This document shows positions 1-32,413 of a DNA stretch of 32,413 bases, piece after piece. Source of the stretch: an uncultured Arenicella sp. Lineage in GTDB: Bacteria > Pseudomonadota > Gammaproteobacteria > Arenicellales > Arenicellaceae. The number at the start of each line of letters is the position of its first letter. Position 1 is the first letter of the stretch. The stretch lies in NCBI GenBank assembly GCA_937989675.1, contig CALKRK010000282.1:1-32413 (forward strand). The letters run 5' to 3'. The position numbers and the translations under genes were made by a program. Under the pieces are notes generated by a model. The model did not search any database. It was not told the origin of the DNA and saw nothing but the letters and a program-made list of their open reading frames with translations.

Positions 1-1
1 A

Positions 2-289
2 GTACTCGGGATTGAACACTTGTTCACGCATGGTTCGATGGCGTTCTTTAACTTAGACGGTGTACGGTTAATGCTGTCTTCGGAGCAGGGAGACGCCAAG
101 CCTGAGTCAATCTTGTATTTCAGGACTGAGGATATAATGGCGGCACATAGCGAGCTCTCGGAGCGAGGCGTGGAATTTTCCAACGCACCTCATAAAATCC
201 ACGAACACGAAGATGGCTCTGAAGAATGGATGGCGTTTTTTCTGGATCTTGAGGGTCGACCGCTTGGCTTGATGTCGACCGTTTCTTAA
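2..289 (+). CDS. VOC (glyoxalase/bleomycin resistance) family protein, 3' part
   Basis: The reading frame is open from the window edge, so the gene is cut at its 5' end and only about 95 C-terminal residues are visible. The pattern FRTEDIMAAHSELSERGVEF followed by an E-E-W-M-A-F-F-L-D-L-E-G core is typical of the second beta-alpha-beta-beta-beta module of vicinal oxygen chelate proteins, where the final Glu/Asp strand contributes to the metal or substrate site. The family includes glyoxalase I, dioxygenases and antibiotic-binding proteins, and the substrate cannot be told from this fragment. The TTG at 20 is internal and not a convincing start. Family assignment is fairly safe; function is unknown. 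Confidence 0.75.
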   Translation, partial: VLGIEHLFTHGSMAFFNLDGVRLMLSSEQGDAKPESILYFRTEDIMAAHSELSERGVEFSNAPHKIHEHEDGSEEWMAFFLDLEGRPLGLMSTVS

Positions 290-364
290 CAAGGCTAAAC
301 GGATATATTCCTAAATTGCAATGAAATGATTGCGCGCTGGATCTAATTCTGGATTAATAGTCGT

Positions 365-1546
365 ATGCTTATCCTACAAAGTTCATTCTATGCCATTGCC
401 GTTGGCTTCTGTGTGCTGTTTAGTTTGCTGTTGGTTCAGGCTGAGCAACGCATTCCGGTGCGCTATTTCATTTTCTACCTATTGTTAGAGGCCTGTAGTT
501 TTACGTTCGAGTGGTTGATGATTCACCCTGCGACGCCATTTAAAGGCTTGTGGTTGACGGCGATTATGGGTTTGTCGTTCTTTGTCGCGCCTTGTCTATG
601 GTTGTTTGCGCGTGAGATTAGTGATCGGAAAAGCCCCTTGCTCGCTCCACTGCCTCGCTGGCACTTTATGTTGGTTGTGCTCGGCCTAGCATTGCTGCTT
701 CCATTAGCGTCTTCAATACATTCAGGAGTTGGCTTTCCTAATGAAGCGAACCCGGTATCTAAAGAAGTTTCGTTTTTTATTCACACAACAATGCTGCTGG
801 CCGTATTGGTTTTCTTGATTCAGACGGCGGTCTACCTGAGGCAGTGTTTCGCTATTGTTAAAGCACGTACCGAGCAGAACTTAAGTCTGTTTGCATCGGT
901 AGAAGACCCAGCCATTAATACGCTGAGATTGCTAATTATTGCGGTCATTGCCAATTGGTTCGTGAGTGCGTTGCGAACACTGTATTGCCTGAGTTTTGGT
1001 GCGGATAATGGATTTGGTGTGGTATTCGCCGGTTTTGAATTGGCGGTGATGGCGTTCGTTATCGTCTCTACACTGAAGCATGAGGTTGCGTATCGTTCCG
1101 GTGATCAATTGGTTCGAGAATCTCTGTATTCAAGTGGCGGTGCTGATGGTGGCCTTAAAAAGTATGCGCATTCCGGTGTGTCAGAAACGCAGCGAGCATT
1201 GGTTTTGCGGAAATTAGCGAGTTCTTTGAATCAAGATAAAGTCTATCGAGAGAGCCGCTTAAGCTTGCGAATGTTATGTGAGCATATTGGTGAGTCCACG
1301 CATTTGGTCTCCCAAATTATCAATGAAAGTGAGCACGGACGTTTTTACGACATGGTTAACCGGCATCGAATCGACGAAGCCAAATCACTATTGCTAACAA
1401 GTTACGACGCCACCATTTTGGATATTGCTTTCGAGGTGGGCTACAACTCAAAGTCTACATTTAACTCGGCGTTTAGAAAATTCGCCGGTATGACGCCCAG
1501 TCAGTATCGTGATCGCCAAGCAATGACGCGATCTGCGCCATCTTAA
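365..1546 (+). CDS. AraC-family transcriptional regulator with N-terminal membrane domain
   Basis: This 393-residue protein has two parts. Residues 1 to about 240 hold roughly seven hydrophobic segments, beginning at the N-terminus, so the protein is probably anchored in the inner membrane. The last 100 residues are a classical AraC/XylS double helix-turn-helix DNA-binding domain, with the signature DIAFEVGYNSKSTFNSAFRK followed by FAGMTPSQYR. Such membrane-linked AraC proteins sense signals through the membrane part and act directly on DNA. The ATG at 365 has no clear ribosome binding site. It lies upstream of, and in line with, the exported lipase and esterase genes, which it might regulate; that is inference from position only. 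The ligand is unknown. Confidence 0.88.
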   Translation: MLILQSSFYAIAVGFCVLFSLLLVQAEQRIPVRYFIFYLLLEACSFTFEWLMIHPATPFKGLWLTAIMGLSFFVAPCLWLFAREISDRKSPLLAPLPRWHFMLVVLGLALLLPLASSIHSGVGFPNEANPVSKEVSFFIHTTMLLAVLVFLIQTAVYLRQCFAIVKARTEQNLSLFASVEDPAINTLRLLIIAVIANWFVSALRTLYCLSFGADNGFGVVFAGFELAVMAFVIVSTLKHEVAYRSGDQLVRESLYSSGGADGGLKKYAHSGVSETQRALVLRKLASSLNQDKVYRESRLSLRMLCEHIGESTHLVSQIINESEHGRFYDMVNRHRIDEAKSLLLTSYDATILDIAFEVGYNSKSTFNSAFRKFAGMTPSQYRDRQAMTRSAPS

Positions 1547-1625
1547 TTATAACGCTATTGTGGGATAGCCAGGACGGTCCGGTCGGATCGGACGCCCTAC
1601 GAAACTCCAATTGCTACTCTGATGA

Positions 1626-1639
1626 GTGTTAACTAACAC
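1626..1639. promoter_or_regulatory. Perfect 6+2+6 inverted repeat upstream of the SGNH hydrolase gene
   Basis: GTGTTA and TAACAC flank an AC dinucleotide, 17 bases before the ATG at 1657 and just before a TGAGGT ribosome binding site. A protein bound here would cover the start of the transcript or block initiation. It could be an operator, possibly for the adjacent AraC protein, but a palindrome of this size can arise by chance. Confidence 0.3.
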
Positions 1640-1656
1640 ACATAATGAGGTAGTGC

Positions 1657-3042
1657 ATGATACGCACATATCAACTGGCCATATCCTTGACTCTTCTCTT
1701 ACTCACGCTATCTGAGAGGAGTTATTCAATGGATGTTGAGACGCAACACCTTGGCTTGGCTCCGATTAAAAGGCTTGTTGTTTTCGGTGATAGCAACGTA
1801 GATACCGGAAATTTACAAGCGCTTTCGAATAGCGATGAGCCTTTAATGAACTCATGGAAGGGCCGCAGCTCAAATGGCCCTGTTGTAACTGAGTACTTGG
1901 CTGAGAACCTTGGAGTGGAGTTGCTAAGTTTTGCGGTTGGTGGCGCCACGACCGGCGATGAAAACGTCGTTTCAAGATTCTTTCCCGAGTTTACTGCAGC
2001 CGCTCAAACTGGCGTAATGAAACAAATCGAGAAATTCGCGCGTACTGATACTCATTTCAGAAAGTCAGATTTGGTGATTGTTTGGGCTGGATCAAATGAT
2101 ATCGTTCAAGTTGAGCGAAGCAATGAAGCTGAGCTAAAGGCGAAGATCGCAAACGCCGCTGATAACCTCTCTGCGGCAATAAAAGCACTCTATGATTTAG
2201 GTGCGCAGCAAATTGTTGTGGCTACCCGCACGGTTCGAGCGGTTTACGCCAGTGAAGATGACTTGAACGGGCGCGATCTAAATAAAGAGATCAAAAGAGT
2301 TGTCTCAGAGTTTGTCGTGCCGCAGGGTTTAAGCTTACGCCTTTTCGACGCATACTCAAGTATCGAAGACATGGTGTTGAACCCTGAACGGTATGGTTTT
2401 TCTAAAGATGTGAGCGACCTCTGTACGGAGAGCAAGGCGTGTGCATCTGAGGTATTTGAGCAAGGTTTGGAGATCGCGAATAAGCATATAAACTGGGACT
2501 ACCCGCATAAAACCACACGTGTGCACCAATTAATGGGGCTCCAGTTGGCAGAGCAAATACGTTCCGGTGAGAGCCTTGATAGCGCTGTCAAAAAAAGCAA
2601 TGCATTCTCGACTTTTTTCGGTAACTGGACGTTAAAAAATGATGATTGGGTGCAAGATGCTCAAGGTACCAAGGTCAAAATAGCGAATCATCATACGAAC
2701 TGCCGGGCGATTAACACCAATAATAGTATTTTGTGCGTTGTAGAAACGCCTGATTTGGCTGGGCATATTTTGTGGTCATTAGATACAGAGACTGGCGTTG
2801 TGCATCACCTCTCTAGCTTTGGGGCTGCGCGTAATGGTGTTGGACTAGGTCAATTTGATGATCAAGGAAATTTAGCTTTGCGAATAACATTTCAGGGCGA
2901 GCCCGAGGGTACACATAGAAAGTATCTCTATAAATGGAATTCAGATTCAGAGTACACCTTGACCTCTACTCAATACCGAGGTGACCAGCCAACCAACAAT
3001 TTTTATGGCGGCACGTTTGTGCGGCTAAATGGAGGGCAATAA
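1657..3042 (+). CDS. Exported SGNH/GDSL-family lipase/esterase with extra C-terminal domain
   Basis: The 461-residue protein starts with a signal peptide (about residues 1-24). The hallmark blocks of the SGNH hydrolase family are present in order: block I VVFGDSNVDTGN with nucleophile Ser46, block II Gly in LLSFAVGGATTGDEN, block III WAGSNDI with Asn147, and block V DYPH, giving the catalytic Asp281 and His284. The predicted enzyme is therefore intact and hydrolyses an ester or acyl substrate outside the cytoplasm. Residues after about 315 form an additional domain of about 145 residues that I do not recognise. The ATG at 1657 is preceded by a TGAGGT ribosome binding site. The next gene starts one base after this stop codon, so the two are almost certainly one operon. 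Confidence 0.9.
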   Translation: MIRTYQLAISLTLLLLTLSERSYSMDVETQHLGLAPIKRLVVFGDSNVDTGNLQALSNSDEPLMNSWKGRSSNGPVVTEYLAENLGVELLSFAVGGATTGDENVVSRFFPEFTAAAQTGVMKQIEKFARTDTHFRKSDLVIVWAGSNDIVQVERSNEAELKAKIANAADNLSAAIKALYDLGAQQIVVATRTVRAVYASEDDLNGRDLNKEIKRVVSEFVVPQGLSLRLFDAYSSIEDMVLNPERYGFSKDVSDLCTESKACASEVFEQGLEIANKHINWDYPHKTTRVHQLMGLQLAEQIRSGESLDSAVKKSNAFSTFFGNWTLKNDDWVQDAQGTKVKIANHHTNCRAINTNNSILCVVETPDLAGHILWSLDTETGVVHHLSSFGAARNGVGLGQFDDQGNLALRITFQGEPEGTHRKYLYKWNSDSEYTLTSTQYRGDQPTNNFYGGTFVRLNGGQ

Positions 3043-3043
3043 A

Positions 3044-4093
3044 ATGATTAGAACAGTAATGCTATTTTGTTTTAGTGTGGCCCTATTGATTAGCTTTGAA
3101 GTGACAAAGGCAAAGGGGAGTGTAGATTCTTTCACGCTTAAATCGCAGGTGCTTGAGGAGAGCTTAGTGGGCATCGATACTAATCGGCAAATCAAAGTTT
3201 GGTTGCCGTCGGGTTATAGTAGCTCAAATAAGTCATACCCCGTGATTTACTATCTGCATAGCTTCGGTTGGAGCAACACGCAAATGTTTGAGGTTGAGCA
3301 GGCCGACAAAGTGCTTGCAAGATCTGTCGAGCGTGGAGTTATTGACGAATTCATCTTCGTGGTAGGCGATTTTACCACCGATGGTTTTGGTTCGTTCTAT
3401 GGTAACAATAAGGTGAGTGGCCGCTGGGAAGATCACATCGTTAACGAGCTTGTTCCAGCTATTGATGCTCGCTATCGAACCATTGCCGAGCCAAGATCAC
3501 GTGGGCTTAGCGGCGACATGATCGGCGGCTACGCTGCTTTGCGTATTGCGATGCTCCAGCCGGGCACATTTTCGAGTGTTTATGCGTTACATCCAGTGGG
3601 TACTGATATTGGCGAGACGTTAATGAATTCCCGGCCAGATTGGCGGCTGATGAACACGGCCAAAACTTGGAGTGAGCTAGATGAAAATATTTTTTCGAAG
3701 GTCTTTATGCTAATGGCACAAGCTTATGCTCCAAACCCCGATAAACCGCCATTCTACGCTGACTTAATGCTAGAGCTAAAGGGCGATGAGCTTGTGGTAA
3801 ATCCCAGTACAACGCAAAGACTGCATAAGAACTTCCTACTTAGCGAGCTGGTGCCCAGCTCAGTGGAAAATTTGCGACGCTTAAAGGGCCTTGCATTTGA
3901 TTGGGGGCGATACGATGGCAATCAAGATCACGTATACGCGAATCAAAAGTTCACACGCAAATTAGACGAATATGGAATTGAGCACTTGGCGGAAGAATAC
4001 CGCGGTAATACTTGGAACAAAAAATGGATCGAGTATGGCCGTGTGGAATCCGACATGTTGCCGTTTTTTCAACGGTTTTTGGAGTTCGAATAG
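3044..4093 (+). CDS. Exported esterase-fold (PF00756-type) protein with degenerate catalytic site
   Basis: The 349-residue protein has an N-terminal signal peptide and follows the alpha/beta-hydrolase 'esterase D/putative esterase' pattern: KVWLPSGYSS, YPVIYYLHSFG, WEDHIVNELVPAIDARYRT. At the nucleophile elbow, where the family has G-x-S-x-G-G, this protein reads GDMIGGYAAL (residues 157-166), so the Ser is Met159. Near the C-terminus the usual G-H-x-W reads RGNTW, so the catalytic His is Asn322. Both key residues are therefore missing and the protein is probably a non-catalytic relative, perhaps a binding or carrier protein. The start at 3044 is chosen over 3029 because GGAGGG at 3031-3036 sits 7 bases upstream and because it gives a clean signal peptide. 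It is tightly linked to the upstream SGNH hydrolase gene. Confidence 0.85.
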   Translation: MIRTVMLFCFSVALLISFEVTKAKGSVDSFTLKSQVLEESLVGIDTNRQIKVWLPSGYSSSNKSYPVIYYLHSFGWSNTQMFEVEQADKVLARSVERGVIDEFIFVVGDFTTDGFGSFYGNNKVSGRWEDHIVNELVPAIDARYRTIAEPRSRGLSGDMIGGYAALRIAMLQPGTFSSVYALHPVGTDIGETLMNSRPDWRLMNTAKTWSELDENIFSKVFMLMAQAYAPNPDKPPFYADLMLELKGDELVVNPSTTQRLHKNFLLSELVPSSVENLRRLKGLAFDWGRYDGNQDHVYANQKFTRKLDEYGIEHLAEEYRGNTWNKKWIEYGRVESDMLPFFQRFLEFE

Positions 4094-4152
4094 GGTTAAG
4101 CTAATGACTCCGGATGGATGATGCGAAATCAACAACAATGGATGGGAGTATC

Positions 4153-4860
4153 CTAAGAGGCGCCCATGCTCGCTAAATAATCCGCATAAAGTTGGTCCAT
4201 TTGCACTTTGTCGTACGGCTTTAGGCCGCTTAATAGCAATGTCTTTAACCCCGTGCCGACGAGCTCGCCGCTACTGTTGAGAGAGAAATGCAATGTGGCG
4301 GTGCCGCGTTTACCTTCAATCTGCAGTTCCGTGTTCTCCAATGCTAACTCTAGATCATCAAATTGCAGATGTTTCAGTTCCAGAGACATGCTTTCATAAA
4401 TAACCAGCGGCCGAGCTGGGTTAATCATGACATCGTGCTCTTGCATTAGAGGCAATAAAATATGCGGAAAATTCTGACCCGAAAATGCGACGTATCGACG
4501 AATAAGGTCTTGGACTTGATCGTGGTTCAATGAACTCTCGCCGCTTAGTTCGAGGTCCAGAGCAGGCTTCTGCCGATGATTAAGAACTTGCAGCGTGCCT
4601 GACTCTAAGACTGGGAAGAAAAGCGGTGCATCGGCGTTGACCATGTCTCTGAATTTAAAACTCATGCGTTGGTGCAAGCCGTAGCGATCGAGCGCGAGCG
4701 CGAATAACAAATCCCCAGGCACGCAAAAACGTTTAGAGTCTACATCGTGAATAGGGTTGTAGTCCCCGGCAATCTGCTTGGCAAAACTGCTGCCTTGCTC
4801 GGCGCTGATGGAGACGGTTTGGTCGTTATTAACTTGGTGGTATTGATCTAAAAAACTCAT
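4153..4860 (-). CDS. DUF3581 family protein (hot-dog-like)
   Basis: This 235-residue cytoplasmic protein matches my recollection of the DUF3581 family of gammaproteobacteria. The N-terminal segment contains AGDYNPIHDVDSKRFCVPGD followed by a hydrophobic helix, reminiscent of the catalytic segment of MaoC/FabZ-type hot-dog dehydratases and thioesterases. A C-terminal segment around ELVGTGLKTLLLSG also fits a hot-dog fold. The biochemical role is not established, and any dehydratase activity is inference. The ATG at 4860 is preferred over the TTG six bases upstream. The gene is convergent with the esterase gene and is followed by no obvious terminator. Confidence 0.75.
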   Translation of the reverse strand: MSFLDQYHQVNNDQTVSISAEQGSSFAKQIAGDYNPIHDVDSKRFCVPGDLLFALALDRYGLHQRMSFKFRDMVNADAPLFFPVLESGTLQVLNHRQKPALDLELSGESSLNHDQVQDLIRRYVAFSGQNFPHILLPLMQEHDVMINPARPLVIYESMSLELKHLQFDDLELALENTELQIEGKRGTATLHFSLNSSGELVGTGLKTLLLSGLKPYDKVQMDQLYADYLASMGAS

Positions 4861-4925
4861 GCGCAATCGGCCTTAGCCAACGTTCAAAAAGACGGTCACT
4901 TAGTGTAGCTAGAGATAATTACGGG

Positions 4926-6209
4926 TCAACCAAATACGGCTTTTAAAATGAAAAAGATAACAATGGCAAAGCCCGCACCAGCTGGGAGCGTCACAACCCA
5001 AGACATAAATATATTGCCCACCACCTTGAGATTCAAAGCGCCAATACCACGAGCCAATCCAACGCCCAATACAGCGCCGACCAGAGTGTGAGTTGTGGAA
5101 ATTGGTAAGCCCCATGTGGAGGCAAAGACTACGGTGGTCGCGGCGCCTAACTCAGCCGCAAACCCACGGCTTGGTGTGAGTTCGGTAATTTTCCGCCCGA
5201 TGGTCGCCATAACCTTGAAACCGTAGGTTGCTAAGCCAACAACGATACCAATGCCACCCAACACTAGTATCCAGCCTGGCAGTACTGATTTCTTAGCGAT
5301 TTCACCGCCGGATTCGATCACGCTGGCAATCGCGGCGAGTGGCCCAACGGCATTAGCAACGTCATTGGAGCCATGAGCAAATGCCATCGCTGCGGCCGTG
5401 AAAATCATCAAAATTGCGAATAGGTTCTCAACATTGGCGAAGCGGTTACGGCTGTCTTCTCCCGAATCTTCTTTCACCCGCGACAACATCAGCCCGCCAA
5501 TAATGGCGACAATTAAACCGGCCAAGGCGGCCAAGGGCATGCTGTTCATGAATTTACTGCCTAAGCCAAAGTCGACCGTCATACCGGTGTTTTTCAAGCC
5601 TTTAAGCAACGTGACCATTGCGATCATAAAGCCGACAAAGAACATGTAAACAGGTACATACCGCTTAGCGTTCTTAAATGGGTTTTCGGTATCGAGCACC
5701 AATTTTTGAACGCTGGAGAATAGCGCGTACGATATGGTGCCGGCGAGCAGTGGTGATACTACCCAGCTCGCAACGATGGTTCCCACCTTGCCCCAGTTGA
5801 CTGCGTCTACCGAGATGCCCACGGCGGCAAATCCAACTAACGCACCGATAATAGAATGTGTTGTTGATACCGGCCAACCGCGCATGCTGGCTATGAGCAG
5901 CCAGAGTCCCGCGGCGAGTAAAGAAGCCATCATTCCAAAAACCAGCAAGTCAGGGTCATCCGTGATTAACGAAGGGTCAAGTATGCCTTTACGAATTGTC
6001 GAAGTGACTTCACCCCCGGCAAGATACGCCCCCGCAAACTCAAAAATAATAGCGATGATAATGGCTTGCTTGACCGTAAGAGCACGTGACCCGACGGATG
6101 TGCCCATGGCGTTCGCTACGTCATTCGCTCCGATACCCCACGCCATAAAGAATGCAAAAATACAGCCTAAAATGAGCAGGATATGCCCGTGTTCAGCGAT
6201 GATTTCCAT
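4926..6209 (-). CDS. pit: Inorganic phosphate transporter, PiT family
   Basis: A 427-residue inner-membrane protein with about ten or eleven hydrophobic helices and the internal duplication typical of the PiT family (PF01384). The two signature loops are present: GANDVANAMGTSVGSRALTV near the N-terminus and HGSNDVANAVGPLAA in the second half. Each half also has the STTH motif (STTHSIIGALVG and STTHTLVGAVLG). PiT proteins import phosphate, often as a metal-phosphate complex, using the proton or sodium gradient. The start lies 33 bases downstream of the DUF47 gene, which is its usual genetic partner, so the two are probably co-transcribed. No Pho-box was identified. Confidence 0.95.
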   Translation of the reverse strand: MEIIAEHGHILLILGCIFAFFMAWGIGANDVANAMGTSVGSRALTVKQAIIIAIIFEFAGAYLAGGEVTSTIRKGILDPSLITDDPDLLVFGMMASLLAAGLWLLIASMRGWPVSTTHSIIGALVGFAAVGISVDAVNWGKVGTIVASWVVSPLLAGTISYALFSSVQKLVLDTENPFKNAKRYVPVYMFFVGFMIAMVTLLKGLKNTGMTVDFGLGSKFMNSMPLAALAGLIVAIIGGLMLSRVKEDSGEDSRNRFANVENLFAILMIFTAAAMAFAHGSNDVANAVGPLAAIASVIESGGEIAKKSVLPGWILVLGGIGIVVGLATYGFKVMATIGRKITELTPSRGFAAELGAATTVVFASTWGLPISTTHTLVGAVLGVGLARGIGALNLKVVGNIFMSWVVTLPAGAGFAIVIFFILKAVFG

Positions 6210-6242
6210 AGATTTTTGAGTGACTATTAAAAGTTATTATTT

Positions 6243-6920
6243 TTAGCGTGCGATCAGCAGTTGCAATTTGCCACCCGCGCTTTGTGCGGCATCGGCAAGC
6301 GCGCCGACCCATTCGATGACCTTATAAAGAAAAATCACGTTAACTGGCGGCAGGTCGCTTTCGATTTTAAACAGTGCTGCTCGTACTTCAATTTGCAGCT
6401 CATCGTTTTCGTGCTCAAGGCGATTAAGTTCTTTGACTAAATCTTCTACTACATTCAGCACGCGGCCCTTGAAGCCGAGTTCAAGCAGTTCGTCCATTTC
6501 ATTGACCGCCTTAACAGCTTGTGCAGATGTTTCGATTGCTAGCCCCACAAAGGTTCGCATTTGATCGGCGATTTCACTTGGGATGTGCATTTGGCGCCCG
6601 AGCATAATACCAGCGATGTCTTTGGTGCAGTTGGCGATTTCGTCTTGTTGAGTCACCATAACCAGTAGATCACTGCGATCAACTGGCATCATTAGGCTAT
6701 TGGGGAGGTTCGCCCGCAAATGGGTTTTTGCTTCGTCGGCGTTGTTCTCGATTTCAGAAATCGTTTGGTAAATTGTCTCGGCTTTTCCCCAGTCGCTTGC
6801 AAGTGCCGCATCAATAAATGGGGTCAGCTGTTCTGCGCATTGATGGGCCAGCTCAATGTGCTCCTGAATTGGTCGAATCGGAGATTGACCGAATAATTTG
6901 CTAAAGGGGTTGCCTGCCAT
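6243..6920 (-). CDS. DUF47 (PhoU-like, TIGR00153) phosphate transport accessory protein
   Basis: The 225-residue soluble protein is largely alpha-helical and starts MAGNPFSKLFGQSPIRPIQE, typical of the TIGR00153/DUF47 family. Family members resemble PhoU and are encoded next to PiT transporters, where they are thought to control transport. The conserved sections include ENNADEAKTHLRANLPNSL and a central block of acidic residues (DQMRTF.., EMDELLELGF) likely to coordinate metal as in PhoU. It lies directly upstream of the PiT gene in the same orientation. A direct role in regulating Pit is established knowledge for the family only in outline; here it rests on the pairing. Confidence 0.9.
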   Translation of the reverse strand: MAGNPFSKLFGQSPIRPIQEHIELAHQCAEQLTPFIDAALASDWGKAETIYQTISEIENNADEAKTHLRANLPNSLMMPVDRSDLLVMVTQQDEIANCTKDIAGIMLGRQMHIPSEIADQMRTFVGLAIETSAQAVKAVNEMDELLELGFKGRVLNVVEDLVKELNRLEHENDELQIEVRAALFKIESDLPPVNVIFLYKVIEWVGALADAAQSAGGKLQLLIAR

Positions 6921-6987
6921 CTCGATAATATTAATTGTTATTTAAGCCTGCATAGTAGCAAGCTTTTGGCTATTTAGGGGCAAACTA

Positions 6988-7602
6988 TCAATCGTCACCG
7001 TAAAAGTCGACAACACCAGTTTCGATCGAATACTCAGCACCGATAATTTTCAGCTTGCCCTCGTCAATCAAATTTCGAAGTTCAGGTGAGCGCAGCTGCA
7101 AGTTCATGACGGAATGCTCAACATTCGCGCGCATGGCATTGTGGATTAAATCGCTATGATCTGCGTGTTCTTGTTTCGCTACAACTGGAAGTACCGCAGG
7201 CGTTACTCTATCGACAATTGAAGCTACGTTGGGTGAGATCGATTCGGGGTCGCTGATGAGAGCATCAACCGTCGCCTTAATAGCGCCACAGTGAGAGTGA
7301 CCTAACACGACAACCAGTTCAGTGCCAAAATTCTGGCAAGCGAATTCAATACTGCCTATTTGTGAGGGCGCGGCGATGTTGCCAGCGACACGAACTACGA
7401 ACAGATCACCAAGCCCGCGGTGAAAAACCAATTCCGCTGGTACTCTAGAATCGGAGCAGCCCAAAATCACCGCAAACGGCTTTTGGCCCTCGTCGGCGCT
7501 CGCGCGCTTGATAGTTGTTGTTAACTCTGCACCGTCGGTGGTGGCCGACACATAGCGCTGGTTGCCTTCAATGAGCTTCTGTAAAGCTAAATCTGCGTTC
7601 AT
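6988..7602 (-). CDS. Beta-class carbonic anhydrase
   Basis: The 204-residue protein contains the full beta-carbonic anhydrase active site. The first motif CSDSRVPAE supplies zinc ligand Cys49 and the catalytic pair Asp51-Arg53. The second motif GHSHCGA supplies zinc ligands His102 and Cys105. The enzyme interconverts CO2 and bicarbonate in the cytoplasm. Its length fits the bacterial family. It lies 67 bases upstream of the DUF47-pit pair on the same strand and may share a transcript with them, but a direct functional link to phosphate is not implied by the sequence. No good ribosome binding site precedes the ATG at 7602. Confidence 0.95.
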   Translation of the reverse strand: MNADLALQKLIEGNQRYVSATTDGAELTTTIKRASADEGQKPFAVILGCSDSRVPAELVFHRGLGDLFVVRVAGNIAAPSQIGSIEFACQNFGTELVVVLGHSHCGAIKATVDALISDPESISPNVASIVDRVTPAVLPVVAKQEHADHSDLIHNAMRANVEHSVMNLQLRSPELRNLIDEGKLKIIGAEYSIETGVVDFYGDD

Positions 7603-7619
7603 AGAATTTGTTAATAAAT

Positions 7620-8654
7620 TTAGTTTTTGTGTAGTAGTCGTGCTTCTTTATAGTAGCGAACCGCTCCAGGATGGAGGGGGATTGAAATACCCGCGTGAGA
7701 CAATTCTTCTTTGTCCAGGGCTTCGAGCGATGGATGCAAAGACTTGAAATCGCGAAAATTTTCGACCACCTCTTTTACCACGTGGTAAATCGCTTTTGGT
7801 GATGTTGATTCAGACGCGACGAAGGTGGCACCAATACCGAATGATTGCGTGTCGCGCTCTGCGCCAGGAAACATATTCTTCAGAATGCGGCCCTTGCGAT
7901 AATAAGGTTTTTCCTTAATGACATCGTTCACTTCGTTGCCGGTGATAGGCACTAACCTCAATTGGCAGTTCTCATCAAGGTCACGTAAACGGTCATTCAG
8001 GCTGCTTGACAATAACAGCGCTGACTCAATTTTACCCTCGCACAATTGGATGATTTGTTTAGCGTCGCTCATTGGGCGAACTTCGGCAAAGTCCTTTTCT
8101 TCGTCCCACTTTTTGATCGAAAGAAAGTCGTCCATGATCCGGTGTTGTAAAGAGCGTGTATAACCAAAACTGACGCGACGGTCAGCCAGGTCATCAAAAT
8201 TTTCAACGTCGCTGTCTTTTCTAACAATCAATGCAAGTGGGTCCGCTTCGAGCGCGAACACGGCTCGTAGATTTTGGTTAACGCCCTCTTTTTCGAATGC
8301 GCTGCTTCCATGGTAGGCATGAAATTGCCAATCAGATTGAGCAAACACCAAATCAAAATTGCCCTCGCGTAGCTCTTTTAAGTTGTATATCGAGCCGCCA
8401 GTGCTTTCAAGTGAGCATCGAATACGGTGTTTGCTCTTATGTCGGTTTAGTAAACGACAAATAACACCGCCTATCGGAAAATAGACACCTTGAACACTGC
8501 CGGTGCCGAGAAATAGGTGTGTATTCTTATTACCCTGAGTGCTTAATACTGCCTGTGCTTCTGGAGTGCTCTCATTGCTCTGATCATCAGGCGCGCAGCC
8601 AGACAATAGTGTCAGGAGAAATGCGAAAACAACAGGCGATGATGGTTTTAACAT
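7620..8654 (-). CDS. TAXI-family TRAP transporter solute-binding lipoprotein (orphan)
   Basis: The 344-residue protein starts with a lipoprotein signal ending LLTLLSGC, so Cys19 or Cys20 is probably lipidated. The mature part opens with HLFLGTGSVQGVYFPIGG, the hallmark of TAXI (TRAP-associated extracytoplasmic immunogenic) binding proteins, and continues with ESTGGSIYNLKELREGNFDL, also family-typical. TAXI proteins deliver organic acids or amino acids to DctQM-type TRAP permeases, but no permease genes lie in this window, so this is an orphan binding protein. The start is uncertain: ATG at 8654 gives a good lipoprotein signal, while ATG at 8669 adds five residues. It is transcribed divergently from the LpxD-like gene. 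Confidence 0.85.
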   Translation of the reverse strand: MLKPSSPVVFAFLLTLLSGCAPDDQSNESTPEAQAVLSTQGNKNTHLFLGTGSVQGVYFPIGGVICRLLNRHKSKHRIRCSLESTGGSIYNLKELREGNFDLVFAQSDWQFHAYHGSSAFEKEGVNQNLRAVFALEADPLALIVRKDSDVENFDDLADRRVSFGYTRSLQHRIMDDFLSIKKWDEEKDFAEVRPMSDAKQIIQLCEGKIESALLLSSSLNDRLRDLDENCQLRLVPITGNEVNDVIKEKPYYRKGRILKNMFPGAERDTQSFGIGATFVASESTSPKAIYHVVKEVVENFRDFKSLHPSLEALDKEELSHAGISIPLHPGAVRYYKEARLLHKN

Positions 8655-8772
8655 ACAACAGTAAATCATTTCTCGGGGGAAGTTGAGTTCCCGTACTATA
8701 AACAACTTCGCACAACTTCGAAAGCGAACTCAAAGATGGACGAGCACATTCGCCCCACGTATTATGAGGCCC

Positions 8773-9819
8773 ATGAATTTTACTTCTCAAGAGTTGGTGG
8801 CGGAGTTCTCTGACATGGTAATCAGTACCATAGGAGAAAACGCTGAGTTTGATCATTCGGCCTGCCACTTAGGCGCCAATAGTAGCAGCTTGGTGTTTCT
8901 ACAATCCGCAGATAATCTTCCAGCCAGAGCGGCCGTAATTGTAACTACATCGGAGGTGGCTGAACAGCTTAAAGAGCGCTGCGCAAGTTTTATAGTTTGC
9001 GTGGCAAATGTTCGTTTAGCGCAAGCGAAAATGAAACAACACTTTGATGATTACCAGGCTAAGGATACCGAATGGGATGCTGTGCACGACAGTGCGGTGG
9101 TGCACAAATCTTCTGTGCTTAAAAAAGGCTGTCGAGTGGGGCCCAACGCGGTAATCGGCGCTGATTGTCAGCTGGGTGAAAATGTGGTCGTGAGAGCAAA
9201 CGCCATGATAGAGCATGGCGTAGAAATTGGGCGTGATTCAATCATACATGCGGGTGCCAATATTGGTTATAACTCGCAGCTTGGTGAGCGGGTAAGTATT
9301 CAGGCCGGCGCGGTAATTGGCAGTGAAGGTTTTGGCTTTGCGCCGGATAGCGATAGGCGTTACCACCGTATTCCGCATACCGGCAATGTCATCATCGGCG
9401 ACGATGTACATATTGGTGCCAATTCCTGCGTTGATCGAGGTACATATGGTGCCACCGAAATTGCGCGTGGAGTTAAAATCGACAATATGGTACACGTTGC
9501 ACACAATGTGGAAATTGGAGAGGATTCCCTTTTGACCGCGCAGTCTGTGGTAGCGGGTTCGAGCAAGCTCGGCAAACGGGTTATAGCGTCTGGGCAAACT
9601 GGTATTCTGGATCACAAAACGATAGCCGACGATGCGGTGTTAGTGCATCGTTGTGGCGTCTCGGAGGATATTACGTCAAGTGGTATGTGGGCCGGGACTC
9701 CGGCTCGGCCGTTTAAAGAATACGTGCGCAGCATCAATCTGGGTAAGAAGGTAAAAAGGTTGGAGCAAAAACTCAAAGAACTGCAGCAAGCCCTTGATAA
9801 AAATTTGACCGAAAAATAG
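8773..9819 (+). CDS. lpxD: UDP-3-O-acylglucosamine N-acyltransferase (LpxD family)
   Basis: The 348-residue product is close to the E. coli LpxD length of 341. It has the N-terminal uridine-binding domain (residues 1 to about 100), a long left-handed beta-helix of hexapeptide repeats (about 105-300) and a C-terminal coiled segment rich in Lys and Gln. Family motifs include GSEGFGFAPD, YHRIPHTGNVIIGDDV and VHVAHNVEIG, in which His244 corresponds to the catalytic His239 of E. coli. LpxD adds the N-linked acyl chain in lipid A synthesis. The usual lpxD neighbours (bamA, skp, fabZ, lpxA) are absent, so it may be a second copy or serve a related glycolipid. The ATG at 8773 was chosen by family length; ATG at 8764 is possible. 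Confidence 0.88.
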   Translation: MNFTSQELVAEFSDMVISTIGENAEFDHSACHLGANSSSLVFLQSADNLPARAAVIVTTSEVAEQLKERCASFIVCVANVRLAQAKMKQHFDDYQAKDTEWDAVHDSAVVHKSSVLKKGCRVGPNAVIGADCQLGENVVVRANAMIEHGVEIGRDSIIHAGANIGYNSQLGERVSIQAGAVIGSEGFGFAPDSDRRYHRIPHTGNVIIGDDVHIGANSCVDRGTYGATEIARGVKIDNMVHVAHNVEIGEDSLLTAQSVVAGSSKLGKRVIASGQTGILDHKTIADDAVLVHRCGVSEDITSSGMWAGTPARPFKEYVRSINLGKKVKRLEQKLKELQQALDKNLTEK

Positions 9820-9832
9820 TCAAAACAGTTTA

Positions 9833-10492
9833 ATGTCCGCAAGAACTGAACTCAAATTTATACTGATACCACGCCTGATCAAATTGGTGATGATCATGAT
9901 TACCATGACGTGTCGTGTGCGTTGGCACGACCGCGAAACTTTGGAAAAATTTGTAGAGTCGGATTCGCCCTGGATACTAAGCATGTGGCATAACTGCTCT
10001 ACATTTGCGCCATGGGCGATGCGTGATCGGGGTATAACGTGTATGGTCAGCGCAAGCCGTGATGGTGAATATGTTGCAAGGCTGGGAGCTTTGTTTGGCA
10101 ATAAAACGGTGCGTGGATCAAGCTCTAAAGGGTCTTCATCGGCGACCCGTGCTGTGTTAAAACTATTACGTAGTGGCGAGCCCATTGCGCTTACGCCCGA
10201 CGGCCCGAGGGGGCCAAAGTATCGTGTTCAACATGGAGTGCTTTGGCTAGCTTCAGCCGCGCAAGCGCCAATATTACCTCTGCATATAGAAGCAAGCCGT
10301 CAGTGGATACTGAAAAGTTGGGATAATCATCGTTTTCCTAAGCCTTTTTCAACAATTCATATCGGAATTGGTAAGCCATCTGACATTGATCGGGTCATGT
10401 TTAAACATGACCCGGAAAAAGCGGCTAGCCTCGTTCAAACAGCAATGATGGATAACGTTAATAGGCTTAAAGCCGCAGCGACAAACACATAA
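9833..10492 (+). CDS. DUF374 / lysophospholipid acyltransferase family protein
   Basis: The 219-residue protein matches the DUF374 family of LPS-associated lysophospholipid acyltransferases. Diagnostic segments are SMWHNC near residue 45, SASRDGEYVARLGALFG, TVRGSSSKGS and the strongly conserved TPDGPRGPKYRVQHGVLWLA. The N-terminus carries a hydrophobic stretch that could associate with the inner membrane. It starts 13 bases after the LpxD-like gene and ends 5 bases before the next start, so the three genes are a likely operon. A role in acylating a lipid A-like or other outer-membrane lipid is inferred from this pairing; the actual acyl donor and acceptor are unknown. Confidence 0.85.
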   Translation: MSARTELKFILIPRLIKLVMIMITMTCRVRWHDRETLEKFVESDSPWILSMWHNCSTFAPWAMRDRGITCMVSASRDGEYVARLGALFGNKTVRGSSSKGSSSATRAVLKLLRSGEPIALTPDGPRGPKYRVQHGVLWLASAAQAPILPLHIEASRQWILKSWDNHRFPKPFSTIHIGIGKPSDIDRVMFKHDPEKAASLVQTAMMDNVNRLKAAATNT

Positions 10493-10497
10493 CATTG

Positions 10498-10974
10498 ATG
10501 AAATTACTTTTTATATGTACGCATAATCGTTGCCGAAGTATTTTGGCGGAAGCGATTACAAATCACGTAGCCGAAGGCCGCATTCAAGCCGCCAGTGCGG
10601 GCAGTTCGCCGCAGAGTGAAGTTCACCCGAAGTCCTTGCAATACCTGACTGAGCACAATATTCCTACTGACGGTTTGTCTAGCCAGTCTTGGAATGACTT
10701 TGAAGGCTTTTCACCAGACGCTATTCTTACTCTGTGCGACACGGCTGCGCAGGAGAGTTGCCCAGTTTGGTTTGATCACTCTGTTTTAGTGCATTGGGGT
10801 TTGGCGGATCCATCCTCCCAGGTGTGCGATGAAGAGCAGCAGCGACAGTCGTTTAATCACACTATCGATGTGATTGGCCGCCGTATAAACCGTCTATTGG
10901 AAGAAGATTTAAATCTTCTGTCAGGGCCAGCTTTACAAACCCAGTTAAACGAAATAGCCCGCCAGATTTCTTAA
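10498..10974 (+). CDS. ArsC-type arsenate reductase / low-molecular-weight phosphatase family protein
   Basis: The 158-residue protein has the phosphatase P-loop C-x5-R as CTHNRCR (Cys7 to Arg13) at its N-terminus. A second block TLCDTAAQESCPVW resembles the redox-active cysteine segment of thioredoxin-coupled ArsC proteins, and LADPSS supplies the conserved acid of the family. It therefore resembles ArsC arsenate reductases more than plain tyrosine phosphatases. No ars operon genes (arsR, arsB, acr3) are nearby, and it follows two lipid acyltransferase genes, so its physiological substrate is open. The ATG at 10498 is preferred over an overlapping TTG at 10495. Confidence 0.85.
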   Translation: MKLLFICTHNRCRSILAEAITNHVAEGRIQAASAGSSPQSEVHPKSLQYLTEHNIPTDGLSSQSWNDFEGFSPDAILTLCDTAAQESCPVWFDHSVLVHWGLADPSSQVCDEEQQRQSFNHTIDVIGRRINRLLEEDLNLLSGPALQTQLNEIARQIS

Positions 10975-11011
10975 GTTGGATTTCTTCTTAAGTTGGACTA
11001 CTTAGTGAACG

Positions 11012-11605
11012 CTAACTTCGGTCTTTTTTGACGGAATACACCATGGGTCGTACGCCCACTTTTTGCAGTTTGTTTTTGATTGTTTTGGCTTTGCGCCGGT
11101 CGGGGTAGGGCCCTAAACGCACTCGAAAGAAAGTGCCGGTTTTCTCCGAGGTGCGAGCTTGCGTAATCGACTTATAACCTTTAAGAGCTAAGCGCGCGCG
11201 CAGCTTTTCAGCATCTGCTTGTTGTCTGAATGACGCGGCTTGAACGTAGTAAATCAGGTTGGCATCAGTACGCGTAGGCGCCGCTTCAGGTAAATCATCT
11301 GGCATTACCTGTTCAATGTCGGGCAGCACTGAGTAGAAATCAAACTCGGTCTCTGTGCTCTTTTCCTCAATCAGTTCGGCGATGGCTTTATCGTCATCCA
11401 TCGGCTCCGAGCTGGAGTTGTCTAGCAATGAGCGTAGCCCTGAGCCGAGCCCGTTACCATCGTTTTGAGTACCAGTAAGCAACTTTCCAAGCACAATGCC
11501 GGTGACTAGAACGACCAACAACAACCCCCAGGGTATATTGCGTGGTTTGCGAGCCGCCTTCTTCTTTTTCGACGGCTTTCTCTTAATTCGTCGGGCTTGA
11601 GCCAT
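11012..11605 (-). CDS. SPOR-domain protein, FtsN-like
   Basis: The 197-residue protein has a short, very basic cytoplasmic tail (RRIKRKPSKKKKAARK), one transmembrane helix at about residues 26-43, an acidic linker, and a C-terminal SPOR domain from about residue 118 (YYVQAASFRQQADAEKLRAR ... FFRVRLGPYPDRRKA). SPOR domains bind septal peptidoglycan lacking stem peptides, so the protein probably works at the division site. The layout and its position directly downstream of argS are as seen for ftsN in other gammaproteobacteria. It is shorter than E. coli FtsN (319 residues), and the essential FtsA- and PBP1b-interacting segments cannot be judged, so I leave the symbol blank. Confidence 0.88.
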   Translation of the reverse strand: MAQARRIKRKPSKKKKAARKPRNIPWGLLLVVLVTGIVLGKLLTGTQNDGNGLGSGLRSLLDNSSSEPMDDDKAIAELIEEKSTETEFDFYSVLPDIEQVMPDDLPEAAPTRTDANLIYYVQAASFRQQADAEKLRARLALKGYKSITQARTSEKTGTFFRVRLGPYPDRRKAKTIKNKLQKVGVRPMVYSVKKDRS

Positions 11606-11623
11606 ATTGCTGTAACCCCGGCC

Positions 11624-13477
11624 CTACATTGCTTCAGGTGCGCCAACACCGATGACGGTTAGCCCATTTTTGAGCACTTGGCGCGTTGAGTCGCATAAGG
11701 CAAGCATTGCGTCGCGTTCCCCCACATCGGCATCGAGAATTTTAGTGGCGTTATAATACGAGTGGAACGCCGTGGCTAAATCGCGCAAGTAGTACGTGAT
11801 CTGATGTGGCTCATAGTTGGCGGCCGCATTATCAATGACTTCAGGAAAGCGTTGCAACAAAGTGAGCAATGAGGCCTCGTGGTCTCGGCTTAACAGGCTG
11901 AAGTCGGCTTGTTCTATATTGCTTGTATCAATAGTTCGCTCGTCGGCTGTCTTGAATACGCGGCAAATGCGAGCATGCGCGTACTGCACATAATACATCG
12001 GGTTATCGTTGCTTTGAGATTTAGCCAGATCAAGATCAAAGTCCATGTGTTGTTCTGATTTTCGCTGCGCGTAGAAAAAGCGCGCCGCATCTGAGCCCAC
12101 TTCGTCTCGGAGTTCGCGTAGCGTGACGAATTCGCCGCTGCGTGTCGACATACCGACTTTTTCGCCACCGCGATACAACACGGCGAATTGCACCAGTAGA
12201 ACTTTCAGCTTGTCTTGATCAAGCCCGAGCGCCTGTAACGCTGCTTTCACGCGCGGAATATAACCATGATGGTCTGAGCCCCAAACATTAATGGCCAAGT
12301 CAAAGCCGCGCTCGAGTTTGTCGTAGTGATAGGCGATGTCCGATGCAAAATAGGTCGGCTGCCCATTATCACGGACCACGACGCGGTCTTTTTCATCGCC
12401 GTATTCAGTGGTCTTAAACCACAAGGCACCGCCCTTTTCGTAAATATCGCCAGAAGTTTTGAGCTTCTCAATGGCGTTTTGTATTTTATTGTCGTCAAAC
12501 AGGCTTCGTTCGGAGAACCACGTGTCGTAATCAACCCCAAATTCGCTGAGGTCTTGGCGTATATCATCAACAATAGTGTTCAGGGCCAAGTCAAAGAATA
12601 CAGCGAAGCCGTCTTCGCCCAATGTTTGTTTGACAAACGCAATGCGTGTATCAAGCGCTTCTTCAAGAAACTTTTTCTCGTACGAGGCAACAAGCTTCTC
12701 GTGTGAGCCGGCAATTTCCTCCTTTTCACGCAATTGATCAGCAGATAAATTTGCGAGTTCGTTTAGGGCCTCTGAAGATTCTCGCTTAAGGTCCGCGGCT
12801 GAAATTTCCTCCAAACTTAATAGATATTGAGCGCCATGTTGCGCAAAAAGCTGTTTGCCTAACTCAACTACGTAATCGCCTTTGTAACAGTTGCCCGGTA
12901 ATTCAATGGCCACATCATTGGCTTGCAAATAACGGATCCAAACGCTCACCGCGAGGATGTCCATTTGTCGACCGGCGTCGTTAACGTAATATTCGCGCTC
13001 AACGTTATTGCCTGCTGCGGCTAGCACTCTTGCTAAGGCGTCACCATACGCCGCGCCACGACCATGGCCCACATGCAGCGGGCCAGTTGGGTTGGCTGAA
13101 ACAAATTCAACCATGATCTTTTGTTTGGAATTTGGCTCAGCCAAACCATAGCGCTCTTTTTGAGAGAAAATGGTATTCAGTACCGCGTGGTGAGCATCTT
13201 GAGCCAGAAATACGTTGATAAACCCAGGGCCGGCGATATCGACTTTGACAATAAGCGGGTCGGCCGGAAGTGCGGCCACGATCAGCTCCGCTAACTCGCG
13301 CGGATTACGCTTAGCCGGTTTGGCAAGTGTCATAGCAACGTTGGTAGCGAAGTCGCCATGGTCTTTTTGGCGTGTGCGCTCGAACATTAGGCGAACTTGG
13401 TGATCACCTGGAATCACATTGTCCGATTTTAGTTGTTCGATGGCCTGTTGAAACAGGCTTTGCAGCTGATCTTTCAA
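11624..13477 (-). CDS. argS: Arginyl-tRNA synthetase
   Basis: The 617-residue class Ia synthetase attaches arginine to tRNA-Arg. Visible features are the N-terminal additional domain, the HIGH-type motif in NPTGPLHVGHGRGAAYGDAL, the KMSKS-equivalent region KVGMSTRSGEFVTLRELRDE, and a C-terminal helical anticodon-binding domain ending in VIGVGAPEAM. It is about 40 residues longer than the E. coli enzyme, with extra sequence in a charged helical insertion around residues 215-275. Translation appears to start at TTG (13477), since MKDQLQSLFQQAIEQL agrees with the family N-terminus and no ATG is available nearby. The FtsN-like gene follows 18 bases downstream. Confidence 0.97.
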   Translation of the reverse strand: MKDQLQSLFQQAIEQLKSDNVIPGDHQVRLMFERTRQKDHGDFATNVAMTLAKPAKRNPRELAELIVAALPADPLIVKVDIAGPGFINVFLAQDAHHAVLNTIFSQKERYGLAEPNSKQKIMVEFVSANPTGPLHVGHGRGAAYGDALARVLAAAGNNVEREYYVNDAGRQMDILAVSVWIRYLQANDVAIELPGNCYKGDYVVELGKQLFAQHGAQYLLSLEEISAADLKRESSEALNELANLSADQLREKEEIAGSHEKLVASYEKKFLEEALDTRIAFVKQTLGEDGFAVFFDLALNTIVDDIRQDLSEFGVDYDTWFSERSLFDDNKIQNAIEKLKTSGDIYEKGGALWFKTTEYGDEKDRVVVRDNGQPTYFASDIAYHYDKLERGFDLAINVWGSDHHGYIPRVKAALQALGLDQDKLKVLLVQFAVLYRGGEKVGMSTRSGEFVTLRELRDEVGSDAARFFYAQRKSEQHMDFDLDLAKSQSNDNPMYYVQYAHARICRVFKTADERTIDTSNIEQADFSLLSRDHEASLLTLLQRFPEVIDNAAANYEPHQITYYLRDLATAFHSYYNATKILDADVGERDAMLALCDSTRQVLKNGLTVIGVGAPEAM

Positions 13478-13491
13478 GGTTTTATCTCTAC

Positions 13492-13605
13492 TTTTCGGGG
13501 CTATCTCTTAAATCGATAGCGTTCGCGCCCATCGGCGTAAATCTGGAGCCTGATTTTAGCGGTTTATCGCTTTGGAAAATAGGCTTTGCGCCCGTCTCTT
13601 TAACG
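13492..13605. repeat. Two diverged 63-bp tandem repeat units in the argS upstream region
   Basis: Units start at 13492 and 13555. Read on the plus strand they give FSGLSLKSIAFAP and FSGLSLWKIGFAP, in the same frame. Ser is coded TCG in one and AGC in the other, and other differences are mostly at third codon positions, so similarity is higher in protein than in DNA. A plus-strand frame of 109 codons spans it but overlaps argS, so it is not called as a gene. It may be remains of a repetitive protein or a dispersed intergenic repeat. Confidence 0.45.
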
Positions 13606-13615
13606 GTTATTTACA

Positions 13616-14566
13616 CTATTGAGAGTTGCGTTTGTGATTCCACCAAAAGGCCAGGCCCTGTGCGTTTAAATTGGCGTCTAATCCAACCCATTTTCGAATA
13701 AGCTCTTCATCGAGCCCATCAACCTCATTCATGCAGCGGCGCACTAGGTATTCTTCTAATTTCTTTGTCAACGAGGGCGTGAAATCACCGCCTTCATCGG
13801 CGGCTTGTTGCGTCAGCATGACATAGTCATCGATCTGTTCATGTAAACCCGCCACCATTTTCGACGATGGTGTTATTGGGCCATAGTGTGTCAGGTACAA
13901 GGTTTCTGGCTTGTAGCTCATTACCTTGTCGATAGAGGCGTGCAAAGCGGCCGGATTGAATTGCACTGGCGTAGTTGTGGGCATAACAAAACAAGTGTCG
14001 CCTTCGCGTAAAGCTTGATAGGCGATGCCCAAGGTATCGCCAGTAAATACGCTATCGCTGTTGATGTCGAGAATACAGTGGTGGTGGTTGGCATGGCCTG
14101 GTGTGTCCAAAAACAACAAAGGGCGCCCGGCGAAATCGATAGTTTCACCGTCTTCAGGTACGATAATCCGGTGTTCTGCAACCGGTGTGATTGAGCCATA
14201 CAAACGACTAAATTCATCCTCTCCATAGACCGCGCTGGCTCCTGCGATCAGTCTGCTTGGGTCGACCATATGGCGCGCGCCTTTCGGGTGCACTATAAGT
14301 TTGGCGTTCTCGCATAAATCCATCAGTGCCCCAGCGCCGCCAGCGTGATCCAAATGAATGTGTGTAAGAATCACATAATCCACATTCTGATAATCTAAAC
14401 TTAGCTGCGTTAAAGCCTGTTCTACTTGCGGCACCGAATATTGCGTCCCAGTATCAATGATGGCTACCCGGTCATCGGATTGAATCAAATGTATTGATGC
14501 CAACTTGGGCTGATAATAAAGTGCATCAAGTGTGTGGATATGTGGGTTGGGATTTGCGGTTTGCAT
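13616..14566 (-). CDS. MBL-fold (metallo-beta-lactamase superfamily) hydrolase
   Basis: The 316-residue protein has the metallo-beta-lactamase fold metal site: H-x-H-x-D-H in LTHIHLDHAGG near residue 67, a downstream His in DTPGHANHHHC, Asp in VFTGDTLG, and a final His in YLTHYGP. Two metal ions are expected. The C-terminal part (after about residue 220) is a helical extension. Such stand-alone hydrolases include thioesterases, lactonases and glyoxalase II relatives, so the substrate is not predictable. The gene is divergent from the bufferin operon and shares a 143-bp intergenic region with it, which includes a perfect inverted repeat, so shared control is possible. Confidence 0.85.
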   Translation of the reverse strand: MQTANPNPHIHTLDALYYQPKLASIHLIQSDDRVAIIDTGTQYSVPQVEQALTQLSLDYQNVDYVILTHIHLDHAGGAGALMDLCENAKLIVHPKGARHMVDPSRLIAGASAVYGEDEFSRLYGSITPVAEHRIIVPEDGETIDFAGRPLLFLDTPGHANHHHCILDINSDSVFTGDTLGIAYQALREGDTCFVMPTTTPVQFNPAALHASIDKVMSYKPETLYLTHYGPITPSSKMVAGLHEQIDDYVMLTQQAADEGGDFTPSLTKKLEEYLVRRCMNEVDGLDEELIRKWVGLDANLNAQGLAFWWNHKRNSQ

Positions 14567-14605
14567 GGCTTTTCCAGAGGTAAATATCGTTACTCAAGTG
14601 TAAAA

Positions 14606-14626
14606 AAGTTCGTAGAACGCGAACTT
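14606..14626. promoter_or_regulatory. Perfect 7+7+7 inverted repeat between MBL gene and bufferin operon
   Basis: AAGTTCG, a 7-base spacer and CGAACTT form a perfect inverted repeat 39 bases upstream of the MBL start and 83 bases upstream of the first precursor gene. Half-site centres lie 14 bases apart, which is wide for one helical turn, so a dimeric repressor or activator is only possible. Downstream, TTGACG at 14647 and TAACAT at 14668 (15-base spacer) make a weak candidate promoter for the operon. Confidence 0.45.
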
Positions 14627-14709
14627 GGGTGTAAGCTATCACTGAATTGACGGTTCTTTATGCAGTGTAACATTTGAAACAATTATTTCTTACTGAGGAT
14701 CGAAATCTA

Positions 14710-15099
14710 ATGAAACATACTAAATCACAAAAAGCGTTGAGCTCGGCGCTAGCGACTTCTGTATTAGCAACTGCACTAATGAGTGCAGCACCGATCGCTT
14801 CGGCTGCATCAACCGAGCGTTGTGCAGACGTTGTTAAGGGCGGTAAAAACAGTTGCGCAGTAACATCACTGGGTATCTCCTGCCAAGGTAATGCCACTGA
14901 AGACAATATGGTTGGTGCGTGGATTAAAGTGCCAACAGGCACTTGCGGTAATATCGTGAATATCTGTGCAGGTACGGCTGAGGCGCCAGAAGGCACTAGT
15001 GAAAAGAAATTGAAAAGAGCATGTAAAAAGATCGCTGATCAAACCGACGAGACGGTTGCTGGCGGTCGTTTGGTAGATAAGCTTGGTGAATCTATCTAA
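14710..15099 (+). CDS. bufA: Bufferin-type precursor (DUF2282-like), six-cysteine variant
   Basis: The 129-residue product has a Sec-type signal peptide (residues 1-32, ending PIASA). The mature part carries cysteines at 38, 49, 58, 79, 86 and 105. The first four match those of the next gene in spacing: 11 residues between the first pair and 21 between the third and fourth. It also shares the K-x-G-x-N-x-C and W-x-x-x-P-x-G-T-C elements of DUF2282 (bufferin) proteins. The two extra cysteines sit in a C-terminal extension, and the His of the family's H-S-C element is Ile here (GISCQG). Bufferins are exported metal-binding peptides whose cysteines are modified by a DUF692 enzyme. The ATG at 14710 follows a TGAGGA ribosome binding site. 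Confidence 0.85.
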
Positions 15100-15136
15100 A
15101 GAAACGTCTACTTTCTAAGTTAAATATTTTGATTGC

Positions 15137-15164
15137 GGGTGGCTTCGGCCGCCCTCTGTCTTTT
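15137..15164 (+). terminator. UUCG-capped hairpin between the two precursor genes (attenuator or mRNA stabiliser)
   Basis: GGGTGGC and GCCGCCC pair around a TTCG tetraloop closed by C-G, an unusually stable loop, with one G-T pair in the stem. An imperfect T-rich stretch (ending TTTT at 15161-15164) follows. It could partly terminate transcription or protect the upstream mRNA, so that the first precursor is made in excess over the enzyme genes. Confidence 0.5.
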
Positions 15165-15192
15165 CAACCCTACTATTACAATGGAGACAATG

Positions 15193-15480
15193 ATGACTAG
15201 CAAAACAAAAGTAACCGCAGCCGCTTCAATTCTTGCAGTGGCAATGCTCGCTAACACGGGCGCTGCTCACGCTGGCAAAGAAGGCTATGAAAAATGCCAG
15301 GGGATCGTTAAGGCTGGTATGAACGACTGTGGCGCTAACGGCCATTCTTGTGCAGGCCAAGCGGCGGTTGATGGTGATCCAAATGAATGGGTCTATCTAC
15401 CTGAAGGAACCTGTGAAAAAATTGCTGGCGGAACTGTGAAAGCTCCGAAAGCAAAAGCCGAAGAAAAAGTTGACTCTTAG
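15193..15480 (+). CDS. bufA: Bufferin-type precursor (DUF2282), canonical four-cysteine form
   Basis: The 95-residue product has a signal peptide ending AAHA (residue 27) and a mature part with cysteines 35, 46, 53 and 74. The motifs [33 protein letters not shown] and [11 protein letters not shown] are those of DUF2282/BufA1. From published work on bufferins, some of these cysteines are converted to thiooxazole rings by the DUF692 oxidase, and the exported peptide binds copper. The C-terminus is a charged Lys/Glu/Ala tail. The start at 15193 is chosen because GGAG at 15183-15186 lies 6 bases upstream; ATGs at 15181 and 15190 are alternatives. The enzyme gene begins 23 bases after the stop. 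Confidence 0.93.
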
Positions 15481-15503
15481 GGCACTTTTCTAAGACACAC
15501 GAT

Positions 15504-17138
15504 ATGAAATCGGGTTTAGGGGTTCGCCCTGAATTGTTCGCCGCTATTGAGCAATCTAAGCCCGATTTTGGCTTCTTAGAAGCCCATTCTGAGAATTATT
15601 TTGGTGAATCCATTTCGCGCATAAAGCTGCTTGGTTTGCGTGAGCATTATCCTATTTCCTTGCACGGCGTCGGTTTATCGCTAGGGCGCGCGGATGATTT
15701 GGACCATGCGCATTTACGCCAGTTAAAAGCATTGGCCGACGAAGTGGATCCATTGTTCGTTTCAGAACATTTGGCATGGAGTGCCTATTCGCATCGGCAT
15801 TTGCCCGATTTGCTGCCCTTACCATTAACCGATGTCGCACTCAGTGTGATGTGCGAACACGTTGATCGTATGCAAATGGCATTAGGCCGATCTGTGCTAG
15901 TCGAAAACCCGTCCAACTACCTCGTGTTCGATCAGCTGCAAATACCTGAGCCTGAGTTTCTGAATGAACTCGCTCAGCGCACAGGTTGTGGCTTGCTTGT
16001 AGATGTTAATAATATTCATGTGAGCGCCACGAATATTGGTAGGGATGCGCGTGAATATATTAAATCGCTGGATAGCCGTTTTGTTTCTCAATACCACCTT
16101 GCTGGTTATACCGAGGTGCAGCGCACCGTTGGCGACGTTACCGAAACCTTACTGATTGACACGCACAATAAAGCGGTTTATCCGCCCGTTTGGGATCTGT
16201 TTGAATTTGTTTTGGCAGAGCATGGAGCCAGACCAACGCTGTTTGAGTGGGATTCGGATTTCCCAGAATTATCGGTATTAGAGGCCGAGTGTTTGAAAGC
16301 GGATCAACGACTGAGTCATTATGATTGCATCGTTGCGCACGGAGCACCAAAGCCAGTATCGGTGTCCACTTTGCCGGATACTTTGAAGGAAGAGCAGTCA
16401 ATTTTTTTAGACTCTGTTCTTAACGTGGCTACGGATCTAAAATCGGCGCAAACAACTCATCAACATCGAATTTGGGTCTATCAAAACAATGTGTTTGCCG
16501 CGTTGCAAGATTTTCTTGCGGAAGTCTTTCCTGGCACACGAGGGGTTGTTGGATCTGATTTTTTCAAGCAAATGGTGCAGCGTTATGTGCAGCATATGCC
16601 GCCTGAGCAAGGCAATATCCACTTATACGGAAGCACATTTAGCGACATTGTCTCATCATTTGAGGGGCTGCAGGGCCTACCTTATTTGAGAGACGTGATT
16701 GTATATGAGTGGGCCCTACATTCTGCTTACTATAGTCGTGTTTCGAATGCTCTGGATCCGACAGGTATCGCGCAGGAAGTGTTACTACAGATGCCTATCC
16801 AAGTGAATGACAGTGTCCGTTTGGTGCGCTCAGAATTTCCAGTCTTTGAGATACAAAGACAATCATTACCAGGTTACACCGGCGACATCTCCATTGATCT
16901 TAGTGAGAGCCAAGATAACATCTTGGTTTATAAGGTAAATCACAAAGTAGTTAGCCGTATTTTGAGTACCGAGCAGGCCGATTTTATTGAGCAACTAGAA
17001 AAATCGGAAAATTTATTGCAAGCAATTGAGGCGCTGCAAGGGTCTATATCAGCAACGAGCTTGTCGTCGGCACTGGCCATGGTGTTTGAGTGCCGCTTGC
17101 TCACGGTAGTTGAAGAAAACCAAGCCGTTTTACATTAA
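15504..17138 (+). CDS. bufBC: Fused DUF692 (MNIO, BufB) - DUF2063 (BufC) bufferin-modifying enzyme
   Basis: The 544-residue protein joins two families that are normally separate. Residues 1 to about 285 are a DUF692 TIM-barrel, a multinuclear non-heme iron oxidase. Likely metal ligands are His54 (SLHGVGLS), His89 (SEHLAWS), Glu134 (VENPSNY), Asp167 and His172 (VDVNNIHVS), His198 (QYHLAGY), Asp219 and His221 (IDTHN), and Glu248 (LFEWDSDFP). Residues about 318-530 are a DUF2063 protein, with HRIWVYQNNVFAALQDFLAE, a VFPGT..GSDFF block and LPYLRDVIVYEWALHSAYY. DUF2063 proteins act as precursor-recognising partners of the oxidase. The open reading frame is continuous with no break at the junction. 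The expected role is oxidative modification of precursor cysteines in the cytoplasm before export. No clear ribosome binding site precedes the ATG. Confidence 0.93.
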   Translation: MKSGLGVRPELFAAIEQSKPDFGFLEAHSENYFGESISRIKLLGLREHYPISLHGVGLSLGRADDLDHAHLRQLKALADEVDPLFVSEHLAWSAYSHRHLPDLLPLPLTDVALSVMCEHVDRMQMALGRSVLVENPSNYLVFDQLQIPEPEFLNELAQRTGCGLLVDVNNIHVSATNIGRDAREYIKSLDSRFVSQYHLAGYTEVQRTVGDVTETLLIDTHNKAVYPPVWDLFEFVLAEHGARPTLFEWDSDFPELSVLEAECLKADQRLSHYDCIVAHGAPKPVSVSTLPDTLKEEQSIFLDSVLNVATDLKSAQTTHQHRIWVYQNNVFAALQDFLAEVFPGTRGVVGSDFFKQMVQRYVQHMPPEQGNIHLYGSTFSDIVSSFEGLQGLPYLRDVIVYEWALHSAYYSRVSNALDPTGIAQEVLLQMPIQVNDSVRLVRSEFPVFEIQRQSLPGYTGDISIDLSESQDNILVYKVNHKVVSRILSTEQADFIEQLEKSENLLQAIEALQGSISATSLSSALAMVFECRLLTVVEENQAVLH

Positions 17139-17200
17139 GCAACGTTATCGTTAGTGTTGTACAACATCAAACTTGACAGGCTGCTAGCCAGCATCAAAAC

Positions 17201-17617
17201 ATGAAAAAAATCTATAATTTGTTCAGCGATCTGTGTGCAGATTTTGTGACACCCGTTGCAAACCTATGGGCAAGAATCTACATTGGTCTTATTTTCTTTC
17301 GATCAGGCAAGGCAAAGTTGGCTGATATGGAAGAAACCGTTGAGTTCTTTGAAGACGATTGGGCTTTGCCGTTTTTACCAGCAGAACCAGCGGCCTATTT
17401 AGCAACGGCCGGAGAGTTGGTGCTCCCAATACTTTTATTTATTGGCTTGTTCACTAGAGTTGGTGCTGTTGGTTTGCTGATAATGGCAGCGGTGATTCAG
17501 TTCTTTGTTTTGCAAGACCATCAGCATTATTTTTGGATGATTATTCTAGCGTTATTAGTTGGCCAGGGTGGCAGTAAATTATCCCTTGATTATTGGCTAT
17601 TGAAAGATCGCCGGTAG
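17201..17617 (+). CDS. DoxX-family membrane protein of the bufferin/gig operon
   Basis: The 138-residue protein has four predicted membrane helices and the DoxX-family pattern: ARIYIGLIFFRSGKAKLAD near the N-terminus, ATAGELVLPILLFIGLFTR in the middle and a terminal hydrophobic helix. DoxX genes close the gig (gold-induced) operon of Cupriavidus and many bufferin clusters, in the order DUF2282, DUF692, DUF2063, DoxX, exactly as here. Its function in these clusters is not firmly known; redox partnering or a role in the membrane step is possible. The gene lies 62 bases after the fused enzyme and is followed by a strong terminator, which marks the operon end. Confidence 0.9.
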   Translation: MKKIYNLFSDLCADFVTPVANLWARIYIGLIFFRSGKAKLADMEETVEFFEDDWALPFLPAEPAAYLATAGELVLPILLFIGLFTRVGAVGLLIMAAVIQFFVLQDHQHYFWMIILALLVGQGGSKLSLDYWLLKDRR

Positions 17618-17625
17618 TTGGTTAG

Positions 17626-17663
17626 GCGGTGCTACCCTTTCCATCATCTGTGGATAGCACCGC
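17626..17663 (+). other. Hairpin just after the DoxX gene
   Basis: GCGGTGCTA (17626-17634) and TAGCACCGC (17655-17663) form a perfect 9-bp stem with a 20-base loop. It has no T-tract of its own and lies 8 bases before the terminator stem, so it may protect the 3' end of the transcript. Confidence 0.6.
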
Positions 17664-17671
17664 ATTTCGCC

Positions 17672-17703
17672 CCCAGTACTCGATTCGAGTGCTGGGTTTT
17701 TTT
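17672..17703 (+). terminator. Rho-independent terminator of the bufferin operon
   Basis: CCCAGTACTCG and CGAGTGCTGGG pair with a 3-base loop and one G-T pair, followed by seven T residues (17697-17703). This is a textbook intrinsic terminator 54 bases after the DoxX stop codon. Confidence 0.93.
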
Positions 17704-17809
17704 ACGTTAACGCCTCAAAGCACGCAAGAACTAGCTTAGCGTTTTTAAGCCCCGTCTCTTTCAATTGTCTTCGCTCTAGCTTGTCTGCATTCAATGCTAT
17801 TCTACGGCG

Positions 17810-18685
17810 ATGAATTCTTCGTCTAAACCAACTGGACGGTATGCACCGAGCCCAACTGGAGATTTACATCTCGGCAACTTGCGAACCGCATTGATTGCTT
17901 GGCTACATGCAAGGCAGCAAGGCGGCAGGTTTTTATTGCGCATGGAAGACATAGACGCTCCTCGTGTGGTTGCCGCTAGTGCGAGCAAAATTTTAAGAGA
18001 CCTTGAATGGATGGGGCTGGACTGGGACGGTGAGGTGAGAGTGCAATCAGAGTGCTTAACGGCATACGAATCGGCTCTAGAATCCCTGGCTAATCAGGGT
18101 ATGATTTACCCTTGTTTTTGCTCCCGTAAAGACATTCAGCAAGCGGCAAGCGCACCACATGGAACAACCGGGGTTTACCCTGGCACTTGTCGTGGTTTAT
18201 CAGAACAAGAGCGTTACGAAAAAGCCAAATTCAAAGTCCCTGCTCTTAGAATTAAGGTGAGCGGCGATTTAGCGCCCGCCTGCGGTGACTTTGTTGTAAA
18301 GCGAGCAGATAATTTATTTGCATATCAACTTGCGGTTGTAGTCGATGATATAGCTCAGGGAGTTACACAGGTGATTCGTGGAGCAGATCTTATTGATAGC
18401 ACGGCTAGGCAGCAGTATTTGGCGGCGTTAATTGCGCCACAATCGGCCGCGATAGACTATTTTCATGTCCCATTGATGCTTGACGAAAAGGGAAATCGGA
18501 TGTCAAAACGAGATGGTTCCCGATCGGTTGATGAATGGCGAGCCGAAGGTCGCTCAGCGCCCGAGATGATTGGTTACTTTGCGCACAGCCTTGGGCTACG
18601 TTCTTCGCCAACGCCGATTGAAGCGCAACAACTATTGGCCGACTGTTTAGACCATGACCTAACCAAAGTATTTGTGACAGAGTGA
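17810..18685 (+). CDS. gluQ: Glutamyl-Q tRNA(Asp) synthetase
   Basis: The 291-residue protein is a truncated glutamyl-tRNA synthetase relative that lacks the anticodon-binding half. It attaches glutamate to the queuosine base at position 34 of tRNA-Asp. Visible motifs are the HIGH-type GRYAPSPTGDLHLGNLRTAL, zinc ligands in YPCFCSRKD and YPGTCRG, and the KMSKS-type RMSKRDGS. The length agrees with GluQ (about 290-300) rather than GltX (about 470). Its stop overlaps the start of the next gene as GTGA, so the two are translationally coupled. In many gammaproteobacteria gluQ follows dksA, but that gene is not here. Confidence 0.95.
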   Translation: MNSSSKPTGRYAPSPTGDLHLGNLRTALIAWLHARQQGGRFLLRMEDIDAPRVVAASASKILRDLEWMGLDWDGEVRVQSECLTAYESALESLANQGMIYPCFCSRKDIQQAASAPHGTTGVYPGTCRGLSEQERYEKAKFKVPALRIKVSGDLAPACGDFVVKRADNLFAYQLAVVVDDIAQGVTQVIRGADLIDSTARQQYLAALIAPQSAAIDYFHVPLMLDEKGNRMSKRDGSRSVDEWRAEGRSAPEMIGYFAHSLGLRSSPTPIEAQQLLADCLDHDLTKVFVTE

Positions 18686-19548
18686 ATCTAGAAATTATCC
18701 AAGAACAGGTTCAAACTATGCTGCCGTCAGCAGGCCCTGTATCAATAGAGCGAGTTTCGGGTGGTGATAGTCATCAGAGTTTTAGAGTTGAGGATTCTCA
18801 CGGTGGTCAGTTTTTTCTGAAAGCGAACACACGAGAATTCGCCGCGTGTTTGCAGAGTGAGTATCAGTCTCTGCAAGAGTTCGCGAGGTTGGGGCAAAAG
18901 AATTACCCAGCGGCACTGGGTTTTTCAGAGCACCAGGATGTGGCGCTATTGTTGATGACTTTTCAGCACTACACGGGTTTGACGGACCATACCGCTAGCG
19001 AGCTTGGACAAGCGCTGGCGTTACAGCATCGAATCAAGAGTGATCGCTTTGGTTGGAATTCAGACAATCATATCGGTTTAACATGGCAACAAAATAGCTG
19101 GTCAGCGAGTTGGGTGGAGTTTTATCGTGAACGGCGTTTGCAGCCACAGTTGCAATCGGCGGTTAATAATGGGCTCAATAGCACATTGATTAATCAAGTA
19201 GTGCGGCTACTACAAAATCTAGAAAGCTATGTAGATGATGCTGAAGTAACGCCTTCACTGCTGCATGGCGATTTATGGGGCGGGAATGTTGCTTACAACC
19301 TGGGTGAAGAGGAAGCCGCCTTTTTTGATCCGGCGCCGTACTACGGTGACCGCGAGGCAGACATCGCAATGACACATCTATTTGGTGGTTTCCCAACCTC
19401 CTTTTATGAATCGTACAATAACGCTTACCCCCTTAAAAAAGGGCACCAAAAGCGCCGGCCTATCTACAATCTTTACCACGCTCTAAATCACTATAATCTA
19501 TTTGGTTCTGCGTACGAGGCCCTAGTTGAGCGGTGCTTGGTGGCCTAA
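18682..19548 (+). CDS. Fructosamine kinase family protein
   Basis: The 288-residue protein has an aminoglycoside-phosphotransferase-like kinase fold. Features typical of the fructosamine kinase/FN3K family are the N-terminal SGGDSH..F loop, the catalytic LLHGDLWGGN, the metal-binding FFDPAPYYGDREADIAM and the C-terminal YNLYHALNHYNLFG. Members phosphorylate sugar adducts on protein amines so that the adducts break down. The start is GTG at 18682, overlapping the gluQ stop codon. Pairing with gluQ points to coupled expression, though a functional link is not obvious. No terminator directly follows. Confidence 0.92.
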   Translation: MNLEIIQEQVQTMLPSAGPVSIERVSGGDSHQSFRVEDSHGGQFFLKANTREFAACLQSEYQSLQEFARLGQKNYPAALGFSEHQDVALLLMTFQHYTGLTDHTASELGQALALQHRIKSDRFGWNSDNHIGLTWQQNSWSASWVEFYRERRLQPQLQSAVNNGLNSTLINQVVRLLQNLESYVDDAEVTPSLLHGDLWGGNVAYNLGEEEAAFFDPAPYYGDREADIAMTHLFGGFPTSFYESYNNAYPLKKGHQKRRPIYNLYHALNHYNLFGSAYEALVERCLVA

Positions 19549-19600
19549 TTATGAAAAATAATTACATTTTTCTCTGCTGACTGTAATTGTTGTTTTGGTG

Positions 19601-19630
19601 TTGACAGAATAATTGTGAGAGGCGTACCCT
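19601..19630 (+). promoter_or_regulatory. Sigma70-type promoter candidate
   Basis: A perfect -35 box TTGACA (19601-19606) is followed after 18 bases by TACCCT (19625-19630), a moderate -10 match. Transcription would begin near 19637 and run to the terminators at 20031-20094. Confidence 0.5.
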
Positions 19631-19703
19631 AATTGAGTGTGAACAATATCTTTCTGACAAAGAAGTAAAAACGGTGAGGTATTTTCCAAGGGGGAGTAAA
19701 CCA

Positions 19704-19784
19704 ATGCGGTGGCCGATAGCTACTTTATCAAAGTGCGATGCTGCATCTATAACTAGGCCTTACTTATTGGTTTTATTTTTTTGA
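19704..19784 (+). CDS. Possible 26-residue small protein or leader peptide
   Basis: An ATG with a strong ribosome binding site (GGGGGAG at 19690-19696, 7 bases upstream) opens a 26-codon frame ending in a hydrophobic LLVLFF. The peptide starts MRWPIATLSK and has one Cys. A 7-bp hairpin follows 20 bases after the stop. It could be a leader peptide controlling the downstream RNA, a small membrane peptide, or chance. No codon-repeat run of a regulated amino acid is present, which argues against classical attenuation. Confidence 0.35.
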   Translation: MRWPIATLSKCDAASITRPYLLVLFF

Positions 19785-20030
19785 ATTTAACGCGTATCAG
19801 AATTAAAGGCTTACGTTAGCCTTTGACTTTTGTACAGTTGACTTAATAACTCGACAGGACTGTGCGAGACGGGGCAGAGGGAAAATCATTTAACCCTCGC
19901 TTCGCTGAGCGTAAAAGGTAATTTAGAAATGGAGCGGTTCAATCTGAGCGCGCGCTGATATTAAGAGAGCTTACCTTGTTTAGATTGCCCAAGAGCGCTA
20001 ACTCCAACCCATGTGCTTTTGGGCCTATTT

Positions 20031-20054
20031 GGGGGGTAGAAAACCCTTCTTTTT
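20031..20054 (+). terminator. Weaker first terminator of a tandem pair
   Basis: GGGGGGT pairs with ACCCTTC (two G-T pairs) around an AGAAA loop and is followed by five T residues. Confidence 0.5.
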
Positions 20055-20056
20055 GA

Positions 20057-20094
20057 CCTGCTGGGGACCCCAACCCCCCCAGCAGGTTTTTTTT
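20057..20094 (+). terminator. Strong rho-independent terminator
   Basis: CCTGCTGGGG (20057-20066) and CCCCAGCAGG (20077-20086) form a perfect 10-bp stem, followed by eight T residues. On the minus strand the stem is followed by A-rich sequence, so it acts in the plus direction. Confidence 0.93.
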
Positions 20095-20098
20095 GCCT

Positions 20099-20180
20099 AC
20101 AGGACGTAGGTACATCACGATCGCATGGAGGCGAAAGAGTGATGCGCGACAGGACGTAGGTACATCACGGTCGCATTGGA
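20099..20180. repeat. Two direct repeats, period 50 bp
   Basis: ACAGGACGTAGGTACATCAC occurs at 20099 and again at 20149, and each copy continues G-(A/G)-TCGCAT. The first copy runs on into GGAGGCGAAAGAGTG. In the second a similar GGCGAAGGAGTG comes later, after extra bases that include a GGAC/GTCC hairpin. This looks like a small dispersed intergenic repeat family; only two copies are seen in this window. Confidence 0.75.
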
Positions 20181-20214
20181 CTAGGTGTCCTTGGGGTAGG
20201 CGAAGGAGTGCCTT

Positions 20215-20604
20215 TTAGTCCTTACCTTCCAGAAAATCCGCCCGGCTTCTCAGTTCTTTGCGCTCGCGAATGCTAGCGAAGGGGTCATCTTCATCCGAGT
20301 CACTTGTTGCGGAAACGTTTTTAGAAGCTGGCTCAGCGGTCTTTTTAGAGGCTTTTCTGCCGCGGAGAAAGTGAAATAGAAAATACACCGCTACGCCTAG
20401 CGCAAAAGCTAACCATTTGTAGACAAAGCTTAGCCCGCTACTGCTGGCGTCGTTTTGCAATTCAGTGTGAGTTAAAAAATCGGAGTGAATGCTGCTGACC
20501 AAAAAAAGGTAAATGAACAGAAGCAGCGTCGAAATAATAACCGCTTTATATTGTTTCCATATCAGCGCGACGAAGGCGAGTCGAAATGCTTGTTTAAATA
20601 TCAT
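20215..20604 (-). CDS. Hypothetical inner-membrane protein
   Basis: I do not recognise this 129-residue protein. It has two predicted membrane helices (about residues 22-38 and 62-80), a small loop between them rich in Ser, Asp and Asn, and a charged, probably cytoplasmic C-terminal tail containing DSDEDDPFASIRERKELRSR. It follows the 87-residue gene on the same strand by 30 bases, so the two are probably co-transcribed. No catalytic motif is visible. Confidence 0.65.
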   Translation of the reverse strand: MIFKQAFRLAFVALIWKQYKAVIISTLLLFIYLFLVSSIHSDFLTHTELQNDASSSGLSFVYKWLAFALGVAVYFLFHFLRGRKASKKTAEPASKNVSATSDSDEDDPFASIRERKELRSRADFLEGKD

Positions 20605-20634
20605 GGTTATTTGGAAATACGGTCTGTTGTGTGG

Positions 20635-20898
20635 TTAGCCAAACAGATTTAGCCCAAGTAAAGCAAGCACCGCCAATAAGCCTCGCTCGCGAATCGAAGA
20701 TTTTATTTTGTCTTCCTCTTCTTTAACGACCACCTCTAAATCCTGTTGGCTCATCTTTCTTGGGTCGTTACCCGCGACGATAATTCTGGTTCGGGCGCGG
20801 TCAATCGCTTTCTCGCGGATATAGCCGCGAAACTTGCGTGGAACGGTGCCAACATAGGGGATCGGTTTCATGGGTGCTTTCAAAAGGCCGTTTTTCAA
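20635..20898 (-). CDS. Hypothetical small protein with C-terminal hydrophobic helix
   Basis: The 87-residue product is basic and helical in its middle ([20 protein letters not shown]), then acidic ([14 protein letters not shown]), and ends with a short hydrophobic stretch ([15 protein letters not shown]) that could anchor it in the membrane. I know of no function. A TTG start at 20898 has a good ribosome binding site (GAGGTAA, 7 bases upstream); the ATG at 20871 is an alternative that gives a shorter protein. It is divergent from hisB. Confidence 0.6.
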
Positions 20899-21067
20899 GA
20901 ATTACCTCATTTTATCATCGATTTATAGAAACCGTTTAATGCATCAGTTTTATGCGGTTTTCGATAGGTGCTTTAGCGGAACTTTGTTAAAATTCGCCGC
21001 CTATTCTTACATTAATGTGTGCCCGACTTCGGGAAATGCAATATCAAGCGACTCTTATCTACTGACT

Positions 21068-21670
21068 ATGAGCTCTCAAAACGAAAGAACAGCCGAGGTA
21101 GTTCGCAATACCAGCGAAACGCAAATCGCCGTTAAGTTGAACCTTGATGGTACCGGCAAAACCAATTTTGATACTGGAGTGCCGTTTTTGGAACACATGA
21201 TGGATCAAATCGGCCGGCACGGTTTAATTGATCTCGACATCAACTGCAAAGGTGATCTACACATTGATGATCATCATACAGTCGAGGATATTGGCATAAC
21301 CTTGGGCCAAGCCTTTGCTCAAGCTTTGGGTGATAAAAAGGGTGTGCGCCGTTATGGGCACGCTTATGTGCCATTAGACGAAGCGCTTAGCCGAGTGGTC
21401 GTGGATTTTTCCGGTCGCCCCACGCTTATGCATAGTGTTGACTACCGTCGTGCTCGCATCGGTGGTTTCGACGTTGATCTTTTTGACGAATTTTTTCACG
21501 GTTTTGTCAATCATGCGCGCATGACCATTCATATCGATAATATTCGCGGCAAAAATGCGCATCACATTTCCGAGACTATTTTTAAGGCTTTTGGCCGCGC
21601 ACTGCGTATGGCGCTGGAGTTCGATGAACGCAGCGTTGGTGTTATACCTTCCACCAAAGGCAGTCTCTAA
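21068..21670 (+). CDS. hisB: Imidazoleglycerol-phosphate dehydratase
   Basis: The 200-residue enzyme dehydrates imidazoleglycerol phosphate to imidazoleacetol phosphate, the sixth enzymatic step of histidine synthesis. It is the single-function form without the N-terminal phosphatase domain found in E. coli. The two manganese-binding His motifs are present: DDHHTVED and its repeat NAHHISET, along with [13 protein letters not shown] near the N-terminus. The ATG at 21068 gives the family-standard start [18 protein letters not shown]; the frame extends upstream but without family similarity. hisH starts 5 bases after the stop. Confidence 0.97.
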
Positions 21671-21675
21671 GTCTC

Positions 21676-22320
21676 ATGCAAATTGCGGTAGTTGATCTCG
21701 GGGTCGGAAATCTTCGCTCCGTTGAACAGGCGTTGAACGTGGTCGCACCTGACGCGCGAGTGTTGGTTAGTAGTGACCCACAGCTTATAGCTGACTCGGA
21801 CAAAGTGGTTTTGCCAGGCCAGGGTGCGGTCGGCACTTGGTTCAATGCTTTGAGCGAGCGAACACTTGAAGAAGCTGTGCGCAATGCCATTGAGACCAAG
21901 CCGTTGCTTGGTATTTGCGTGGGCATGCAAGCTCTCTTTGAGTATTGCGAAGAAGATGGAGGCATAGATGGCCTGGGCTTGTTCCAAGGGTCAGTTCGGC
22001 ATTTTTCTAATTTTCACGCGCCGCAAACACCAGCATTGAAAATACCGCAGATGGGTTGGAACCAAGTTGTGCAAACGCGCCCTCACCCTTTATGGCACGG
22101 TATTCAAGATCAATCGCATTTCTATTTTGTTCATAGTTTTTGTGCCAACGGCCCTGAGTCAGAAAGCCTTGATGTGGTCGGTGAGACCGATTACGGGCAT
22201 ACGTTCATCGCGGCCATCGCTCGCGATAACGTGTTTGCAGTGCAATTTCACCCCGAAAAAAGTCACAATGACGGCCTTGCCCTACTCAAGAATTTTACCG
22301 AGTGGAACGGTCAAGCCTGA
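21676..22320 (+). CDS. hisH: Imidazole glycerol phosphate synthase, glutaminase subunit
   Basis: The 214-residue class I glutamine amidotransferase supplies ammonia to HisF. The nucleophile Cys lies in LLGICVGMQALFEY, and the catalytic His-Glu pair in QFHPEKSH. The oxyanion loop appears as VLPGQGAVGTW. With HisF it forms the heterodimer that makes imidazoleglycerol phosphate and AICAR. Confidence 0.97.
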   Translation: MQIAVVDLGVGNLRSVEQALNVVAPDARVLVSSDPQLIADSDKVVLPGQGAVGTWFNALSERTLEEAVRNAIETKPLLGICVGMQALFEYCEEDGGIDGLGLFQGSVRHFSNFHAPQTPALKIPQMGWNQVVQTRPHPLWHGIQDQSHFYFVHSFCANGPESESLDVVGETDYGHTFIAAIARDNVFAVQFHPEKSHNDGLALLKNFTEWNGQA

Positions 22321-22367
22321 CCTTGGCTATTTGAATTAGAACTACCCAAATCTAGAGTTACCCAGTT

Positions 22368-23108
22368 ATGTTATTAATACCCGCAATCGATATTAAAGAA
22401 GGCAAGTGCGTGCGTCTGCGTCAAGGTCTTATGGAGGATTCCACCGTGTTCAGCGACAGCCCATTGGCGATGGCTGACAAGTGGGTAGAGTTAGGTGCAA
22501 AAAGAATTCACCTAGTCGATCTTGATGGCGCATTTGCTGGTGAGCCTGCTAATGCCGAGGTAATCAACACGATTGCTAAAAAATACCCAGATGTGCCGAT
22601 TCAAATCGGTGGTGGTATTCGCGACGAACAAACCATTCAAGCCTATTTAGACGCCGGGGTTGAGTACGTTATTATCGGCACTCGTGCTGCTAACGAACCC
22701 GAGTTCATCGCTGAGATTGCGCCGCAGTTTGGCAAACATCTTATTATTGGCTTAGACGCCAAAGACGGCATTGTTGCGGTTGATGGCTGGGCCAAGTTGA
22801 CCGAGCATCACGTTATCGATTTGGCTAAACGCTTCGAAGGCGATGGCGTGCAAGCCATCATCTACACAGACATTGCCCGTGATGGCATGATGCAAGGTGT
22901 TAATTTACAAGCAACTCAAGCCTTGGCTGAAGCAGTGAGTATTCCAATTATCGCTTCCGGTGGTGTGACTAACATGACTGACCTTATCGAACTTCAGAAA
23001 ATTGAGCACTCCGGTATTTCTGGTGTGATTACCGGGCGCGCAATTTACGAAGGCTCATTGGATTTCTCAGAAGGCCAGGCGTATTTGGATCAGGCTGCTA
23101 CTTCATAG
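22368..23108 (+). CDS. hisA: ProFAR isomerase (phosphoribosylformimino-AICAR-P isomerase)
   Basis: The 246-residue beta/alpha-barrel enzyme catalyses the Amadori-type isomerisation of ProFAR to PRFAR. The catalytic Asp8 is in [17 protein letters not shown], and the second catalytic Asp is in [12 protein letters not shown]. Phosphate-binding loops IQIGGGIRD and IASGGV are present. The gene lies 47 bases after hisH and 9 before hisF. Confidence 0.97.
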
Positions 23109-23117
23109 GTTTCGATT

Positions 23118-23912
23118 ATGCCGCTAGCCAAACGAATTATCCCCTGCCTTGATGTTGATAACGGGCGCGTGGTGAAAGGTGTTAACTTTGTAGGAATTCG
23201 TGATGCCGGAGACCCAGTCGAGGTGGCTAAGCGCTATAACCAACAAGGCGCCGATGAGATCACATTTTTAGACATCACCGCAACGTCAGACAACCGAGAC
23301 ACTATATTGCACGTGGTGGAAGAAGTCGCCAGTGAAGTATTCATTCCATTGACGGTAGGTGGCGGTGTGCGCGAATTGCAGGACGTGCGCAAACTTCTCA
23401 ACGCTGGAGCCGACAAAATTTCAGTGAACAGCACCGCCGTGTTCAATCCTGATTTTATTAAAGAGGCATCGGGTCATTTTGGTTCGCAATGTATTGTCGT
23501 GGCGATTGACGCCAAGCAAACACAATTTTCTGAGCGTGGTGATGCGACGGACCGTTGGGAAATTTTTACCCATGGTGGTCGCAAAGAAACCGGTATAGAT
23601 GCGATTGAGTGGGCCAAGAAAATGGCTGACTACGGTGCTGGCGAGATTTTGCTTACGAGTATGGACGGTGATGGTACTAAGGCGGGTTACGACTTAAAGT
23701 TAACGCGCGCCGTGGCGGATGCCACGCCAATACCGGTGATTGCATCGGGTGGTGTGGGTAATCTTGAACATCTTGTGGAAGGTGTACAGCAAGGCGGTGC
23801 TGACGCAGTTTTGGCGGCCAGTATCTTCCATTTTGGTGAATATACGGTGCAGCAAGCCAAGCAAGCCATGCGCGACGCAGGCGTTGAAGTCCGGCTAACA
23901 AACCCCATTTGA
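23118..23912 (+). CDS. hisF: Imidazole glycerol phosphate synthase, cyclase subunit
   Basis: The 264-residue beta/alpha-barrel partner of HisH closes the imidazole ring using ammonia channelled from HisH. The catalytic Asp11 lies in [19 protein letters not shown] and the second Asp in [15 protein letters not shown]. Phosphate-binding glycines are in TVGGGVR and ASGGVGN. It is of normal family length. Confidence 0.98.
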
Positions 23913-23931
23913 GAACTAATTGGTAACGGTT

Positions 23932-24315
23932 ATGACAGATTGGCTCGAACAAGTTAAGTGGAATGAAGCTGGCTTAGTGCCCGCTATTGCAGAAGACGCG
24001 GTCACAGGGGTCAACTTAATGGTGGCCTGGATGAACCGCGAAGCCTTGCAGGAAACCGTCGCAACCAGCCGAGCGGTATATTTCTCGCGCTCGCGACAAA
24101 AGCTTTGGCGCAAAGGTGAAGAATCCGGTCATCAGCAATTGGTTAAAGAGGTGCGCATTGACTGCGATGCAGATGTCATTCTCTTAAAGGTAGAGCAACA
24201 AGGCGGCATTGCGTGCCATACTGGCCGTCAAAGCTGCTTCTATCGGGTATATAATGATGGCGAATGGCAAAGCGTGGAACCTGTATTGAAGGATCCAGCT
24301 GACATCTACAAGTAA
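23932..24315 (+). CDS. hisI: Phosphoribosyl-AMP cyclohydrolase
   Basis: The 127-residue enzyme opens the purine ring of PR-AMP, the third step of the pathway. Metal-binding residues appear in [18 protein letters not shown] and in [11 protein letters not shown], which carry the Cys and Asp ligands of the family, and [12 protein letters not shown] is diagnostic. It is a stand-alone cyclohydrolase, not fused to HisE as in E. coli. The ATG at 23932 is preferred over TTG and GTG codons just upstream. Confidence 0.96.
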
Positions 24316-24332
24316 AAGACCGGGTACACATT

Positions 24333-24656
24333 ATGACCGCTGCCGACACATTAAATGAGATACATGCTGTGCTGCTGTCTCGCTTGGAGGCTGACCCTGA
24401 AAGCTCATATGCAGCGTCACTGTTTAATAAGGGTTTAGATGCTATCCTTAAAAAGGTGGGTGAAGAAGCCACCGAAACGGTGATGGCGGCGAAAGATGGC
24501 GATGCCGATAAAATCATCTATGAAATTGCTGATTTGTGGTTTCACACTATGGTGTTGCTGGCTCAGCAAGGGCTTGAGCCACAGCAAGTTTTAGACGAAC
24601 TCGCGCGGCGCATGGGTACCTCTGGTATCGAAGAGAAGCGCCAGCGCAAGAAATAG
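24333..24656 (+). CDS. hisE: Phosphoribosyl-ATP pyrophosphatase
   Basis: The 107-residue protein hydrolyses PR-ATP to PR-AMP and pyrophosphate, the second step of histidine synthesis. It has the all-alpha MazG-like fold with the motif [18 protein letters not shown] followed by YEIADLWFH, in which the acidic residues bind magnesium. It follows hisI by 17 bases, and the tat genes follow, which is the arrangement seen in Pseudomonas and relatives. Confidence 0.96.
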
Positions 24657-24667
24657 ATATTGAATGG

Positions 24668-24685
24668 TCTCGCGATTGCGCGAGA
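24668..24685. other. Perfect hairpin between hisE and tatA
   Basis: TCTCGCG and CGCGAGA form a perfect 7-bp stem with an ATTG loop. No T-tract follows, so it is not a terminator; it may set differential expression of the his and tat parts of the transcript. Confidence 0.6.
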
Positions 24686-24725
24686 ACTGTATTGAAAAAT
24701 TTGAAACGCGATTGAGGAATTTAAA

Positions 24726-24929
24726 ATGGGCTTAGGCGGAATATCAATTTGGCAACTACTGATCGTTTTGGTGATCGTGGCTCTTATTTTCGGCACCAAA
24801 AAACTACGCGGCGTTGGCGGTGACCTCGGCGGCGCGGTTAAGGGCTTCAAAAAGGCGTTGGGTGACGACGCTGAAAAAAATGAAGAAGCCGTAGAAGAGT
24901 CTGAAAAAGCCGAAGCGCAAGATAAGTAA
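24726..24929 (+). CDS. tatA: Sec-independent protein translocase protein TatA
   Basis: The 67-residue protein has the TatA layout: a short N-terminal membrane helix ([16 protein letters not shown]), the hinge motif FGTKKLR, an amphipathic helix ([14 protein letters not shown]), and a charged tail. TatA multimers form the pore for folded proteins targeted by twin-arginine signals. It has an upstream ribosome binding site (GAGGAA) and is followed 9 bases later by tatB. Confidence 0.96.
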
Positions 24930-24938
24930 TTATCCAGT

Positions 24939-25316
24939 ATGCTGGATATTGGTTTTTTTGAACTCTTGGTTGTGGCGATTGTTCTGCTGCTCGTGATGGG
25001 GCCAGAGAAGTTGCCTGAGGTGGCCAAGCAAGCCGCGTTCTTTGTGCGCAAAGCGCGCCAGGGCATGTATCGCTTGCGCACTGAAATGCGCAGCGAGATT
25101 GATGGCACGCCATTTGCGGATCTTGAAAAAGCCAAACAGGAAATGGCTGACCTAAAAAATGATCTCAAACAATTTGGCCGTGAACTTGCTGATTCCGCTG
25201 AAGAAAAGATTAATGTTGATGAGGTGAGCGACAAGCCAGCTGCCTCAGTCAAGGCAGAGCCTGAAACAAACCTTGATGCAGCCCCAGAGCAAGAGGCTCA
25301 ATCAGCTCCAAAGTAG
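24939..25316 (+). CDS. tatB: Sec-independent protein translocase protein TatB
   Basis: The 125-residue protein starts MLDIGFFELLVVAIVLLLVM, the TatB-type membrane helix with a conserved Glu at residue 8, followed by GPEKLPEVAKQA and a long amphipathic and charged helix. The C-terminal 40 residues are acidic and of low complexity. TatB binds twin-arginine signals together with TatC. Confidence 0.95.
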   Translation: MLDIGFFELLVVAIVLLLVMGPEKLPEVAKQAAFFVRKARQGMYRLRTEMRSEIDGTPFADLEKAKQEMADLKNDLKQFGRELADSAEEKINVDEVSDKPAASVKAEPETNLDAAPEQEAQSAPK

Positions 25317-25383
25317 CAAGCCTTCGCTTGATGTAGGCTCATTTAGCCGAACCACTAAGCCATAATTACATCGTGACCACACA

Positions 25384-26139
25384 GTGACCGAACAAATAGA
25401 ACAAGCCAAAGACACTTTTTTTTCGCACCTTGTAGAGTTGCGGAACCGCCTCATGTGGGCGCTCGGCGCGGTGTTGGCGATTTTCATCTGCTTGGTGCCC
25501 TTTGCGGGTGAATTGTATGCTTGGTTCGCCGAACCGTTGCTAAGAAGCTTGCCAGAAGGCGGAAACATGATCGCCATCGACCCGCACGGCACCTTCTTTA
25601 TACCCTTCAAGCTAGCGTTCGCTGTGGCTTTTGCCATTGCAGTTCCCTTCGTGTTGTATCAAATCTGGGCCTTTGTCGCGCCGGGCTTATACAAAAACGA
25701 AAAGCGAATCGTATTGCCGCTCGTTGTGTCGTCTACCGCACTCTTTTATCTCGGTGTATTGTTTGCATACTTCGTGGTTTTTCCACTGATCTTTGATTTC
25801 TTTGCTAAGATGACACCTGAAGGCGTGGCTCTGACACCCGATATTGGTTCTTACATGAGTTTCGCATTGAGCTTATTCTTCGCCTTTGGAATTGCGTTTG
25901 AAGTGCCGGTAGCCATTGTATTGCTGACCAAAATGGGTGTAATCTCCGCCAGCGGAATCGCCAAGCAGCGGCCCTACTTTATTTTGGGTGCGTTTGTTAT
26001 TGGCATGCTGATGACACCACCTGATCCATTCTCCCAAATCATGTTGGCTATTCCAGTGTGCTTGCTCTTCGAAATTGGCTTGTTCTGCGCAAGACGACTA
26101 GAAACTAAAGATCAAACTCCAGATCAAGATGACGCTTGA
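25384..26139 (+). CDS. tatC: Sec-independent protein translocase protein TatC
   Basis: The 251-residue inner-membrane protein has six predicted helices and the family signatures FFSHLVELRNRLMW in the N-terminal region and FVAPGLYKNEKR after the second helix, both of which include residues for twin-arginine signal recognition. It is the receptor subunit of the Tat system. Translation starts at GTG (25384), 67 bases after tatB. folD follows after 12 bases. Confidence 0.97.
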   Translation: MTEQIEQAKDTFFSHLVELRNRLMWALGAVLAIFICLVPFAGELYAWFAEPLLRSLPEGGNMIAIDPHGTFFIPFKLAFAVAFAIAVPFVLYQIWAFVAPGLYKNEKRIVLPLVVSSTALFYLGVLFAYFVVFPLIFDFFAKMTPEGVALTPDIGSYMSFALSLFFAFGIAFEVPVAIVLLTKMGVISASGIAKQRPYFILGAFVIGMLMTPPDPFSQIMLAIPVCLLFEIGLFCARRLETKDQTPDQDDA

Positions 26140-26151
26140 ACGAGGTGCCCA

Positions 26152-27033
26152 ATGACAAAAATCATCGATGGTAAAAAGATTGCTGAAGAAATTCGCGGCG
26201 AAGCCAGTGCCGAAGCCGCCGAGCTTGTTGAAAAAGGAATCACGCCCTGCCTAGCTGTAGTGCTGGTTGGCACAGACCCAGCGTCAAAAGCTTACGTAGG
26301 CAGCAAAGTTCGTACCTGCGAGGAAGTCGGCATTAAGTCGATTAAAATAGAGCTCGACGCATCCAGCACCGAAGAAGAAGTGCTTGAAGTTGTCGACAAG
26401 CTCAACAAAGACGCTACGGTACACGGTATATTGGTTCAGTTCCCATTACCGCACCACATGGACCAAGAAAATGTGGTCGAGCACATAGACCCGGCCAAAG
26501 ACGTCGACGGCTTGCACCCAGAGAATGTCGGCAAGTTATGCATTGGCATCGACTGCCTAGCGCCGTGCACACCTTCGGGCATTCCAGAGCTGATTACCCG
26601 CTCGGGCATTGAAATGTCAGGCAAACACGCGGTGGTAGTAGGCCGAAGCATGTTGGTTGGAAAACCCATGATGAATATATTGGTGCAAAAAGGTGAGAAG
26701 GCCAATTGCACCGTCACCTGTTGCCACAGTGGCACCGATCACTTGGCTAACTATACTCGTGAAGCGGATATTCTTATCGCCGCGATTGGTGTGCCAGAGT
26801 TCGTTACTGCTGGCATGGTCAAAGAAGGCGCAACGGTGATAGACGTCGGCATAAACCGAGTAGAGGATCTTGAGCATTCACGCGGCTATCGCCTAGTAGG
26901 CGACGTTGACTTTGATGATGTTAAAGACGTTGCAGGCGCAATCACACCAGTGCCGGGTGGCGTCGGCCCAATGACCGTGGCCATGTTAATGAAAAACACC
27001 ATCAAAGCCGCGCGCATGATTCACTCTGTATAG
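26152..27033 (+). CDS. folD: Bifunctional methylenetetrahydrofolate dehydrogenase/cyclohydrolase
   Basis: The 293-residue enzyme interconverts methylene-, methenyl- and 10-formyl-tetrahydrofolate. Family motifs are AYVGSKVRTCEEVGI with the catalytic Tyr and Lys, GILVQFPLP, DVDGLHPENVGKL, the NADP-binding VVGRSMLVGKPM, and ITPVPGGVGPMTVAML. It is the last gene of the co-directional his-tat-folD run. The cassette-like region starts 7 bases after its stop codon. 10-formyl-THF feeds purine synthesis, which also recycles the AICAR by-product of HisF. Confidence 0.97.
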   Translation: MTKIIDGKKIAEEIRGEASAEAAELVEKGITPCLAVVLVGTDPASKAYVGSKVRTCEEVGIKSIKIELDASSTEEEVLEVVDKLNKDATVHGILVQFPLPHHMDQENVVEHIDPAKDVDGLHPENVGKLCIGIDCLAPCTPSGIPELITRSGIEMSGKHAVVVGRSMLVGKPMMNILVQKGEKANCTVTCCHSGTDHLANYTREADILIAAIGVPEFVTAGMVKEGATVIDVGINRVEDLEHSRGYRLVGDVDFDDVKDVAGAITPVPGGVGPMTVAMLMKNTIKAARMIHSV

Positions 27034-27040
27034 TAGCGCC

Positions 27041-27111
27041 GCATGACGAAGTGACCCTCTATGACAAAGGGTTAAGGGTTATTGAGAGTACACAGCAATA
27101 AGCTGTTATGC
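27041..27111 (+). repeat. Possible recombination site (attC/attI-like) at the left edge of the cassette cluster
   Basis: GCATGAC (27041-27047) and GTTATGC (27105-27111) would pair with one G-T pair, matching the outer boxes of the sites further right, and GTTATGC is identical to the core at 28142. The inner boxes are poorly paired. It marks the expected left boundary of the first cassette. Confidence 0.35.
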
Positions 27112-27135
27112 ATATTAGGGCAAGCCGAGTTAAAT

Positions 27136-27540
27136 ATGAGTGCTAGGGGATCTTGCAATTGTGGTGGCGTAAAATTTGAAATAGAGAAACCTGTCTCAGA
27201 CGTTTACCTATGCCATTGTTCTATATGTCGTAAATCAACAGGCGGTGGTGGTATAGCCGTAGCAATCGTAAGCAATAATAATTTCTCATGGATAGAAGGC
27301 CAAGACCTTATTAAAACGTGGCTTAAGCCCAATCATGATTGGCAAACTAGCTTTTGTGTTAATTGCGGCTCCCCTTTACCAGGCAAAAATGATGAAAAGA
27401 CCACCTACATTCCTGTAAGTCTATTAGATTCTGGTTACGAAAAATTGCAGGTTAAAGGTCATCTTTTTGTTGATTCAAAAGCGCCTTGGGAAGAAATCGC
27501 AGATAGTGCAAAACAGCATAATAATAACTTCGGTGAATAA
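27136..27540 (+). CDS. GFA (glutathione-dependent formaldehyde-activating enzyme-like) family protein, cassette-borne
   Basis: The 134-residue protein has the zinc-binding cysteine pattern of the GFA/CENP-V family: GSCNCGGVKF, then CHCSICRKSTGG, then SFCVNCGSPLP. Members bind glutathione or act on S-hydroxymethylglutathione, but most GFA proteins have no proven substrate. The ATG at 27136 is preferred over an upstream frame extension to 27082, which would cross the presumed recombination core at 27105. The gene is more AT-rich than folD, and it ends 3 bases before an attC-like site, as cassette genes do. Confidence 0.88.
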   Translation: MSARGSCNCGGVKFEIEKPVSDVYLCHCSICRKSTGGGGIAVAIVSNNNFSWIEGQDLIKTWLKPNHDWQTSFCVNCGSPLPGKNDEKTTYIPVSLLDSGYEKLQVKGHLFVDSKAPWEEIADSAKQHNNNFGE

Positions 27541-27543
27541 AAT

Positions 27544-27627
27544 ACATAACAAACTGTTAAAGTTCACTCCACACAAAACTGTACCGCGCGATGCATTTTA
27601 GATGCGACCCTTGGTAAGGCGTTATGT
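27544..27627 (+). repeat. attC-like integron recombination site
   Basis: ACATAAC (27544-27550) and GTTATGT (27621-27627) are perfect inverted repeats at the ends of an 84-bp element. The left end reads ATAACAAACTG and the right end GGCGTTATG, both common in attC sites of chromosomal integrons. Imperfect inner pairing and a GCAT/ATGC central stem are present. It lies exactly between the GFA and acetyltransferase genes. Confidence 0.75.
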
Positions 27628-27643
27628 AGTTTAGGAAACATCG

Positions 27644-28111
27644 ATGCAGATAGAAATTCGTCAACTTACATCAAGCGACATTGAACTAATGAACGCCTTA
27701 TTAGCGAACTTTGGCGAAGTGTTTAATGATCAGAACACTTACACCAAGAAACGCCCAAGTGCGGACTATCTCAAGTGTTTACTTGGTGGCGATTCGTTTA
27801 TAGCCTTTGTTGCGCTGCATGGGAAAAATGTTGTCGGTGGTATTGCGGCCTACGAGTTAAAAAAGTTTGAGCAAGAGCGCAGTGAATTTTATATATACGA
27901 TCTTGCGGTGTCCTCAGAGCATCGGCGAAAAGGAATTGCTACGAGACTGATCCAAAAATTAAGATCAATAGCTATTGAAAGAGGTGCATATGTCATTTTC
28001 GTTCAGGCAAATACTGAGGCCGAAGATGAGCCTGCCATTGCGTTGTATAGCAAGTTAGGGCTTCGTGAAGATGTGCTGCACTTTGATATTCCGATCGATC
28101 CAATCGATTGA
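27644..28111 (+). CDS. AAC(3)-I family aminoglycoside 3-N-acetyltransferase homologue (GNAT), cassette-borne
   Basis: The 155-residue GNAT protein resembles the AAC(3)-I gentamicin acetyltransferases along its whole length. Shared blocks include ADYLKCLL, VVGGIAAYELKKFEQERSEF, YIYDLAVSSEHRRKGIATRL (the acetyl-CoA site R-R-K-G-I-A), GAYVIFVQAN, ALYSKLGLREDVLHFDI. Compared by memory with AacC1, these blocks differ only by scattered substitutions. AAC(3)-I enzymes transfer acetyl from acetyl-CoA to the 3-amino group of gentamicin-type drugs. The gene is flanked on both sides by attC-like sites, like clinical aacC genes. Whether it confers resistance is not shown by the sequence. Confidence 0.9.
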   Translation: MQIEIRQLTSSDIELMNALLANFGEVFNDQNTYTKKRPSADYLKCLLGGDSFIAFVALHGKNVVGGIAAYELKKFEQERSEFYIYDLAVSSEHRRKGIATRLIQKLRSIAIERGAYVIFVQANTEAEDEPAIALYSKLGLREDVLHFDIPIDPID

Positions 28112-28114
28112 ACT

Positions 28115-28148
28115 GCATAACAAAGCGCATCAATTCGCGCCGTTATGC
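28115..28148 (+). repeat. Short attC-like site
   Basis: GCATAAC (28115-28121) and GTTATGC (28142-28148) are perfect inverted repeats, with an inner GCGC/GCGC pair around an 8-base loop. Typical attC sites are about 57-140 bp; this one is 34 bp, so the central part seems to be deleted or minimal. It begins 3 bases after the acetyltransferase stop codon. Confidence 0.65.
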
Positions 28149-28165
28149 GCCTCGGACGCAATGAT

Positions 28166-28591
28166 ATGAATATCAGGTACAGCAGAGCATTTAAGTGCTT
28201 AACCACTATTTCATTGCTCTTCTTCTTAGTAGGTTTCTCAACATTTTTCCTTCCAAGAACACCAGCGACGGTTACCGAAATTCGTGAAGTTTCATTCGGA
28301 GGTAATGGCTATAGTGGGCTACCTCATAGCCAGTTTTTTGGTAGTTACTCTGGTCTGTTATTCGCAACCTATGAATACAGAGTGAACTCCGTAAATTATA
28401 GCGGTTGGGGCTTAGCTGAAGGGTACGACGGTGAATCGGTGTTTGTAAGGTATGTTCCCTTTTCTCCCTCAATAACGTTTTCGTCAGTGGTACCGTATTT
28501 TTTACTATGTGGCTTCTTTTTGTTCCTTGCTTTGGGGGTAAGAAGCGTCGTTGTTTGGGTTGCAACTATCTTGAGAAAAAGTGCTTCATGA
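28166..28591 (+). CDS. DUF3592-like small membrane protein, cassette-borne
   Basis: The 141-residue protein has an N-terminal and a C-terminal membrane helix with an extracytoplasmic domain between. The pattern ATYEYRVNSVNYSGWG followed by VFVRYVPFSPSIT resembles the DUF3592 family, in which a Y-x-Y-x-V-N-G..Y segment and a V-x-Y-x-P-x-x-P segment are typical. No function is known. The ATG at 28166 is chosen because the ATG at 28145 lies inside the recombination core. It seems to be a third cassette, but I see no attC-like site after its stop codon. Confidence 0.7.
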   Translation: MNIRYSRAFKCLTTISLLFFLVGFSTFFLPRTPATVTEIREVSFGGNGYSGLPHSQFFGSYSGLLFATYEYRVNSVNYSGWGLAEGYDGESVFVRYVPFSPSITFSSVVPYFLLCGFFLFLALGVRSVVVWVATILRKSAS

Positions 28592-28679
28592 AAAATTCAG
28601 TAACCGCCGTCTGTTTTTTTTAAATAGTCAGATTTACCAGGAGCTATGACAATGGAATATTCCCAGACAGTGAAGATTT

Positions 28680-29045
28680 ATGACTTTTAAACCACGTTAT
28701 ACAGTCTTTGTTTGGATATTTGCCTTCTTGATATCGAGCTATTTTACTTTTTGGGTAGAGACTAAATGGGGAGTATATTTCTATCTATATATTCCGATCG
28801 CCATTATTCTTTCTGTTGTCTTATTCGGGACAAACCTGAAAGGAAAACTAGATATTTCAATGCGAGTTATTGCTGCAATATTTTTGTGTTTAGGTTTATT
28901 GCTTGCAAGATACTTTATTTGTTGTTCTGGGGAGCAAGGCGGTATGGGTGTGCTATTTGTTGGTACACCAGTACTCGGCTTAACCTTACTTATTTATACA
29001 CTTCTTATTTTAATTCAGTGGTTCAAAACACTAAGCCGAAACTAG
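28680..29045 (+). CDS. Hypothetical four-helix membrane protein
   Basis: The 121-residue protein is mostly hydrophobic, with about four membrane helices, and is not recognised as any family. A 14-codon frame with a strong AGGAG site (ATG at 28645) ends 10 bases inside this gene, so its translation could be coupled to this start; the gene itself has only a weak ribosome binding site. Its 3' end overlaps the convergent hisC gene by 15 bases. Its AT-rich composition resembles the cassette genes to its left, but no recombination site separates it from the DUF3592-like gene. Confidence 0.65.
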   Translation: MTFKPRYTVFVWIFAFLISSYFTFWVETKWGVYFYLYIPIAIILSVVLFGTNLKGKLDISMRVIAAIFLCLGLLLARYFICCSGEQGGMGVLFVGTPVLGLTLLIYTLLILIQWFKTLSRN

Positions 29046-30092
29046 CTTCCCTAACACGTCTAGCAGCGTGTCCATCTCAGCATCGGTGCCGATACTGATT
29101 CGTAGGTAGTCACTTAATCTTGGTTTGTCAAAGTAGCGCACAACAATACGTTGCTCTCTTAATTTTTCAAATAGTACAGATGCGGTGTGCTCAGCGTGTT
29201 TGGCAAACACAAAGTTGGTTGCGGAGGGTAATACGCTAAAACCTAGTTTTTGCATGTCTTTGACTACGCGTTCACGAGTGGCGATTACTTTGTTACAACA
29301 GCTAATAAAATACGCGTCGTCTTTGAATGCTGCTTGTGCTCCGGCCAGTGCGAGTTTATCCAGCGCGTAAGGGTGAAAACTATTTTTAACGCGTTCTAAA
29401 CCTTCAATCAGATCGGCATGGCCTAAGGCAAAGCCCACACGTAAGCCCGCTAAGCTGCGTGACTTTGATAGCGTTTGAGTGACTAATAGATTTGGGAAGT
29501 CATTAATCAGCTTGCTTGCACTATCGCCTCCAAAATCTACGTAGGCTTCATCAATAACGATGACCGAATCTGGGTTGCGTTCGAGCAGCGTTTTAATATC
29601 CGCGAGTGGCAATGCGATGCCAGTTGGTGCATTTGGATTAGCGAAAATAATCCCACCGTTGGGTATCCTATAATCATCGATGTTGAGCGTGAAATCATCG
29701 CGCAAAGGTATTTGTTGATAATCGATTTCATACAGCACGCAATACACCGGGTAGAAACTATACGTGATATCTGGAAATAGCAGCGGCTTGTTCTTCTTTA
29801 ACAAGCCCTTGAACGCATGGGCCAATACTTCATCTGAGCTGTTGCCAACGAACACTTGATTGATATTAAGGCCATGATAATCGGCGATAGTGCGCTTGAG
29901 GTCGCTAGCGTTTGGGTCGGGATATTTACGCAGGTCAGCACTATTTGCTTCTGCGATGGCCGTGATTACCTGCGGGGAAGGTCCGTAAGGGTTCTCATTG
30001 GTATTTAGCTTGATAAGCTGCTCTATTTGAGGTTGCTCGCCTGGTGTGTAAGGCGTCAAGCTGTGCACAGTCTCTGACCAGAATCGGCTCAT
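29031..30092 (-). CDS. hisC: Histidinol-phosphate aminotransferase
   Basis: The 353-residue fold-type I PLP enzyme transfers an amino group from glutamate to imidazoleacetol phosphate. Conserved features are LNTNENPYGPSP near the N-terminus, FANPNAPTG, DEAYVDFGG, and TLSKSRSLAGLRVGF, which holds the PLP-binding Lys. It lies on the opposite strand and is separated from the hisB-E run by folD and the cassette region. A second hisC elsewhere in the genome cannot be excluded. The ATG at 30092 gives the expected N-terminus. Confidence 0.95.
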   Translation of the reverse strand: MSRFWSETVHSLTPYTPGEQPQIEQLIKLNTNENPYGPSPQVITAIAEANSADLRKYPDPNASDLKRTIADYHGLNINQVFVGNSSDEVLAHAFKGLLKKNKPLLFPDITYSFYPVYCVLYEIDYQQIPLRDDFTLNIDDYRIPNGGIIFANPNAPTGIALPLADIKTLLERNPDSVIVIDEAYVDFGGDSASKLINDFPNLLVTQTLSKSRSLAGLRVGFALGHADLIEGLERVKNSFHPYALDKLALAGAQAAFKDDAYFISCCNKVIATRERVVKDMQKLGFSVLPSATNFVFAKHAEHTASVLFEKLREQRIVVRYFDKPRLSDYLRISIGTDAEMDTLLDVLGKLVSA

Positions 30093-30317
30093 GGGTAATT
30101 GATCGTTGAATAAAGGTGAAGTGAAAAAAGAAGTTTCTATGTAATTCAGCTAGGGTTAATAATACCACTGCTAATGTTACGTCACGCTCAGAGTTTACCA
30201 CTGTTAAAGTGCCAGATGAGCGGCGGTTCGAGAGAAAATCGAATTTGCTGCTACACTAAAACGGGGCGAGTGCTTATTAAGCGTGTCGTGTTAATCAATC
30301 CCACACAGGGGGTACTT

Positions 30318-31442
30318 ATGAAAAATTGGAAATATTATGTAAGCGTAGGGGTATTTGCCGTCGGTTTAGGTGGTAATGCGGCTGCGCAGAGTGATTATTA
30401 TAATGACTCAAGAGGCGGATACGATGATCGCGATGCGTTGGTTACGGTCTATGAGCACTGCGATTTTCGTGGCGCCAGCCGTGTTGTGGAGCCAGGGGAC
30501 TATCGCAGCATGGCCAGCATTCGTTTTGGTAACGACCAAATGTCATCGATTCGTGTGTCGAGAGGCTCAGAAGTTACGATTTATGAAGACGATGATTATC
30601 GCGGAGCTTACGCACGAATCGATCGTGATATCTCTTGCTTTGATAAAAGTTGGAACGACAAAGTGAGCTCGATGTCGGTTAAGTCTGACCGCTATTCAGA
30701 CAACTTACGGCGTGGTGGCGACAATCGTTATGACAATAATCGCCGTGCAGATGACCGTGTTCGTAATAGAGATGATCGGCGCTATGGGGCAGACCGCCCA
30801 GCCAACCAGCGTGATCGAAACAACAACGTTACCGCAAAGAATGTGTCTCAAGTGGTTTTCGGCAGCTCGGTCCTGCAGCAAAAGAGCAAGAAGCATTGGG
30901 AGCTAAGAGACCCGCGTGGTGGTGTGTCACAGTTTAAAGAAAACAGCCGTGACGAAAACTCGGTGTATTTGCAGAACAACTACACGGCTGAAAAAGTTCG
31001 CATTGATCTGTTTGCGAACGACGTAACCTTTATCAATCGAAATGGCCGCCAAGACCGTTATGTGATCACTCGTAAGCAAGCGGCACTGGCGTCAACTCCA
31101 GCACAAAGACCACGACCAGCCGCACGGCCTGAGGTTTCAAACAGAGCGCCAAGCAGACGCATTAACAGTGAATGTTTTAACTTTCGTGCTTACACCAAAG
31201 GTGGCCAAGGTGGATTAAGGTTCCACGGTAAGAAAGACTTCTATCGGTTTAACAAAAAGGTTCAAACTGGGCGGGTTTGCCACAATGGTAGTCTTACCAT
31301 GGAAATCAATAAGACCAATCCGAACACCGAGGTGTTCGTAGAAATAGAAGGCAACCGCTACCGCTTCGCGCGTAATGAAGCGCACGATGCATATAAGAAC
31401 GATTGGTATCGTAAAAAAGTGCGCCTAAAAGTTGGCCGTTAA
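30318..31442 (+). CDS. Exported beta/gamma-crystallin family protein with Arg/Asp/Asn-rich linker
   Basis: The 374-residue protein has a signal peptide ending NAAAQ (cleavage near residue 23). Residues about 40-122 form a beta/gamma-crystallin domain of two Greek-key units, with the calcium-clamp motif (N/D)(N/D)xx(S/T)S twice: NDQMSS (72-77) and NDKVSS (113-118). Next comes a low-complexity tract of Arg, Asp and Asn (about 130-170), then a conserved-looking region with QVVFGSS and KKHWELRDPRGG, then a basic C-terminal domain with two cysteines. Calcium-stabilised surface or spore-coat-like roles are known for bacterial crystallins; the role here is unknown. The start at 30318 follows AGGGGGT and is preferred over the open upstream frame. 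Confidence 0.88.
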   Translation: MKNWKYYVSVGVFAVGLGGNAAAQSDYYNDSRGGYDDRDALVTVYEHCDFRGASRVVEPGDYRSMASIRFGNDQMSSIRVSRGSEVTIYEDDDYRGAYARIDRDISCFDKSWNDKVSSMSVKSDRYSDNLRRGGDNRYDNNRRADDRVRNRDDRRYGADRPANQRDRNNNVTAKNVSQVVFGSSVLQQKSKKHWELRDPRGGVSQFKENSRDENSVYLQNNYTAEKVRIDLFANDVTFINRNGRQDRYVITRKQAALASTPAQRPRPAARPEVSNRAPSRRINSECFNFRAYTKGGQGGLRFHGKKDFYRFNKKVQTGRVCHNGSLTMEINKTNPNTEVFVEIEGNRYRFARNEAHDAYKNDWYRKKVRLKVGR

Positions 31443-31466
31443 GTCGTTAACATAAATAGCAAGGCA

Positions 31467-31499
31467 AACGCAGCTGTATAATTACAGCTGCGTTTTTTT
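31467..31499 (+). terminator. Rho-independent terminator after the crystallin gene
   Basis: AACGCAGCTGTA and TACAGCTGCGTT form a perfect 12-bp stem with a TAAT loop, followed by seven T residues (31493-31499). Confidence 0.95.
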
Positions 31500-31567
31500 A
31501 TGCCTAAATCGATCAAAAAATTGACGATCGACCTTGAAACTTGCAGACCCAACCTTATAAGCCAAAT

Positions 31568-32047
31568 ATGCCCTTTTTATTCATCGTATTTCTGTTCATT
31601 GGTATCCCGATCATAGAGATCAGTTTGTTGATCCGCGTAAGCAGTGTTATCGGTGGTTTCAATACCATCGCTTTCGTGATTTTCACCGCTGTTTTAGGAG
31701 CCTATTTGGTTAAACAGCAAGGCCTAGCTACCTTGGCAAAGTTGCAAGAAGAGGCTAATGCTGGGCGAGTTCCCGCGCAACAAATGTTAGAAGGCGTTGC
31801 TTTACTCGTTGCTGGTGCTGTGTTGCTAACCCCGGGTTTTGCAACCGACGCATTTGGTTTTGCCTTGTTAATACCGCCCGTTCGCATCGCCATCATAAAA
31901 TGGGCCGCCAATAAGGGCTTAAAGGGCCCAGTTGATTTTCAATTTAACACGGCGTCCAGCTCTTACCCTCATTCGCCCACCGCAAATCAAGATAATGGGG
32001 CTGTCATAGAAGGCGAATACACTTCTCCGCAAGACGAGAAAAAATAA
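31568..32047 (+). CDS. fxsA: FxsA family membrane protein
   Basis: The 159-residue inner-membrane protein has three to four hydrophobic segments and the FxsA pattern FIGIPIIEISLLIRV, GAYLVKQQGLATLAKLQ, PAQQMLEGVALLVAGAVLLT and PGFATDAFGFALLIPPVR. FxsA is named for easing phage T7 exclusion by the F plasmid when over-expressed; its normal role is unclear. The C-terminal 35 residues are polar and not conserved. The ATG at 31568 gives the family start MPFLFIVFLF. It lies upstream of groES, an arrangement common in gammaproteobacteria. Confidence 0.93.
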   Translation: MPFLFIVFLFIGIPIIEISLLIRVSSVIGGFNTIAFVIFTAVLGAYLVKQQGLATLAKLQEEANAGRVPAQQMLEGVALLVAGAVLLTPGFATDAFGFALLIPPVRIAIIKWAANKGLKGPVDFQFNTASSSYPHSPTANQDNGAVIEGEYTSPQDEKK

Positions 32048-32060
32048 TCCTGCCAAAGGC

Positions 32061-32088
32061 TTGACTTTATTAGCCTCGTCCATATTAT
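32061..32088 (+). promoter_or_regulatory. groES promoter
   Basis: TTGACT (32061-32066) and TATTAT (32083-32088) are separated by 16 bases, a good sigma70 match. The operator below starts on the last base of the -10 box. CTTGAC and GTCCATAT in the same place resemble a heat-shock sigma promoter but with a spacer shorter than usual. Confidence 0.7.
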
Positions 32089-32114
32089 TAGCACTCTCTT
32101 GCGGCGAGTGCTAA
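32088..32114. promoter_or_regulatory. CIRCE operator (HrcA binding site)
   Basis: TTAGCACTC, nine bases, then GAGTGCTAA: a perfect match to the CIRCE consensus, placed directly after the -10 box and 57 bases before groES. HrcA represses from this site and is released on heat shock, with GroEL acting as its folding partner. Confidence 0.97.
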
Positions 32115-32171
32115 ATCAGCTAACCGCGCTTTTTTAACACCTAATCTGTAATTATTTTGGAGGAAAAACGA

Positions 32172-32413
32172 ATGGCTATTCGTCCACTTCATGACCGCGT
32201 TCTTGTTCGTCGTAACGAAGAAGAAGCTACTTCTGCTGGCGGCATCATCTTAACTGACTCAGCAAAAGAAAAACCCGTTGAAGGCGAGATCATCGCCGCT
32301 GGTAACGGTAAAATTTTAGAAAACGGCGACGTTCGTCCGTTGGATGTCAAAGTTGGCGACAAAGTACTTTTTGGCAAATATGCCGGTACTGAAGTCAAAG
32401 TTGATGGGGAAGA
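32172..32413 (+). CDS. groES: Co-chaperonin GroES, 5' part
   Basis: The frame from ATG 32172 runs off the window after 80 codons. It starts [18 protein letters not shown] and includes SAGGIIL (the mobile loop region), [11 protein letters not shown] and [17 protein letters not shown], all standard for GroES. GroES caps the GroEL chamber. A strong ribosome binding site GGAGG lies 8 bases upstream. groEL is expected to follow just outside the window. Confidence 0.98.

Follow-up and report, generated by a model that had tools for sequence, protein, structure and literature searches.

Does the long open reading frame in the middle of the window (the whole analysed stretch of 32,413 nucleotides from an uncultured Arenicella sp., a marine bacterium) encode an MNIO oxidase of the bufferin type (DUF692, BufB) and its DUF2063 partner (BufC) as one genuine protein, how far does such a fusion extend beyond this genome, and what could it do for the cell?

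The fused frame and its operon

The frame runs from ATG to TAA without interruption, and the usual, non-defining bufferin trait of separate MNIO and partner genes is absent, both being located in one open frame. The following parts were distinguished:

15504..17138, plus strand: MNIO–DUF2063/RRE-like fusion (BufB–BufC in one chain), 544 aa (frame, Pfam, NCBIfam, AlphaFold2 model)
15510..16307, plus strand: MNIO (BufB) domain, residues 3–268 (PF05114)
16308..16379, plus strand: linker, residues 269–292, variable in sequence and length (alignments, dN, lower pLDDT)
16380..17135, plus strand: PME-type-1 partner region, a helical DUF2063 domain (Pfam 298–381) followed by an RRE-like domain (about 430–535) (PF09836, model secondary structure)

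The sequence-only reading had described one frame carrying both proteins, and the domain searches bear this out: a complete BufB-type MNIO and a DUF2063 partner were found in the 544 aa, with both Pfam domains above cut-off (PF05114 at 3–268, 299.2 bits, cut-off 25; PF09836 at 298–381, 61.6 bits, cut-off 27.2). The BufB equivalog model of NCBIfam scores 319.7 bits, above its cut-off of 310, which places the oxidase in the BufB subfamily. The partner part, including the RRE-like region, occupies about residues 293–535; the NCBIfam model for HvfC, an RRE partner, covers residues 315–517 with 40.7 bits, below its cut-off of 142.

The AlphaFold2 model of the fusion has a mean pLDDT of 95.1 and a pTM of 0.92, the lowest pLDDT values being those of the linker block 281–290 (72) and the C-terminus 540–544 (<50). 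The MNIO part is modelled as a TIM barrel like that of solved MNIOs, with TglH, MbnB and 3bww as the nearest folds (the list covers residues 1–277). In the RRE-like part, the predicted strands 439–443, 471–478 and 481–486, followed by helices 489–500, 504–510 and 517–529, fit the expected order, from which a modelled helix at 447–454, after the first predicted strand, departs. A partner-profile search of PDB sequences, in which NGO1945 (3dee) and TglI were the folds sought, gave no match at E 0.01. Judging from the model, the orientation of enzyme and partner may be fixed by the fusion. A linker of about 24 residues would permit a domain-swapped dimer, in which the domains act in trans and the fusion alters assembly and gives no fixed 1:1 complex, but the pTM of the single chain suggests an intramolecular interface, and such a dimer appears improbable.

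All candidate iron-site residues, namely, H54, H89, E134, D167, N169/N170, H198, D219, H221 and E248, are present in the fusion and are at least 97% conserved over the 140 MNIO rows scoring above 280 bits, rows under 280 bits being left out; the likely metal ligands noticed as intact are thus present. With the exception of the Asn/Asp/His of site 3, the role of these residues as iron ligands is assumed here. In HvfB, the residues N175, D242 and H244 of site 3 are essential (PMC13419390); in the 3bww alignment, read by eye, N175 corresponds to the DVNN motif of the fusion (N169/N170), and D242 and H244 to the DTH motif (D219, H221).

The operon is represented by genes for precursor 1, precursor 2, the fusion and a DoxX protein, in this order. 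The elements around the fusion are as follows:

14630..14657, plus strand: promoter-like element TGTAAG-N16-GGTTCT, upstream of precursor 1
14710..15099, plus strand: precursor 1, 129 aa from ATG, DUF2282 core with a conserved C-terminal extension, 6 Cys (PF10048, 44.9 bits, cut-off 22.4)
15190..15480, plus strand: precursor 2, canonical 4-Cys DUF2282 (Buf1-type) bufferin precursor (PF10048, 81.7 bits)
17201..17617, plus strand: DoxX-family membrane protein (HvfX-like), a core bufferin-cluster gene (PF07681, 72.1 bits)

The set of DUF2282 precursor, maturase and DoxX genes is the core of bufferin clusters (PMC12452194). As in Buf1 clusters, the gene next to MNIO encodes a DUF2282 precursor that has the four core Cys and a signal peptide, the latter judged by eye; the N-terminus of precursor 1 is also signal-peptide-like by eye. 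Two more specific NCBIfam models remain below their cut-offs, namely, HvfX on the DoxX protein (61.7 bits, cut-off 80) and BufA2 on precursor 2 (24.7 bits, cut-off 60). The locus is similar to the Buf1-type system of Caulobacter vibrioides in its MNIO passing the BufB model, its DUF2063 partner, its DUF2282 precursors with signal peptides and its DoxX gene, but it differs in having one chain instead of BufB and BufC, a second, extended precursor with 6 Cys, and, as far as its immediate neighbours were scanned, neither a sigma factor nor an NrsF gene.

Conservation within the genus

The window comes from a metagenome assembly with 288 contigs and a completeness of 80%, and a stop codon between residues 285 and 318 removed by a sequencing or assembly error would produce a false fusion. 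Genes of MNIO were found in 17 of 18 same-genus genomes searched (the own genome and 17 others), each within an open frame of 538–584 aa, while no MNIO was found in the remaining genome, G015. In the genus, 17 distinct fused proteins, including that of the window, were confirmed to carry the partner domain in the same frame as MNIO; the 16 others, from other assemblies, are 51–63% identical to it. Ten of the 17 other genomes were opened as loci; G003, G004 and G008–G012 were judged by frame length, which equals that of the named loci opened.

In the closest pair of fused genes, L038 and L039, dN/dS is 0.06 for MNIO and 0.08 for the partner, and 0.36 for the linker, a ratio based on 34 codons with dS near 1 or above; dN is 0.51 in the linker versus 0.06–0.07 in the domains. 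In several more distant pairs dS is saturated, and no ratio is given. The sequences thus indicate strong constraint on both domains and much less on the linker. Constraint on either side of the junction and the same architecture in other assemblies speak against an assembly artefact, which is vanishingly improbable; the lost stop codon that the sequence-only reading had named as its first possible refutation is ruled out by the conservation of the fused frame throughout the genus. The fusion is real and conserved, and probably functional.

The variability of the linker also leaves room for the partner being made alone, from a start codon within the linker or by proteolysis, the fusion then being only part of a mixed complex. 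Of 28 distinct fused frames, 26 have in-frame ATG, GTG or TTG codons in the linker, and a conserved leucine just ahead of the DUF2063 helix is encoded by TTG in 11 of 17 genus rows (by eye). However, only 7 of the 28 linkers contain ATG. Crude ribosome-binding-like stretches were seen ahead of six start codons, in five of the 28 frames, and the TTG leucine of L038 is the only one of the 11 with such a stretch. Separate production of the partner is accordingly considered very unlikely.

Both parts of the fused proteins carry substitutions typical for the genus. The consensus W at partner position 451, present in 89% of 108 separate partners, is absent from all 17 genus rows, and the partner consensus residues A399, R477 and P436 are retained in one, one and two of the 17 rows, respectively. 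In MNIO, the consensus H11 and G36 are each absent from all 17 rows, with two weaker changed positions besides. The window has Q451, I399 and K477 in the partner and L11 and S36 in MNIO. Since 11 fusions from outside the genus retain the consensus at 451, 399, 477, 11 and 36, the substitutions go with the lineage, not with the fusion. The loss of near-constant partner residues could mean altered recognition or chemistry, and the substitutions are perhaps linked to the 6-Cys precursor.

The C-terminal extension of precursor 1 contains a second Cys pair and a conserved GGRLVD...GES tail, and all 6 Cys are invariant in nine aligned rows. A search of 339 genomes of the class gave 82 matches, end-to-end in G000 and G007 alone, the draw including three members of the genus (G000, G007 and G005). 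Other matches span about positions 3–98, i.e., the 4-Cys core, and the few reaching positions 101–114 run through stop codons, except the window's precursor 2. Fifteen of the 17 distinct fused loci of the genus have the 6-Cys precursor, 11 the 4-Cys precursor and 16 the DoxX gene downstream of the fusion; neither the 6-Cys precursor nor the DoxX gene was found in L145, and L037 has just 365 bases upstream. In six loci (L026, L028, L029, L042, L044 and L047), the 6-Cys protein is the sole precursor found within 2.5 to 5 kb upstream of the fusion, a span that counts longer copies of L026, L028 and L029. The C-terminally extended 6-Cys precursor is more distinctive than the fusion itself. Tentatively, the genus may represent a distinct bufferin subtype, in which an altered single-chain maturase has the 6-Cys precursor as its main substrate and the product is a metallophore with an extra modified or disulfide-bonded Cys pair.

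The element at 14630..14657 resembles what we take to be an ECF-sigma promoter. All 15 distinct genus regions, including that of the window, contain the pattern TG[TA]AA-N18-GTTCT ahead of the 6-Cys precursor, against 0.045 hits per set of 15 in a mononucleotide-shuffle control, although the motif was read by eye from the same 15 regions and the count is no independent test. The exact sequence TGTAAG-N16-GGTTCT occurs twice in the own genome; the second copy (L183, 1501–1528, minus strand), located about 41 bases ahead of an ORF of 137 aa with a DoxX score barely above cut-off (23.7 bits, cut-off 23.6), may be due to chance, since the reversed-pattern control also gave one hit. No NrsF gene was found in the own genome, at its 80% completeness. 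The 7-base inverted repeat AAGTTCG-N7-CGAACTT upstream of the window's precursor 1 is absent from all 14 other distinct genus regions.

Occurrence and origin of the fusion

A similarity search of named genomes gave 80 loci; the 14 fused ones all lie within the clade of the tree formed by the genus and its close kin. None of the other 66 is fused: 63 have both genes separate, and L049, L070 and L113 are cut or partial. Separate neighbouring genes are thus the usual arrangement, as had been supposed.

Fusions also occur outside the genus, among them L133 (genome G324), L137 (G748) and L176 (G199), all three confirmed by Pfam. Of 41 genomes sampled from the genus of G748, 29 have a stop-free match in a single frame that covers over 500 of the 539 positions. 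In its family, perhaps Burkholderiaceae, a sample of 155 genomes overlapping with the former, the fusion is present in at least 47 genomes and at least 14 of 44 genera; a drop in bit score from 453 to 384 separates the fused rows from the others, and three of the 47 matches reach only positions 415–458. Ten loci of this family were opened (L149–L154, L164–L167); all are fused, and eight contain a DUF2282 precursor upstream of the fusion.

An even draw of 369 genomes of the class gave matches in 223, at least six of them fused, namely, four of the genus, G324 and G199. In an even draw of 398 genomes of the phylum, DUF2063 was detected in 145, and among the matches listed the own genome and G748 alone are fused. 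Ten listed DUF2063 frames of at least 480 aa from outside the genus were opened, a set that excludes the 486-aa frame G032:C29; two are true fusions (L133 and L137), and since the remaining eight merely overlap with a separate MNIO frame, frame length alone is misleading. In a search of plasmids, 352 records match, and in three of them a single place covers 80% or more of the query, the top-listed record being without annotation; no fusion was identified by name in the plasmid searches, and the second gave no match at 80%.

The fusions across the genus, in the family of G748, in G324 and in G199 rule out an architecture unique to this genome. The rarity implied by the sequence-only reading is not supported, given more than one origin, the frequencies in the genus and family of G748 and a record of the architecture from 2009. 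Its second possible refutation, that such fusions are common, applies in part, in view of the counts in the genus and family of G748 and in the draw of the class. The fusion is a genuine variant of a known system, shared with other bacteria.

The fusions apparently evolved from separate genes. The partner frame is out of phase with MNIO in all of 122 separate pairs (87 at +1, 35 at +2). In 121 of them the junction ranges from an overlap of 26 bases to a gap of 4 bases, as measured by the nearest start codon, a choice favouring overlap. Since the partner is out of phase and overlapping or abutting, one indel in the overlap could fuse a pair. In six further genomes (L177–L182, chosen for being in phase and additional to the 122), in-phase MNIO and partner genes are separated by one stop codon; these are possible fusion intermediates. 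From the EWD motif to the first partner-model position, the median is 61 codons in 130 separate pairs, versus 71–85 in the genus fusions (in three of 17 rows the motif finder took a later E-F-D, which shortens the span by about seven); both ends thus seem to have been kept and a short stretch added. The span is 69–79 in eight of the ten opened genes of the G748 family, 92 and 134 in the other two, and 104 in L133.

In the MNIO tree, the genus fusions form one clade (100/99) adjoining the separate pairs of Hahella and Saccharospirillum (97/83), while nine of the ten fused rows of the G748 family form a group (100/97) far from it, with L164 apart from those nine. The fused label requires four changes on a quick tree of 156 rows and three on a careful tree of 70 rows (3–3 in 200 bootstrap trees, 5–95% range); the careful tree excludes the long-branched L133, and L176 is in neither tree. 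AU tests reject a single clade comprising all 27 fused rows (p = 2.7e-5); p is 9.4e-5 for the 26 rows without L164 and 0.012 for a single clade of the family's ten rows. As far as the MNIO tree indicates, a single origin for the fusions of the genus and of the G748 family is rejected; a single gain followed by numerous losses might be an alternative history.

The genus MNIO groups with homologues of Hahella, Saccharospirillum and Alphaproteobacteria rather than with the homologues sampled within its own order (L009–L023), which suggests horizontal acquisition of the operon. A same-genus genome that also carries the fusion, G005, contains a second bufferin-like system with separate genes (L144, 3784–5835), and a similar system was found in the same-family genome G020 (L143, 382–2437), with a DUF2282 precursor that has a long stretch ahead of the Cys core.

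With pairs so closely abutting, and six further ones parted by a single stop, the fusion might also be selectively neutral: one indel or stop loss would join the genes, and the fused form would drift in and stay, not selected against. Many genomes do keep separate pairs. However, all MNIO-bearing genomes searched within the genus have the genes fused, fusions are present in at least 14 of 44 genera of the G748 family, the joining lengths are similar across origins, and a man-made fusion of relatives raised activity (PMC13419390); neutrality is therefore regarded as rather unlikely.

Proposed function and significance

The fusion is most readily interpreted as a single-chain bufferin maturase, with a probability of roughly 0.8. 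This interpretation is favoured by the scores of both Pfam domains and the BufB model above cut-offs, the confident two-domain model, the core bufferin set in the operon, the long frame throughout the genus, the constraint on the domains, more than one origin, and the higher activity of the man-made HvfB–HvfC fusion compared with the co-expressed pair (PMC13419390, preprint 2026). The loss of near-constant partner residues, the HvfC, HvfX and BufA2 scores below cut-offs, and the separate genes in the 66 non-genus loci and in the second pair of G005 count against it.

By analogy with studied relatives, from which reaction, metal and benefit of the fusion are taken, the MNIO domain would hold a multi-iron site and act in the cytoplasm, ahead of Sec export, by oxidizing selected cysteines of the DUF2282 precursors encoded next to it; the products are probably copper-binding 5-thiooxazoles, and the exported peptide would buffer copper in the periplasm. 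The DUF2063/RRE-like part would bind the precursor, and the active mixed-valent diiron state would depend on it, as that of HvfB depends on HvfC. Covalent joining would guarantee an active complex of 1:1 stoichiometry; this matters since association within a separate pair can be weak and since the precursor, bearing an export signal, needs early capture. It has been suggested that the partner may keep the Sec signal masked as long as modification is under way (PMC12452194), and a pre-assembled chain would suit a race between modification and export.

Complexes of MNIO with a partner are already known, namely, MbnBC and HvfBC, and because HvfB and HvfC bind weakly they were fused by hand for study of the active iron site; this fusion showed mixed-valent diiron chemistry, the partner recruiting the precursor and enabling that state (PMC13419390). 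The engineered protein shares with the fusion described here the order of MNIO followed by partner and the covalent 1:1 ratio, but it is man-made, linkerless and acts with an EGKCG-repeat precursor, whereas the present fusion is natural and has about 24 variable linker residues. The expectation that the fusion would show directly that both proteins act as one unit holds as corroboration of the complex by a natural fusion; it is not the first such demonstration, the known complexes and the assayed HvfBC fusion preceding it (PMC13419390).

The DUF692–DUF2063 architecture is not new either: a remark of 2009 recorded it, with DUF692 at the N-terminus, in one of the 216 DUF2063 proteins then in Pfam (PMC2954202), although the family was then read as possible transcription factors and the passages concerned contain no analysis of the fusion. 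No other description of natural MNIO–DUF2063 fusions was found in the literature searched, which mostly excludes subscription journals. MovX of a Vibrio methanobactin-like cluster is likewise a natural MNIO with a domain of its own and requires no separate partner, but the domain described for it is wHTH (winged-helix)/RRE and not DUF2063, and its target is a C-terminal Asn. MNIO–nitroreductase fusions also join MNIO to another domain, in that case another partner enzyme, and DUF2063 is not mentioned in their description (PMC12452194).

The natural fusion is thus a counterpart, evolved more than once, of a recently engineered enzyme (PMC13419390). Natural fusions support a 1:1 complex of MNIO and partner as the working enzyme, and environmental bacteria offer ready single-chain enzymes for structural and spectroscopic work, while the 6-Cys precursor represents a testable new substrate shape.
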